Below are positions 1-52,742 of a stretch of DNA of 52,742 bases, piece after piece. The number at the start of each line of letters is the position of its first letter. The first letter of the stretch is position 1. The position numbers were made by a program, and so were the translations under genes. The stretch is from Planctomycetaceae bacterium (GTDB lineage Bacteria > Planctomycetota > Planctomycetia > Planctomycetales > Planctomycetaceae): contig CANJQC010000021.1 of NCBI GenBank assembly GCA_947476295.1, forward strand, positions 1-52,742, given 5' to 3'. The notes below the pieces were generated by a model that saw only the letters and a list, made by a program, of their open reading frames with translations, was not told the DNA's origin and searched no databases.

Positions 1-2955
1 GCCGGTGCCGCAACCGGCACAGTGACTCGCAGCGGCGATCTGACATCGGCGTTGGTGGTGACCCTCGCCAGTAACGACACCAGCGAAGCGACGGTACCAG
101 CTACGGTTACGATCCCGGCAGGTGAGTCGTCCGCCACGTTTGCCATCGCCGCAATTGATGACGCCATCGTGGACGGCACGCAGGTCGTGACTTTCACAGC
201 CTCGGCCACGAGCTATACCTCTGGCACGATAAACCTGAACGTGACCGACAACGACACACAGTCTTTGGTCGTGTCCTCGACCAGTGTGTCAGTCACCGAA
301 GGTGCAACAAATACCTTCACGGTGAAGCTGGCGTTTCAGCCGGCGAGTGACATGACGGTCAGTGTGACTCGGGCCTCGGGCGATACCGATCTGTCTGTCA
401 GTGGCGGAGCAAGTCTGACGTTTACGTCGGCCAACTGGAATACAACGCAAACCGTGACTCTGGCGGCAGCGGAAGATGTGGATCTGGCGAATGGTTCGGC
501 CGTGTTCAATGTGACATCCACCGGACTGACCACCGTGAGTGTCACCGGCACCGAGGCGGATAATGACACACAGTCTCTGGTCGTGTCCTCCACCAGTGTG
601 TCGATCACCGAAGGCCTGACGAATACCTTCACGGTGAAGCTGGCATTCCAGCCAGCGAGTGACGTGACGGTCAGTGTGGACCGAGCCTCGGGCGATACGG
701 ATCTGTCGGTCAGTGGCGGAGCAAGTCTGACGTTTACGTCGGCCAACTGGAATACGACGCAGACCGTGACATTGGCGGCAGCGGAAGATTTGGATTTGGC
801 GAATGGTTCGGCCGTGTTTGATGTGACGTCCACCGGACTGACCACCGTGAGTGTCACCGGTACCGAAGCGGATAACGACACACAGTCTCTGGTCGTGTCC
901 TCGACCAGTGTGTCAGTCACCGAAGGCGCAACAAATACCTTCACGGTGAAGCTGGCGTTCCAGCCGGCGGCCAACGTGACGGTCAGCGTGGCTCGGGCTT
1001 CGGGCGATACCGATCTGTCTGTCAGCGGCGGCGCAAGTCTGACGTTTACGTCGGTCAACTGGAATACGACGCAGACCGTGACCTTGGCGGCAGCAGAAGA
1101 TTTGGATTTAGCGAATGGTTCGGCCGCGTTCAATGTGACTTCCACCGGTCTGAACACCGTGAGTCTCAGCGGCGCCGAAGCGGATAACGACCTCCTTACC
1201 TTGACGGTGTCACGCAGCACCGGCAGCGTTTACGAAACTGCGGGAGTGAGTGCTGCCACCGGTACGGTGACTCGTAATGATGACGATCTGAGTTCGGCGC
1301 TGGTTGTGACGCTTTCCAGCAGCGATACCAGTGAAGCAACTGTACCCGTCACCGTAACGATTCTTGCCGGTCAATCATCCGCTGCGTTTGCCATTTCAGC
1401 GGTCGATGATGTGGTCGTCGATGGCACACAGGTGGTGACATTCACTGCGTCGGCTACGAGCTATGTGTCCGGCACGAGCAACCTGAACGTGACAGACAAT
1501 GAATTGCCGTTGCCTGTCATTACAGGGCCCTCGGCACAGGTAAGTTCTTTAAGGCCCGCGATTTCCTGGACCGCCTCTGAGGGAGCGACCTCCTACGACA
1601 TCTGGATCCGAAACCAAAGCACGAATACCAATCCATTCCATACAGGAACCTCCACGGGCACCTCTTATACCCCCAATGTTGACATTGGTATTGGCAAGTT
1701 TAACCTTTGGGTCCGTGCCAGGGGACCAGCGGGAAATTCTCCATGGACGGCACAGTATAACTTTTCGATCACCACAGCAGCGACACTCACCGCATCTGAT
1801 CGGTGGCAATCGACAAGCCGTCCAACGGTTCGCTGGAATCCATTGCCCGGAGCAGTCAAATACGAAATCTGGATTAATGATCACCTGGCTGGACTCAATC
1901 CCTATATTCGAAATCAGAACGTCACGGAAACATCGTTCACTCCGAGCAGTGACATGCCGCTGGGTTTATATCGGACGTGGGTCCGAGGAATTTCCGCCGA
2001 TGGGATTGCTGCTGGCTGGTCTCCGATGATCGAATTCTATGTCGCGCCGGCTCCGTTGATTACCGGAGGCAATCTGCCGACATTCGACAGAACCCCCACG
2101 TTTGAGTGGCAGGCTGTGACTGGTGCTGTCAGTTATGAAGTCTACGTTCGTAATTCCACGAGCGGCGTTGTAGTCTATTACCCCAAGGGCGTCACTGGGA
2201 CGAGCTGGACGCCTCCGGCCGACCTGCCTGACGGCACATACCGCTGGTGGGCGATTGCAGTGGGCGCCAACAATGTGCGTGGTCAGTGGTCAGCTCCGAT
2301 CGACATTTATGTGGGCGGTCGTCCCAATGTGCTCTCCCCGGTCGGCGCCGTGAACAACTCGACGCCGACCTTCAATTGGCAGGCTGTCGATGGTGCCGTG
2401 CGTTACGAACTGTGGGTAACGAACATGAGTTCTATGGTTCGGGTGATTTACGATACAAATCTGACGGGACTCAGCTTCACACCGTCGTCGTCGTTAGCAA
2501 ATGCTGAATATCGGGTATGGGTACGTGCCGTCAGCAGCACCGGGGAATTCAGTCTCTGGAGTACCACCGTGAATTTCACGGTTGCCAAAAGCAATTCGGC
2601 CGAGGGGAGCTTGCTCTCGGACGGCAGGAGATGGCTGGTTGGGCTCGAGATCGAAGATCCGCAGTTGCCCTCCGCCCTGCTCTCTCGGGCGAAACATCAG
2701 TCTGCAGATGAGTCTGAATCCTCTAAAAGTATGGCTCAGCAGCAAGACGCCAATGACAATTATGCATCAGGCAGGATGATCCCGGAGACCGCACGCGGTT
2801 TCATTTCATCGGAGGGATACGGGGCAGATATTTGCCAGTCCGACCTCGAGAAACTGTGGGAGCGTGCCGAGGATGTATTCACTGAGCTGAATGACATCCG
2901 CAAGAGCGACGATCGCCCGCAAAAGTCACATCAAGTTTCGAGGCGACGAGATTAA
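1..2955 (+). CDS. Large repeat-built surface/extracellular protein (Calx-beta-like and FN3-like modules), 5'-truncated by the window edge
   Basis: The frame is open from base 1, so the true start lies outside the window. About 984 residues are visible. They begin in a Calx-beta-like module (ending near base 250). Three nearly identical modules of exactly 312 bp (104 aa) follow, starting at about 253, 565 and 877. A second Calx-beta-like module lies at about 1189-1503. Four FN3-like modules follow at about 1510-2580, each with a W..P/A...YE.W core. The last ~125 residues are charged and low-complexity and show no sortase or PEP-CTERM signal. Such architectures are typical of very large secreted or cell-surface proteins of planctomycetes, where they act as adhesive or calcium-binding stalks. 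The function here is inference. The 312-bp repeats are a likely site of copy-number change. The next + strand gene is nuoH; I see no functional link to it. Confidence 0.8.
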   Translation, partial: AGAATGTVTRSGDLTSALVVTLASNDTSEATVPATVTIPAGESSATFAIAAIDDAIVDGTQVVTFTASATSYTSGTINLNVTDNDTQSLVVSSTSVSVTEGATNTFTVKLAFQPASDMTVSVTRASGDTDLSVSGGASLTFTSANWNTTQTVTLAAAEDVDLANGSAVFNVTSTGLTTVSVTGTEADNDTQSLVVSSTSVSITEGLTNTFTVKLAFQPASDVTVSVDRASGDTDLSVSGGASLTFTSANWNTTQTVTLAAAEDLDLANGSAVFDVTSTGLTTVSVTGTEADNDTQSLVVSSTSVSVTEGATNTFTVKLAFQPAANVTVSVARASGDTDLSVSGGASLTFTSVNWNTTQTVTLAAAEDLDLANGSAAFNVTSTGLNTVSLSGAEADNDLLTLTVSRSTGSVYETAGVSAATGTVTRNDDDLSSALVVTLSSSDTSEATVPVTVTILAGQSSAAFAISAVDDVVVDGTQVVTFTASATSYVSGTSNLNVTDNELPLPVITGPSAQVSSLRPAISWTASEGATSYDIWIRNQSTNTNPFHTGTSTGTSYTPNVDIGIGKFNLWVRARGPAGNSPWTAQYNFSITTAATLTASDRWQSTSRPTVRWNPLPGAVKYEIWINDHLAGLNPYIRNQNVTETSFTPSSDMPLGLYRTWVRGISADGIAAGWSPMIEFYVAPAPLITGGNLPTFDRTPTFEWQAVTGAVSYEVYVRNSTSGVVVYYPKGVTGTSWTPPADLPDGTYRWWAIAVGANNVRGQWSAPIDIYVGGRPNVLSPVGAVNNSTPTFNWQAVDGAVRYELWVTNMSSMVRVIYDTNLTGLSFTPSSSLANAEYRVWVRAVSSTGEFSLWSTTVNFTVAKSNSAEGSLLSDGRRWLVGLEIEDPQLPSALLSRAKHQSADESESSKSMAQQQDANDNYASGRMIPETARGFISSEGYGADICQSDLEKLWERAEDVFTELNDIRKSDDRPQKSHQVSRRRD
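253..1188 (+). repeat. Three tandem 312-bp coding repeats
   Basis: The string gacacacagtct recurs at 253, 565 and 877, giving a fixed period of 312 bp. The three 104-residue modules differ at only a few positions. They share TFTVKLAFQPA, a GDTDLSVSGGASLTFTS stretch and TVTLAAAED. The near-identity at DNA level indicates recent duplication or gene conversion. Confidence 0.9.
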
Positions 2956-3138
2956 ATGCAGCAACCGAGTCAGGGCTTCACGCTGAGCGGCGTCAAGGTC
3001 TGCTTGCAGCCGTAAGCCCGAAGTGATTTGTTCCCAGCGTCGGGAAAGTCGTGGCGGGTTCGTCTCACGAGGTGGAACGAAGGCTGGTCGCGCGAAAGCG
3101 GTTTGCAGTAGGTTGCAGAGAGAAATCTGTTTTGTCAT
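2926..3138 (-). CDS. Possible small protein (70 aa), antisense to the 3' end of the surface-protein gene
   Basis: An ATG at 3138 is preceded by GGAGG about 10 nt upstream on the minus strand, a good ribosome binding site in an otherwise empty interval. The 70-residue product begins MTKQISLCNLLQTAF and is basic, with motifs such as LSRRWEQITSGL and LQADLDAAQREALTRLL that could form an amphipathic helix. I do not recognise a family. It overlaps the last 30 bases of the surface-protein gene on the opposite strand. The ribosome binding site and protein-like composition support it; the short length and lack of a known relative count against it. Confidence 0.4.
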   Translation of the reverse strand: MTKQISLCNLLQTAFARPAFVPPRETNPPRLSRRWEQITSGLRLQADLDAAQREALTRLLHLISSPRNLM

Positions 3139-3296
3139 AGTTTCGCCGCCTCCGTGGGAGCGATCGTTGCGATGGTGATTGCATGACTGTGATCACGGTG
3201 ACGGTTTTAATTACAGTCGCCGTCAGGATGGGTACGTGGTTCGTGCCTGCCACAATCTGACACGGACTGTTGGACCTGTTTGCGGGTGTGTGATCC
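2956..3296. other. Intergenic region upstream of nuoH
   Basis: About 340 bases between the surface-protein stop and nuoH. Apart from the possible minus-strand small ORF (2926-3138), I see nothing convincing. A promoter for the nuo cluster should lie in about 3140-3290, but I cannot pick clear -35/-10 boxes by eye. Confidence 0.5.
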
Positions 3297-4580
3297 ATGA
3301 TGTTCGCCGCTCAATCCATAGCCGAATTTTTTCAGCGATTCGGTGGATGGCAATATGTGATTGCCGCTGTCATTCATGCGGTGCTGTTGGTTCACGTCTT
3401 TGCGGTTTCTCCGTTCGCCTTTATCTGGCTGGAGCGGAAAGTTTCCGGACGAATTCAAGACCGGCTTGGCCCGACACGCGTCGGTGGGCTCTTCGGCTGG
3501 TTGCAGTCGCTCGCTGACGGAATTAAGCTGGTTCAAAAAGAAGACCTGTGCCCGACTGCAGCAGATTCCATGCTATTCAGGTCGGCTCCTTATATCGTCT
3601 GTGTCTCGTCATTCGCCGCATTCATGGTGCTGCCATTCAGTCATGGTTGGGTGGCGGTTGCGGCAGACTGTGGTTTGTTCATCATCCTGGCCATTCTGTC
3701 GCTGGAAGTTTTTGGGATCATTATGGCTGGCTATTCCAGCGGTTCCAAATGGTCGCTGTTCGGCGGAATGCGTGAAGCAGCTCAGATGGTGAGTTACGAG
3801 ATTCCACTTGCGATCTGTGCGTTGGTGCCCGTCATTGCCGCTGGGTCGTTGAATCTTGGCGAAGTTGGCGGAATGCAGCGCGGGTGGTTCACCAATTGGT
3901 TCATGTTCCATGACCCATTCACATTTATTGCATTCTTTGTGTACTTCGTGGTTGCTACGGCCAGTTGCAAACGAGCTCCGTTCGATCTCGCGGAGGCCGA
4001 GAGCGAGCTTGTGGGTGGTTTCCATACGGAATACAGTGGAATGCGTTGGTCGTTTTTCTTTATGGGTGAGTACGCCAGCATGTTTGCTGTGTGTGGCATT
4101 GCTTCGGTTCTGTTCTTGGGCGGCTGGAACACAGGGCTGGCTCCGGTTGATGATGCTTTGTATGCAGCTCGTAATGCGAGTATCGATGGCACTGCAGGTT
4201 CCGCTGCAGTTGGTTATTTGGCAAATGTGATTGGTGCGGCTGTGTTTGCGGCCAAGGCCAGCTTTGGTGTGTTCGTGCAGGTCTGGTTGCGATGGACATT
4301 GCCTCGGCTGCGAATTGACCAAGTAATGACCACCTGCCTGAAGTATCTGGTTCCGATCAGCTGCTTCCTGTTTCTGGGTGCGACGCTGTGGCCGATAATA
4401 CTGGTCACGGGAATGGGGCGGACGACCTGGACGGCTCCGATCGGAGACCGGGCGGCTGAGGGGTTGCAGGAAACTCGGGACGGCAGTAGTGTTGCCCGTG
4501 TCTCCGACGCGGGGTATTCAGGTGCGGCGCAGGCCCGCGTCGGAGACACGGGGAACATTGGTGAAGGAGTTGTGCAGTGA
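3297..4580 (+). CDS. nuoH: NADH-quinone oxidoreductase subunit H (NuoH), C-terminally extended
   Basis: NuoH (ND1) sits at the junction of the membrane and peripheral arms of complex I and helps form the quinone chamber. The family signature is clear: WLERKVSGRIQDRLGPTRVG near the N-terminus, then QSLADGIKLVQKED, and the RAPFDLAEAESELVGGF motif in the quinone-site loop. Eight or more hydrophobic segments are visible. The start is one of two adjacent ATGs at 3297 and 3300. At 427 residues it is longer than usual (about 320-350). The extra tail after the last membrane segment is hydrophilic and contains a perfect 19-bp inverted repeat (4495-4552). Its stop overlaps the GTG start of nuoJ (GTGA). 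No nuoI follows, unlike the common nuoH-I-J order. Confidence 0.95.
   Translation: MMFAAQSIAEFFQRFGGWQYVIAAVIHAVLLVHVFAVSPFAFIWLERKVSGRIQDRLGPTRVGGLFGWLQSLADGIKLVQKEDLCPTAADSMLFRSAPYIVCVSSFAAFMVLPFSHGWVAVAADCGLFIILAILSLEVFGIIMAGYSSGSKWSLFGGMREAAQMVSYEIPLAICALVPVIAAGSLNLGEVGGMQRGWFTNWFMFHDPFTFIAFFVYFVVATASCKRAPFDLAEAESELVGGFHTEYSGMRWSFFFMGEYASMFAVCGIASVLFLGGWNTGLAPVDDALYAARNASIDGTAGSAAVGYLANVIGAAVFAAKASFGVFVQVWLRWTLPRLRIDQVMTTCLKYLVPISCFLFLGATLWPIILVTGMGRTTWTAPIGDRAAEGLQETRDGSSVARVSDAGYSGAAQARVGDTGNIGEGVVQ
4495..4552. repeat. Perfect 19-bp inverted repeat inside the nuoH 3' end
   Basis: Left arm cccgtgtctccgacgcggg (4495-4513) is the exact reverse complement of 4534-4552, with a 20-base spacer. 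It lies in frame inside the C-terminal extension of NuoH and would make a very stable hairpin in the nuoHJKLMN mRNA. It looks like a REP-type element inserted into the dispensable tail. Confidence 0.85.
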
Positions 4581-5164
4581 ACGGCGAATCCTTCCTGTTT
4601 ACCGTGTTTGCTTTGGCGACTTGTTTAGGGGCGATTGCAGTTGTGTTTAGCCAGACAGTTGTGCGAATGGCGTTCTGGCTGGTGATATCTCTGGGAAGCA
4701 CGGCGGCGTTATTCTTTTTGGCGAATGCGGACTTTGTTGGTGCGGCGCAGTTGTTGATTTATGTTGGCGGAACGCTGGTGTTGCTGGTGTTTGGTGTGAT
4801 GCTCACTGCCAGCGGCCCTTACTTGAAAATTGCAACGTCGCCCGGTGAAATTGTTATGGGCAGTCTTGTTGGACTGATGTTTTTGTTTGTGGTGTTTGCT
4901 TCGTTGAACGGTGTCGACTGGCGGGAACCTTCAGCGGCGGCGATTGAAACCGGCAATCCTGTGGTGGCGACAGGCAATACATTGCGTCCGATTGGTTTGA
5001 GTTTTCTTGGGAGCCGACCGGATCAGGATCTTACCGGCGACGGGGATACGTTGACTCCGGGATACCTGTTGCCGTTTGAAATTGTGTCTGTGCATTTACT
5101 GGTCGTCTTGATCGGTGCCGCCTATCTGGCTCGAGCCAAACGACGGGCCGTTGGGCCGGGTTGA
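4577..5164 (+). CDS. nuoJ: NADH-quinone oxidoreductase subunit J (NuoJ)
   Basis: NuoJ (ND6) is a membrane subunit of complex I that takes part in coupling quinone reduction to proton pumping. The 195-residue product shows the family pattern: an N-terminal helix, VVRMAFWLVISLGSTAALFFL, then ADFVGAAQLLIYVGGTLVLLVFGVML, the conserved QLLIYVGG stretch with the pi-bulge region, and a final membrane helix. A hydrophilic loop of about 50 residues precedes the last helix. The GTG start at 4577 overlaps the nuoH stop, with GAAGGAG upstream, indicating translational coupling. Confidence 0.93.
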   Translation: MNGESFLFTVFALATCLGAIAVVFSQTVVRMAFWLVISLGSTAALFFLANADFVGAAQLLIYVGGTLVLLVFGVMLTASGPYLKIATSPGEIVMGSLVGLMFLFVVFASLNGVDWREPSAAAIETGNPVVATGNTLRPIGLSFLGSRPDQDLTGDGDTLTPGYLLPFEIVSVHLLVVLIGAAYLARAKRRAVGPG

Positions 5165-5172
5165 TTTACGAT

Positions 5173-5201
5173 TCGAAAATCGAAAATCGAAAATCGAAAA
5201 T
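5173..5201. repeat. Four tandem copies of a 7-bp repeat between nuoJ and nuoK
   Basis: tcgaaaa is repeated four times (5173-5200) in the only sizeable gap before nuoK (57 bases). The low-complexity AT-rich spacer could affect initiation at nuoK or be a slippage product. No further role can be read from it. Confidence 0.75.
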
Positions 5202-5221
5202 TTTTCCAGGTGTGATCGTCC

Positions 5222-5530
5222 ATGACGGCTGATCTGAATTCCTATCTGTTTGTTGGTGCCGTGTTGTTTGTCTGCGGCGTTGTCTGCATGGCAACCAAGC
5301 GGAATGGCATCGGGGTATTGATGGGGGTGGAATTGGTTCTTAACGGAGCCAACGTGAACTTTGTTGCCTTCTCGCGATATACGGATCTCGGGCTGGATGG
5401 ACAGATTTTTTCTCTGTTTGTGATCGTACTTGCGGCTGCCGAAGCTGCGGTCGCTCTGGCTATTGCTCTGAACTTCTACAACAACCATTTGACGATCGAC
5501 GTGGATCGAGCGAACAAGCTGAAAGGCTGA
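5222..5530 (+). CDS. nuoK: NADH-quinone oxidoreductase subunit K (NuoK)
   Basis: NuoK (ND4L) is a three-helix membrane subunit with conserved glutamates in the proton path. The 102-residue product has normal length. It shows GVVCMATKRNGIGVLMGVELVLNGANVN with the conserved Glu in the second helix (MGVELVLN), and the third helix AAAEAAVALAIAL with a second conserved Glu. The start is ATG at 5222, 57 bases after nuoJ. nuoL follows at once. Confidence 0.95.
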   Translation: MTADLNSYLFVGAVLFVCGVVCMATKRNGIGVLMGVELVLNGANVNFVAFSRYTDLGLDGQIFSLFVIVLAAAEAAVALAIALNFYNNHLTIDVDRANKLKG

Positions 5531-5591
5531 CGCACGGCGGTACTTTTGGGATTGGTTGGATTTAAGCACACGCTGGTTTTCTGGAATACCC

Positions 5592-8063
5592 ATGGTTGGC
5601 GAAACACTAAGAAACCTGTTGATGATCGCATGGCTGCTTCCGCTTGCCGGATTTGCCGTTGAGATCTTCGGTGGCTTCTGGGGATCGCGGAAAAGCCGCG
5701 TCGCCGCATGGATGTCCGTGGGTTGTATCGCCACGGGTTTCTTTTGCAGCCTGAGCGCGTTATTGATCTGGGGCAGTTCGAATAATTTCTGGAAGGTTCC
5801 CCACGAAACCGATCATCACGCAGACGCTGGTCATGCTGAACCGGATCACGCAGTGGCCGATCATCCGGCTGATTCACATGATTCACATGATTCACATGAT
5901 TCACATGATTCACATGATTCACATGATTCACATGATTCACATGATTCACATGATTCACATGATTCACATGATTCACATGAACCGCCCGTTGTGCTTGGCC
6001 AGACGGTCTATTCCGGCACGCTCTACTATCTCGCCCGCTTTGGAAGTCTGGATATTTCGCTGGACTACTACATCGACAGCCTGACGCTGGTGATGTTCAC
6101 GATGGTGACCTTCATCGCGACCTGTATTCATGTGTTTGCAATGGGCTACATGTCAGAAGAGTTGACCGAAGAACTCGTCGATCATAGTGCTCATTTGTCA
6201 AATGGCCACCATGTGCATCGGCCAGGTCGCTATTACCGTTTCTTTGCGTTTCTGTCGCTGTTTTGCTTTTCGATGCTGGGTCTGGTACTCGCTGGCAATA
6301 TTTTCCAGGTATTCATTTTCTGGGAACTCGTGGGCATCTGCAGCTACCTGCTGATTGGATTCTACACCGAACGCAAAGCGGCTTGTAACGCGGCCAACAA
6401 AGCGTTCGTCATGAATCGTGTCGGCGACTTCGGCTTCTTGATCGGGCTGATGGTACTTTGGACGTTCTTTGGAACATTCCGCTTTGGCGAAACTTTGAAT
6501 GACAAAGGCGAAGTCGTTCAGGCCGGTTTGTTCCAGATGCTGCCTCGCGATGAAACCGGGAATGTGCTTCGCGATGCAGAATCAGGGGATGTTAAAATTG
6601 GCGTTGTGACGGCGGCTGTTGAACCCGGCGGCACCCGGACAATTCCTTATTCGCTGCTCGTGGTGGCCGGACTTGGAGTCTTCGCGGGTTGCGTGGGTAA
6701 GAGCGCACAGTTTCCTTTGCAGACATGGCTTCCGGACGCGATGGAAGGTCCGACGCCGGTAAGTGCTTTGGTGCATTCTGCCACGATGGTCGCGGCCGGC
6801 GTCTATCTGGTCGGACGATTCTATCCGATGTTCGTCCAGGAAGTTCTGTTGACGATTGCCTATGTCGGCTGCATCACGTTGTTTATGGCCGCCACGATCG
6901 CGATCGTAGCGACAGACATCAAAAAAGTCCTGGCCTACTCAACGATCAGCCAGTTGGGCTACATGATGCTCGGCTTGGGCGTATTCGGCTGGGGTGCCGG
7001 TCTGTTTCATCTGATTACCCACGCATTCTTTAAGTCATTGATGTTCCTTTGTTCGGGCAGCGTGATCTACGGCTGCCATCACGAACAGGAAATGCCCAAG
7101 ATGGGCGGGTTGTGGAGAAAGATGCCAATTACGGCGTTCACGATGCTGGTGGGCGTAATTGCAATCAGTGGCCTGGCAGTTCCGGGGCTGATCAGCTTGT
7201 CGTCGGTATTTGCGTTTTCCGGCTTCTTTTCTAAAGACGCAGTGGTGGCGACCTCACTGGCTTTTGTGAAGGGCAACCCGTCACATTTTCTGTTGTTCAT
7301 CGTGCCTTTGGTAACCGCAGGAATCACGGCGTTCTACATGTTCCGCCTGTGGTTCTACACGTTTGCCGGTAAGCCTCGCGATCAGCATATCTACGATCAT
7401 TGCCACGAATCGCCCTGGATCATGACAGGCCCGTTGCTGGCATTGTCCTTCTTTGCAGCGTTCTGTGCAATCGGCGGTGAAGAGGGTCCGTTGTATCGCT
7501 TGATCACTGGCGATCAGCCAGCTCATGTGGCTCACGGAATTGCTGCGCCACTAGGTTCAGGTGAACTCACGTTGCCAGGGCATGAGGCGATTCATGCAGT
7601 GCATGGCACGGCGGGGACTCTGGCGTTGATTGCAGCGGCCTCAGGAACATTCATCGCCTGGCTGCTGTACGGTACCACACTTGTCAACGTCGCGGAGATC
7701 AAGCGTCAACTGTCGGGGCTGCATGGCTTCCTGGCGAACAAATGGCACTTTGATGAACTGTATGACGGGCTGTTCATGAAGCCGTCGCATGTTGTCGGAA
7801 GTTGCTGTGTGTGGATTGATAAGACGATCTTTGACGGCATCATTCATGCTTCGGCAGAGGTCATGATCTTTATATCCAAATGGGACAAACTGTTTGATGA
7901 AGCTGTCGTTGATGGTTTTGTCAACCTGCTTGGAGACTCGACGTTTGCCGTCGGGCGTTCGTTACGAGTCATTCAGACCGGCAGACTGCGGCAGTATGTG
8001 ATGTTTATTGTTGTGGGTGTTGTGGCTCTGTTTGCAATTTTGTTCACGACCTTTCCGGGTTAG
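5592..8063 (+). CDS. nuoL: NADH-quinone oxidoreductase subunit L (NuoL) with a (Asp-Ser-His)12 insertion
   Basis: NuoL (ND5) is the distal antiporter-like proton-pumping subunit of complex I with the long lateral helix. The 823-residue product has the family core: FFAFLSLFCFSMLGLVLAGN, FIFWELVGICSYLLIGF with the key Glu, KAFVMNRVGDFGF, the LQTWLPDAMEGPTPVSALVHSATMVAAGVYL signature, and KKVLAYSTISQLGYMM. A His/Asp-rich loop at residues ~80-132 holds twelve perfect copies of Asp-Ser-His. An in-frame TTG at 5556 would add 12 residues; ATG 5592 is preferred because membrane-like sequence starts soon after it. The product is longer than usual (about 600-700) because of this loop and a periplasmic insertion after the fourth conserved block. 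nuoM starts 3 bases after the stop. Confidence 0.94.
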   Translation: MVGETLRNLLMIAWLLPLAGFAVEIFGGFWGSRKSRVAAWMSVGCIATGFFCSLSALLIWGSSNNFWKVPHETDHHADAGHAEPDHAVADHPADSHDSHDSHDSHDSHDSHDSHDSHDSHDSHDSHDSHEPPVVLGQTVYSGTLYYLARFGSLDISLDYYIDSLTLVMFTMVTFIATCIHVFAMGYMSEELTEELVDHSAHLSNGHHVHRPGRYYRFFAFLSLFCFSMLGLVLAGNIFQVFIFWELVGICSYLLIGFYTERKAACNAANKAFVMNRVGDFGFLIGLMVLWTFFGTFRFGETLNDKGEVVQAGLFQMLPRDETGNVLRDAESGDVKIGVVTAAVEPGGTRTIPYSLLVVAGLGVFAGCVGKSAQFPLQTWLPDAMEGPTPVSALVHSATMVAAGVYLVGRFYPMFVQEVLLTIAYVGCITLFMAATIAIVATDIKKVLAYSTISQLGYMMLGLGVFGWGAGLFHLITHAFFKSLMFLCSGSVIYGCHHEQEMPKMGGLWRKMPITAFTMLVGVIAISGLAVPGLISLSSVFAFSGFFSKDAVVATSLAFVKGNPSHFLLFIVPLVTAGITAFYMFRLWFYTFAGKPRDQHIYDHCHESPWIMTGPLLALSFFAAFCAIGGEEGPLYRLITGDQPAHVAHGIAAPLGSGELTLPGHEAIHAVHGTAGTLALIAAASGTFIAWLLYGTTLVNVAEIKRQLSGLHGFLANKWHFDELYDGLFMKPSHVVGSCCVWIDKTIFDGIIHASAEVMIFISKWDKLFDEAVVDGFVNLLGDSTFAVGRSLRVIQTGRLRQYVMFIVVGVVALFAILFTTFPG
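5871..5978 (+). repeat. Twelve perfect tandem copies of a 9-bp repeat in nuoL
   Basis: gattcacat is repeated 12 times without a mismatch and is in frame as Asp-Ser-His. A multiple-of-three unit keeps the frame when copies are gained or lost. The lack of any synonymous change argues for recent expansion by slippage. Confidence 0.95.
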
Positions 8064-8066
8064 ACG

Positions 8067-9662
8067 ATGAATCCTGAATTCTTATTGACAGCCATCATTT
8101 TCGCCCCCTCTGTCGGCGCGCTCATTCTGGCTCTGCTGTTTGACAGCAAAAATGCGGAAGCGATGCGATTGTTTGCCTTTGCGACAACCGCCGTCACCTT
8201 CGGCCTGACGCTGGTGCTGTGGTTAGGCGAATTCCAGTCCGACGCGCCGGGAATGCAGCTGGAAGTCGTGAAGGCGTGGATTCCGACATGGAATGTTTAC
8301 TATCGGCTGGGAGTTGATGGCATCAGCATGCCACTAGTGCTTTTGACTAGCCTTGTCAGCATGTTGTCGATGGCGGCCAGTTGGAGCATCACGAAACATA
8401 TCAAGGGTTACATGGTTCTGTTTCTGCTGCTGGAAACAGGCATGATGGGTGTGTTTCTGGCGCTTGACTTCTTTCTGTTCTACGTGTTCTGGGAAGTCAT
8501 GCTGCTGCCGATGTATTTCCTGATCGGTGTCTGGGGCGGCCCTCGCAAAGAATATGCGGCCATTAAATTTTTCCTGTACACACTGGCGGGAAGCGTTTTG
8601 ATGCTTGTGGCGATGTTGATGTTCTACTTCAACAGCGACGTCCAGGCGGATGGCTTTAATCTGATCAGGCTCGCCGAAGCGGCGACAGCAGGAAATCTGC
8701 TGACCCCTAAGATGCAGATCACTGCGTTCATCATGCTGTTCATCGGCTTCGCTATCAAACTGCCGGCGTTTCCGGTTCACACATGGTTACCCGACGCTCA
8801 CGTAGAAGCTCCGACGCCGATCAGTATGATTCTGGCAGGCGTGCTTTTGAAAATGGGTGGCTACGGCATCATTCGTATCGCGTTTCCTCTGTGTCCGTAT
8901 GGAGCTCAGTACCTAGCTTACTCGATGGTTGCGATCGGTGTGATCAGCATCATTTATGGCGCGTTCGCGGCTCTGGCTCAGACCGACTTCAAACGTCTGG
9001 TCGCATACAGCTCTGTGAGTCATATGGGTTATGTGTTGCTGGGATTGGCAGTCTGGAAGATCAATGAGCAGACCGGCGAAACAATGAATTCTGAGTACTG
9101 GCAGATGGGCCTGAATGGCGCCATGTTCCAGATGATCGCTCACGGCATTTCATCGGCTGGCATGTTCTTTATGGTAGGGGTGATTTACGATCGAGTCCAC
9201 CATCGCGATCTGAACAAGTTTGGTGGCCTGATGGGCAAGATGCCACTTTACGGTGGACTGTCGGCTGGTCTGTTCTTTGCTGGTCTGGGTCTGCCTGGTC
9301 TTTGCGGGTTTATTGGAGAAGTCTTTGTAGTGCTCAGTACATGGAGCTTCAATCCGACTTTGGCAATCGTGGCCGCATCGGGCGTGATTCTAACGGCTGG
9401 TTACATTCTTTGGGCCATGCAGCGTGTTTATCTCGGAGCAGAATACAAGGGGCCGCATCCTGAAGATTTGACGCCGATGAATATGCGGGAAACGGTAATC
9501 GCCGGGACGCTGCTGACGCTGGCGGTCATTCTTGGCGTTTTTCCGGCCATCATGTTCAACGTGATGACGCCTTCGATCAGCCGTATGGCCAAAGCGGCGG
9601 AGGCTGGTTACCGGCAGTCGGCAACTCAGTTGAGTCAGGATGAAATGCAGGCAAAACGCTAG
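8067..9662 (+). CDS. nuoM: NADH-quinone oxidoreductase subunit M (NuoM)
   Basis: NuoM (ND4) is an antiporter-like proton-pumping subunit of complex I. The 531-residue length is normal. Diagnostic stretches are YRLGVDGISMPLVLLTSL, FYVFWEVMLLPMYFLIGVWGG with the conserved Glu, AIKFFLYTLAGSVLML, the signature AFPVHTWLPDAHVEAPTPIS, ILAGVLLKMGGYG with the pump Lys, and DFKRLVAYSSVSHMGYV. About 14 hydrophobic helices are visible. The ATG at 8067 is 3 bases after the nuoL stop, so translation is probably coupled. Confidence 0.95.
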   Translation: MNPEFLLTAIIFAPSVGALILALLFDSKNAEAMRLFAFATTAVTFGLTLVLWLGEFQSDAPGMQLEVVKAWIPTWNVYYRLGVDGISMPLVLLTSLVSMLSMAASWSITKHIKGYMVLFLLLETGMMGVFLALDFFLFYVFWEVMLLPMYFLIGVWGGPRKEYAAIKFFLYTLAGSVLMLVAMLMFYFNSDVQADGFNLIRLAEAATAGNLLTPKMQITAFIMLFIGFAIKLPAFPVHTWLPDAHVEAPTPISMILAGVLLKMGGYGIIRIAFPLCPYGAQYLAYSMVAIGVISIIYGAFAALAQTDFKRLVAYSSVSHMGYVLLGLAVWKINEQTGETMNSEYWQMGLNGAMFQMIAHGISSAGMFFMVGVIYDRVHHRDLNKFGGLMGKMPLYGGLSAGLFFAGLGLPGLCGFIGEVFVVLSTWSFNPTLAIVAASGVILTAGYILWAMQRVYLGAEYKGPHPEDLTPMNMRETVIAGTLLTLAVILGVFPAIMFNVMTPSISRMAKAAEAGYRQSATQLSQDEMQAKR

Positions 9663-9710
9663 GCATTCGTGGATCCAGTCTTGTTGTGTACCCTGTTCTC
9701 TTGTCGGTAA

Positions 9711-11330
9711 GTGCCAAAAATGCTGTTTCCTCAGCTTCTCGATAAACTGATTACTGAAACAACATCGTTGTCGTTGCCGGGCTTCAGCGTCGAGTTGTGC
9801 CTGAGTGCGACCATCGTAGCGATGCTTATGATGCGGCTGGTCAATCTTGACCGCCTGGTTCCAGCATCGGTGACTGCCGTTCTCGGAGCATTCGCGGCTT
9901 TAGTGTTTACGTGGCTGCAATTCCGCCAGATCGGCGCAGCGGATGCCATTGTGTCACAGAAGATCTTTACGGGTCTGTTGATCCACGACACATTCACTGT
10001 CTTCTTTCGCGCGTTCCTGTCGCTGTTTCTGTTGCTGACAATCGCGCTCACTTCGCTCACTGGCATCCCGGACAACGAAGACGGCCCGGACTTTTACTCG
10101 CTGCTTTTCGGTGCCACGATCGGCCTGATGATCATGGCGAGTGCGAATAGTCTGCTGATGCTGTTTGTCGGTGTGGAAATGGCGAGTGTACCAAGTTATG
10201 CCATGGTCGGGTTTCTCAAGGGTCGCAAGCCCAGCAGTGAAGCAGCCTTGAAGTTTGTGGTCTACGGAGCTGGTGCGGCTGGCGTGATGTTGTATGGGAT
10301 CAGCCTGATCGCGGGCGTGCTTGGCACCGCCGACATGTCGCTGCTGGCCGATCGCCTTGGTGCAGCGGCTGCTGGCGGGTCCGGTGGGCTGAGTGATCCC
10401 GAACTGCGAGCCGTATCGCTGGGTATCTTGCTCGTGATGGTTGGTTTGGCGTTTAAGCTGTCACTCGTACCATTTCATTTCTGGTGTCCCGATGCTTTCG
10501 AAGGTGCGTCTGCCGAAGTTGCCGGCTTCCTGTCCGTGGCGTCAAAGGCCGGAGCGTTTGGACTGCTGGTCCGCTTTGCTCTGGCACTATCCGGGGCCCC
10601 GGGAACAGAATCCCTCATGATCGCGTTTGGTGTCGGGATAGGCTTCATCGCCTGTGTCACGACGACGTTCGGCAATCTCGCAGCGTATTCTCAGACAAAT
10701 TTGAAACGACTGCTCGCGTACTCGACGATCGCTCATGCCGGATACATGGTCATGGCAGTCTCCGCACTGCTGGTGATGTCAAATAGTGTCAATGCCGCCG
10801 CGATGCAGGTTGATATCAATCACTCGGTAGAGGGACTACTGTACTACCTGTTTGTATATCTGTTTATGAACCTTGGTGCGTTTGCCGTGGTGGCGATTGC
10901 CCGCAACCACACATTCAGTGAAGAAGTGGACAGCTTCAAGGGACTTGTCAGCCAATCGCCTACACTGTGTATCGTGATGCTGATTTGCATGTTCAGTCTC
11001 GTCGGGATGCCGCCGTTCGGTGGTTTCGTCGGGAAGCTGATGATCTTTGCGTCAGCCTTTAAGGCTGGTGATGTGCATTGGTTCATGTACGTCGTTGTCG
11101 CGTTTGGTGCATTGAACACGGTCTTTAGTCTGGTCTATTACATTCGAGTGCTGAAGACTATGTTTATGGATGTACGACCAGTTGACGCCCGACCGGTACC
11201 CGTACACCTGGGATCTCTGGAATCTATCTACGTGGTTGCACTTGCCGCATTTGTGTTTCTGCTCGGTGTTCTGCCACAGTTTCTAAGTGCTACGGCAGGT
11301 GCTGCGGCTCAGTCGCTGGCTAAGTTTTAG
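9711..11330 (+). CDS. nuoN: NADH-quinone oxidoreductase subunit N (NuoN)
   Basis: NuoN (ND2) is the third antiporter-like subunit of the complex I membrane arm. The 539-residue product shows MLFVGVEMASVPSYAMVGFLKG (conserved Glu), SSEAALKFVVYGAGAAGVMLYG, FKLSLVPFHFWCPDAFEGA, and NLKRLLAYSTIAHAGYMVM. Proline and glycine breaks and about 14 membrane helices are present. The start is GTG 9711 or ATG 9720, both after a GGTAAG-like site; the difference is three residues. It is the last gene of the nuoHJKLMN run, about 50 bases after nuoM. Confidence 0.94.
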   Translation: MPKMLFPQLLDKLITETTSLSLPGFSVELCLSATIVAMLMMRLVNLDRLVPASVTAVLGAFAALVFTWLQFRQIGAADAIVSQKIFTGLLIHDTFTVFFRAFLSLFLLLTIALTSLTGIPDNEDGPDFYSLLFGATIGLMIMASANSLLMLFVGVEMASVPSYAMVGFLKGRKPSSEAALKFVVYGAGAAGVMLYGISLIAGVLGTADMSLLADRLGAAAAGGSGGLSDPELRAVSLGILLVMVGLAFKLSLVPFHFWCPDAFEGASAEVAGFLSVASKAGAFGLLVRFALALSGAPGTESLMIAFGVGIGFIACVTTTFGNLAAYSQTNLKRLLAYSTIAHAGYMVMAVSALLVMSNSVNAAAMQVDINHSVEGLLYYLFVYLFMNLGAFAVVAIARNHTFSEEVDSFKGLVSQSPTLCIVMLICMFSLVGMPPFGGFVGKLMIFASAFKAGDVHWFMYVVVAFGALNTVFSLVYYIRVLKTMFMDVRPVDARPVPVHLGSLESIYVVALAAFVFLLGVLPQFLSATAGAAAQSLAKF

Positions 11331-11371
11331 TTTTCGCAGTTGCTTTCTATGATTCATACGCAGGTTTGGAC

Positions 11372-11827
11372 ATGACGTGCCAGGACAATGAAATCCTTCT
11401 GAACGGCGTTCTGATTCAGATGGCGCGCAGCTTTCTGCAGTACGTTTCAGAATGTTCGCTGTGGGTTGCTGCGGATGCTGCGTCTGACGAAACTCAGGTC
11501 ATCGTTCTGGCGGCGCGCCAGAGACAGGATGTCGCAGACATTGCGGCTCTTCTGGACGCTCGCGAACACTACATCGATTTCGGTTCGTTCCCAACCGAAT
11601 ACACGGACCAGCAATTTCTTTCATTAAAGTCCGTAATGAGCGGCCTGAAACGCAGCCATGAATCGGTGTGCAACCGAATCAGCACCGCCGTTGTTTCCCT
11701 CCGCACCGCCGGTGACGCTGAGGCCGCTGATTTGCTGACCACGGTTGAATCGCATGAACGCGACATCCTTCGCGCAATGAACGAGATTGAAATGACGCTC
11801 GCGATTCATTCTGCGGCTGCTGTTTAA
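11372..11827 (+). CDS. Hypothetical helical cytosolic protein (151 aa) following nuoN
   Basis: I do not recognise a named family. The product is soluble, mostly helical and has no signal peptide. Acidic and His residues recur in helices (YVSECS, REHYIDF, SHESVC, ESHERDILRAMNEIE), a spacing that resembles a ferritin-like four-helix bundle but does not prove metal binding. ATG 11372 is chosen over an in-frame TTG at 11366; CAGG lies upstream. The gene is 41 bases after nuoN in the same direction and may be cotranscribed with the complex I genes. It converges on the UvrA-type gene with a 39-base gap containing short A/T runs but no clear terminator hairpin. Confidence 0.7.
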   Translation: MTCQDNEILLNGVLIQMARSFLQYVSECSLWVAADAASDETQVIVLAARQRQDVADIAALLDAREHYIDFGSFPTEYTDQQFLSLKSVMSGLKRSHESVCNRISTAVVSLRTAGDAEAADLLTTVESHERDILRAMNEIEMTLAIHSAAAV

Positions 11828-11866
11828 AAATCCCTTAAAAAGATCCGTGGCGGCGGTGTGTCGAGA

Positions 11867-14515
11867 TCAGTGGCCTGACGTCACGACATGGCCCCCCAGA
11901 CGCCCAGCTCCAGGGCCGAGTTGGATGATATGGTCGGCGTGGGAAATGAGTGCGGGATCGTGGTCGATCACGATCACGGAATGCCCTGTTTGCAGCAGGA
12001 AAGCCAGGCATGTTCTAAGGCGTTCGATATCCTGCAGATGCAGTCCACTGCAGGGTTCGTCGAGCAGGAACAAGGTGCGACCAGTTCGTGTACGTGCAGC
12101 GGCTTTGCGATTTTCGGCGGCAGCATCACCGTCTTCCAGCGGAATGCCGGCCAGCAACGATGCGATTCTTAAGCGTTGTGCTTCCCCGCCGGACACAGTG
12201 CTGAGTGGTTGCCCAAGTCGCAGATAGCCAAGACCAACCTGTCGAACGGCGTTGAGCCTTTGCTGAATTTTATGATGTCCGTTGAAGAACGTGAATGCTT
12301 CGTCACCGGTCATGCAGAGTATCTCATGCACCGATCGGTCTCGATAGCGAATCTCCAGGACCTCCGGCCGAAATCGTCGTCCGCTGCACTCTTCACATGT
12401 GGTTTGGATATCGGCCAGAAACTGCATAGCGACCGTCACCATGCCGCGACCTTCGCACACCGGGCATCGTCCACCGGAAGCGGAATTAAAACTGAACATT
12501 CCACGCCCAAAATTGCGTTTTTTTGCTTCGTGCGTCCCAGCCAACAGCACGCGGATCTCATCAAACACTCCAATCCATGTTGCCGGAATACTGCGCCGAG
12601 ATCGTTGTACGGGACTTTGATCCAGCAACAATACGTTATCGATGTACTCGAAGCCGTCGATGCGGTCGATTGTTCCATCGCCGGATGGTGTGACGCTGAG
12701 TTGCAATCGGCGGCAAAGCTGCGGGTACAGAGAATCAACGATGAGGGAACTTTTACCGCTGCCACTGACGCCCGTGATGGCACACAACACGCCGAGCGGA
12801 ATTTCTACCGACAGACCATCGATATTGTGACAGCGAACACCTGTAAGCGTCAGCCAGTTTTCCGGTTGTCGGCGATGTATTGAGGCCGTTTGTGTAGAGA
12901 TCGAACTCAATCGCAATTGCTTCGCTGTCGCAGTGTCGGCGTTGAGCAGTTCACAGGGCGCGCCCTGAAAAACGATGGTGCCACCGGAATCTCCGGCGCC
13001 TGGACCGATTTCGACAATGCTGTCTGCGGCGAGAATAAACTCCGGATCGTGCTCCACCACCACAACGGTGTTGCCGCACTGCTGAAGGTCACGCAGGGCA
13101 GCAATGATGCGCTTCGTATCTGACGGATGAAGGCCGGCAGTTGGTTCGTCGAAGACGTACAGAGTGTTGATGAGGCCGGAACCCAGCGCGGTTGTGAGTG
13201 ACGCTCGTTGAGATTCCCCGCCGGAAAGAGTCTTCATGCTGCGATCAAGGGACAGATAGTTCATGCCGCAATGGATCAGGAACGCAAGACGTCGATTGGC
13301 ATGTTCAAAAGCCGGTCGCAGCGCTGACTGCAAATCTGTGGCAAGTGTCGACCGTGTCTCTGTGAGCCATACCGAAAGATCGCCGATCTCCATGCCTGTG
13401 ACAGCGGGTAACGTCAAACCTCGTAATTGCAGAGCTAATGCATCGCGATTGAGTCGATTGCCGTGGCAGGTGGGGCAGCTGGATTCGAGCTGTGGGGTGT
13501 TTGCTTTATAGCGTCGTTTTGCTCCGGAAACGGAGGCCGAAGAAACCGTGTTGACGCCTGTACCACCGCACTCCGGACAGGCACCGAGCGGCGAAGTGAA
13601 ACTTAACAGCTCCGGCGACGGCTCGGGGAACTCTCTCGCGCAGCCGGGACAGATGCGTTTGCCGGAGAATTGCTGCACGGACCATGTTGTGCCGTCCACG
13701 ATTTGCACCGGGGGGCTAACGCCGCCCCGCTCACCGGAGATTGGCGCGACGTCCGTCAAAGCCACGCAGTTGCCGTCGCCGATCTTCATGGCTGTGGAAA
13801 TCGATTCCGTCAGTCGATCCGCCTTGACAGCGTCTGATTTCAGACGATCGATGATCACAGTCAACGTGACTGTCGCGAGGGCGGACTGTCGTTTGCGGGA
13901 TGGCTGCGGGATGGCTGGCAGTGACTCCAGATTTTCTAGGCGAGTCATGCGTTCATTGAGGATGATGCGAGTGAAGCCGTTCCGCAAAAGGTCCGCCCGC
14001 ACATCGCCGTAGGATTCGTGATCGACGTATATCACAGCACCGATCATGATGCGGGCTGCGAGTGGTTGCTCAAGAATTGCGACAGCGATGGATTCTGCCG
14101 ACATCGCATCGACCGGTCGCTGGCAATCCGGACAGACCACACGACCCGCTCGGGAAAAGATCACACGGAGTGATTCGATGATCTCAGTTCGAGTACCCAG
14201 CGTACTGCGCGGCCCGTCAAACCGAATCTGTTGCCGAATGGCGATCGCCGGAGGAAGGCCGCTGATCCGATCCACCGCCGGGCGTTCGATGCGGTCCAGA
14301 AACTGTCGGGCCGAAGGCGAAAATGTTTCAACGTAACGCCTCTGACCTTCCGCATACAGCGTATCAAATGCCAGACTACTCTTCCCGGAACCACTTACGC
14401 CGCAAATCACAGTCAGCGAGTTGTGCCGAATCTTTAGGCTGATGTTCCGCAGGTTGTTGACTCGAACGCCTTCGAGTTCGATAAATCGCCCGATTGCCAC
14501 AATTCTGCCCGTCAA
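11867..14515 (-). CDS. UvrA-type excinuclease ABC ATPase
   Basis: UvrA is the damage-sensing dimeric ABC ATPase of nucleotide excision repair. The product (882 aa) shows two complete ABC halves: Walker [11 protein letters not shown] near both N-terminal ends, signatures LSGGESQR and VSGGEAQR, and Walker [12 protein letters not shown] and [10 protein letters not shown]. Two C-x2-C/C-x2-C zinc modules are present, near residues 285-310 and 685-710. It is shorter than canonical UvrA (about 940-1000), which suggests a UvrA2-like paralogue, possibly with a reduced UvrB-binding or insertion domain. The start is TTG 14515 (GGTGA upstream) or GTG 14500. A palindromic, LexA-box-like stretch lies in the upstream interval. 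Whether this is the only UvrA of the genome cannot be seen. Confidence 0.88.
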
Positions 14516-14655
14516 GTTTCACCATTCAGAATGTCTGTTTGAGAACTCAATTTAGCCGATTAACATCTGAATGCCAAAGCCGCGTCGGTTGGCAACACGC
14601 AGCGACCGGCGGCTCGATCATCACCGTGACCATTTCGGTTTTGACTTCGGACGCT

Positions 14656-14675
14656 GTTCCCCGAACAAACGTCCG
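14656..14675. promoter_or_regulatory. Palindrome resembling a Gram-positive-type LexA box, between uvrA-like and DUF493 genes
   Basis: The interval between the divergent genes contains tgttc-ccc-gaaca, a perfect palindrome, overlapping cgaacaaacgtccg. The latter differs from the Bacillus SOS box CGAACRNRYGTTYC at two positions. A wider inverted repeat (tcggacg/cgtccga) encloses both. A site next to a UvrA-type gene would make sense for damage control. This is by-eye matching and the site is 140 bases from the uvrA-like start. Confidence 0.25.
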
Positions 14676-14734
14676 AGCGTACAATCCTGCCGGTCGCCAT
14701 TTGCGTTTTTCTAAGAATCAGTGAGTTCTCAGCT

Positions 14735-15019
14735 GTGATCAAACTGCCGTCCGTGGAATTACTGGAAAGCCGCCATGCCTTTCCGTGCCATTTTACATTC
14801 AAAGTGATCGGCTCTGCGGAGGACAATTTTACGGCTCGCGTCGTGGCCTGTGTTCGTGAAGAACTTCGAATGGAAACCGATCCGCCGTTTACACTGCGGA
14901 ACACGGAACACGGCAGGCATGTGGCGGTGACGCTGGAGCCCATGTGCGAATCATCACAGCAGGTACTGGCGATCTATAGTCGCTTGTCGGGCATGGATGG
15001 TCTGGTGATGTTGCTTTGA
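14735..15019 (+). CDS. DUF493 (YbeD-like) small protein
   Basis: The 94-residue product matches the DUF493/YbeD family: a short alpha/beta ACT-like fold, with LLESRHAFPCHFTFKVIG at the start, a middle helix, and HVAVTLEP plus SRLSGMDGLVMLL at the end, where the family has its conserved V.....S.E......Y..L....V..LL pattern. The length is typical (about 85-100). Members are small cytosolic proteins of uncertain, possibly regulatory, role. The start is GTG 14735. It stands alone, divergent from the UvrA-type gene. Confidence 0.8.
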   Translation: MIKLPSVELLESRHAFPCHFTFKVIGSAEDNFTARVVACVREELRMETDPPFTLRNTEHGRHVAVTLEPMCESSQQVLAIYSRLSGMDGLVMLL

Positions 15020-15731
15020 AACTTCAGCATCCGAATGTGTTAAGCCGAAGTCGCAGTTGGTAAGCACAACTGATCGCAATGGAAAAACCGGTGGCGAAAC
15101 CAACCATCGCGTATGAGCGGCGCACGATCGCGTGAACCACGGGCGTTAGAGACGCGAGTTGCCCACCGGGGCGGTCCCAGTCAATCTCAGGTTGATAATT
15201 TGCAAATGCGTCACAGAAGTTTCAGACATAGAGGATACCCGCGAACGTGACCGGAATCGACGACAACAGGATTACCGGTTGCAAATAAAGGACAAGGCGA
15301 TGGAGACAACAACTTATCGTAGATTGCGCCACACTTGTGGGCAAGATCGTCTTTTGCGCTGATCAGCCACGTGCGTGCGTCTGAAAAACAGGCAGGGAAT
15401 CCTTTGGAGAGAGCGGTCGCGAATGAATCGCACGGCGACGTCACAGGGGCGAAATCATTAGTGTTCGATTAGCGGAGATTAGTGTTCCGCGCAGTGAAAC
15501 AGATAACACTAATCAGCACTGATCGCCACTAATCACAACCCAGGAAACTCGATGACTCCGTGTCGTCCCATGGGAATTTTTGTCGATGCCGTTCGCGAGA
15601 GACACGAGCAGTGTGGCATACATCGAGGTCTCTTTGCCTACTTTCCTGATGCACACACATCAGCCACCGAACCTCGTTAAGACGTTTCATTGGTCGTTTC
15701 TGCCGAGCATCCGTTATTCGTGAACGTAAAC
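15020..15731. other. Gene-poor interval containing a palindromic repeat
   Basis: About 700 bases with no ORF I can support. Short ORFs on both strands have no ribosome binding site and no family resemblance. The only clear structure is a GATTAGTGTT/AACACTAATC element at 15457-15534. The minus strand near 15211-15444 has an open frame of 77 codons that I do not recognise. Confidence 0.55.
15457..15534. repeat. GATTAGTG-type palindromic repeat
   Basis: attagtgtt occurs twice in direct orientation (15457 and about 15478) and its complement aacactaat and cactaatc follow (about 15505-15534). This builds a dense imperfect stem-loop of about 78 bases. It resembles short intergenic REP-like repeats of planctomycete genomes, by recollection only. 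Confidence 0.6.
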
Positions 15732-15872
15732 CTACGCGCCGATCAGTTCAGTCCCGTTGCCCAGGATCGTTGGCGGGTAGGTCTCCGACGGCCAATAGAT
15801 AAACCGATCAAAATTCATGCCACCGGACGTGCAGTCAATCCTCAGTTCGTATGAGTCGGGAACCGGAATCAA
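15732..15872 (-). CDS. Possible 46-aa ORF or gene remnant overlapping the nadK stop
   Basis: Reading minus from a TTG at 15872 (overlapping the nadK TGA as TTGA) gives an ORF to a TAG at 15732. The product has a compact, globular-protein-like composition (DSYELRIDCTSGGMNFD, RFIYWPSETYPPTILG). It may be the C-terminal remnant of a longer gene or a translationally coupled small protein. I recognise no family. Confidence 0.3.
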   Translation of the reverse strand: MIPVPDSYELRIDCTSGGMNFDRFIYWPSETYPPTILGNGTELIGA

Positions 15873-16756
15873 TGACCTCGTCGTTCGCGATAGTCCAGAT
15901 GCCCTTGCCAGCCAAGTTTTCGATGCAGTGTGCCATAAAAACTATGGCCTGCAAGTCGGACAAGCTTAAACGTCTGCTCTGCCCGCCGAACCAGTATACG
16001 GTCAGCGGAATCTACCGATCGGCTGATCTGTCCGTCGATGACAAGCATGACGCCGGGTGGGGCATCTCGCACTGAAAGTTCAAACGTACGCTCCGCAGAA
16101 TCCACGATGGAGCGGACAGTTAAAGTATGCGGACAAATCGGAGTGATCGCAAAGCATTGCAGTTCCTGACGCAGGATCGGCCCGCCCGCAGACAGATTGT
16201 GAGCCGTTGAACCGACCGGCGTGCTGATGATCAACCCGTCGCAACTGTACGTTGTCACATCGACATCATCAATTTTCAGGTGAATATAGAGCATCTTCAT
16301 CGACCCGGCTGCAGTTACGTTCACTTCATTCAGGCCCAGATCGGTGATCACCGTACCGTCCACTCGATGATGCTGACATTCAAACATCAGATGTTCAACG
16401 GTCTGAAACTGACCTCGCTTCAGGCCCGGAAGTCCTTTGCGAAATTCTGATGGACTGAGGTCGGTCAGAAATCCAAGCCGACCAAGGTTGACGCCGATGA
16501 TCGGCAGTTGGCGTCGTCCCAGCTGGCGACATCCTCGCAGTACGGAACCATCACCACCCAGAACAACTACGATATCGCCTGCAAGATCTTCTGGGATGGA
16601 TTCGTTGCTGGAAAACACACCAACCAGAACGACGCCGCGCACTGTATGCAGATATGCGCGCAGGTCATCCCACGCCAACTGAATCTCAGGGCGATCGCCA
16701 CCGGTAAGCACAATAATTCTGAGGTCAGGATCTTTCATAGCGCGTGCGGAATTCAT
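15869..16756 (-). CDS. nadK: NAD kinase
   Basis: NAD kinase phosphorylates NAD to NADP in the cytosol. The product is 295 residues, a normal length. Visible signatures are VVVLGGDGSVLRGCR (GGDG nucleotide-binding motif with its Asp), GVNLGRLGFLTD (the conserved NxGxxGFL stretch), LNEVNV, and TYSCDGLIISTPVGSTAHNLSAGGPI, which is the TxxGSTAY-type motif with His replacing Tyr. A beta-sandwich C-terminal domain follows. The start is ATG 16756; a second ATG seven codons in is possible. Confidence 0.92.
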   Translation of the reverse strand: MNSARAMKDPDLRIIVLTGGDRPEIQLAWDDLRAYLHTVRGVVLVGVFSSNESIPEDLAGDIVVVLGGDGSVLRGCRQLGRRQLPIIGVNLGRLGFLTDLSPSEFRKGLPGLKRGQFQTVEHLMFECQHHRVDGTVITDLGLNEVNVTAAGSMKMLYIHLKIDDVDVTTYSCDGLIISTPVGSTAHNLSAGGPILRQELQCFAITPICPHTLTVRSIVDSAERTFELSVRDAPPGVMLVIDGQISRSVDSADRILVRRAEQTFKLVRLAGHSFYGTLHRKLGWQGHLDYRERRGH

Positions 16757-17117
16757 TCATGCAAAACAAAGTACCTGGTTCACGTCTCATCGCCCCCCCC
16801 CAGAACTCATTTTAAGCGATCGCCTAGAGAAATTTACCAGCGACACCTAACAAATTGGTGGAGTTGGAGGATTAATCCCACTCGACTAAATCGATGACAA
16901 TGTCATTTGTAGATGCGCCAGCAAGCGCTGTGTCCGCGAGTTTTGCGAAAATCCAGGCCGAACTCAAGGCTGCGTCACGACTTTGCACTGAATAATATAA
17001 TTTGGGCTGGGATCACGACGGGGCATTGAAGACCGTGTCCGGTCATTGGCTCAGTCGCTCGAACCATATCCGTTCAAAGCTATGTCGCAGTCTCCGATCG
17101 CTCCTGACGAAAGCCTT
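16757..17117. other. Intergenic stretch upstream of nadK
   Basis: About 360 bases with a run of nine C and some AT-rich patches, but no ORF with a plausible start. A promoter for nadK is expected close to its start; I cannot place it. Confidence 0.45.
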
Positions 17118-17253
17118 TCATACTCGCGATAGGTTGATAATCGGCCAGTGCGAGATAGAGGGGCAGGCCTGATAGAATCCTCGCGGACAGGGGATACCCT
17201 TTGTGGTGATGGGGATCTTCGTGCCGTTGCCATCGACGCTGAAGCTAAGTAGG
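17118..17253 (-). other. Unidentified open frame abutting the truncated DUF5615 toxin
   Basis: Directly after the DUF5615 relic the minus strand stays open in a shifted frame to a TGA at 17118. It encodes about 45 residues such as FDIDGNLLSFSVDGNG and TKIPITTKGIPC. This does not match the expected DUF5615 C-terminus, so the toxin gene seems joined to foreign sequence by a rearrangement. No family is recognised. Confidence 0.3.
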
Positions 17254-17451
17254 TTACCGTCGATGTCGAATGTTCGAGAAGTCCAGATCGAGGGTCACAA
17301 TAGCCTGTTTTTCGATCCGGCAGACATCAGCAATCTCACGATCCTTGCGACCCCGAAGCCCTTGTTCGAAAACCGTCATGGCGTTGTGACCTGCTTTGCG
17401 GAGCAACTCGGCCACATCAGAATGCAGATTTTCATCGACCTTGAACAACAT
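17254..17451 (-). pseudogene. Truncated DUF5615-type PIN-like toxin (65 aa)
   Basis: The product begins MLFKVDENLHSDVAELL and continues with AGHNAMTV, DREIADVCR and AIVTLDLDFSNIR. These are N-terminal landmarks of DUF5615 proteins, PIN-like nucleases found as toxins next to DUF433 antitoxins: an early acidic residue (VDEN) and a second acidic cluster (TLDLDF). Family members are usually about 110-120 residues. This one stops two residues after SNIRH, and a different frame follows without family resemblance. The ATG overlaps the stop of the upstream DUF433 relic as TAATG, the usual arrangement for this pair. The toxin half is therefore broken. Confidence 0.7.
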
Positions 17452-17683
17452 TAAGCGGCTCCCATGGGAAGCCGGATGATTCGGTCGCTGGCGAGGGCTG
17501 CCGCATAGTGCAACGACGCCTAAACGTCGGCCTCTTCGATATTATACCCGCGAAGGATTGCTTCAAGAGATTCTCCCGCTGCGAGATTGTCGAGAATTGC
17601 CGACACCATCACTCGGGTCCCCTTAATGCAGCCTTGCCGTGACAAACGTTTGAATCGATACTAATTTCTTCTTCCCAGTTCAT
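17451..17683 (-). pseudogene. Decayed DUF433-type antitoxin
   Basis: From ATG 17683 (AAGGAA upstream) the minus strand reads MNWEEEISIDSNVCHGKA. A one-base frameshift then occurs, followed in another frame by CIKGTRVMVSAILDNLAAGE, SLEAILRGYNIEEADV, an in-frame TAG, and ASLHYAAALASDRIIRLP, ending at TAA 17451-17453. Read through both lesions this is a clear DUF433 protein: the pattern G.p.IkGTRv.v..il..la.G.s.eeil..Y is diagnostic. DUF433 proteins are small antitoxins or DNA-binding partners of DUF5615 toxins. The frameshift and the stop make it a pseudogene. Confidence 0.75.
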
Positions 17684-18067
17684 GGTACGATTCCTTGCCT
17701 TGCATTTTCATCACAAGTTTATTGAAAAAATGTTCACCGGAGAATGATGGCAGAATTTGTTGCCGGGCGTAACTGAAAGAGCAGGGTATCGCCAGTCGCC
17801 ATCTATACGCCGCTCAGCGGCAGATTTCTGAACAGCCACGCTGGCGACTCCGCCATGAAGTTCTGATTCTCTCGTCGTGAGTTGATTTTCGACGAGTTCT
17901 AAAAGTAATCTCCGAATGCGACTGCCAGAATACTAGGAGTCTGTCTGAATACTACTGACGATGGCGGACGTACCGGCAAGCTGACGCATGCCGCTCGCCA
18001 AACATGCGTGTTCGCGATACTCTGCACTAGGTGATTGTCGTCTCAATCTGTTGCCCGAAAGCCCGTC
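17684..18067. other. Intergenic region before the alpha/beta hydrolase
   Basis: About 380 bases between the antitoxin relic and the hydrolase start. No convincing ORF or strong hairpin is seen. Confidence 0.45.
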
Positions 18068-19330
18068 ATGTTTTCGCCTGCCCGCTGCTCACGAAGTCTG
18101 CTGCTTCTGGTTGCCCTGTTGTTTGCAGGTCAGCACTCTGCGTTATTAGCACAGGACGCCGCTGCAACGAGCGAAAATTCCGGAGTCCAGTTTGATCTGG
18201 AAGCATTATCAAAAACGCCAGATGTGTTTCCGGCCGACGACATGCCGGTTGAGGGTGTGAAGTCGCTTTACTATTCGGGACCGATGTACAAGGGTAAGCC
18301 GACCCGCATTTTTGCCTACTACGGAGTGCCAGCTCGGGCCGAAGGGTCCCACACCAGCGATAAAAAACTTCCTGCGATGGTATTGATTCATGGTGGAGGA
18401 GGAACGGCGTTTGATCGCTGGGTCAAACTGTGGAATTCACGGGGCTATGCGGCAATTGCGATGGATCTCTGCGGTTGTGTTCCGGTCGGAACCTACGGTA
18501 ACTGGCAACGACACGACCTTGGCGGACCACCGGGTTGGGATGCCAGTTTCACTCAACTGGATGATCCAATCGAAGACCAGTGGACCTTTCACGCCGTGAG
18601 TGCAGTGGCTCTGGCGCATTCTCTGATTCGTTCCTTTCCGGAAGTTGATGCCGATCGAATCGGCGTCACCGGGATTTCGTGGGGCGGCTACCTCACATGC
18701 ATCGTTGCGGGCGTGGATCAACGTTTCAAATTTGCGGCACCGGTGTATGGTTGCGGTTATCTTGGAGAAAACTCTGCGTGGCTGCCGAGCTTTGAAAAAC
18801 TGGGCGTAGAAAAGGCCGGGTTGTGGCTAAAACAGTGGGATCCATCCGAGTATCTGGGTCACGCACAGATGCCGATGCTGTGGGTTAATGGGACGAACGA
18901 TTTTGCATATCCGATGGATTCGTGGAAGAAGTCCTGGTTGTTGTGTCAGAGTCCTCAAACTTTGTGCCTGAGGGTCCGTATGCCTCACGGTCACGGTGTG
19001 GCCGGAGAAAATCCCGAAGAGATCCACGTCTTCGCCAATTCCATTTTGAATCACGGCAAACCACTGGTGAAGATTACGGAACACGGAAACCGTGACGATG
19101 AAGCGTGGGCGACGTTCAATTCAGAAGTCTCGGTCATCAAAGCTGAACTCTGCTTCACTCGATGGACAGGCAAATGGCAGGATCGTGAATGGGAGACACT
19201 GCCCGCTCAAATTGATGAAGCTGCGTCGCGAGTCACCGCAAATGTTCCTGCGGATGCGACGGTATTCTATCTGAATCTCTTCGATGATCGTCAGTGTGCC
19301 GTCAGCACAGGGCAGACAGAAAAACCGTGA
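18068..19330 (+). CDS. Secreted alpha/beta hydrolase (acetyl-xylan-esterase/dienelactone-hydrolase-like)
   Basis: The product (about 420 aa) begins with a typical signal peptide, SLLLLVALLFAGQHSALLAQD, so it is exported. The alpha/beta-hydrolase core is clear: oxyanion HGGGGTAFD near residue 115, nucleophile elbow GISWGGY, acid residue in LWVNGTNDFAYP, and catalytic His in MPHGHG. A C-terminal beta-sandwich of about 100 residues (DEAWATFNSEVS onward) resembles the all-beta tail of PhoPQ-related or dipeptidyl-peptidase-like hydrolases. The substrate is probably an ester of a polysaccharide or a peptide; this is inference. ATG 18068 is preferred to an in-frame TTG at 18035 because it places the signal peptide correctly. 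Confidence 0.82.
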   Translation: MFSPARCSRSLLLLVALLFAGQHSALLAQDAAATSENSGVQFDLEALSKTPDVFPADDMPVEGVKSLYYSGPMYKGKPTRIFAYYGVPARAEGSHTSDKKLPAMVLIHGGGGTAFDRWVKLWNSRGYAAIAMDLCGCVPVGTYGNWQRHDLGGPPGWDASFTQLDDPIEDQWTFHAVSAVALAHSLIRSFPEVDADRIGVTGISWGGYLTCIVAGVDQRFKFAAPVYGCGYLGENSAWLPSFEKLGVEKAGLWLKQWDPSEYLGHAQMPMLWVNGTNDFAYPMDSWKKSWLLCQSPQTLCLRVRMPHGHGVAGENPEEIHVFANSILNHGKPLVKITEHGNRDDEAWATFNSEVSVIKAELCFTRWTGKWQDREWETLPAQIDEAASRVTANVPADATVFYLNLFDDRQCAVSTGQTEKP

Positions 19331-19356
19331 GCACGCTGGATTTCGCATTTGCCAGG

Positions 19357-20238
19357 TCAGATGCCCGAGGCCCCGCCGGGAAGCTGATGAAGGTACAGGA
19401 TTTCCGCAGGTGTCAGAGCTTTGCTAAAGACGGTCAGGTCATCGAAATCTCCGATGTACAAAAGCCCCAGCATGATGGCCGTGTTTTCATTGTCCCAATG
19501 GAACTGCATCGGCTTCAGAAGAATGCCGGCCGATTCTCCATTCAGGTAAAGCGTTGACCTGGACATGGCGGAGTTGCCTTCTGATGAGTTGAAGTTCTCA
19601 AATGTAAAGGCAACGTGAGTCCACGCTTCGCGGGAGAACGGTGGCTTTTTCACGACAACCATCGGGCGGTCTGCAACAGGAAGTTTTTCCCATTCGATGT
19701 CAGTTGGATTCCAGAACTTGTAGTCTGCGAACACTCCGAGTCGAAAGTCGCGTGGCAGGTCACGGTCAAAGTCCACAAAAAATGCACCGTCATTCCATCC
19801 TTTCTGAGTGATCTGGATTGGATCGCAGTAGCCGGGTTTCAGGTCCTGATCAGGGTTGAGCTTCAGCCAGAACGAAACCGAGCCGGACCAGTTTTGGGGC
19901 CGGAATTGCATGTTGGTTCCGTCATAGAATACGACTTTCTCGCTCTTGTCGGAAAACCTCAGTGCGTCGCCAAATCGGCCCTGACCGGAGGCGATCGTGA
20001 CCTGTTCGCAGTGATTCCCTTCCTGAGACTGTTTACGCTCGGATGAGTCCGCTGTAAATATTTTGCCGCTGCCAGTCGCAATTCGGGCGTCGAATGTCCC
20101 GTCAAACGGTACGTGCAGAAGCAGCGACGACTTCAGATCGATTTTGTCATTCTGTTGCGCGTTGACCGGCGTGGATTGAAAAGCTGCAAGCACAATCACG
20201 CTGATTGCTGCGTACGACAACACAGGATATTTGAGCAT
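19357..20238 (-). CDS. Secreted LamG/concanavalin-A-like lectin domain protein
   Basis: The product (about 293 aa) has a signal peptide (YAAISVIVLAAFQSTPVNAQ) and one jelly-roll domain of the LamG/concanavalin type. Landmarks are LLLHVPFDGTFDA, RFGDALRFSDKSEKVVFYDG, NWSGSVSFWLKLNP, EAWTHVAFTFENF, STLYLNGESAG and IGDFDDLTVFSKALTPAEI. Such domains bind sugars or act as accessory modules and are common in planctomycetes. Start ATG 20238 has AAGGAAG upstream; the frame extends 14 codons further but without a ribosome binding site. It converges on the hydrolase, with 26 bases between the genes, and follows the propeller protein on the minus strand. Confidence 0.8.
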   Translation of the reverse strand: MLKYPVLSYAAISVIVLAAFQSTPVNAQQNDKIDLKSSLLLHVPFDGTFDARIATGSGKIFTADSSERKQSQEGNHCEQVTIASGQGRFGDALRFSDKSEKVVFYDGTNMQFRPQNWSGSVSFWLKLNPDQDLKPGYCDPIQITQKGWNDGAFFVDFDRDLPRDFRLGVFADYKFWNPTDIEWEKLPVADRPMVVVKKPPFSREAWTHVAFTFENFNSSEGNSAMSRSTLYLNGESAGILLKPMQFHWDNENTAIMLGLLYIGDFDDLTVFSKALTPAEILYLHQLPGGASGI

Positions 20239-20288
20239 TGGGTCTTTCCTTCTCTGTCTCTGTAGAACGCCAGAGGGCAAAATTGTGG

Positions 20289-22676
20289 TCAGGGTGTCGT
20301 GCCGGATGCCGACAATGTTTCCTTGACAAAACCATGGTACAGGCCCATCCAGTATGGCAGCAGGAATGCGACTCCATCTGCCATTTCCGTGCCGCCACCA
20401 CCCTCGTCAAGCCGCCATGGGTCATGATTCCAGTGATCAACGAATCTCTCATCAATCGGCAGGACTTTACCATTCGGACGGAAACCTTTTCCATGTGATT
20501 CAATCACATGTTTCCCCAATGGAATGATATCCAGTCGGTGGCTGTTCTTGTGCGCCCATCGGGTACGATCGAACGAAAATCGCTGAAGGGACTCAACGGC
20601 GTCATTAATGACTTCCTGAGGAACCGACGGCCAGTAATATGGGAGTGGCTCATAGAACTGTGCGAAGACGAAGTTGAACAACGGGCAGACTTCTGGTTCT
20701 TCCTGTGCGAAATATCTCGCCATCGATCTCATATATTGCTTACGGAGAACCGGATCGACTTCGTACGAAAACAAGTTGTAGTAGCACATGAACGCCATTT
20801 CATCATCGGACTGATTTCCTGATCCAAGCCCGTTCTGGTTTTTGGGGTTCAGGACGTTGGTGAAATAATTGTGTTCATTCAACAATTTGTTGTATTCAAT
20901 TCTGTACTTTTCATCGCCGGTAACATGCCACGCTGCGACCAGATAAGAAAGGATGCTCACAGAATTAAGTCCCCTGCAGTCCGTCAGTTGATCGGTGTTC
21001 AGTACGTCCGGTGCAAACTGTCCCCAGCGTGTTGGCAGACCGTCGTGATCGACCAGAGCATAGTTGTGGCTGATCAGGTGACACGTGACACGATCGACAA
21101 CTTGGCGTACCTGTTGTTTTTCCTGTTCGCTTTCGGCGACCAGATCATAGTACAGAGCGTAGAAGAAATAGTGGCCGTCGAGCTCATCAGAGCTTGTGTC
21201 GGTTTTCCAGTACCACTTGCCGTCAGCGCTGACTGGCCAGCGTGGTTCGATCACCTTCCAGAGGGGGTCTGATTTCTGTCGATCGCGATCATGGTCGGGA
21301 CTGTCGTGGATATTTGGGTCTCGCCCGGAAACCGGTAAAATTGTTCGTGCTGGAAATCCATGGGGTGGTGAGTGCTTTCCGCCCTGCGGAACTTCGCTCA
21401 GAAATGCCACTGCTCGAAATGCCTGATCGGCTCGCCGCTTTGCTTCAGCGGAATGTGTCACAGCATATTCAAAGCACTGGGCGGCGCCGTACATGCTGGT
21501 CCAGAGTCCGTCATTGTCGCTGTCGTGTTGCGTCCACTCTGACAGATCGCTTGGTTGCTTGAGCGTCACCGCATCCACATACTCATACTCCGTTCGCTTA
21601 TGGTAACGATCGATGTCGTCATTAAACGCAGCGGCTTTACGCTGCAGCGTCATCGGGCGAGACTCGATGCAGGAAGCACCCGACGGCGTCGCGAACCATG
21701 CATCGCCGTTTTTTGAAAGAGCGATGGAGTTGACTCTGTCGTCGAGGAGCCAGCGTTTTCCCTGACGGTACTCCCATGTGTCACCTGTGAATCGAATGGC
21801 ACCTAGGGTTGTGCCGAACCAGACATCGTTGGAGACACCTGTCGCAATGCACGTGAAATCGTTCCATGGCAGGCCTTCATGTCCGGTATAGAGTTTCCAT
21901 CCGTCATCGGAGCGTTTTCCGACGCCTTGAAGTGACGCAAACCAGAGTGATCCGCTCGCGTCATATCCGACGCCGCGAACGTTCTGCAGAGACCATCCCA
22001 CTTCGTGATCACGAGGACTTTGCAGCGCCGCGACTCCGGAATCCAAATTCAAGGTCACCAGGCCGCCGTCCGCTGCGACAGCAATTTCCCGACCTCGCCA
22101 CGCTAATTGTCTGATCGGCAGTCCGGCACTTAGTTGGAGATTGACGGCGTGAACCGGTTGCACATGCCCGGCGGAAAATTCCAGCAATCCCTGGCTGGAA
22201 CCTGCAAACACACGATCTTCGGTCACCATGACGCTGCTGACCGATGTTGAAGCAGGAAGCTTTCCCTCAGCCTTCGGGGGTGATCCTGGGGATAATGAAA
22301 AAATGGAATCTCCCTCGATATACCAGATTCGGTCTCTGCCCAAAGTCAGGCAGGTCACGGGGGATGTCGTTTTGCGGATAACCTTCCAGACTCCATGGTT
22401 GAATTCTGCCAGTCCGGATTGTGTTGCCGCAAACACAGAGTCACCATTCACGACAACGCTGTCTGCCTGGTTCGCTGGTAGCCCCTGAGATGTGCCGTAA
22501 CCGACATGTACCTGCTGAGCATATTCACCAGACTCTACACCATGCGTCTGGGATGCATCTGCTGAATTCGAACCAGTTTCATTGCCAGCGGCAGCGAATC
22601 GGAAACAACCGTAGTTGATAGAATATAAACCGAAAACACAGATGGACAGCACAGTAAATCGCACGGACAATTTCAT
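20289..22676 (-). CDS. Exported two-component-regulator-propeller plus alpha/alpha-toroid protein
   Basis: The 795-residue product has an N-terminal signal/anchor (VLSICVFGLYSINYGCF). Residues ~60-360 form repeated beta-propeller blades with WFAS/VWFGTT/AWFATPSG motifs typical of two-component-regulator propellers: VRGVGYDASGSLWFAS, NDVWFGTTLGAIRF, GDAWFATPSGASC. The C-terminal half has a Trp/Tyr-rich alpha/alpha-toroid character (DSDNDGLWTSMYGAAQCFEYA, YFFYALYYDLVAE) as in glycoside hydrolases or polysaccharide lyases. No kinase or receiver domain is present. The combination suggests an exported carbohydrate-processing or sensing protein; the exact activity cannot be read. It lies upstream of the LamG-like gene with a 50-base gap, so the two are probably cotranscribed. 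Confidence 0.75.
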   Translation of the reverse strand: MKLSVRFTVLSICVFGLYSINYGCFRFAAAGNETGSNSADASQTHGVESGEYAQQVHVGYGTSQGLPANQADSVVVNGDSVFAATQSGLAEFNHGVWKVIRKTTSPVTCLTLGRDRIWYIEGDSIFSLSPGSPPKAEGKLPASTSVSSVMVTEDRVFAGSSQGLLEFSAGHVQPVHAVNLQLSAGLPIRQLAWRGREIAVAADGGLVTLNLDSGVAALQSPRDHEVGWSLQNVRGVGYDASGSLWFASLQGVGKRSDDGWKLYTGHEGLPWNDFTCIATGVSNDVWFGTTLGAIRFTGDTWEYRQGKRWLLDDRVNSIALSKNGDAWFATPSGASCIESRPMTLQRKAAAFNDDIDRYHKRTEYEYVDAVTLKQPSDLSEWTQHDSDNDGLWTSMYGAAQCFEYAVTHSAEAKRRADQAFRAVAFLSEVPQGGKHSPPHGFPARTILPVSGRDPNIHDSPDHDRDRQKSDPLWKVIEPRWPVSADGKWYWKTDTSSDELDGHYFFYALYYDLVAESEQEKQQVRQVVDRVTCHLISHNYALVDHDGLPTRWGQFAPDVLNTDQLTDCRGLNSVSILSYLVAAWHVTGDEKYRIEYNKLLNEHNYFTNVLNPKNQNGLGSGNQSDDEMAFMCYYNLFSYEVDPVLRKQYMRSMARYFAQEEPEVCPLFNFVFAQFYEPLPYYWPSVPQEVINDAVESLQRFSFDRTRWAHKNSHRLDIIPLGKHVIESHGKGFRPNGKVLPIDERFVDHWNHDPWRLDEGGGGTEMADGVAFLLPYWMGLYHGFVKETLSASGTTP

Positions 22677-23062
22677 CGGCGTTTTCTCTTTACGACGGAA
22701 TATTGAACTTTGTAACTATTCACCTGTCTACATCGCACAGAAAATGTTGAGACACTTTTCGCTGCACCGCACTAACCCGATGCGTCAGCGAGGCAACGCT
22801 TTACGGCTCTCTCTTTGGCGGTGCGGGTTTACTATCACCGGCAACCGCATGAAGTATAGAAATCGGATTGCAGTTGCGAAAGCGAGTAAAACGAATCGCA
22901 CCAGCCAGTGGTTTTAGTCGCTGCGCTCAGGCCGGAAGCCGATCTCCCTCAAATCAACAGCCGTATTGACTCATTCACTAAAAGTGCGGGATACTACTGC
23001 GGTCACTTTTCTGACAAGGATGTTCTGCCAGGCAGTTGTTGCTGGTGCTGAGGAAGATAGAG
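22677..23062. other. Intergenic region with a palindromic repeat
   Basis: About 385 bases between divergent genes. Apart from an AACCCGATGCGTCAGCGAGG element (22772-22830) I see no supported gene. Promoters for both neighbours must lie here. Confidence 0.5.
22772..22830. repeat. AACCCGATGCGTCAGCGAGG-type palindromic repeat
   Basis: ctaacccgatgcgtcagcgagg opens the element, and a gcgggttt half of opposite orientation closes it after about 25 bases, forming an imperfect stem-loop. Elements of this kind recur between genes in planctomycete genomes, by recollection. Confidence 0.5.
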
Positions 23063-23893
23063 ATGAACCTGCTCCAGAGACTTACCCGTTCCGAAAGCCC
23101 TAAACTCAAGAGACCGTTTAAGGCTCTGTGGGGCTACGCTCTTCAGAGTACCGGTTTGTCCCAACGAATTCAGTTGAAACGTTCTCAATACATGATCCCG
23201 TTTTTTGCAAAGAGCAACATGGCTCTGACGCTGTGGGTTGACCCGAATCATGTCGATCGCGCTGAAGAATTTGTGTACGACTTTCTGAAACCAGGTGACA
23301 CTCTGATCGATGTCGGGGCAAACATCGGCTGTGTGACAGTCGCAGGTGCACTGGCGGTCGGTGAGACTGGACATGTGATTTCTGTGGAACCTCATCCGCA
23401 GACGTTCAGTCACCTGAAGAAGACCGTGGCCATCAACCATTGCACGAACGTCACATGTCTTAACACCGCGATGGGTGCGGAAGCGGGAGTCGTGAACTTT
23501 ACCGACGAACCTCGCAAAGACGACAACAACTGCGTGGCTCTGCAGGCCGAAGCGGGAATCCGAGTTCCATGTGTGACGCTGGCCAGTCTGGTTGAGGAAC
23601 ATTCGATTTCAAAAATTGCCGTCATGAAAATTGATGTAGAAGGCTTTGAAATGCAGGTTCTGCAGGGTGCTGAAGCGATCCTGAATAAGGTGGACAGCAT
23701 CTACATCGAAGTGCTGGAACATGCACTGCAAAAGTTTGGAAGTTGCTCCGCAGCTGTGATTAAATTACTCCAGTCACATGGATTTCGCTGCTTCTACTTC
23801 AAAGATGACCGAAGCAACGTCGTTGCGTTTGCCAGTCACGTTTCGCTCCGAGAGTGGCAGCAGGCACTTGTGGCTATTCCTGAGGCAGATTGA
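23063..23893 (+). CDS. FkbM-family SAM-dependent methyltransferase
   Basis: The product (about 276 aa) carries the class I methyltransferase fold of the FkbM family. Motif I is DTLIDVGANIGCVTVAGA near residue 87. Next come HVISVEPHPQTFSHLKKTVAINH and a C-terminal block VMKIDVEGFEMQVLQGAE with the family IDVEG motif, then YIEV. FkbM enzymes O-methylate sugars, polyketides or glycans. The start is ATG 23063 with GAGGAAG upstream; the open frame runs 27 bases further. It has no glycosylation cluster beside it. The next + strand gene is far away and the sequence after it is pseudogene on the other strand. Confidence 0.88.
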   Translation: MNLLQRLTRSESPKLKRPFKALWGYALQSTGLSQRIQLKRSQYMIPFFAKSNMALTLWVDPNHVDRAEEFVYDFLKPGDTLIDVGANIGCVTVAGALAVGETGHVISVEPHPQTFSHLKKTVAINHCTNVTCLNTAMGAEAGVVNFTDEPRKDDNNCVALQAEAGIRVPCVTLASLVEEHSISKIAVMKIDVEGFEMQVLQGAEAILNKVDSIYIEVLEHALQKFGSCSAAVIKLLQSHGFRCFYFKDDRSNVVAFASHVSLREWQQALVAIPEAD

Positions 23894-23949
23894 GCGGTCT
23901 TACCCGTGTACTGGAAATCACGCTCTCGCGGCAGTGCGCCATGACTGAA

Positions 23950-24545
23950 CTACCACTTCAGGATCACTTTCCCCGACTGCCCGGATATCTGCCTGACATT
24001 TCCAGTCCGACGTCAAAGCCTTCCGCCATTCCCAGCTTACGCTGCACGTCATCGAGTGTTTCGGTTTTTTACGTTTACGGATCAAAGATCGATGCAATGT
24101 CACGATCAATTGTGTCGTGATGATGCCAGACGTTCGTCATCGGCAGTGCAATGTATTCGGCAAACGCACCCGTTCGGTTGACGCCGATCCCCTGTGTCTT
24201 CGCGCAGAGATGACGTCGGCCCGCCAGACAGTTTCGAAAGCGACCGCAGACGACGTGTGCTTCACCGCTCACCAATTCGCCCGCATAAAAATCGGCAACA
24301 TTGGAACCCACCGAGACCACTTCGCCCACAAATTCATGTCCAACCACCATCGGGACCGGGATTGTTTTCTGACCCAAGTATCCCATTCGTAGATGTGTAT
24401 GTCCGTGCCGCAGATCCCCGTCTGATCCACCTTGATCAGCACGTCATTGACGCCGACTTTTATCAGCGCGCAGAATATCAATTGCGGCATGAGCTCGCCA
24501 CAGTTCAGGCCATACGACACACGGTCGGCCAGTTTGTGAACCTAC
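23950..24545 (-). pseudogene. tdh: Decayed L-threonine 3-dehydrogenase (tdh-like) gene
   Basis: Three homologous pieces are readable on the minus strand. A degraded N-terminus leads into [27 protein letters not shown] (zinc-site Cys region). After a one-base frameshift come [24 protein letters not shown], a Cys cluster ([15 protein letters not shown]) and [19 protein letters not shown]. After TAA codons come TLDDVQRKLGMAEGFDVGLEMSG and the last eight residues SGKVILKW ending at TAG 23950. TDH is a zinc medium-chain dehydrogenase that oxidises threonine to 2-amino-3-ketobutyrate, about 340 residues. Roughly half is deleted here, mainly the Rossmann fold. A hairpin element lies at its 5' end. 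Confidence 0.75.
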
Positions 24546-24647
24546 GCCGTATGTAGGGTGGGACCAGCGACAGCGCCGGCCCACCATTCATTCGATTTGG
24601 TGGGCCTGCGCTCCGCTGGTCCCACCCTACAAGTTCACAAATTGGCC
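24527..24647. repeat. Nested inverted-repeat element (REP/MITE-like) at the 5' end of the tdh relic
   Basis: The central part has a perfect 17-bp arm pair, gtagggtgggaccagcg (24553-24569) and its complement (24614-24630), with a second near-perfect 14/15-bp stem inside (24572-24586/24598-24612). Outside lies another inverted pair, ggccagtttgtgaac (24527-24541) and its complement with one mismatch (24633-24647). The whole folds into an almost uninterrupted hairpin. No transposase ORF is associated. Confidence 0.85.
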
Positions 24648-24725
24648 AGCCATGCGGCACCGGATTCCGGCCTGCGACGCTGCAGAATTGGACTCACGCG
24701 CCACACCGACAACCTGCGGCCGTTA

Positions 24726-25733
24726 TCATCGTCGTTGACGGTGGACAGTCATGGTGACTTTCGAATTGCGACGTACCGGCGTTCTGACACCGCCCCGCTC
24801 GCTGAAGGACCACCGAGAAAGGCCTGATGGCTTTGGAATCACGGGCGAGGAGCAGGCACCGTCTGTATCGTCTCTGGGTACTGCATTCGCGTTTTCTCCC
24901 TGATCGGCAACAGGCAGTTTACGGAGGCGAATTCGGCGAAAATGGACCACCGATCCTTCGCTCTGCAGGGCAATGCTGCCCGAGGATGGTTTGGCACCGC
25001 TCACCTCACCGGCGTTCTTGCCATTCACTTCCACGCTCAGACGACCACCTCGGCTGATGATTTTGCCTTCGTTCCAGGTACCGACAGGACGCGCAAGATC
25101 ACGTTCCAATTCACTCGACTGATCACTCATCGCATCGCCACTTGGAAACACGCTGCCCGCTTTTGGCTGATGCAACTGCACCTGCATTGATGTAGGCCAG
25201 ATTCTCGGTTCGTCCTGCGTGTACACAAGCACGCCGCTGTTCCCGTCGGCATCTTTGGGGAACTTCCATTCCAGCGTGAGTTCAAATTCAGTACAGGTCT
25301 CTGTTGTATAAAGAAAGCCTTTGGGTTCCCCGGAACAAATCAGGATGAGCTCCTTATCGTCGACATCGGGAACAACTTTCCAGACCGGAGCGCCCGGTGT
25401 CTCCGGTGCGGAACTGAATATTTTCCAGTGTTGAGCGAGATCATCCGTTAACAGATCAACAGCTTCAGACTCATCCACTTTTTTTTTCGCCTCATTCTGT
25501 TCGTCGTCAGCGACCGAAGTTGCTTCTTCTTTCTGCGTCCTGGTCGTGTCTGGCTGTGAAGCGGGCGAACTGATGGTTTCCGGAGTCCTCGCATCCTGAG
25601 CCATCACCGGCAGCGCCAACATCAACACCAGCACCGAAGCTGCTGCTCCACGGTATCGGCAAAGCAGGCGGTTGATGGGCAACCGTTTCATCTGACGAAT
25701 GCGACGTTGAATGATCGACGGCCCCTGAGACAC
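24726..25733 (-). CDS. Secreted DUF1080 (3-keto-disaccharide hydrolase-like) protein
   Basis: The product (335 aa) has a signal peptide (ASVLVLMLALPVMAQDA), a low-complexity acidic linker, and one DUF1080 jelly-roll domain from about residue 90 to 280. Landmarks are EPKGFLYTTETCTEFELTLEWKFP, NSGVLVYTQDEPRIWPTSMQVQLHQP, GTWNEGKIISRGGRLSVEVNGKNAGEV and GSIALQSEGSVVHFRRIRLR. The family is now called 3-keto-disaccharide hydrolase and is very common in planctomycetes. A basic tail of about 50 residues follows the domain. The GTG start at 25733 has AAAGGA at good distance; an ATG at 25691 has none. It probably acts on glycans outside the cytoplasm; substrate unknown. Confidence 0.82.
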   Translation of the reverse strand: MSQGPSIIQRRIRQMKRLPINRLLCRYRGAAASVLVLMLALPVMAQDARTPETISSPASQPDTTRTQKEEATSVADDEQNEAKKKVDESEAVDLLTDDLAQHWKIFSSAPETPGAPVWKVVPDVDDKELILICSGEPKGFLYTTETCTEFELTLEWKFPKDADGNSGVLVYTQDEPRIWPTSMQVQLHQPKAGSVFPSGDAMSDQSSELERDLARPVGTWNEGKIISRGGRLSVEVNGKNAGEVSGAKPSSGSIALQSEGSVVHFRRIRLRKLPVADQGENANAVPRDDTDGACSSPVIPKPSGLSRWSFSERGGVRTPVRRNSKVTMTVHRQRR

Positions 25734-26154
25734 CCGACGTTCCTTTCGTTTCGTTTAGCAGCGATAATTGACAATCATTACGGCACTTCGAAGAAGACAC
25801 ACCACCAAGTCCGCCGCCGTAATCTCAACGACTGACGCCTAGCAATCGATCCGTGCCAGCGGACGGCTTGCGTTCAGGCAGTCTTATCCGGGGGGCTTCA
25901 GGGCGATACTTTGCCTGAGACACTACACATCGGAACAGACCTTTTGTCAATGCTACCGGTCACCGGATCTGTCCATAGATTTGCTTTGTCAGCAGAATTG
26001 ATGGGTAAACTCTGGCTCTGAGAGATTACTCAAGTGTTTTTATCGTTTCGGACGCCGCTTCCTTCGCAACTAGGAGCAACGGAGTCCTGACGCTTCACAT
26101 CTTCGCTGAAAGAGGTGGAAGACATGCGAGCGGAAGTGACCAGCGATGCAGATG
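25734..26154. other. Intergenic region between DUF1080 and DUF1501 genes
   Basis: About 420 bases. No supported gene. A short + strand ORF from ATG 26124 has GAGGTGGAAG upstream but only 31 codons and runs into the DUF1501 3' end, so it is not called. Confidence 0.45.
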
Positions 26155-27573
26155 TCAAACCAACTCAGAAATTGGAGACCCGGTTTCTACCAGTGGTGTC
26201 GGGCGGCCGGAGGGATTGAACCAATGCGAACCGGGATCAATACCGAGGTGTGAGAACACAGTTGCTGCGAGATCACCCGGGCCTAAAGGTCGTTCCTGAA
26301 TCGAGCCGCCTCGACGATCCGTCGCACCGATCACCTGACCGCCTTTGATTCCACCTCCTGCCATTAGAAATGACATCACGCCCGGCCAGTGACCGCGCCC
26401 TGCGGTTGTCGTCATCACAGGGCTGCGGCCAAATTCACCAATGACAATTACCAGCGTCGTCTCAAGCAAACCACGCTGTTCGAGATCTTCAATCAACGCC
26501 GTGAGGCCGCGATCCAGAACCGGCAGCATTGGAGTCATACCCCGGGCAATTCCACCCCACTGCACTTCGTCACCGTGATGATCCCAGTGACCCCAGGCGT
26601 CACTCATCGTGACGAACGTTACGCCCGAGTCTACTAGGCGGCGCGCGAGTAAAGCTTTGTCACCAAATGAGTCGCGGCCATAGCGATTGCGAACTTCGTC
26701 GGGTTCGTCACTCAGATCGAATGCTTTCTGAGCCGCTCCGCCGAGGACAAGATCGAACGCTTCCTGAGTGTAGCGATCCTGTTGCTGAAAGCTAACAGAT
26801 GAATCGACTCGCCGCCGAAACAGATCCAGCTCACGTCGCAATTGATCGCGATCCTGAAGACGCGGCACTTCGACTCCTTTTGGCAGCGAAAATTTTCCGT
26901 CCACGCGCAGACCGTCAATCGGTTCGAATTGCTGTCCGAGATCACCAGCACCATAGACGTCAGCCACCATGCTGTTCGCCAGCGCCACAAAAGGCGGCAT
27001 CCCTAGCTGATTGGCCCCTCGAAACTTTGCAGCAACTGAACCCATCGACGGATAGCCACCGCCCTGCCGCCCTATTTCTGTGCGCTGAGCTTTGGGATTG
27101 GCGGCCTGAAATGTAATCGGTGTGTGGTTACTGGCACTCGCGTCCATTGAACGAATGATGACAAACTTGTTCATCATCGCGGCCTGCAACGGCATGTGTT
27201 CACAAATCTGGATGCCGGGAACACTCGTCGAAATCGGCTTGAACGGACCGCGAATCTCCGATGGCATTTCGGGCTTCATGTCCCACATGTCGATCTGACT
27301 GGGACCACCTGATAACCAGATCTGAATCACCGACGTCGCACGTTGGCCGGTTCCGTCTTGTGAGCCTTCCGCGCGATATTGCAGTAGATTCGGCAATGAC
27401 AATCCGGCGACGCCGGCCAGACCGGCCTGCACCATCCAACCACGGCGGCCCACGCTGATCAGCGGATTGGTGACTGGCCCGAATAACCGACCTAGCCTTG
27501 ACGTATGATGTAACGGAGCATGATGTTTGCGACCATCAGCCGAGAGGCCATTGGAATCTGTGACGCTGCTCAT
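26155..27573 (-). CDS. DUF1501 family exported protein
   Basis: DUF1501 proteins belong to the alkaline-phosphatase/sulfatase superfamily and are hallmarks of planctomycetes, usually paired with PSD1/DUF1549 cytochrome-like proteins; none lies beside this one. The product (about 472 aa) has a Tat-like segment GRRGWMVQAGLAGVAGLSLPNLL, then VIQIWLSGGPSQIDMWDMKP, NKFVIIRSMDASASNHTP, GYPSMGSVAAKF, the WGHWDHHGDE block, VIGEFGRSPVM and GRGHWPGVMSFLMAGGGIKGGQVIGATD. These are the family landmarks in order. ATG 27573 with GGAGG five bases upstream is the start; the frame extends further to a TTG. Physiological substrate unknown. Confidence 0.9.
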   Translation of the reverse strand: MSSVTDSNGLSADGRKHHAPLHHTSRLGRLFGPVTNPLISVGRRGWMVQAGLAGVAGLSLPNLLQYRAEGSQDGTGQRATSVIQIWLSGGPSQIDMWDMKPEMPSEIRGPFKPISTSVPGIQICEHMPLQAAMMNKFVIIRSMDASASNHTPITFQAANPKAQRTEIGRQGGGYPSMGSVAAKFRGANQLGMPPFVALANSMVADVYGAGDLGQQFEPIDGLRVDGKFSLPKGVEVPRLQDRDQLRRELDLFRRRVDSSVSFQQQDRYTQEAFDLVLGGAAQKAFDLSDEPDEVRNRYGRDSFGDKALLARRLVDSGVTFVTMSDAWGHWDHHGDEVQWGGIARGMTPMLPVLDRGLTALIEDLEQRGLLETTLVIVIGEFGRSPVMTTTAGRGHWPGVMSFLMAGGGIKGGQVIGATDRRGGSIQERPLGPGDLAATVFSHLGIDPGSHWFNPSGRPTPLVETGSPISELV

Positions 27574-27716
27574 TTGTGCCTCCAAAATACCCTAAGCGAC
27601 TGCTCTGCCTCCCGGGTTTAACAGGATCGAGGATCAACATCAAGCGGAAAATCCAGTTTGTTCCGGCTCAGCGAATAATCACCACCCCAAATCGCCTTGG
27701 GCGAAATGCGGTTTGT

Positions 27717-28163
27717 TCATCGAGTACTGTGCAGTTTCAAGTAGAGTTGCTGAACGTCACGGATGCAGCATTGACCATCGACCGCAAGGAGTTGGCAGCG
27801 GGCATCTGATGACTTCGACTTCGTAAGCAACTGCCGAATTCGCAATGGCGTATTATCCCGCGAGTCAGCATCGACGTCCTCCCAGGTCAATCCAAAACAC
27901 GCACAGATCGGTGCGTCGATGTCGTACGGATAGACGGGCGTGCGAAGTTCATTCACCAGCACAAACTGTTCGAACATGTTGAAGTAAACAACGTCGCAGT
28001 CGGCATGACCGCAATACCACGCCGAATCTGCCATCCGCGACCGCACGGATTCCTGAATATGTGTATCCATTGGACCCGATCCGACCGCGATCCCTAGTGT
28101 ACCGCACCGAGGACACAGGACCCGGCTATCCGAATCAGGTTCACGCACAAATGCTTTGTTCAT
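27717..28163 (-). CDS. CopZ-like zinc-binding / iron-sulfur metallochaperone
   Basis: The 148-residue product has an N-terminal CopZ-type zinc module: CPRCG near residue 17, then WYCGHADCDVVYFN. A C-terminal BFD-like [2Fe-2S] module follows: CACFGLTWEDV, then CQLLAVDGQCC. Proteins with this order are annotated as putative iron-sulfur metallochaperones related to the N-terminal part of archaeal CopZ, and act in copper or iron handling. The usual C-terminal heavy-metal-associated domain is absent. It is a single gene on the minus strand, about 380 bases downstream of the E2 gene. Confidence 0.7.
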   Translation of the reverse strand: MNKAFVREPDSDSRVLCPRCGTLGIAVGSGPMDTHIQESVRSRMADSAWYCGHADCDVVYFNMFEQFVLVNELRTPVYPYDIDAPICACFGLTWEDVDADSRDNTPLRIRQLLTKSKSSDARCQLLAVDGQCCIRDVQQLYLKLHSTR

Positions 28164-28539
28164 GGAGAAATCATCTCAACCTGCGGTCACACCTTTGAGG
28201 TGGCGAAACTGGCCTGAGAAACCTCCAGCCCCTGGCCGGCTGTTGCGCTTTGACCGCTCGGGATCCTAAGTTCCAGGTGAAAGTAGCTGATGTGGAACCG
28301 GTGGAAATTCCGACTACTGAAATCAAAACAAGCGAGTTGAAACAGCAGCCGAATCATCCTTATGCAACTCCCTCCAAAAAGAGGAAGTAGCGGTAACTAT
28401 TTTTTACCGATACCGAACTGTGTTGGCATCGACTAGTTTAATCTCATATTCGGCACCCCATCGGGGAACGAGATTTGCCCTCGGACTTAAAGTGCCAGTA
28501 CTTTTAAACGTTAGTAGTTCAAATGGTCGAGAGCCAGAT
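28164..28539. other. Intergenic region between E2 and the CopZ-like gene
   Basis: About 375 bases. The only structure is an orphan open frame at 28214-28390 on the + strand. The promoter for the CopZ-like gene should be near 28170-28200. Confidence 0.45.
28214..28390 (+). pseudogene. Orphan open frame with lipobox-like start (possible lipoprotein remnant)
   Basis: The + strand is open for about 59 codons to TAG 28390 but has no ATG or GTG start. It reads LRNLQPLAGCCALTARDPKF at the beginning, where LAGC resembles a lipobox, then a charged, proline-rich tail ending SKKRK. Planctomycetes have many small lipoproteins of this form. The missing start and short hydrophobic part suggest a broken gene. 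Confidence 0.3.
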
Positions 28540-29898
28540 TTATTCAGCCATCAACAGACGGGCGGCAGGATTTTCTGTCGCGGCGACAACCGATTGCAGA
28601 AACTTGGCTGCCGGAGCCCCGTCGATTGCTCGGTGATCGAAGGTCAGACTGAGAGTCATCAGCGAGCGGACTTCGATGCGGTCATCACTTGTCACGACCG
28701 CCTGTTTGCGAATCGCTCCCAGCCCGAGAATGGCAGTTTCAGGGAGATTGATTACTGGTGTGAAGGCTTCGATTCCAAAGCTGCCAAGATTGGTGATCGT
28801 GAATACGGCGTCCTGCATGTCTGCCCCCGATAATCGTCCATCTCGAGCCTTGCGGATGATGCGTGATGACTCAGCAGCAAGACTCAGCAATGATTCATTC
28901 AGAACGTTGCGCAGTACGGGAACGATGAGCCCCTCCGGCGTATCAACGGCGAGTCCGATATGAATCTCGTCATCGGCCGGCAGCACGATCGCATCGCCGT
29001 CCCAGCGGCCAGCCAGTCGGCGTTCCTGCTTTAGACAACCTGCAACCAGTTTAGCGATAATATCGTGAATGGCCGGGATCAGCGACTCACCTGTGGTTTT
29101 GAATTGTGCTCGAAGGCTGACCAAGTTCGTGGCATCAACCTTTGAAGTCAGCGTCACCGGAACCACAAGCCGATGACTCTCGGCAAGCCGCTCTGCAATC
29201 ACTTTGCGGCGACCTGACAACACCACGCGATGCCCGCTGGAACTTGTTGATCCGATCGCGTGAGTCTTTGCAGCGTGTACAACATCACGTTCGCGAATGC
29301 GCCCATTCCGCCCGGTGCCCTGCAACGTGTTGAGGTTGATCTCCGCTCGCTTGGCTGCACGTCGGGCCCGTGGCGTTGCGATGATGTCTGTCGTTAAAGG
29401 AGAAGTGTGTGTGTGTGCATGATGATCGCCTCGCCGTGACGAAGCTGCTCGAACATCGTCTTCCGAAATACGAGCGCGATGACCTGTCCCTTCAATGTGT
29501 GACAAATCGACACTCAGTTCTCTGGCAAGCCGCCGAACAGACGGCGATGCTCCCGTGGCAACGCCTTTTGCCTCCTCAGTCAGAGGAGTTTTGGCAGTCG
29601 CCGGTGCGTGTGAAACAACCTCGCTGCCAGACTGGACCTGCGGCAGCGATTCCCCATCGGCTACCAGATAACCTATCACCGCTCCCACCTTGAGGACCGC
29701 ACCGGGTTGAGGCGCATCCGCGAGAATTCGCAGCACGCCGTCATCCAATGCTTCAATTTCCTGCAGAGCCTTCTCGCCCTCCAGTTCAAACAACGCATCG
29801 CCTCGACGAACGGCGTCTCCGTCCTTCTTCATCCAACCGGCAAACGTACCTTCTTCCATCGACCAGCCCAGTCGAGGAATCGTGATTTCAAAGGACAT
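28540..29898 (-). CDS. 2-oxo acid dehydrogenase E2 (dihydrolipoyl acyltransferase) with two E3-binding domains
   Basis: E2 accepts the acyl group from E1 on lipoyl-Lys and passes it to CoA. Residues 1-78 are a lipoyl domain with the lipoylation site LEGEKALQEIEA (Lys43). Two peripheral-subunit-binding domains follow: SPSVRRLARELSVDLSHIEG near 118 and TPRARRAAKRAEINLNTLQG near 177, each with its GTG..GRI-type turn. The catalytic domain (about 222-452) has VPVTLTSKVDATNL, GLAVDTPEGLIVPV and the active-site FDHRAIDG. The product (452 aa) has normal length despite the extra binding domain. It is transcribed after the fused E1 gene. No E3 is in the window. PDH, acetoin or branched-chain specificity cannot be decided. 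Confidence 0.9.
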   Translation of the reverse strand: MSFEITIPRLGWSMEEGTFAGWMKKDGDAVRRGDALFELEGEKALQEIEALDDGVLRILADAPQPGAVLKVGAVIGYLVADGESLPQVQSGSEVVSHAPATAKTPLTEEAKGVATGASPSVRRLARELSVDLSHIEGTGHRARISEDDVRAASSRRGDHHAHTHTSPLTTDIIATPRARRAAKRAEINLNTLQGTGRNGRIRERDVVHAAKTHAIGSTSSSGHRVVLSGRRKVIAERLAESHRLVVPVTLTSKVDATNLVSLRAQFKTTGESLIPAIHDIIAKLVAGCLKQERRLAGRWDGDAIVLPADDEIHIGLAVDTPEGLIVPVLRNVLNESLLSLAAESSRIIRKARDGRLSGADMQDAVFTITNLGSFGIEAFTPVINLPETAILGLGAIRKQAVVTSDDRIEVRSLMTLSLTFDHRAIDGAPAAKFLQSVVAATENPAARLLMAE

Positions 29899-29933
29899 AA
29901 TTTAAACCCTTAAATCCAGCGTTGCCCGCAACT

Positions 29934-29991
29934 CAATGTGCCTCGTCACTCCGTGGCGGGAATTCTCGCTGCGGAGCATCGAGGCACAATG
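29934..29991. repeat. CAATGTGCC-type palindromic repeat between E1 and E2 genes
   Basis: caatgtgcctcg at 29934 and cgaggcacaatg at its right end face each other around a mirrored core (actccgtggcggg / ctcgctgcggag). It forms an imperfect hairpin of about 58 bases in the 115-base E1-E2 gap, where it could act as a processing or attenuation site. A related copy lies at 38748-38801 and a half copy at 34459-34492. Confidence 0.7.
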
Positions 29992-30013
29992 ACTACGCAC
30001 CAATGACCAGTTT

Positions 30014-31996
30014 TTATTCCCGCGCCAATTCTCGAATCGCCTGCGCTACATCCAAATCCGTCGGTACGACCGCCGCCTCAAGCGACGGCGCGTAGGGAGT
30101 CGGAGCGAATACGCCGTTGACTCGTTTGATGGGGGCATCGAGATCGTTGAAGCCGGTGTCCGCGATCTGTGCGGCAATTTCAGCACCTAGGCCGAATGCA
30201 GCCGGAGTTTCTTCGACAATCAACAACCTGCCAGTCTTCGCCACTGACCGAAGTATTGTCTCCGTGTCCAGAGGTGAAATTGTGCGAGGATCAATGAGTT
30301 CGACGGAGATGTTCTCCCGCTGAAGCATGTCGCAAAGTCCCTGTGTCACCAGCACCATTTTCGCCAATGCCACGACTGTGACGTCGGTTCCTTCGCGAAC
30401 GATGGACGCTTTGCCAAATTCAATCTCATAGTCATGCTCCGGTACATGACATTTTGCCGTCAGGATTTCACGATGTTCCAGAAACATCACCGGGTCATTG
30501 CACCGCAATGCCCGGAGCATCAGGCCTTTCGCATCATAAGCATTGGACGGCATCACGACGCGGAGTCCCGGAACCTGCCCATATAGTGCATGGTAGCTGC
30601 CGGAATGATGGGTCGCTGCCGAATGCCCGATGCCGACACAACCGCGAAGCAGCACGGGCATCTTCAATCGACCGCTTGACATGTACTGCATCTTCGCAAT
30701 CTGATTGATGACCTCGCCAATCGAATCCAGAATGAAATCGGCAAACATGAAATCGATGACCGGGCGAGTCCCGGTCATGGCCGCTCCGCCCGCTAGGCCG
30801 ACAAAACCTCGTTCGCAAATTGGTGTGTCGCAGAGTCTTTCTGCGCCGTGCAGATCATAAAGTCCCGGCGTCGTACGAAAATTGCCGCCGCGAATCCCAA
30901 TGCCTTCGCCCATCACAAAGATCGTCGGATTTCGAGCCATCTCGCCCGCCAGTGCTTCGACAGTAGCCTGCGTAAAGGAAATCTCACGCGGCGGTGAAGG
31001 TGCTGCTGGCCGAATGGCGTTTGATTCTGGCGTCGATGCTGCACGAGCTTCGGAATACACATGCGCCGTCGCCGATGTCGCTTCGGGGTACGGACTTTTC
31101 TCCGCAAACTCCCGCGCTTCCCGTACCATCTCCATGACTTCGGCTTCAATCGCTTCCATTCGGCCGCTTAACTCCGCTGGCGTGATCGCCTTGAGTCGTA
31201 CAATCGGACAACGCTTCTTCCATGCGTCAACCTCTTCGCGGGTTCTATAAGTAAAGTCTCCCATACCTTCCGCGTGCGCCCGCGTGCGGTACGTCTTGCA
31301 CTCGAGCAACGTCGCTCCCTGTCCCGATCGGGCTCGAGCGACGGCCTCACCCGCAATGCGTGCAACCTCAACAGCGTCATTGCCATCGACTTCAAAACCC
31401 GGAAGGCCATAACCTGCCGCGCGACCAGCAACAGTCGGCGACCCGCTGGAGTACGAAAACGGTACTTCAGTCGCGTACTGATTGTTTTCGCAGATAAACA
31501 ACGTTGGTAGCTTCCAGATGCTCGCCATGTTCAGCGCTTCATGGAATGCACCATTGTTGACTGCTCCATCGCCGAAGAAGGCGACCGCGACGTTTCCGCT
31601 CTTCATCAGCTTCGCGCTGTAACCGCCGCCGCACGCCTGAAGCATGCACGGCCCCACGATGCCGCTGGTCCCCATCATCCCGATTTCCGGAGAAAACAAA
31701 TGCATCGAACCGCCGCGTCCCCGCGAACAGCCCGTTGCACGACCAAAGAGTTCAGCCATGAGTTCTCGCGGCGGCATACCCTTCGCCAACGCATGCCCAT
31801 GGCCGCGATGCGTACTGAAGACCGTGTCGGCCTTCGTCAGATGCGAACACACGCCTGCCGCAATTGCTTCCTGCCCGACATACGTATGGCATGCCCCATG
31901 AATGAGTCCTCGCTGATGACATCGCGCGAGCTCCTCTTCCGTGTGCCGGATGATGAGCATCGTGCGATAAAGAGACAGGATCTGATCATTCGTCAT
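30014..31996 (-). CDS. 2-oxo acid dehydrogenase E1, alpha and beta fused in one chain
   Basis: E1 is the thiamine-diphosphate-dependent decarboxylase of pyruvate/2-oxo acid/acetoin dehydrogenase complexes, normally an alpha2beta2 tetramer. The N-terminal half (about 1-325) is alpha: HTYVGQEAIAAG, STHRGHGHALAKG, GRGGSMHLF, and the TPP motif GDGAVNNGAFHEALN ending in NN (about 142-172), with the phosphorylation-loop-like YRTRAHAEGM. The C-terminal half (about 335-660) is beta: ISFTQATVEALAGEMARNP, MGEGIGIRGGNFRTTPGL, CDTPICERGFVGLAGGAAMTGTRPVIDFMFADF, GIGHSAATHHSGSYHALY and LIVEETPAAFGLGAE. The 660-aa length equals the sum of both subunits. The gene lies between the SDR-like gene and E2 on the minus strand. 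Confidence 0.92.
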   Translation of the reverse strand: MTNDQILSLYRTMLIIRHTEEELARCHQRGLIHGACHTYVGQEAIAAGVCSHLTKADTVFSTHRGHGHALAKGMPPRELMAELFGRATGCSRGRGGSMHLFSPEIGMMGTSGIVGPCMLQACGGGYSAKLMKSGNVAVAFFGDGAVNNGAFHEALNMASIWKLPTLFICENNQYATEVPFSYSSGSPTVAGRAAGYGLPGFEVDGNDAVEVARIAGEAVARARSGQGATLLECKTYRTRAHAEGMGDFTYRTREEVDAWKKRCPIVRLKAITPAELSGRMEAIEAEVMEMVREAREFAEKSPYPEATSATAHVYSEARAASTPESNAIRPAAPSPPREISFTQATVEALAGEMARNPTIFVMGEGIGIRGGNFRTTPGLYDLHGAERLCDTPICERGFVGLAGGAAMTGTRPVIDFMFADFILDSIGEVINQIAKMQYMSSGRLKMPVLLRGCVGIGHSAATHHSGSYHALYGQVPGLRVVMPSNAYDAKGLMLRALRCNDPVMFLEHREILTAKCHVPEHDYEIEFGKASIVREGTDVTVVALAKMVLVTQGLCDMLQRENISVELIDPRTISPLDTETILRSVAKTGRLLIVEETPAAFGLGAEIAAQIADTGFNDLDAPIKRVNGVFAPTPYAPSLEAAVVPTDLDVAQAIRELARE

Positions 31997-32031
31997 TCGA
32001 TTTTAGTCCTAACTTATAATTGCCGATCGCC

Positions 32032-32853
32032 TTATTTCCCGTCAAACTTTTGTACAACCGTCCCCTGATGCCCCGGCGTTCCGCCGGCATTCATCGCCGT
32101 GTTGCCTCCGTCCATTGGTATGATGGCTCCGGTGATCCATTCCGACGCATCTGAAGCCAGCAGGACTGCCAGTCCCTGGATATCATTGGGCTGACCGAGT
32201 CGCCCGATCGGGATCCCGCTGAGGAAACGACCTTCAAGTGCCGGGTCATCTTTCATACGAGCCTCCAGACTCGGATTCACAACCTGTGCCGGCGTGACGC
32301 AGTTGACTCGCACGCCGCGATGACTCCATTCTGTACTCAGTTCACGAGTCATCTGAATCACTGCCCCCATTGCCATGCTGTACGCAATATGGCCTCGTCC
32401 CAACGCGGTCGTACTCGCCAGCGATCCGATGTTCATAATCGAACCGCGTCCCTGAGCCAGCATGCGGCGACCGGCTTCCTGACACATGGAAAATCGCCCA
32501 ACGACAAGATTCTGCAGGACTTTATGCAGGTCCGCGATTGTCAGATCTTCCGGTCGAGCCAGATGACCATCACCAGCAATGTTGCCGAGAAAATCGACTC
32601 GACCAAATTCCCGATCGACCTGACTAAACAGCTCCGCTATCGCATCCGGATTAGACACATCACATGCGGAAGCCACCGCGTGTCGGCCATGCTCACGAAT
32701 CTGTGACGCCGTTGCTTCGGCACCCGCCAGATTGCGATCCACCAGCATCACGTCCGCGCCGCATTCCGCCAACGCCAACGCTGTTGCGCGGCCCAGCCCC
32801 TGAGCCGCCCCGGAGACCACCGCCACTTTTCCACTGAGATCAAAGAGTTTCAT
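32032..32853 (-). CDS. SDR-family protein with a Tyr-x3-Met in place of Tyr-x3-Lys
   Basis: Classical short-chain dehydrogenase fold (273 aa): VAVVSGAAQGLGRATALALAECG (TGxxxGxG cofactor site), DVMLVDRN, ACDVSNPDAI, NIAGDG (NAG motif), SIMNIGSLAST (catalytic Ser), and GHIAYSMAMGAV where the active-site Tyr is followed by Met instead of Lys. It continues MTRELSTEWSHRGVRVN and ends with PMDGGNTAMNAGG. The codon for the substituted residue is ATG (complement at 32368-32370). The ATG start at 32853 has AGGAA upstream; the open frame extends to 33054 but overlaps the transporter gene. It lies 22 bases after the Nramp-like gene and upstream of E1, so it belongs to the same operon. Enzymatic activity is uncertain. 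Confidence 0.85.
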   Translation of the reverse strand: MKLFDLSGKVAVVSGAAQGLGRATALALAECGADVMLVDRNLAGAEATASQIREHGRHAVASACDVSNPDAIAELFSQVDREFGRVDFLGNIAGDGHLARPEDLTIADLHKVLQNLVVGRFSMCQEAGRRMLAQGRGSIMNIGSLASTTALGRGHIAYSMAMGAVIQMTRELSTEWSHRGVRVNCVTPAQVVNPSLEARMKDDPALEGRFLSGIPIGRLGQPNDIQGLAVLLASDASEWITGAIIPMDGGNTAMNAGGTPGHQGTVVQKFDGK

Positions 32854-32875
32854 TGAAATTCCTATACGCGGGCTT

Positions 32876-34447
32876 CTACTTCCCAAACACCAGTGGCACA
32901 ACCTTCGTCCAGAATACAAGTATCGCCAGCGAGGCATAAAAAATCCCGCAACAGGCGATTCCGACCCGCTGATACCAGCGCGGCCGGAGTGGTTCCGGCA
33001 GCAGGCGGCAGTTGATCCAGAGAATATGAAACGCTGTAAATCCCAATGCAACATTGTTTACATTTGCGATCACCGTCACCATCAACTGTGGTGCGTCTCC
33101 GAACATCAAAAAGATCGTGACCATCACGAATGACCAAACCACATACAGCGTCAAGATCGAATAGTAGAGATAATGAACTTGGTTGTCTCGCAGCCGACTG
33201 CGGGCAAAGCGACTTCCCGACCATAAGATATCCGTCCAGCGGCGAGCGAAGTCATCAACGATCGACATCTGGCTGGGCAGAAAGACCGTCAAACCGACAA
33301 GCAGCGAGGCAATCCAGAGGATCGGAGCCCAGCTGCCCAGCGCGGCCGTTTGTCGAATACCGTCCGCCGCAATCAGCGGTTGAGAGTACGGAATGGCTTT
33401 ACCGTACATTTCAGAATTGTGAGCAAACTCAATCGACATCAACGCGGGCAGCGCCATTCCCATGAAGCAGCCTGGAACCCAGACCAATAGCTGATCAGCC
33501 AGAATATATTTCCACCAAACTTTCCACCGCTGCAGATTCTCGGCTGTAATCGGAAACACCTTTCCGACGTGACTCAACGTTACGCTGTGACCTCCGACAG
33601 CACTGGGGATCGCGCCGACTTCGCTGCCCATGCCCCAACCTTTGTCTCGGACAAAATTGCTGTAAGCAGAATTGCTTAGCCCCCCTCCACCCGCGTATCC
33701 AGCAAATGCGCCGAGCATCGCGATATTGCCAAGTGCCAAGACGGGCAATGTTCCCGTGGACCAGAAGTGAGTGAACGCATTCGTCACGGTGTCGTGGCCA
33801 TCCGCGTCTGTCGTCGGCATGTTGCCAAATTTGAAGAACCCGCTAAAGACATTGATCCAGCCGTCCAGCCCCACGAAGAACAACCCCAAGAACAAACAGA
33901 AGCCCAAGACTGTGAAGACCTTAATCGTCATCACAAACTGCAGCGTGTTGTAAACCTTGCCGCCAATGAGGACCGGAAGTACGACTGCTCCTAAGGTGAT
34001 ATAGGCGATCGTATTGACGAGAAACGAATCGCCTCCCGTCGGTGGTCGCCCCATCCACAGGGTGGCAATCAGCACTGCTGCGTTTGTTGAGAGACCTGGA
34101 ATCAACGATGACAAACTCATTATCAGCGTCACGCCAATCCAGAACGCAGGCCCTGGCGCTGTCCTCATGAATCCCGTGAAAACCGGCTCACCACAGTACA
34201 AGGCATAACGCCCGCATTCGATGTTGTAGAACGCCTGAGTGATAATCGCGATGGTGGCAATCCACATCAGACCGCCGCCATACTTCGCCGTCACGTCCGG
34301 GCCAAACAGCCATTCCCCGCCCCCGATCTGAATCCCGCACATCACAATCCCCGGTCCGATCAGGCCCGCGAGATTGCTCAGACCAAGCGGCTTCGGTGCC
34401 GGCAAATCCGCAGTGCCCCACGGCGGAATGGTTCTGTCGTTTGTCAT
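32876..34447 (-). CDS. Nramp-like membrane transporter lacking the canonical metal-binding motifs
   Basis: The product (about 523 aa) has 11-12 hydrophobic helices in the LeuT/Nramp order. The first helix starts with the family GPG turn (LIGPGIVMCGIQIGGGEW), but where true Nramps have DPGN it reads GGGE. The helix-6 MPH motif is also not visible; that region reads GNIAMLGAFAGYAGGGG followed by SNSAYSNFVRDKGWGMG. The substrate is therefore probably not Mn/Fe by the usual mechanism. ATG 34447 is chosen; nine extra in-frame codons upstream lie within a repeat-like CAATGTGCC element. It is the first gene of the Nramp-SDR-E1-E2 set. A carboxylate or amine precursor of that pathway is a possible substrate (inference). 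Confidence 0.75.
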   Translation of the reverse strand: MTNDRTIPPWGTADLPAPKPLGLSNLAGLIGPGIVMCGIQIGGGEWLFGPDVTAKYGGGLMWIATIAIITQAFYNIECGRYALYCGEPVFTGFMRTAPGPAFWIGVTLIMSLSSLIPGLSTNAAVLIATLWMGRPPTGGDSFLVNTIAYITLGAVVLPVLIGGKVYNTLQFVMTIKVFTVLGFCLFLGLFFVGLDGWINVFSGFFKFGNMPTTDADGHDTVTNAFTHFWSTGTLPVLALGNIAMLGAFAGYAGGGGLSNSAYSNFVRDKGWGMGSEVGAIPSAVGGHSVTLSHVGKVFPITAENLQRWKVWWKYILADQLLVWVPGCFMGMALPALMSIEFAHNSEMYGKAIPYSQPLIAADGIRQTAALGSWAPILWIASLLVGLTVFLPSQMSIVDDFARRWTDILWSGSRFARSRLRDNQVHYLYYSILTLYVVWSFVMVTIFLMFGDAPQLMVTVIANVNNVALGFTAFHILWINCRLLPEPLRPRWYQRVGIACCGIFYASLAILVFWTKVVPLVFGK

Positions 34448-34458
34448 GCGTTGTTGCC

Positions 34459-34492
34459 CAATGTGCCCCACCACTCAGCGGCAGAAATTTTC
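34459..34492. repeat. Degraded half copy of the CAATGTGCC element
   Basis: caatgtgcc at 34459 and the following ~25 bases align with the left half of the element at 29934 (26 of 34 positions by eye). The right half is missing. It sits just upstream of the Nramp-like start. Confidence 0.4.
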
Positions 34493-34755
34493 AAACAGTC
34501 CTTAGCGCTCTAAAACAGTTTTGGCGGGGACAAACTGCCAGCAAAAAAGATGATAGCACACCATCGCCAGATTTACTCCGAGTTCGCCCCCTGATGGCTG
34601 ACGATTTTGTGCTGCTCCTTGCCGGAACAGCAATGCCCTATTTTCTAATTCAACCCCTGTTTTCGGCATCAGGACCACGAATCCGTACCCCATGCGCTAG
34701 GCATACGCGGCGACCACTTCACAACTCGATAATCCCAGAGGTCAAGCCTAGTCTC
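34493..34755. other. Intergenic stretch between the Nramp-like gene and the Usp fragment
   Basis: No supported ORF. The region should contain the promoter of the Nramp-SDR-E1-E2 set, which I cannot pinpoint. Confidence 0.4.
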
Positions 34756-34959
34756 CTAATCCCCGAATTTGGCCGTCAGCATCCACGTCAATCCTGCAAG
34801 CAGCGGGCTCACGAGGTAGTCTGCGAGTCTCAGCGCCGTGAGGTCGGCGATCATGCCCCGTTCGACAGCTCCGGCGTTCGGGGGACTGAGCAATCCTGAC
34901 AGCGATTGAACTCGTGGCCCGAGATCTACACCCACAAGGATGTTGTGAAATTGATTCAT
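34756..34959 (-). CDS. Short fragment resembling the N-terminus of a universal stress protein (67 aa)
   Basis: From ATG 34959 (GGGGAG upstream) the product begins MNQFHNILVGVDLG, which is the start of a UspA fold (beta-1 and the following loop), and continues LSPPNAGAVERGM, as in the Usp helix 1 region (S...A...A..LA). After this the sequence loses family resemblance and stops at 67 residues, where full Usp domains have about 140-150. It is either a truncated gene or a decayed remnant; an intact start and ribosome binding site are kept. Confidence 0.45.
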   Translation of the reverse strand: MNQFHNILVGVDLGPRVQSLSGLLSPPNAGAVERGMIADLTALRLADYLVSPLLAGLTWMLTAKFGD

Positions 34960-35370
34960 GGAAGACTCCCCGGAGTTGGTCCGCACGGATCGAAGCCAAT
35001 CAAAAACGAACACAATACTGTGCATTGAGGCACACAACACAACGTGCATATCCGCGCGATGGGGCGAGAATCTGTCACATAGCAATGGCGGATTTTCGCA
35101 GTCAACATGACTCTCCAACGACTTTGCAGCCGCTGTTCTTCAAGCTGCGAACCGTGTACCGTTAACACAGCATGCAATTGTGTCAGGCGGCTTGCAAATC
35201 AGGAACCGTTTAACAAAACTCCCTTTACAGGAATCGTTTGAATCACTTTTCGGGTTGGATTTTGACTGTATGAAAATCCTGATGCTGGGGGGCGAGTTTC
35301 CCGATCGCCCATTCGACAGCACTAAGGGTTTCCGAAAAAGTCGGGAGCCCTTTTTTTGGGCCTGCGTGGA
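34960..35370. other. Intergenic region before the glycosyltransferase
   Basis: About 410 bases with no confident gene. An in-frame-looking start MKILMLGGEFPDRPF at 35271 on the + strand resembles a glycosyltransferase N-terminus but runs only to 35383 in a frame different from the real gene, so it may be a relic. GCCC-T7-GGGC at about 35350 is a weak hairpin. Confidence 0.4.
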
Positions 35371-36708
35371 ATGGATGCCTTGAAGGTTGCAATCATCACG
35401 GCTGGTGGAGCGGGGATGTTCTGTGGATCGTGTATGCAGGACAACACGCTGGCTCGCGCGCTGCGGCTGGCTGGGGCGGATGCGGTACTCCTGCCGACCT
35501 ATACGCCGATTCGCGTCGATGAAGAGAATGAATCCACATCACGAGTATTTCTTGGCGGCATCAACGTCTATCTGGACTCAAAGCTACCGGGCTGGGAACT
35601 GCTGCCGAGGATATTCAAGCGATGGCTGGATCATCCGGCGATCGTGCATTTGTTTTCAAGGCGAAGCAGCAGCACCGACGCGAGTCAACTGGGTGACTTG
35701 ACGATCGATTTACTCCGAGGATGTGCTGGTCCCCAGAGGGCTCAGATCAAAGAACTGATCGATTTTCTGTGCGACGATCTGCGACCTGACATTGTACTTT
35801 TTAGTAACGCTCTGTTGTCGGGAATTGTTCCAGAACTCAAGTCGCGTTTTCACGGTCGAATCGTGTGCCTGCTGCAAGGTGACGATATCTTTCTGGACGC
35901 TCTGACTGAACCATGGAAGTCGCAGGCCAGAGAACTGGTTTCGCAGAATGCCGGTGGTTTCGACCGACTTTTCACACACAGTCGGTACTACACCGAGTTC
36001 ATGGGCAGATATCTGGATCTGCCGGCGGATCGATTTCGCACCATTCCGCTCACGGTCGATGCGGATTCACTCCGAACGAACCATGACCTGCATACTGAGG
36101 CAAAACCCAGAGACGCTGTCGCAGTATCAGAAACGTCCGGCGTCCTGCGAACGACGATCGGCTATTTCGCTCGCATTTGTCCCGAAAAAGGGGCGTTTCA
36201 TTTTCTCGATGCTGCTGAGGACGTCGTCGCACAGCGGCACGATGTTGATTTTGTGATTGCCGGATTTCTGCCGGAACTGCATCGAAAACAATTCGAGAAA
36301 CGGCTGCGTCTGATGCAGAAACAGGCAGGCGATGGGCGAGTTCGGTGGGAAGGAAGTCCTGCAGGGCGCGAAGAGAAATTCGAAATCCTGCGGTCCTTTG
36401 ACTGGCTATGCGTTCCCACTGAATATCACGAACCGAAAGGTCTGTACGTACTGGAAGCCGCACTTGCCGGAGTTCCTTCGCTGCTGCCGAATCATGGTGC
36501 GTTTCCGGAACGAATCGCCGATCTGGGATTTGGGCAACTCTACGAACCAGGTTCACGACAGACTCTCTCCGAGGCCATTTTGAACCTCCCGTCAGTTGAA
36601 CCAAGCTCGACGCCATGGAATTCTGCGCTTCGTGATCGTTGTCTGGAACGCTACGGAATGGTGAAGACCGGGCCTGCGATTCTGACGGCGATTCAGGACG
36701 TTCTGTAG
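35371..36708 (+). CDS. Glycosyltransferase family 4-type (GT-B) protein
   Basis: The 445-residue product has two Rossmann-like halves. The N-terminus is LKVAIITAGGAGMFCGSCMQDNTLARALRLAGADAVLLPTYTP, where Gly-rich turns match the donor/acceptor domain of GT-B enzymes. The C-terminal half starts at IGYFARICPEKG, continues DVDFVIAGF, and carries the EPKGLYVLEAALAGVPSLLPNHGAFPE stretch, the E-x7-E nucleotide-sugar-binding motif of GT4 retaining enzymes. No membrane segments. ATG 35371 is chosen; the frame is open five codons further to a TTG. The acceptor is unknown. Its TAG stop is formed by the first bases of a GTAGGGTGG-type repeat. Confidence 0.85.
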   Translation: MDALKVAIITAGGAGMFCGSCMQDNTLARALRLAGADAVLLPTYTPIRVDEENESTSRVFLGGINVYLDSKLPGWELLPRIFKRWLDHPAIVHLFSRRSSSTDASQLGDLTIDLLRGCAGPQRAQIKELIDFLCDDLRPDIVLFSNALLSGIVPELKSRFHGRIVCLLQGDDIFLDALTEPWKSQARELVSQNAGGFDRLFTHSRYYTEFMGRYLDLPADRFRTIPLTVDADSLRTNHDLHTEAKPRDAVAVSETSGVLRTTIGYFARICPEKGAFHFLDAAEDVVAQRHDVDFVIAGFLPELHRKQFEKRLRLMQKQAGDGRVRWEGSPAGREEKFEILRSFDWLCVPTEYHEPKGLYVLEAALAGVPSLLPNHGAFPERIADLGFGQLYEPGSRQTLSEAILNLPSVEPSSTPWNSALRDRCLERYGMVKTGPAILTAIQDVL

Positions 36709-36765
36709 GGTGGAATCGGTGGGCGAAGCGAGCAACGGATTGGGCCAGGCCAACCGGATGCCGTC
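36705..36765. repeat. GTAGGGTGG-type repeat element supplying the stop codon of the glycosyltransferase
   Basis: gtagggtgg at 36705 starts like the arm of the hairpin at 24553, then reads aatcggtgggcgaagcgagc, a phrase typical of short dispersed repeats. The TAG of the glycosyltransferase is part of it, so insertion may have trimmed or replaced the original C-terminus. Confidence 0.45.
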
Positions 36766-36855
36766 AGGCTCTGGACATGTACTGTAGATTGGTCGCGGTA
36801 ATGAACACAGGCCGCTGACCACCCCGCAATCTGTTCATCTCGTTCATCATCACAA

Positions 36856-38514
36856 TCAGAATTCGCGGGTGCATGCCGTCGCCGTTGTCGTGTTTTTCGT
36901 TTCAGGCTCAATGATCGAAATTTGAAGGCTGGCGTCGTTGTCCGATTTGATGACAAGTGACGCCACTTCTTCCGAGCATTCGAAGCAAAGAAATGCGGTA
37001 CCGAGCAGCGAGTATTGTGCCTGGTTGATTGCAGCCGGAAGCAGATTCGTGCTCAGAGTCGGGTCTTCGCAACGGATCGTCGCCATCGACAGTGTCCATC
37101 TTCGAAACACGTCGGCGAATGGTGCGTTGGTGAGATGTTCAATTCGGAGATCCAAGCTGGCTTGCGACCGCAGGAATTGCTGCAGAATCTCGGGGGACGA
37201 AAAGCAAGGTGCCAGAAAGAGAGTTGCCGCGCCACGACTTCCGCTGCGGCGTTCTTCCAGAGTCAGTGTATCTTCAGCCGCCACGATCGGACTGCATGCG
37301 GGATTTTCCAGAAAGTCATCGATCCGTCGCCGAAAGTTCTCGGAGATTTCACCGACGGGCACCAACTGTTCAGCGTCTACGCGAACGGCGTGATCGTCAA
37401 GCGACGCACTAATGTCGAACGACGTACTCCTCTGTGGTAACCAAGGTCGAAGCGAGCCGATTCCGCTGCCCTGCAATTCCATAAAATGGGCGACCGCTTC
37501 GTTGAGCCACGACGGAATCCGATGTCGTGCGGGATGGCAGTTGAATTCTGCGTTGACTGCTGAAGTGCACGCTGACTCCCCCGTCTGAAGAGAACATACT
37601 GCAGCATGGGTCGCTTCGTGAATGAACAAAGCCGCCAGCTCATCGGTCGGCAGTTCAAGAATACCCAGATCCACATAGATCACGTCAGCGCAGAAGTCTG
37701 AGTCACTCAGGAAGTCAGACTCACGAATACAGCCATGAATCGGAGACCTGTCGGACGCATGATGTGTGCGCTGATCGAGATCTGTGACGACGATGGACAG
37801 TTTTTGATCGAGGTCCACATCGCTGATCGCCCCAATCCATGCTTCCACGATTGGCAGTGCCTGGAGTTCAGCGGCTGAAGTCAGACGTTCTGACCATGCT
37901 GCATATTTTTCTGCATTTTTGGCTTCAACCAAATCTTGATCTAGGTATACACGAACTCGACAGCTTTCGCCGATGACCCGACATTCCGTGGGTTGATGAA
38001 CGGTTCCAGCGTCACCAAAATGCGGCGTGAGAAAAACTCGCGGTTTTAATTTGTTTAACTCGTTGACGCAGACCAGGCCGACGTTCCGCACATGTTCAGG
38101 CTCCACGCTAGGTGCCGACCGACAGGTTGGCCTGTCAACGCCAAGCCATGCATGGCGGATGTCGTTGATGGAATATCGAGTGATTGACGGCGAATTCCCC
38201 GGGACTGAATCATCGGTGGCGATCCCTACAAAAATCGCATGGCGAGCCCCGGAGAGATCAAGGCTGCCAACAACAATGCGTGTGCCGCGTGATAGATTAT
38301 TCAGGACCGCATAAGCCGGGCTCGGAGAAACACTTCCGGTTGAAGGTTGCTGCCGAACAACGGATGCAGTGGTCTGATGCCCCGATTGTAACGTGGGACT
38401 GACGCCGCCACCCTGCTGCGGAGCGGATTCTGATTTTCCATGTGACAATGCCGAAATCAGCGTGATGGCAAGGGAAATTGTTCCGAACAGATAGTCACCG
38501 TTTTGCCGCCCCAT
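36856..38514 (-). CDS. Secreted HExxH metalloprotease-like protein (gluzincin, M30-like)
   Basis: The 552-residue product starts with a hydrophobic signal-like segment (YLFGTISLAITLISALSHG). A zinc-protease core is visible: LFIHEATHAAV (HExxH) near residue 290, and about 45 residues later SWLNEAVAHFMELQG, whose NE..AH..E arrangement supplies the third ligand Glu as in gluzincins such as hyicolysin (M30). The middle domain has several Cys (CRVIGESCRVRV and SDSDFCADVIYVD) that could pair outside the cytoplasm. The C-terminal 120 residues look like a beta-sandwich. ATG 38514 is the start. The family assignment is by motif only; activity on peptides is inferred. Confidence 0.6.
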   Translation of the reverse strand: MGRQNGDYLFGTISLAITLISALSHGKSESAPQQGGGVSPTLQSGHQTTASVVRQQPSTGSVSPSPAYAVLNNLSRGTRIVVGSLDLSGARHAIFVGIATDDSVPGNSPSITRYSINDIRHAWLGVDRPTCRSAPSVEPEHVRNVGLVCVNELNKLKPRVFLTPHFGDAGTVHQPTECRVIGESCRVRVYLDQDLVEAKNAEKYAAWSERLTSAAELQALPIVEAWIGAISDVDLDQKLSIVVTDLDQRTHHASDRSPIHGCIRESDFLSDSDFCADVIYVDLGILELPTDELAALFIHEATHAAVCSLQTGESACTSAVNAEFNCHPARHRIPSWLNEAVAHFMELQGSGIGSLRPWLPQRSTSFDISASLDDHAVRVDAEQLVPVGEISENFRRRIDDFLENPACSPIVAAEDTLTLEERRSGSRGAATLFLAPCFSSPEILQQFLRSQASLDLRIEHLTNAPFADVFRRWTLSMATIRCEDPTLSTNLLPAAINQAQYSLLGTAFLCFECSEEVASLVIKSDNDASLQISIIEPETKNTTTATACTREF

Positions 38515-39028
38515 GAAGCACCCCGCTCATGGCGGCAACCGGTTTTCGTGAAATATCATCTTCCCTTCCGCCACCCAAAAATTCATATCGACGGAATATC
38601 CGAAAGAATTTATGCAATCTGCCCGGATGGTGTTCGCGATAATTCGTTTACGGATCGGAGGCGTTGAAGGCTTTGTCAGCCCTTGGTCTTGTGGTTGGAG
38701 TACCAGCTTTTCCATGTACATTGCAGCCCAAAGGCAGCGATGCTGGCCAATGTGCCCTCAATCCGTGGCGGATATCCTTAATGCAGCGCAGCGAGGCACA
38801 AACACGCCAAATTCGCCGAGTCTGACTTTGAGGGGTTCAGCGGCTTGAACGGCAACATCCGGTAACTTGACGGCGGCTCCAAAGTTCTGGCAGTTTTTAC
38901 AGGGATTTTCTTTCCCGGTTGTCCGAGAACGACTGTAGACTACTCGGCACGAAGTGTCCTGCGCGATGAGCAGGGTGCAGAATGTGTACAACAGACGGTT
39001 CGCAGTGTAGAACCTCAAGGGGAATATT
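38515..39028. other. Intergenic region between divergent protease-like and VWA genes
   Basis: About 515 bases holding a CAATGTGCC element (38748-38801). Open frames on both strands (for example 38758-39018 minus) overlap the repeat and show no family resemblance. Promoters for both divergent genes must lie here. Confidence 0.5.
38748..38801. repeat. CAATGTGCC-type palindromic repeat, second copy
   Basis: caatgtgccctcaatccgtggcgg on the left and gcagcgaggcacaaa on the right match both arms of the element at 29934-29991 with a few changes. The core differs, so the copies have diverged. Confidence 0.6.
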
Positions 39029-41587
39029 ATGCGGCATTTGGCTGGTTCTTTTTGTTCACTTGGTCTTGGCCTGTCTGCTCTGTGTCATGCGGTTATGGCG
39101 GATTCGCTGCCGCAGCAGCCCGGAACAGAGGCGATGGTGTTTCGCACGGCTCACAGTGCTGAGAATCACTTCGCTGTCGCCATCAAGTCGCTGCGTCAGC
39201 CCGCGACGATTAAACGACACCTCGTCCTAGTAGACACGTCTGCCAGCCAGACTGGAAAATTTCGCAGTGACAGCCTGCAGGTATTGAAGTCGCTTGCCAG
39301 CGTCCTCCCGCAGGATCATCAGATTCTGGCCGTTGCGGCCGATTCGACTTTCGAACCAATGTCAGCAGATTTTTCGGCACCGGGGTCGACTGATTTTTCG
39401 GCGGCAATTCAGAAACTGTCTGAACGCACTCCGATGGGATCGACAGATCTTGCAACGTCGCTCAGGAAGGCAGTGGCACTTGTCGATGCAGACGCTCCCG
39501 CATCGCTGCTTTACATCGGTGACGGAATCAGTTCTTCAAATCTGCTCAGTTCCAGCGATCTGGCACAGATTGTCGCCAGCATGAACGATGCAGACGTATC
39601 GTTCCATGCGATGTTGCTCGGACCGAAGGTTGATACTGAACTGTCGGGCATTCTTGCCAACCTGACTGGTGGAACGAGTCAGCAGCCAGTTCGAATTGAT
39701 GCCGACGTCCTGGCTCGGGGATTATCGGATGCCATTTCAATTGCACCGGAATTTGTGAGCAGTCTCACATCGGAAGACTCAGCACTTTCTTTGGCGTGTC
39801 CGTCAAAGATCGCATTGCGTTCTGATCGACATACCGTCGTGTTCGGAAAAGGTGCCCCGTCCCGCGAATTGATGTTGACGGCAAATGATGCCAGCGGGCA
39901 GACTTGCAACTGGACGGCAACAGCATGCGAGAACACAACCGGCAACGAAGTTCGGATTCTTTTCGAACGCGCCGCTTCATCGCAGGGACTAAACTCACCG
40001 ATCGTCGGGATCGAAGGTCTGCAGTCCGTTTCTGTCGAACTCGCAGAGTCAGTCGATCGTTCCATTCTGGCAGCGAAACAACTTTCAGAAGACGGCGAAA
40101 AATTCCGCGCAATGGATCTAGCTCGACGCGCCAACATACTCGCTGGTGGGGATACTCGACTCACGGCATTGATTGATGAACTGGCGGATGCGGGACAGCC
40201 GCAGGCGTCTGGCGACGACCTTCTGGGGCCTCCGAAACCAGCTGAGGATGGGATTCTGAATCAGTCAGAAGAACGCATTCAGATTCGTACGCAACAATTG
40301 GCTCAATTGACTTCAGCGGCAATCAAAGAAGCCACAGAAGTTTCCGAAGAACAGCCAGACTATGCGTTGACACGACTAAAGGACCTTCTGGAAACCGTTC
40401 GCTCGGCACCGGAACTGGCACCGGAAGAACGCGATGAACTTGAACGTCGCGTGATTGACGCCATCGGCTACGTACAGTCTCGCCGTGAAAAAATTGTCGT
40501 TCAGCAACGTCAGGAACGAGAAGTGCGTGCTGTGGCGGAAGCAGAGCGGCGAGCGCTTTCCGAAATGCTGCTGGAAGACGAGCGTCTGCAGACTTTGATC
40601 AGCCAGGTTCGCGGTCTGGTTGACCGTGGTTCACATGGTGATACTGAGGCCTACGACGACGCCGTAGTGGTCGCTCGCACGGCCCTTGAAATGAAACCCC
40701 ACAATGGACCGGCAACACAGGCATTTATGATGTCCGTGGCACAGGGCAAGTTGAGCGAAGTTTATCACCTCAGATACCTGCGACAGGACCGCTTTCTGGA
40801 AGCTCTTTATCAGGTAGAGTTGTCCGCTGTTCCATTCCCGGATGAGCCGCCGGTTATCTACCCACCGGCTGATGTCTGGCGGGCACTGTCACTAAGTCGC
40901 AAGCACAAGTATGAATCCGTCTCACTGAGCTCTGAGAAACCTGCAGAACTTTGGCTCGAACGGATGCTGAGCGAACCCGTCAAGAATCTGAGCTTCCCCG
41001 GCGAGAATCCGCTTACCGACATTCTGGAACAAATCTCAACTCATTTTACCGCCACGTATGGTGCCTCCGGTGGTGGCGTGGGTGCAGACTATCGCATGAC
41101 GATCCTCGAAGATACCGGAACATTCAAGGACGAATCGATCTCGTTCCAGGATGTCACGATCAAGGATATCGAACTTGACGGTATCACGTTGAGGAACGCT
41201 CTGGAAATTATCTTCAGGCAGACGGATCCTGAATTGACGTATATGATTCGCAACGAAGTGATGATGATCACGACAAAGGAGTTTGCGGAATCCGAGGAGA
41301 ACCTCACGACTCGAGTGTATCAGGTCGGTGATCTTGTCATTCCGCCGATTCAGCTTGGTGGCGGTGGCGGCGGTGGCGGTGGAATAGGTGGCGGTGGCGG
41401 TGGAATGGGCGGTGGTGGAATGGGCGGTGGTGGAATGGGCGGTGGTGGCGGTGGTGGATTTGGCGGTGGTGGTGGCGGTGGATTCAGTCTGCCTCCGGAG
41501 ACGATGGTAAATCCGGCAGCAAAAGCCAAGGTCGGAATTTCCAACCAGTCGCTTAGCAGCCTCAAAAAAAAACCAGTAACGCAATAG
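39029..41587 (+). CDS. Exported VWA-type protein with STN-like domain and glycine-rich stretch (N-terminal part of a split gene)
   Basis: The product (852 aa) begins with a signal peptide (LAGSFCSLGLGLSALCHAVMAD). Residues ~60-250 form a von Willebrand A fold with a metal site LVLVDTSASQTG (DxSxS) and LLYIGDGIS. A helical region and a coiled-coil-like Glu/Arg-rich stretch follow (REKIVVQQRQEREVRAVAEA). Near residue 645 a secretin/TonB short-N (STN)-like domain occurs (NLSFPGENPLTDILEQIS, GITLRNALEIIFRQTDPELTYMI, NEVMMITTKEF). A run of glycines with Met/Ile/Phe fills ~777-820. It ends 16 residues later, after nine A. The adjoining ORF in the -1 frame carries the domain I would expect next, so this is probably one gene of ~1,230 codons. 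Confidence 0.8.
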   Translation: MRHLAGSFCSLGLGLSALCHAVMADSLPQQPGTEAMVFRTAHSAENHFAVAIKSLRQPATIKRHLVLVDTSASQTGKFRSDSLQVLKSLASVLPQDHQILAVAADSTFEPMSADFSAPGSTDFSAAIQKLSERTPMGSTDLATSLRKAVALVDADAPASLLYIGDGISSSNLLSSSDLAQIVASMNDADVSFHAMLLGPKVDTELSGILANLTGGTSQQPVRIDADVLARGLSDAISIAPEFVSSLTSEDSALSLACPSKIALRSDRHTVVFGKGAPSRELMLTANDASGQTCNWTATACENTTGNEVRILFERAASSQGLNSPIVGIEGLQSVSVELAESVDRSILAAKQLSEDGEKFRAMDLARRANILAGGDTRLTALIDELADAGQPQASGDDLLGPPKPAEDGILNQSEERIQIRTQQLAQLTSAAIKEATEVSEEQPDYALTRLKDLLETVRSAPELAPEERDELERRVIDAIGYVQSRREKIVVQQRQEREVRAVAEAERRALSEMLLEDERLQTLISQVRGLVDRGSHGDTEAYDDAVVVARTALEMKPHNGPATQAFMMSVAQGKLSEVYHLRYLRQDRFLEALYQVELSAVPFPDEPPVIYPPADVWRALSLSRKHKYESVSLSSEKPAELWLERMLSEPVKNLSFPGENPLTDILEQISTHFTATYGASGGGVGADYRMTILEDTGTFKDESISFQDVTIKDIELDGITLRNALEIIFRQTDPELTYMIRNEVMMITTKEFAESEENLTTRVYQVGDLVIPPIQLGGGGGGGGGIGGGGGGMGGGGMGGGGMGGGGGGGFGGGGGGGFSLPPETMVNPAAKAKVGISNQSLSSLKKKPVTQ
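41358..41484 (+). repeat. Glycine-rich low-complexity coding stretch
   Basis: Repeats of ggcggtggc and ggcggtggtggaatg encode Gly-rich segments with Met, Ile and Phe spacers, close to the 3' end of the VWA gene. Repeats of this type are prone to slippage. Confidence 0.8.
41564..41572 (+). other. A9 slippery run: likely frameshift point between the two ORFs
   Basis: Nine A read in the zero frame as AAA AAA AAA after CTC. The heptamer A AAA AAA is a classical -1 slippery site. A -1 shift here bypasses the TAG at 41585-41587 and reads directly into the downstream ORF, whose frame is open from 41557 (just after a TAG at 41554-41556). The two frames overlap only around this run. Confidence 0.7.
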
Positions 41588-41610
41588 AAGAAGCGACTTC
41601 GGACGCTGAT

Positions 41611-42720
41611 TTGAGTCAAAGCTCTAAGGGTGTGCAGGTCTCCAAAAAGGTGATTTGCACGCCCGTTTTTTGTAGTACACAGCAGGATGAGAAACTGCGG
41701 AAGTCCAACCCGCGAGCCGCTGAGAAACCCTTGAGTGCCGGGAAACTCGTCGATACAGTTCTGGCCGATCCGCGACCGGTGGCGAAAGTTTGGGACGAGA
41801 TCTTGACAACGCAAGCCGTGACTTCCGCCGTGCTTTCCGACTCGGTCTCAATCCTGCATGAACGCCGAAAGTACGACGTGGCAGTTGAAGCGATTCAAAG
41901 TGCTATTCGTAATGACCTGGCTGCGGCGTGGATGTACGATGTGCTGGCGCTGGAAATGAAACTGGCAGAACGTCCGGCAACAGAGATCGCCCGCGTGCTG
42001 GAATCTCGCATGGACTTTGCAAACGCCGACATCCCTGAACTACTGATCGCTGTGGCTCTGTTGTCCCGCTTCGAAGCCTGGGACGAAGCCATGCGAATCT
42101 GTCGCGAAGCTACAGAACTCAATCCCGACCTGTCGGAATCCTGGTTACTGGCTCGGAGTGTGGCAGACAAATCAAAGAACCCGGAGCATCGCGTGTGGGC
42201 TCGCTACGGAATTCTGAAACATGTCTGGAACGACGATTCTGATGCTCTGCACGACGAGGCTCGTAAAGTAATCCTCAAAACAGCAGCACAGCTTGAGATG
42301 GCCGGAGATTCGCCACAGGCCGAACGCATTCGGAACCAGCTCCGCGAAGCATCCAGGACTGATTTGATGCTCATCCTGCGCTGGGTTGGGTCTGCAGATC
42401 TGGATCTGATGGTCACTCAACCCAACGGCGAACAGTGCAGCTTCAAGAATCGATTTACGACTGACGGAGCCCGCTTCGCTCATGACGACACCGGATCAGC
42501 GACTGATGGAAGTACGAAGCGCTACGAACAGTACGTCTGCCGCGTCGCAGAAAAGGGCGACTACAAAGCCGCCGTCCGCTTTGTTCTTGGAAAAACTGCA
42601 GGCGGAATTGCCGCACTGGAAATTATCCGTCACGTCGGCACGCCGCAGGAATCCCGATCCACTCAAACCATTAAACTCACCCGCGAAGACGTGCAGATTT
42701 CCATCCCCGTGGCTGAATGA
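41611..42720 (+). CDS. TPR / DUF2135-like protein (C-terminal part of the split VWA gene)
   Basis: Open from 41557; the first usable start is TTG 41611 with no ribosome binding site. Residues ~60-240 are helical repeats of TPR type (VAVEAIQSAIRNDLAAAWMYDVLALEMKLAE, WDEAMRICREATELNPDLSESWLLAR). Residues ~255-369 form a beta-rich DUF2135/YfaP-like domain (LILRWVGSADLDLMVTQPNGEQCS, YEQYVCRVAEKGDYKAAVRF). In related planctomycete proteins, as I remember them, this half follows directly after the glycine-rich stretch in one polypeptide. Lack of its own start and the frame relation to the A9 run indicate that it is made by frameshifting or is separated by a single-base lesion. It converges on mqnE with a 13-base gap. 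Confidence 0.75.
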   Translation: MSQSSKGVQVSKKVICTPVFCSTQQDEKLRKSNPRAAEKPLSAGKLVDTVLADPRPVAKVWDEILTTQAVTSAVLSDSVSILHERRKYDVAVEAIQSAIRNDLAAAWMYDVLALEMKLAERPATEIARVLESRMDFANADIPELLIAVALLSRFEAWDEAMRICREATELNPDLSESWLLARSVADKSKNPEHRVWARYGILKHVWNDDSDALHDEARKVILKTAAQLEMAGDSPQAERIRNQLREASRTDLMLILRWVGSADLDLMVTQPNGEQCSFKNRFTTDGARFAHDDTGSATDGSTKRYEQYVCRVAEKGDYKAAVRFVLGKTAGGIAALEIIRHVGTPQESRSTQTIKLTREDVQISIPVAE

Positions 42721-42733
42721 ACCGGTTAGTCAG

Positions 42734-43873
42734 TTACGCACGCGCGGTCGTCAATGGTTCGCCAACAGTCCAGTCACGACCGCTGCGAATCACTTTGCGG
42801 TACAACGTATCTCGTTCAACCGGGATGCGGCCAGCTTCACGAATCAGACGGTGCAGTTGTTCCACCGTCATGCCTTCCGGAGTCTTCGCACCTGCGTCGT
42901 GGTAAATCAACTCATGCACAACTGTCCCGTCAATATCGTCTGCACCGTAGCTGAGCGCCAACTGAGCTGTCTGTTCACCCAGCATGATCCAATAGGCTTT
43001 GATGTGATCAAAATTGTCCAGCATCAGTCGAGACAAGGCGACCATCCGCAGATCAAATACACCATCCGCTTTCTGGATCGATGACAGTTCTGTATTCTCA
43101 GGATGAAACGCCAACGGAATGAAAGTCTGAAATCCGGACGTTTCATCCTGCAGCGTGCGAAGGCGAATCAAATGGTCCACTCGATGTTTCGCCTTTTCGA
43201 TGTGGCCATACAGCATTGTGGCATTGGAACGCAGACCAAGCCGATGAGCCGTTCGATGCACGTCAAACCACACATCGCTGTCGGCTTTGTGTTCGCAGAT
43301 CTGTCGGCGGACTTCTTCGTCAAAGATCTCGGCCCCACCACCCGGCATGCTGCCCAGACCGACCTCGATCATCTGCTCGAGTATCCACTGAATGGGTTTT
43401 TTTGTGATGAAGCTGAACCAGCTGATTTCGACGGGAGTCCAGGCTTTTATGTGAATTTCGGCACAGGTTTCGTGAATTACGCGGACGACATCCAGATACC
43501 AGTCGAAACTTTTCTTATGATGTAATCCACCAACAACGTGAATCTCGGTAGCCCCTGCCTCTCGCCCCTCGAGTACTCGTTCGCGCAGCATCTGATCGGT
43601 AAAGGTGTAGGCTTTTTCGTCCTTCAGGTCGGCTCGAAACGCACAGAACCGACAGCGGTAAACGCAGACGTTTGTCGGGTTCAAGTGGATATTCGTATTA
43701 TAAAATGCAAAGTTGCCGTTCCTGCGTTCGCGGACGGCATTTGCGAGTTGCCCGAGGACATGCAGGTCCGCTCGTTCGTCCAACAGCACCCCGTCGTCGA
43801 AACTCAGTCGTTCGCCTGCCACTACTTTGTCTGCGACCGCACGAAGATCTGGATCATTGATGAAAAAAGACAT
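42734..43873 (-). CDS. mqnE: Aminofutalosine synthase MqnE (radical SAM)
   Basis: MqnE joins carboxyvinyloxybenzoate (the MqnA product) to SAM-derived adenosyl radical, making aminofutalosine in the futalosine route to menaquinone. The 379-residue product has the radical SAM cluster CVYRCRFCAF (CxxxCxxC) near residue 70, preceded by NTNIHLNPTNVC, and the family stretches GATEIHVVGGLHHKKSFDWY, KAWTPVEISWFS, GLGSMPGGGAEIFD, TMLYGHIE, FQTFIPLAFHPENTEL and GADDIDGTVVHE. These separate MqnE from the cyclase MqnC. The start is ATG 43873; the open frame continues ten codons to a TTG overlapping the upstream gene. It is 26 bases after the prenyltransferase gene, likely one operon. Confidence 0.92.
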   Translation of the reverse strand: MSFFINDPDLRAVADKVVAGERLSFDDGVLLDERADLHVLGQLANAVRERRNGNFAFYNTNIHLNPTNVCVYRCRFCAFRADLKDEKAYTFTDQMLRERVLEGREAGATEIHVVGGLHHKKSFDWYLDVVRVIHETCAEIHIKAWTPVEISWFSFITKKPIQWILEQMIEVGLGSMPGGGAEIFDEEVRRQICEHKADSDVWFDVHRTAHRLGLRSNATMLYGHIEKAKHRVDHLIRLRTLQDETSGFQTFIPLAFHPENTELSSIQKADGVFDLRMVALSRLMLDNFDHIKAYWIMLGEQTAQLALSYGADDIDGTVVHELIYHDAGAKTPEGMTVEQLHRLIREAGRIPVERDTLYRKVIRSGRDWTVGEPLTTARA

Positions 43874-43899
43874 AGTTTTGACTTTGCTTTGAAATGATT

Positions 43900-44769
43900 T
43901 CAAAACACCCAGATATCAAGGCATCCCAGGATCAGGATCCCGAAACTGATGATGGCGTTGACGTTGAAGAAGGCGATGTTAATCCGATTCAGGTCATCAG
44001 GCCGGACAAGCCAGTGTTCGTACAGCAGCAACCCGGCCATGGCGATGACTCCTGCCAGAAAAATGAATCCCAGTCCGGCTATTTTCCACAGCAGCAACAG
44101 CATCGCAATCGTGATCAGGTGACTTAGGAATGCAATTCGCAAAGCTGAGCGAACTCCGAACTTCGCCGGAATGCTGTTCAGCCGCCGCTCTCGATCAAAC
44201 TCTGCGTCCTGACATGCATAAATGATGTCAAAGCCGCCCACCCAGAAAAAGATCACGCCGGCAAGCAACGCTGGTACCAAGGCAAATTCATCCCGCACAG
44301 CAATCCATGCAGCAATCGGCGACATCATCAATGCCGCTGAGAGCCAATAGTGACACAGGCTGGTCCAGCGTTTTGCCAATGAATAACCCAGCAAGAAAAG
44401 CAACACAGGAACGGCAAGGATCATCGGAAGGTGCTTTGGAAGAAAGATGACTGTTGAAGCGACAAAAGCGATACTCATCAAGAGAGTAAACGCAACAACG
44501 GCCCTGACGGAAATCAACCCAGCCGGAATATGCCGCTTTGCAGTTCGAGGATTGTCGGCATCGATGTGGCGATCCACCAGTCGATTGAAAGCCATCGCAG
44601 CGGATCGCGCGGTCACCATGCAGACCAAAATGCCGACAAAGTCTCGCCAGCGAAATTCACTTCCAGGCGCAGCCCATGCAATCACAGCCGAAAGCAGCGC
44701 AAACGGCAGCGCGAACACAGTGTGGCTGAATCGGATGAGTTCCAGAAAATGTCGCAGTTGTTGAAACAT
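43900..44769 (-). CDS. mqnP: UbiA-family prenyltransferase, MqnP/UbiA-like
   Basis: UbiA-type enzymes attach a polyprenyl chain to an aromatic acceptor in the membrane; in the futalosine pathway this is MqnP acting on dihydroxynaphthoate. The product (289 aa) has about nine hydrophobic helices and the two Asp motifs: NRLVDRHIDADNPRTAKRHIP and YACQDAEFDRERRLNSIP. The position directly before mqnE supports the menaquinone role over ubiquinone. ATG 44769 is chosen; the frame extends to 44820. The remaining mqn genes (A, B, C, D) are not in the window. Confidence 0.88.
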   Translation of the reverse strand: MFQQLRHFLELIRFSHTVFALPFALLSAVIAWAAPGSEFRWRDFVGILVCMVTARSAAMAFNRLVDRHIDADNPRTAKRHIPAGLISVRAVVAFTLLMSIAFVASTVIFLPKHLPMILAVPVLLFLLGYSLAKRWTSLCHYWLSAALMMSPIAAWIAVRDEFALVPALLAGVIFFWVGGFDIIYACQDAEFDRERRLNSIPAKFGVRSALRIAFLSHLITIAMLLLLWKIAGLGFIFLAGVIAMAGLLLYEHWLVRPDDLNRINIAFFNVNAIISFGILILGCLDIWVF

Positions 44770-44844
44770 GGACGAATTGACAGCAGATTGGTTTTGGGAC
44801 AGTTTAAGAAGTTGCCACACGGCGCTCCGGCTCCAGACCGCATT

Positions 44845-45891
44845 TCACGTCCCTATGTAACGCGAATACAGTGTTCTGGCCAAAGCCGGGTCTTCTGTCC
44901 CGCGAATGATAGCTCGCCCATCAGGAAAAACTGTCATTTCAATCGGGTGTTCACCGTACGATTCCAGAACTGTCACTCGCACCAGAAACGGATTGGCGAC
45001 GACTTCTCCGGACGCCTGCAATCGATTGGCAACATCCGCGAGCGAAAGTGTCAGTTTCTCCGGGGGAGTCACCTGCACGGCATTTCGGCCGCAAAGAATG
45101 GTGGAGGAGGACTTCTGAGTTCCGTGCAGCCACAGACGTTCTCCACGATGACAGGCCGGGCACTGCGAGTTTGCGGGCAGTTTGCTGATATCCACTTGAC
45201 GAAACGAACCTGTCCAGACGTCAATAATTGTCAGCTTGCGATCGACCTGATCGGCATGTCCTGTGAGAATTTTCAGTGCCAGTGCTGCTTGGAATGATGC
45301 GACGACATTCACCGCCGGTCCAAGAACGCCTGCCGTGTCGCAGGTCTCCGTGGATCCCGGCGGAGGTGGGCTCGGCATGAGGCATCGCAGACAAGCAGAA
45401 TCGTGCGGAAATATGGGCATCACCTGACCGGCGCTTCCCGTGCATCCAGTAAAGATCCATGGAATGCCGGTCTGCAACGAAAGATCATTGATCAGATAAC
45501 GAATTTCGAAGTTATCAGTCCCATCCAGTACCAAAGACACGCCGTCCGCGAATTCGCTGATGTTGGACCAATCAACGTCCGCGACAATCGGCTCGATGGT
45601 AATCTCCGAGTTGACTCGCCGCAGTCGTCGTTCGGCAGCGATCACTTTTGGAAGATGATCCTCCACGTCCTGTTCATCGAACAGAATTTGTCGCTGAAGG
45701 TTACTGAGCTCCACGAAATCGCGATCGATGATACGAACCAAACCAACGCCCGCTCGGACCAGCGTATCCGCCACGACACATCCCAGCGCGCCGCAGCCGA
45801 TCAGCAGCACACGGCTGTCTGCTAGGCGTTGCTGTCCATCGAGGCCAACGCCCGTGAACAGCATCTGCTTGTGGTAACGAGAGAGTGACAT
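44845..45891 (-). CDS. ThiF/MoeB-type E1-like adenylyltransferase
   Basis: These enzymes adenylate the C-terminal Gly-Gly of ThiS or MoaD for sulfur transfer. The 348-residue product shows RYHKQMLFTGVGLDGQQRL, the ATP loop VLLIGCGALGCVVADTLVRAGVG, RIIDRDFVELSNLQRQ (Arg and Asp for ATP/Mg), LVLDGTDNFEIRYLIND, zinc ligands CLRC and CPAC, and the CDTAGVLGP stretch. The last ~80 residues form an extra domain (LTLSLADVANRL to the end) in place of the rhodanese domain of some relatives. Whether the partner is ThiS or MoaD cannot be told; neither is in the window. It is between purK and mqnP with gaps of 35 and 75 bases. Confidence 0.85.
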   Translation of the reverse strand: MSLSRYHKQMLFTGVGLDGQQRLADSRVLLIGCGALGCVVADTLVRAGVGLVRIIDRDFVELSNLQRQILFDEQDVEDHLPKVIAAERRLRRVNSEITIEPIVADVDWSNISEFADGVSLVLDGTDNFEIRYLINDLSLQTGIPWIFTGCTGSAGQVMPIFPHDSACLRCLMPSPPPPGSTETCDTAGVLGPAVNVVASFQAALALKILTGHADQVDRKLTIIDVWTGSFRQVDISKLPANSQCPACHRGERLWLHGTQKSSSTILCGRNAVQVTPPEKLTLSLADVANRLQASGEVVANPFLVRVTVLESYGEHPIEMTVFPDGRAIIRGTEDPALARTLYSRYIGT

Positions 45892-45926
45892 GTGACGGCG
45901 TTTCCCAGCATGCGACGGACATTTGT

Positions 45927-47087
45927 CTACATTGCTCCAGTCAGCCCCGCACGCAATTCTCGCCCGAGTCGTTCGGCGGCAACGACATCTTCACCGATGA
46001 CGGTGAGATGTCCCAACTTCCGGCCCGAACGAATTTCTGACTTTCCGTACAGATGCACATGAATATTCTGATGCGCAAACACCTTTTGCCATCCTGAAGC
46101 TGATTGATTCTGCAAATGATCTCCAAGCAGATTCAGCATCACCGCTGGAGTTTGCATCGAGACATCGCCCGTGGCCAGTCCGCAGACGGCTCGCAGCTGC
46201 TGTTCAAACTGACTGCTGCGGCAGGCATTGATCGTCAGATGCCCACTGTTGTGGGGACGCGGTGCGATTTCGTTGACGAGCAATTGCCCATCGTGCGTGG
46301 CGAAGAATTCCACGCACAGCACGCCAATGACGTTGAAATGTTCCAGAATGGCACGAGCGATCTGCTGAGCTTCTGACGTCTGGCGTTCCGAAATCAGTGG
46401 TGAGGGACTTATCGACACGTCCAGAATATGGTTTTCATGGTGATTCAATACCGGCGCGAAGAAGTTGCATGTTCCGTCAGCAAAACGGGACGCAACAATT
46501 GACAGTTCATGTGCAAAATCGACAACCTTTTCGAGGATCGCTTCCGAAACATTGAATGACTTCCAGATCGCGTCGCACGCGCTTTCACTTCGTACACGAG
46601 CCTGTCCTTTGCCGTCATAACCAAGCGTGACAGTTTTCAGAATTGCGTCGCCGCCAAAGTCGTCGATGCTCTGCCGGAGTTCCGCCGCCGAGGTTACCTT
46701 CGCAAAATCTGCTGTCGGGATGCCGATGCGGCGCAGGGAAGTTTTCTCCAGCAGACGATGCTGCGAGGCACGCAGGAGTTCCGGGCCGGGAAACACCGGA
46801 ACATACTGCAACAGCGTTTCAACTGTTGCTACGGGAATGTTCTCCTGTTCGTACGTCACTACATCGACATGCTGAGCGAATTGGCGCAGCGCGTCGTAAT
46901 CGGTGAACGACCACGGCCACGATCGGTCACTCACCTGCCCCGCCGGCGAATCCTGCGGGTCACCGAAGATCTGCACGCCATAACCGCACTGCCTTGCCGC
47001 GATCGCAAACATGCGTCCTAGCTGGCCACCACCCAGCATTCCGATTGTGGAACCGGGAGGGACAACAGGATTCCTCAACAACTTCAA
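45927..47087 (-). CDS. purK: 5-(carboxyamino)imidazole ribonucleotide synthase PurK
   Basis: PurK makes N5-CAIR from AIR, ATP and bicarbonate in purine synthesis. The ATP-grasp product (about 386 aa) shows STIGMLGGGQLGRMFA near the N-terminus, VVTYEQENIPVATVE, GGDAILKTVTLGYDGKGQ (ATP-grasp loop), EKVVDFAHELSI, CVEFFATHDGQLLVNEIAPRPHNSGHLT and HLYGKSEIRSGRKLGHLTVIG. The frame is open to 47120, but TTG 47087 is preferred because GGAG lies eight bases upstream; a GTG at 47096 is also possible. It follows rho with 87 bases between and precedes the ThiF-like gene. Confidence 0.93.
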   Translation of the reverse strand: MKLLRNPVVPPGSTIGMLGGGQLGRMFAIAARQCGYGVQIFGDPQDSPAGQVSDRSWPWSFTDYDALRQFAQHVDVVTYEQENIPVATVETLLQYVPVFPGPELLRASQHRLLEKTSLRRIGIPTADFAKVTSAAELRQSIDDFGGDAILKTVTLGYDGKGQARVRSESACDAIWKSFNVSEAILEKVVDFAHELSIVASRFADGTCNFFAPVLNHHENHILDVSISPSPLISERQTSEAQQIARAILEHFNVIGVLCVEFFATHDGQLLVNEIAPRPHNSGHLTINACRSSQFEQQLRAVCGLATGDVSMQTPAVMLNLLGDHLQNQSASGWQKVFAHQNIHVHLYGKSEIRSGRKLGHLTVIGEDVVAAERLGRELRAGLTGAM

Positions 47088-47174
47088 CAGAAACACTCCG
47101 AGCGGATGAAACTGAAGCAATAGACGGCAAACGAATGCTTAAGGTTTTAGTCAATAGCCGCGATTCATGAAATT

Positions 47175-49937
47175 TTACAGCACAGCGCGGATACGCTTGA
47201 GGAATTCCGCGTTTGTCGGGAATTTATCCATCGTCTTAGTGAGTTGTTCCATAGCCTCCACGGGACTCATGCTGACCAAACTGCGACGCAGCATAGTGAT
47301 GCCTTCGAGCAGATCCGGGTCGAGGATTTTTTCCTCGCGACGGGTTCCGGACTTCGAAATATCGATCGAGGGCCAGATCCGACGGTCGGCAAGTTCGTGG
47401 CTGAGCACCATTTCCATGTTACCCGTGCCTTTGAATTCCTGAAAAATAGCTTCATCCATGCGGCTGCCGGTATCAATCAATGCCGTCCCACACACGGTGA
47501 GTGAACCACCTTCGTCAAAGCGGCGAGCCTGACCGAACAATTTTTTCGGGATATCCAGAGCCCGGATGTCCAGACCCCCGGTTGCCGTGCGACCGGTGTT
47601 GCTCCATTTGTTGAACGCTCGTGCCATACGTGTGATGCTGTCGAGCAGAATAAAGACGTCTTTGCCTTCCTCCGCCAGTCGTTTTGCGCGTTCAATAATC
47701 AACTGGCTGATGCGAACATGGCTTTCGACGTCACTGTCCAGCGACGAAGAGATCACTTCGCCGTGAACCATGCGCCGCATTTCGGTCACTTCCTCAGGAC
47801 GCTCATCGATCAGCAACACCATCAGGTAGATTTCCGGATGGTTCTGGCTGACTGAGTTCGCGATGTCCTGAAGCAGCATCGTCTTACCAGTTCGCGGTGG
47901 TGCGACCAAAAGAGCTCGCTGTCCTTTGCCGATCGGACACAACAGGTCCATGACACGCATCGTCAATGGCTTCGGACCAACTTCCAGACGAATCTGTTCG
48001 AACGGATTAATAGCAGTCAGCGTATCGAAGACTTTGATCTCGGCGTATTCTTCAGGAGTGTACCCATCGATCAGTTCAACTTCGCGCAATCGTGGTCCCT
48101 GATTTCGGGTTCCCATGCCGACGTCGCCGCGAATCAGCACACCCTCCCGGAGCTTGTATTTCTCAACGAGCGAACTGGAGACAAACGGATTCGAATCTTC
48201 TGCGGCATAGTTCTTCTTTGGGTCGCGTAAAAATCCGTAGCCCCGGTGGTGCAGTTCCAGCACGCCGTCAAAGGTCCCTTCAATAACTTCGACAGAAGCC
48301 TGAACCGGTCGGCTGTTGCGACGCGGCGTTCCGCGATCCCGACTACGCCCTCCGCTGTCGCGACTGGAAGCACCGCCACGCGGCTGACTTCCTTCGTTGC
48401 GCCGTCCGCGACCTCCTCCTCCGCTACTGGATCGACGCCCCCGTCCACCGTCCTGACGGCCGGACTCATGACGATTCGAACCCTGAGGACGACCCGAATC
48501 ACCGCGACCCGAATCACCGCGACCCGAATCACTGCGACCTGAATCACTGCGACCCGAATCACTGCGACCTGAATCACCGCGACCCGAATCACCGCGACCC
48601 GAATCACTGCGACCCGAATCACTGCGACCCGAATCACTGCGACCTGAATCACCGCGACCCGGATCACTGCGACCCGGATCACTGCGACCTGAATCACTGC
48701 GACCTGAATCACCGCGACCCGAATCACTGCGACCCGAATCACTGCGACCCGAATCACTGCGACCTGAATCACTGCGACCTGAATCACTGCGACCTGAATC
48801 ACCGCGACCTGAATCACCGCGACCTGAATCACTGCGACCTGAATCACTGCGACCTGAATCACCGCGACCTGAATCACCGCGACCCGGATCACTGCGACCT
48901 GAATCACTGCGACCTGAATCACTGCGACCTGAATCACTGCGACCTGAATCACTGCGACCTGAATCACTGCGACCTGAATAACTGCGACCCGAATCACTGC
49001 GACCCGAATCACTGCGACCTGAATCACTGCGACCTGAATCACTGCGACCCGAATCACTGCGACCCGAATCACTGCGACCTGAATCACTGCGACCTGAATC
49101 ACCGCGACCCGAATCACCGCGACCCGAATCACCGCGACCCGAATCACTGCGACTTGAATCACGTCCGTCGTTTCTGATTTCACCTCGATTATTATCACCA
49201 CCTTCGGAAGCACCTGTTCCTTCCGGACCACGGCGGCGACGGCGGCGGCGGCGTCTTGGCCTGCGATCAACGCCGTCGGCGTCGCTGCTGAAATCGCCTT
49301 GACGAGGTGATTCACCGGAATCAGCAATTAATCGACCATCGTCGGACGCAGATCCGCGTTCAAAATCGTCACGATCCTCGCGGTCATTACTGTCTTCGCG
49401 AAAATCGCGATTATCGTCCTCGTCAGAGGCGTATCGGGCACGACTTCGGGAAGGCGGAGCCTCGTTGTCGTCGCCGAAATCCAGTTCATCGGTACTGAAA
49501 TATCGCATTCCCGTCTGTGGCTCGACGTCGGCAATTTGACGTTCCAGTCGATTGGACGTTCGTTCACCGCGTGAGGAACGATCGAGCAGATCGGTTGATT
49601 CTTGAGTTGCAGCCTCAGTCGATTCAGTTCGCTCAGGCGGTTTGCGGCGGGGCCGTCGCACACGTTGTGGCTGTTCTTCCGTCTCCGCCGATGGGGCATC
49701 GGTATCGACTGGTGTGCGCGAACGTCGAACGGGTTTGGGCTCCAAGGCTGCTTTCACTTCAGAAACGCCGTCACCAAAATCGTCATCGCTGACAGCAGCA
49801 GGCGTTTCAACATCATCGTCGGCGGCCTTGCGGCGGGATCGTGTAGTAGCAGGGCGACTGGTCGTGCTGCGAGGGGTGGAGCGACGACGAGGCGTTCGCT
49901 GGCTGGTTCCTTCAGAATCGGAACTGCTTGTCGGCAT
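47175..49937 (-). CDS. rho: Transcription termination factor Rho with a ~540-residue disordered N-terminal extension
   Basis: Rho is the hexameric RNA helicase that ends transcription of untranslated RNA. The core starts near residue 545 with the cold-shock-like RNA-binding domain (SVEVIEGTFDGVLELHHRGYGFLRDP). It then shows Walker A VAPPRTGKTMLLQ near residue 680, VLLIDERPEEVTEMRR, DSITRMARAFN (Walker B), and GGLDIRALDIPKKLFGQARR with the Q- and R-loop region. About 375 residues of core are normal. The N-terminal part is unusual: an acidic/basic low-complexity region, a run of nine Arg, then 44 pentapeptides of SDSGR/GDSGR type (264-483) and an RG-rich segment. The total of 920 aa compares with 419 in E. 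coli. Start ATG 49937. First gene of the rho-purK-thiF-mqnP-mqnE run. Confidence 0.95.
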   Translation of the reverse strand: MPTSSSDSEGTSQRTPRRRSTPRSTTSRPATTRSRRKAADDDVETPAAVSDDDFGDGVSEVKAALEPKPVRRSRTPVDTDAPSAETEEQPQRVRRPRRKPPERTESTEAATQESTDLLDRSSRGERTSNRLERQIADVEPQTGMRYFSTDELDFGDDNEAPPSRSRARYASDEDDNRDFREDSNDREDRDDFERGSASDDGRLIADSGESPRQGDFSSDADGVDRRPRRRRRRRRRGPEGTGASEGGDNNRGEIRNDGRDSSRSDSGRGDSGRGDSGRGDSGRSDSGRSDSGRSDSGRSDSGRSDSGRSDSGRSDSGRSYSGRSDSGRSDSGRSDSGRSDSGRSDSGRSDPGRGDSGRGDSGRSDSGRSDSGRGDSGRGDSGRSDSGRSDSGRSDSGRSDSGRSDSGRGDSGRSDSGRSDPGRSDPGRGDSGRSDSGRSDSGRSDSGRGDSGRGDSGRSDSGRSDSGRSDSGRGDSGRGDSGRPQGSNRHESGRQDGGRGRRSSSGGGGRGRRNEGSQPRGGASSRDSGGRSRDRGTPRRNSRPVQASVEVIEGTFDGVLELHHRGYGFLRDPKKNYAAEDSNPFVSSSLVEKYKLREGVLIRGDVGMGTRNQGPRLREVELIDGYTPEEYAEIKVFDTLTAINPFEQIRLEVGPKPLTMRVMDLLCPIGKGQRALLVAPPRTGKTMLLQDIANSVSQNHPEIYLMVLLIDERPEEVTEMRRMVHGEVISSSLDSDVESHVRISQLIIERAKRLAEEGKDVFILLDSITRMARAFNKWSNTGRTATGGLDIRALDIPKKLFGQARRFDEGGSLTVCGTALIDTGSRMDEAIFQEFKGTGNMEMVLSHELADRRIWPSIDISKSGTRREEKILDPDLLEGITMLRRSLVSMSPVEAMEQLTKTMDKFPTNAEFLKRIRAVL
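48489..49148 (-). repeat. 15-bp minisatellite, 44 copies, in the rho coding sequence
   Basis: 660 bases made only of 15-bp units of the form gaatcactgcgacct on the + strand, in frame as (S/G)-D-S-G-R; a few units carry P for S or Y for D. Units differ at the first codon (Ser or Gly) and at synonymous positions, and some blocks of units are repeated as a whole, suggesting stepwise expansion by unequal exchange. Confidence 0.95.
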
Positions 49938-50657
49938 AAGTAGAAACCTGACTGAGCCTTGTAAAAGGGGGGAGGCAGAGAACGAACGCTCGTCACAGGC
50001 CTCAGTTAACCGACTTTTCTGATTTCATCAGATCCACCGTCGCGAAAACTCGCTACGCTGTGGAGTCCAGCAGTCTGCACTTTGCCTACTGCAAAAAAAT
50101 CGGAAGTGTCACACACAAAATTTGAGCTGAACGTCCTAAGTAAGACGCGCGTAGAGAACACCACTGCAATTGCAGTTTGTGCGGAACAAATCCTCGGCAA
50201 TTTGACAAATTGTCCTGCCCGGACCTTCAACAAACTTTTCAGCGAAGCCACTCGTTAATTCCCGAGTGGTTCATTCTGCACCAGACGCGAACGCCTGAAC
50301 TGAAACCGAGAATTGAGGAGAGCGGTCACAACTCGAAAGCTGTCGAGGAGTGAAAAAGCCTTCAATTGCCAGAACTATCCGGGGAAGTCAATTTACAGGT
50401 GCTCCAAACTTATGGGTGGCACCAACCGGAAGGCTCAGACAGCGAACGGAAGCTTATATAGGGAGTTCCACTGAGCATCGAAAACTAACGCATCGAAACC
50501 TGACACGTTCACGAATACAGCATCTAAATTGATGCTCCAAACAACCGATGTCACCAAGTTTGGGGACACACGCCAACGTCAAAGACAGCTGACTCGATTA
50601 GTATTGATTGATTTCAACTCCGTGTCAATTGTACTCTGCCATACAATAATGAACATT
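49938..50657. other. Intergenic region upstream of rho
   Basis: About 720 bases with no supported ORF; short + strand ORFs (for example 50350-50532) lack start signals. In many bacteria rho is autogenously controlled in its leader, so the promoter and leader should be within about 49938-50250. No clear hairpin or riboswitch is recognised. Confidence 0.5.
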
Positions 50658-51590
50658 TTATTGAAACTTACTTCCCTCAACCTGATCCACACGTAAAGCA
50701 CTGCGAATTCTCACAAATTTTAGAGGGTTCTTTTTAAACTCTGCTCGATTTTCCGGGGACTGGAAAAGATACAGTCGCTCGTCAAAGAACGCTCCGAATC
50801 GGATACTACCGGTCACAGCGCGCTGCGTTCCGGTCAATACTACGGCGTCGCAGCCTAGATCCTGAGGTGCGTAAAGGGCCGGATTCTTCAAGAATATTTC
50901 GCGATTTGATTCTGATGAAAACACGTAACGCACGTCGCGATAGTCCGCCGTGATTTTCTCGTTGCCCGCCTTCCATTCGCGTTTATCATGCAACAGAACC
51001 GGGCAAAATCCTTCCAGCCCAATGAGCGGTGGATCGATCGGCGGTTCGGTAACTTCTGAGACGGCGATCGGGGCAGAATTGCTCGCGTCGTCTTTTTTTA
51101 CGTCGGCTGCCGTGTCCGCTGAGGCATTTGATACAATTTTGTTACTAGGTGCTGGGTCAGTGGGCTTTGGAACGGACATTTGAATTCCGCGTTCGGAGAT
51201 ATCTCGCAGTAGACTGAGGTACTGTGGCTTCTGCATGTAGCCCACGTTCAGTGTTTCAATCGTGCCGTCCGGAAACATAACAACGTCGCGTGGCACGGAG
51301 GTTGCGCCGCATCGTGATGCCAGTTCAGGCTCATGAGTCACATCAATTTTCACCGACGCCATTCCATTTGTCAGGCTCTGCTGAACTTGCGAGTCTGCAA
51401 ACACTTCGCGATCCATTCGCTGGCAGGGTCCACAGTACCAGGCATGGAAGTGAATCAAAACGGGCTGCGTACCGGATTCAGCTGCAGTTCGCGCCTGGTC
51501 GTAGGTTGCGTGCCAGCCTTGGGTCTGAGCCTGACACGGGGTAGTTGATACGGCGAAAAAGACTGCCGAAAAAACGAACATCATACGCAT
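50658..51590 (-). CDS. Exported thioredoxin-like protein with a YHS-like C-terminal domain
   Basis: The product (310 aa) has a signal peptide (MFVFSAVFFAVSTTPCQA). Residues ~25-135 are a thioredoxin-like fold with the redox pair YCGPC in HFHAWYCGPCQRMDREVF, then VKIDVTHEPELASRCG and the cis-Pro in TSVPRDVVMFPDG. After a linker rich in Ala, Asp and Pro comes a YHS-like domain (about 195-270: GLEGFCPVLLHDKREWKAGN, RYVFSSESNREIFLKNPALYAP), a small metal-associated fold. It probably acts in the periplasm in disulfide or metal chemistry; the partner is unknown. ATG is at 51590. Confidence 0.8.
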   Translation of the reverse strand: MRMMFVFSAVFFAVSTTPCQAQTQGWHATYDQARTAAESGTQPVLIHFHAWYCGPCQRMDREVFADSQVQQSLTNGMASVKIDVTHEPELASRCGATSVPRDVVMFPDGTIETLNVGYMQKPQYLSLLRDISERGIQMSVPKPTDPAPSNKIVSNASADTAADVKKDDASNSAPIAVSEVTEPPIDPPLIGLEGFCPVLLHDKREWKAGNEKITADYRDVRYVFSSESNREIFLKNPALYAPQDLGCDAVVLTGTQRAVTGSIRFGAFFDERLYLFQSPENRAEFKKNPLKFVRIRSALRVDQVEGSKFQ

Positions 51591-51921
51591 GGCAGCGGAC
51601 TCCTAATTCGACCTCCGGCAGCCATCAGACCGGCTTCGGAAGACATCTTAGCGCAGGCGATTCTACGCCTGATCTTTGAAGTTATCGGTTCGCAAATCTC
51701 TATAAACCGACACCCATTGACTTGAACGGCAGATTTGGCCTTTCCCATTCAACGAATACTCAGGTTTGCCGGAAAAGCGAATGGGGACTGGTTGTAACAC
51801 TTGTCCGACGATGATCGCGTTGCTCGAGTGAAATTCTCATTGCAATGGCCATTGATGAAACGAAGATCATCATGTGGCTCGATCGAGCCGTTTGGAGATG
51901 GCCTCCGGCTTCAGCACCCTC
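51591..51921. other. Intergenic region between the thioredoxin-like gene and the enolase-superfamily fragment
   Basis: About 330 bases. No supported gene; + strand frames from 51801 are shadows of the minus-strand gene. Confidence 0.45.
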
Positions 51922-52503
51922 TCAAACGGCATACCAGCGAACCATTTCCTCGTCTACCGCTATCCCCAGCCCCGGTCCGGTGGGCACGCGAATCATTCCG
52001 TCTTCCCGCGGAAACGCACCTTTTGCCAGTCCGTTCCTCCACGGGTTCTCGGACTGATCAAGTTCCAGCAAGGGGGTATCGGTTGGAAAGCCCCAGTGCG
52101 GGTCAGGCAGCAGTGAAACCAGATGGACCGTGGCAGCGATGAGAATGTCGCTGCCCCAGCAGTGAGGAAGACAGCGAATACCCGACAACGCCGCCATCAC
52201 AGCAATGAACAGAGCCTCACCGATTCCACCACAGAGGCTCACGTCCGGTTGAATGATGTCCATCGCCCGTCGATCGATTAACTCTTTGGCTGAAGCCCGG
52301 GAATCGACCGCTTCGCCTGCGGCCAGTGAAAGCGGCAGACGGCGACGCAGTTCTTCATAGCCAGCATATTTCGGAGATTGTGGCATCGGCTCCTCAAATG
52401 CTTCAAAATTCAGATCCTTGAGCACATGCCCCATTCGAACGGCCGATTCCAAAGTATACCCGGCATTGCCATCCGCCATGAGCAGCACAATGTCGGCCAT
52501 CAT
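51922..52503 (-). pseudogene. C-terminal barrel of an enolase-superfamily (mandelate racemase-like) enzyme, N-terminally truncated
   Basis: The 193-residue ORF begins inside the barrel: DIVLLMADGNAGYTLESA (first metal Asp), FEAFEEPMPQ (second metal Glu pair), LSLAAGEAVDSR (third), DIIQPDVSLCGGIGEAL, and LPHCWGSDIL with the barrel His. It ends WYAV. Full-length members are about 370-400 residues; the N-terminal capping domain and first barrel strands with the acid/base Lys are absent. An ATG at 52503 directly follows a TGA in the same frame (TGAATG). The upstream sequence belongs to a different protein family, so this is a rearranged remnant. These enzymes remove a proton next to a carboxylate, often in sugar-acid metabolism. 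Confidence 0.7.
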
Positions 52504-52742
52504 TCAAGTCGCCCATGAACGGTGGAAAATCCGGATGCCCCTGAATCGCTCCGATCATCGAAACATTCAGCAGCGCGAAGACGTCTTCCTGTGCGGACGG
52601 AATGATAAAACGAGCCATGTTTGCATAAGTCAGAGCTCCGGCGGTCCCGGTGTCAAGCATCGTCGTCACGCCAGTTCGCAGGCCTGCCGCAAACGGATCG
52701 ATCGAATACAGCCCGATACCGCTGAAGACATGAACATGCAGA
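52498..52742 (-). pseudogene. Partial amidohydrolase-like sequence fused to the enolase-superfamily fragment (cut by window edge)
   Basis: The frame is open from the right edge. It reads LHVHVFSGIGLYSIDP (HxH metal motif of the amidohydrolase/dihydroorotase-like superfamily), LRTGVTTMLDTGTAGALTYANMARF (the G-T-T..D.G.AG pattern) and ALLNVSMIGAIQGHPDFPPFMGDL. Homology ends near 52500. Past the junction this frame drifts into nonsense to a stop at 52403, while another frame starts the enolase-like product. The gene therefore lost its C-terminal barrel and metal ligands. Its 5' end is outside the window. Confidence 0.65.

Follow-up and report, generated by a model that had tools for sequence, protein, structure and literature searches.

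Most of what is known about programmed slippage on bacterial chromosomes comes from isolated examples: dnaX, tssM, insertion sequences and endosymbionts. Frame transitions have also been collected in the GeneTack clusters, which are reportedly those of Antonov et al. 2013. These clusters resemble the locus described here in that they contain frame transitions conserved at poly-A stretches, drawn from many bacteria; the set includes only two planctomycete genomes, and the terms "von Willebrand", "secretin" and "tetratricopeptide" do not occur in its main text (PMC3711429). In Citrobacter rodentium, slippage on an A11 run in tssM1 gives two length variants, each of which matters, as does the ratio between them (PMC4256274). 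The dnaX gene of Thermus thermophilus makes tau and gamma from a nine-A/T run with close stops in both other frames (PMC5009743, PMC1088944), and nine-A or nine-T runs slip efficiently in vivo (PMC5009743). In pyrBI-type attenuation and at ribosome-repressed terminators, the position of the ribosome decides whether a hairpin forms (PMC4824070).

Our locus shares elements with each of these systems. As in tssM1, an A run lies just before an early stop and slippage would restore a C-terminal domain, however only one further tssM gene with such a run was found by its authors, whereas here nearly a whole family and a second one carry it, and the conserved downstream hairpin found here has no counterpart mentioned for tssM1 in the available text of that report (PMC4256274). 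In Thermus dnaX the unslipped product is the long one, whereas here it would be the short one, with the hairpin within the shifted frame (PMC5009743, PMC1088944). Attenuation systems act in a leader or a test construct, while here the deciding variable would be a slippage-set frame inside a gene (PMC4824070). Among open-licence full texts we found no description of a link between slippage and a hairpin that lies within the shifted frame; if true, such a link would add a regulatory layer.

The window is a 52,742-nt stretch of planctomycete DNA in which a first-pass annotation had described an A9 run, an early stop and a second ORF open at −1, all of which are present in the sequence (Table 1). 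The heptamer A AAA AAA is in the zero frame at this site, and any A9 holds one in every phase. The −1 register holds an open frame of 387 codons. A hairpin 55 nt beyond the run is a further feature, absent from that annotation. ORF2 had been said to lack a start signal of its own, and this is borne out in the window's family (f1): an in-frame ATG occurs within 60 codons after the run in only 21 of 126 genomes, and Shine-Dalgarno-like 4-mers before a start codon in the same 60 codons are no commoner in frame (9/126) than out of frame (13/126), so we rejected an independent start for ORF2.

Table 1. Parts of the split gene, with positions in the window.
Feature	Position	Strand	Remarks
ORF1 (short product, 852 aa)	39029..41587	+	Pfam VWA_3 match, 5.6e-9
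A9 slippery run	41564..41572	+	AAA AAA AAA in ORF1 frame
Third-frame TAA	41577..41579	+	frame belonging to neither product
ORF1 zero-frame stop, TAG	41585..41587	+	five codons past A9 run
Terminator-like hairpin within ORF2 frame	41628..41664	+	15 bp, −24.4 kcal/mol; covariation
T6 tract 3′ of hairpin	41666..41671	+	sequence
ORF2 frame, −1 relative to ORF1	41557..42720	+	open from about 41557; stop 42718-42720
Putative ORF2 product, C-terminal part of long product			predicted disordered linker, TPR-like helices and beta domain

We propose that RNA polymerase probably slips on A9, making a short and a long protein from one gene. Faithful transcripts would yield the 852-residue protein, ending a few codons past the run, and slippage adding one A in a share of transcripts would yield an ORF1-ORF2 fusion of about 1,230 residues with the added TPR and beta domain; removal of one A would be useful in some lineages. 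As the best explanation of the locus, slippage giving two products together with a hairpin gated by frame has, in our estimate, a probability of roughly 0.6.

Alignment of homologues had been recommended as a check, and it shows the split to be a family trait. We searched 142 f1 genomes and read the junction in 130; the remaining 12 (G016, G017, G033, G143, G235, G294, G297, G300, G346, G376, G401 and G403) gave no match or a partial or weak match, or were not fetched. A site was scored only where the ORF2 frame ran open from the A run while a second frame, itself open for 60 codons or to the contig edge, stopped within 90 nt. The split with an A run was present at 126 of the 130 junctions, in 51 genera, as 120 A9, five A8G and one A10. 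The four junctions without a scored site were G185 (A10, single ORF), G291 (A9 present, ORF1 frame not traced), and G002 and G318 (contig ends). In a second family (f2; 45 genomes searched, 30 fetched), A9 was present at 29 of 30 junctions. Because the genomes are related, these counts are not independent. Twenty loci were fetched from other families: 16 genes, from ten families, are one ORF each, three are truncated at the edge of a contig (G201, G051, G385) and one is split without an A run (G041, family f6). The earlier statement that relatives carry both halves in one chain is right for those 16 genes, but not for the window's own family.

On these comparisons, an A9 at the junction is far above chance. 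Lysine codons of ORF1 are AAA in only 38% of cases across the 126 split f1 genomes, and genome-wide A9 is rare in some members, with six distinct places in G018 (7.3 Mb) and eight in G030 (5.2 Mb), the junction included in both; it is less rare in others, where overlapping matches number 45 in the window's 6.0-Mb genome and 82 in the 7.8-Mb G135. A zero-frame stop follows within 30 nt of the run at all 126 f1 sites, scoring itself having required one within 90 nt, and a third-frame stop lies within 30 nt at 93 of 126, against 30% elsewhere.

A one-base lesion or a sequencing error had been offered as one reading of the locus, and homopolymers are error-prone and many of the genomes are metagenome assemblies. 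However, the same state recurs across 51 f1 genera, in 126 genomes, among them the one-contig genomes G018, G021 and G030, and again in f2, and the dN/dS ratio against one near relative (about 0.14 for ORF2, 0.16 for ORF1) indicates that ORF2 is under purifying selection, as is ORF1. On these grounds we rejected error, lesion and pseudogene alike, and consider an artefact or damage hardly credible. Across the sequences compared, the run, the stops, the hairpin and ORF2 are conserved and under selection, and the earlier view of the two ORFs as one expression unit, joined at the run and yielding two products of different length, looks right. Since the run, nearby stops and hairpin are kept in most relatives examined, the comparison points to a built-in switch rather than to a damaged gene, and annotators should be wary of calling such split genes pseudogenes. 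The split is also kept though altering the run by a single base could join the two frames, suggesting that two products are wanted. Such a one-base change could itself be the switch if replication gained or lost an A and so moved lineages between short and fused forms, and two genomes, G185 in f1 and G409 in f2, do have A10 with one open frame. This kind of phase variation would show both states often, however, and the A9 split state is found in 120 of 126 f1 genomes and at 29 of 30 f2 junctions; the genomes read do not show the ON/OFF difference in repeat length of a phase-variable locus, and we find this explanation very improbable.

The first-pass annotation had named both transcriptional slippage and −1 ribosomal frameshifting as mechanisms; the comparison supports the former and disfavors the latter. 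Programmed frameshifting would act on A AAA AAA or A AAA AAG, with the hairpin a terminator or unrelated, and it would account for the heptamer being in frame at every −1 site and for the sole shortened runs, A8G (5/126 in f1), retaining A AAA AAG, a heptamer at which ribosomes are known to shift. Seven A would be enough for this, but nine are retained in every phase: the run is in phase 0 in 110 f1 genomes, phase 1 in four and phase 2 in 12, and in phase 1 at all 29 f2 A9 loci. Codon phase needs seven changes on a tree built from a selection of 109 rows, while run length is kept across all three phases. Frameshifting would also place ORF2 always at −1, but in five f1 genomes from three lineages on the tree (G020, G276, G162 (genus g4), G075 (g41) and G306 (g64)) A9 is kept and ORF2 is at +1. 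Slippage serves both directions, which a −1 ribosomal shift cannot, and these five genomes together with the phase-independent run length therefore argue for slippage over frameshifting.

Ribosomal −1 sites are stimulated by a Shine-Dalgarno sequence upstream and by structure a few nucleotides downstream. Upstream of this run there is no Shine-Dalgarno-like enrichment (mean duplex energy −1.5 kcal/mol, against −2.8 at a control place). Structure in the first 45 nt downstream is modest (mean z −0.70) and slightly raised, with z < −2 in 17%, so that the signal for a stimulatory structure adjoining the run is only weak; the strong stem, at a median of +63, is too far off for the usual stimulator. 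We consider frameshifting improbable. Slippage itself, which we infer, is well supported by comparison: the transition is conserved and lies at a run of about eight or more A/T, both parts are under purifying selection, and the arrangement is independent of codon phase and of shift direction, as expected of a slippage gene. On average, no nascent-RNA hairpin was found in the 45 nt upstream of the run (mean z −0.16); a Roseiflexus insertion sequence has one just 5′ of its slippage run (PMC5009743).

Downstream, a strong hairpin lies inside the ORF2 frame, starting about 30-100 nt past the run and often U-tailed. At a stem score of at least 26, a threshold set after inspection of the data, a stem was found between +15 and +165 in 108 of 126 f1 genomes (45/51 genera) and fell below threshold in 18. 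The same score was reached in 10 of 252 dinucleotide shuffles, in 0-12 of 113-126 sequences in seven other intervals of the same genes, and in at most one of 16 unsplit genes per interval. In f2, 24 of 29 loci have the stem, against 10 of 116 mononucleotide shuffles, a count that omits the G409 A10 locus. Stem starts fall between +30 and +100 in 90% of the 108 f1 genomes that have one. Within the genus of the window, both sides have changed at 16 of 17 pairs, equalled in 0/500 shuffles; this count comes from seven of 15 genomes, those with plus-strand loci and a 39-nt stem, and further stem analysis covered 12 of the 15. The hairpin is thus strong, GC-rich and covarying, as is expected of an intrinsic (Rho-independent) terminator.

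The tail is more variable. Past the f1 stem there are 3.84 T per 10 nt, compared with 2.00 at random, and a run of at least three T follows 60% of f1 stem ends, compared with 11% at random; such runs occur in the majority of members in 21 of 45 f1 genera. Strict terminators with a T tract stand at the place of the hairpin in 49 of 126 f1 genomes, against 10 of 630 shuffled segments, and at none of 30 f2 loci. Because strict T-tract terminators or T runs are often missing, the hairpin alone may not terminate in f2 and many f1 genera. The 16 unsplit genes hold eight scattered strict terminator hits, and three fall within 100 nt ahead of the ORF2-like match.

Stops are placed ahead of this hairpin. 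Among the 108 f1 genomes with a stem, a zero-frame stop precedes it in 106 and a third-frame stop in 104, against 48% expected for the latter. The distance from stop to stem has a median of 46.5 nt and is at least 27 nt in 100 of 108, though a third-frame stop lies at least 27 nt ahead in only 73 of 108. In published E. coli work, a terminator needs to lie more than about 27-30 nt past a stop to be fully efficient, a one-base insertion moving the stop beside the terminator cut termination from ~90% to <10%, and repression is known for terminators that lie within translated frames (PMC4824070).

We propose that the hairpin with its U-rich tail is probably a conditional transcription terminator. 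A ribosome leaving at the zero-frame or third-frame stop would let the hairpin form, ending transcription with a short message, while on a slipped transcript the ribosome would trail the polymerase across the hairpin, block its folding and allow the long message to be completed. Slippage on A9 would then decide, through the trailing ribosome, whether a terminator 60-100 nt later is passed, and we give this form of antitermination an even chance. Termination and its coupling to slippage we infer, with the U tract weak or missing in many genomes. These deficient U tracts, seen in f2 and in many genera of f1, would fit a hairpin acting with no tie to frame, as a plain leaky terminator or a structure protecting the mRNA end, with slippage as proposed. 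Such a hairpin would not explain why, wherever the stem is present, zero-frame and third-frame stops nearly always come ahead of it, nor why the stem is missing from unsplit genes, and the known repression of translated-frame terminators (PMC4824070) also speaks against it; we hold it unlikely. If slippage does gate the hairpin, complete long messages would come mainly from transcripts made readable, across two planctomycete families. Slippage itself would be a constant trait of this widespread planctomycete gene, maintained to family depth.

Among the A9 places fetched in four genomes (27 of those in the window's genome, six of G018, eight of G030 and 15 of those in G135), there was no clear case of a second gene of like build, with a long ORF that stops shortly past the run and a long second frame. 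At a contig end, G000:C87:183 has an A10 at which a 60-codon frame ends and beyond which a 249-codon frame follows, and could not be judged.

The gene product is probably one envelope-type protein made in two lengths. In ORF1, a putative signal peptide, called by eye, is followed by a VWA domain, a helical part, an STN-like domain and a glycine-rich tail; the STN-like domain is a weak match only (E 0.02), in a relative. Pfam and NCBIfam name the VWA domain only, with TPR and others weak or sub-threshold. The AlphaFold2 model of ORF1 has a pLDDT of 71.8 and that of ORF2 82.4, with the predicted beta domain at ORF2 residues 262-379, and structure searches with ORF2 return TPR folds.

The nine A, the nearby ORF1 stop and the open −1 frame described in the first-pass annotation are borne out by the sequence. 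In ORF1, which encodes the 852-residue short product, Pfam detects a VWA domain (VWA_3, E 5.6e-9), and the C-terminus is a glycine-rich tail. The ORF2 portion of the long product (~1,230 residues) gave TPR hits in structure searches, and its predicted model (pLDDT 82.4) has a disordered start followed by TPR-like helices and a beta domain. A stem-loop begins 40 nt after the ORF1 stop. The top structural matches of the ORF1 model were archaeal ArnA/ArnB, described as a Sec23/24 core ortholog, and the inter-alpha-inhibitor heavy chain, in partial alignments with high rmsd.

Features of the split gene in the window
Feature	Position	Strand	Basis and remarks
A run, nine A	41564-41572	+	sequence; three Lys codons in ORF1
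ORF1	39029-41587	+	sequence; stop five codons past the nine A
ORF2 frame, −1 relative to ORF1	open ~41557 to 42720	+	sequence
Stem-loop, 15 bp, then G and T6	41628-41664	+	hairpin scan; within the ORF2 frame

An ORF2 match was present in 56/59 near genomes, and a match to the ORF2 profile at E <= 0.001 in 394/397 genomes of the class, some covering a C-terminal module only; outside the class, a phylum sample of 244 genomes gave matches at E <= 1e-20 in four, all from one family. For the window's own family (f1), 142 genomes were searched and the junction was read in 130, of which 126, from 51 genera, have ORF1 and ORF2 in different frames with an intervening A run. The run is nine A in 120, eight A then G in five and ten A in one, and its flanks vary except for a frequent C directly 3′ of it (102/126). 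Among 54 named loci, which overlap in part with these assemblies and are mostly Planctomycetaceae (including Gimesia, Fuerstiella, Thalassoglobus and Planctomicrobium), 52 have nine or ten A near the junction; the remaining two are one that starts too close to a contig end and one that is unsplit. For a second family (f2), 45 genomes from 21 genera were searched and 30 loci retrieved; 29 have nine A with a stop 5 nt 3′ of the run, always in a codon phase one off from the usual f1 site. The thirtieth (L244, genome G409) has ten A and a single open frame, and the ten A of the f1 locus L155 (genome G185, outside the 126 split sites) likewise fuse the frames; either locus could have re-fused recently or contain a homopolymer error.

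In ten further families (f3, f4, f5, f7, f9, f11, f14, f19, f22 and f23), 16 genes each consist of one ORF of 1,176-1,580 codons; three further loci are truncated by contig ends. The earlier suggestion that relatives carry both halves in one chain holds for these 16 genes, but not for f1 itself, where 126/130 are split. The split/unsplit state requires three changes on a tree built from a selection of 109 ORF2 proteins, one change being G185 inside f1, so the split may have been gained independently in f1 and f2, although the tree does not decide this. At locus L201 (G041, the sole f6 member sampled), ORF1 and ORF2 overlap at −1 with a G6 present and no A or T run of at least six, which may reflect a different recoding signal or an assembly error; by eye, its ORF1 has an additional secretin-like stretch. 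Locus L200 (G024, genus g8, labelled f1) has an f2-like site (phase 1, with a G following the run and TGA 5 nt downstream) and an ORF2 on a long branch adjoining f2, a resemblance that might stem from shared ancestry, transfer or a long-branch artefact. Two f1-form loci (L039, L045) lie in metagenome assemblies titled Candidatus Kuenenia stuttgartiensis, labels that are possibly wrong. Profile positions ~390-462 of the long f1 product form a C-terminal module that is missing from the window's own shorter ORF2. In many f2 genomes this module turns up again in other ORFs, many of them 1,350-1,770 aa long.

Between the two mechanisms first proposed, a programmed −1 ribosomal frameshift and transcriptional slippage, the comparison favors the latter. 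Seven A suffice for a −1 ribosomal shift, yet the run is nine long in 120/126 f1 genomes, whether in phase 0 (110 genomes), phase 1 (4) or phase 2 (12). Moreover, five f1 genomes from three lineages have ORF2 at +1 and retain the nine A; three of these (G020, G276, G162) belong to one genus and are mutually consistent, which argues against assembly error. A stop in the third frame, used by neither product, falls within 30 nt past the run in 93/126 f1 genomes versus 30% elsewhere in the same genes. No Shine-Dalgarno-like enrichment was found 5′ of the run, and structure close to it is modest (mean z −0.70 across the first 45 nt, 17% below −2). The five sites with eight A then G do preserve A AAA AAG, which suits ribosomes, and either mechanism could act there. 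Overall, RNA-polymerase slippage, as opposed to ribosomal frameshifting, probably joins ORF1 to ORF2. Slippage on nine A or T is established (PMC5009743, PMC1088944).

In a folding-energy profile over 63 of the 126 f1 genomes, a peak lies 50-95 nt 3′ of the run (mean z −1.93). A stem scoring at least 26 at +15 to +165 occurs in 108/126 f1 genomes (45/51 genera), starting at a median of +63 (5th-95th percentile +30 to +100). By comparison, 10/252 dinucleotide shuffles reached this score; seven further windows within these genes each gave 0-12 of 113-126, and none of six windows in the unsplit genes gave more than 1/16. In f2 the stem was found in 24/29 loci versus 10/116 mononucleotide shuffles. 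Across seven genomes of the window's genus, both sides changed in 16/17 pairs and 91.6% of cells paired; 0/500 shuffles reached the covariation score, and slid versions paired only 32-42% of cells. At the usual place the fused G185 scores only 18, and G409 keeps its stem (31.5). A run of at least three T lies behind 60% of f1 stems versus 11% at random. Strict terminator calls, however, were made in only 49/126 f1 and 0/30 f2 loci, and in 10/630 shuffled segments; the 16 unsplit genes gave eight scattered hits, three of them within 100 nt 5′ of the ORF2-like match.

The stops nearly always precede this hairpin. Of the 108 f1 genomes with a stem, 106 have the zero-frame (ORF1) stop 5′ of it and 104 the third-frame stop (48% expected for the latter); the distance is at least 27 nt in 100 and 73, respectively. 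In E. coli (PMC4824070), a terminator attained full strength once its distance from a stop exceeded ~27-30 nt. Inserting one base so that the stop came to lie beside the terminator reduced termination from ~90% to <10%. From these distances and the stop positions, we infer that a ribosome translating a faithful transcript, or one slipped into the wrong frame, would exit ahead of the hairpin, allowing it to form, while on a correctly slipped transcript it would traverse the hairpin. If slippage and termination, both deduced from this conserved anatomy, are coupled in this way, the long message would be finished chiefly from slipped transcripts.

A one-base change at the run can fuse the frames, as seen in G185 and G409, yet the split is retained almost everywhere, which points to a need for the short product, or for the short/long ratio, as was demonstrated for Citrobacter rodentium TssM1 (PMC4256274). 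A VWA protein made with or without the TPR and beta domains suggests two partners or two envelope locations. A survey of conserved frame transitions included two planctomycete genomes (PMC3711429). Among the hits of searches of open-licence full texts, no title or displayed abstract dealt with the present gene or with slippage coupled to a shifted-frame hairpin.

A second run of nine A in the window (25479-25487, minus strand) sits at a KKK stretch within the 335-aa ORF 24726-25733 (minus strand), which remains open; the other frames stop shortly thereafter, and a stem of moderate score (26.5) lies at +65. At locus L277 (G000:C87:183), a contig-end site, ten A close a 60-codon frame that reaches the edge, a second frame stays open over 249 codons and the top stem nearby scores just 19.5.
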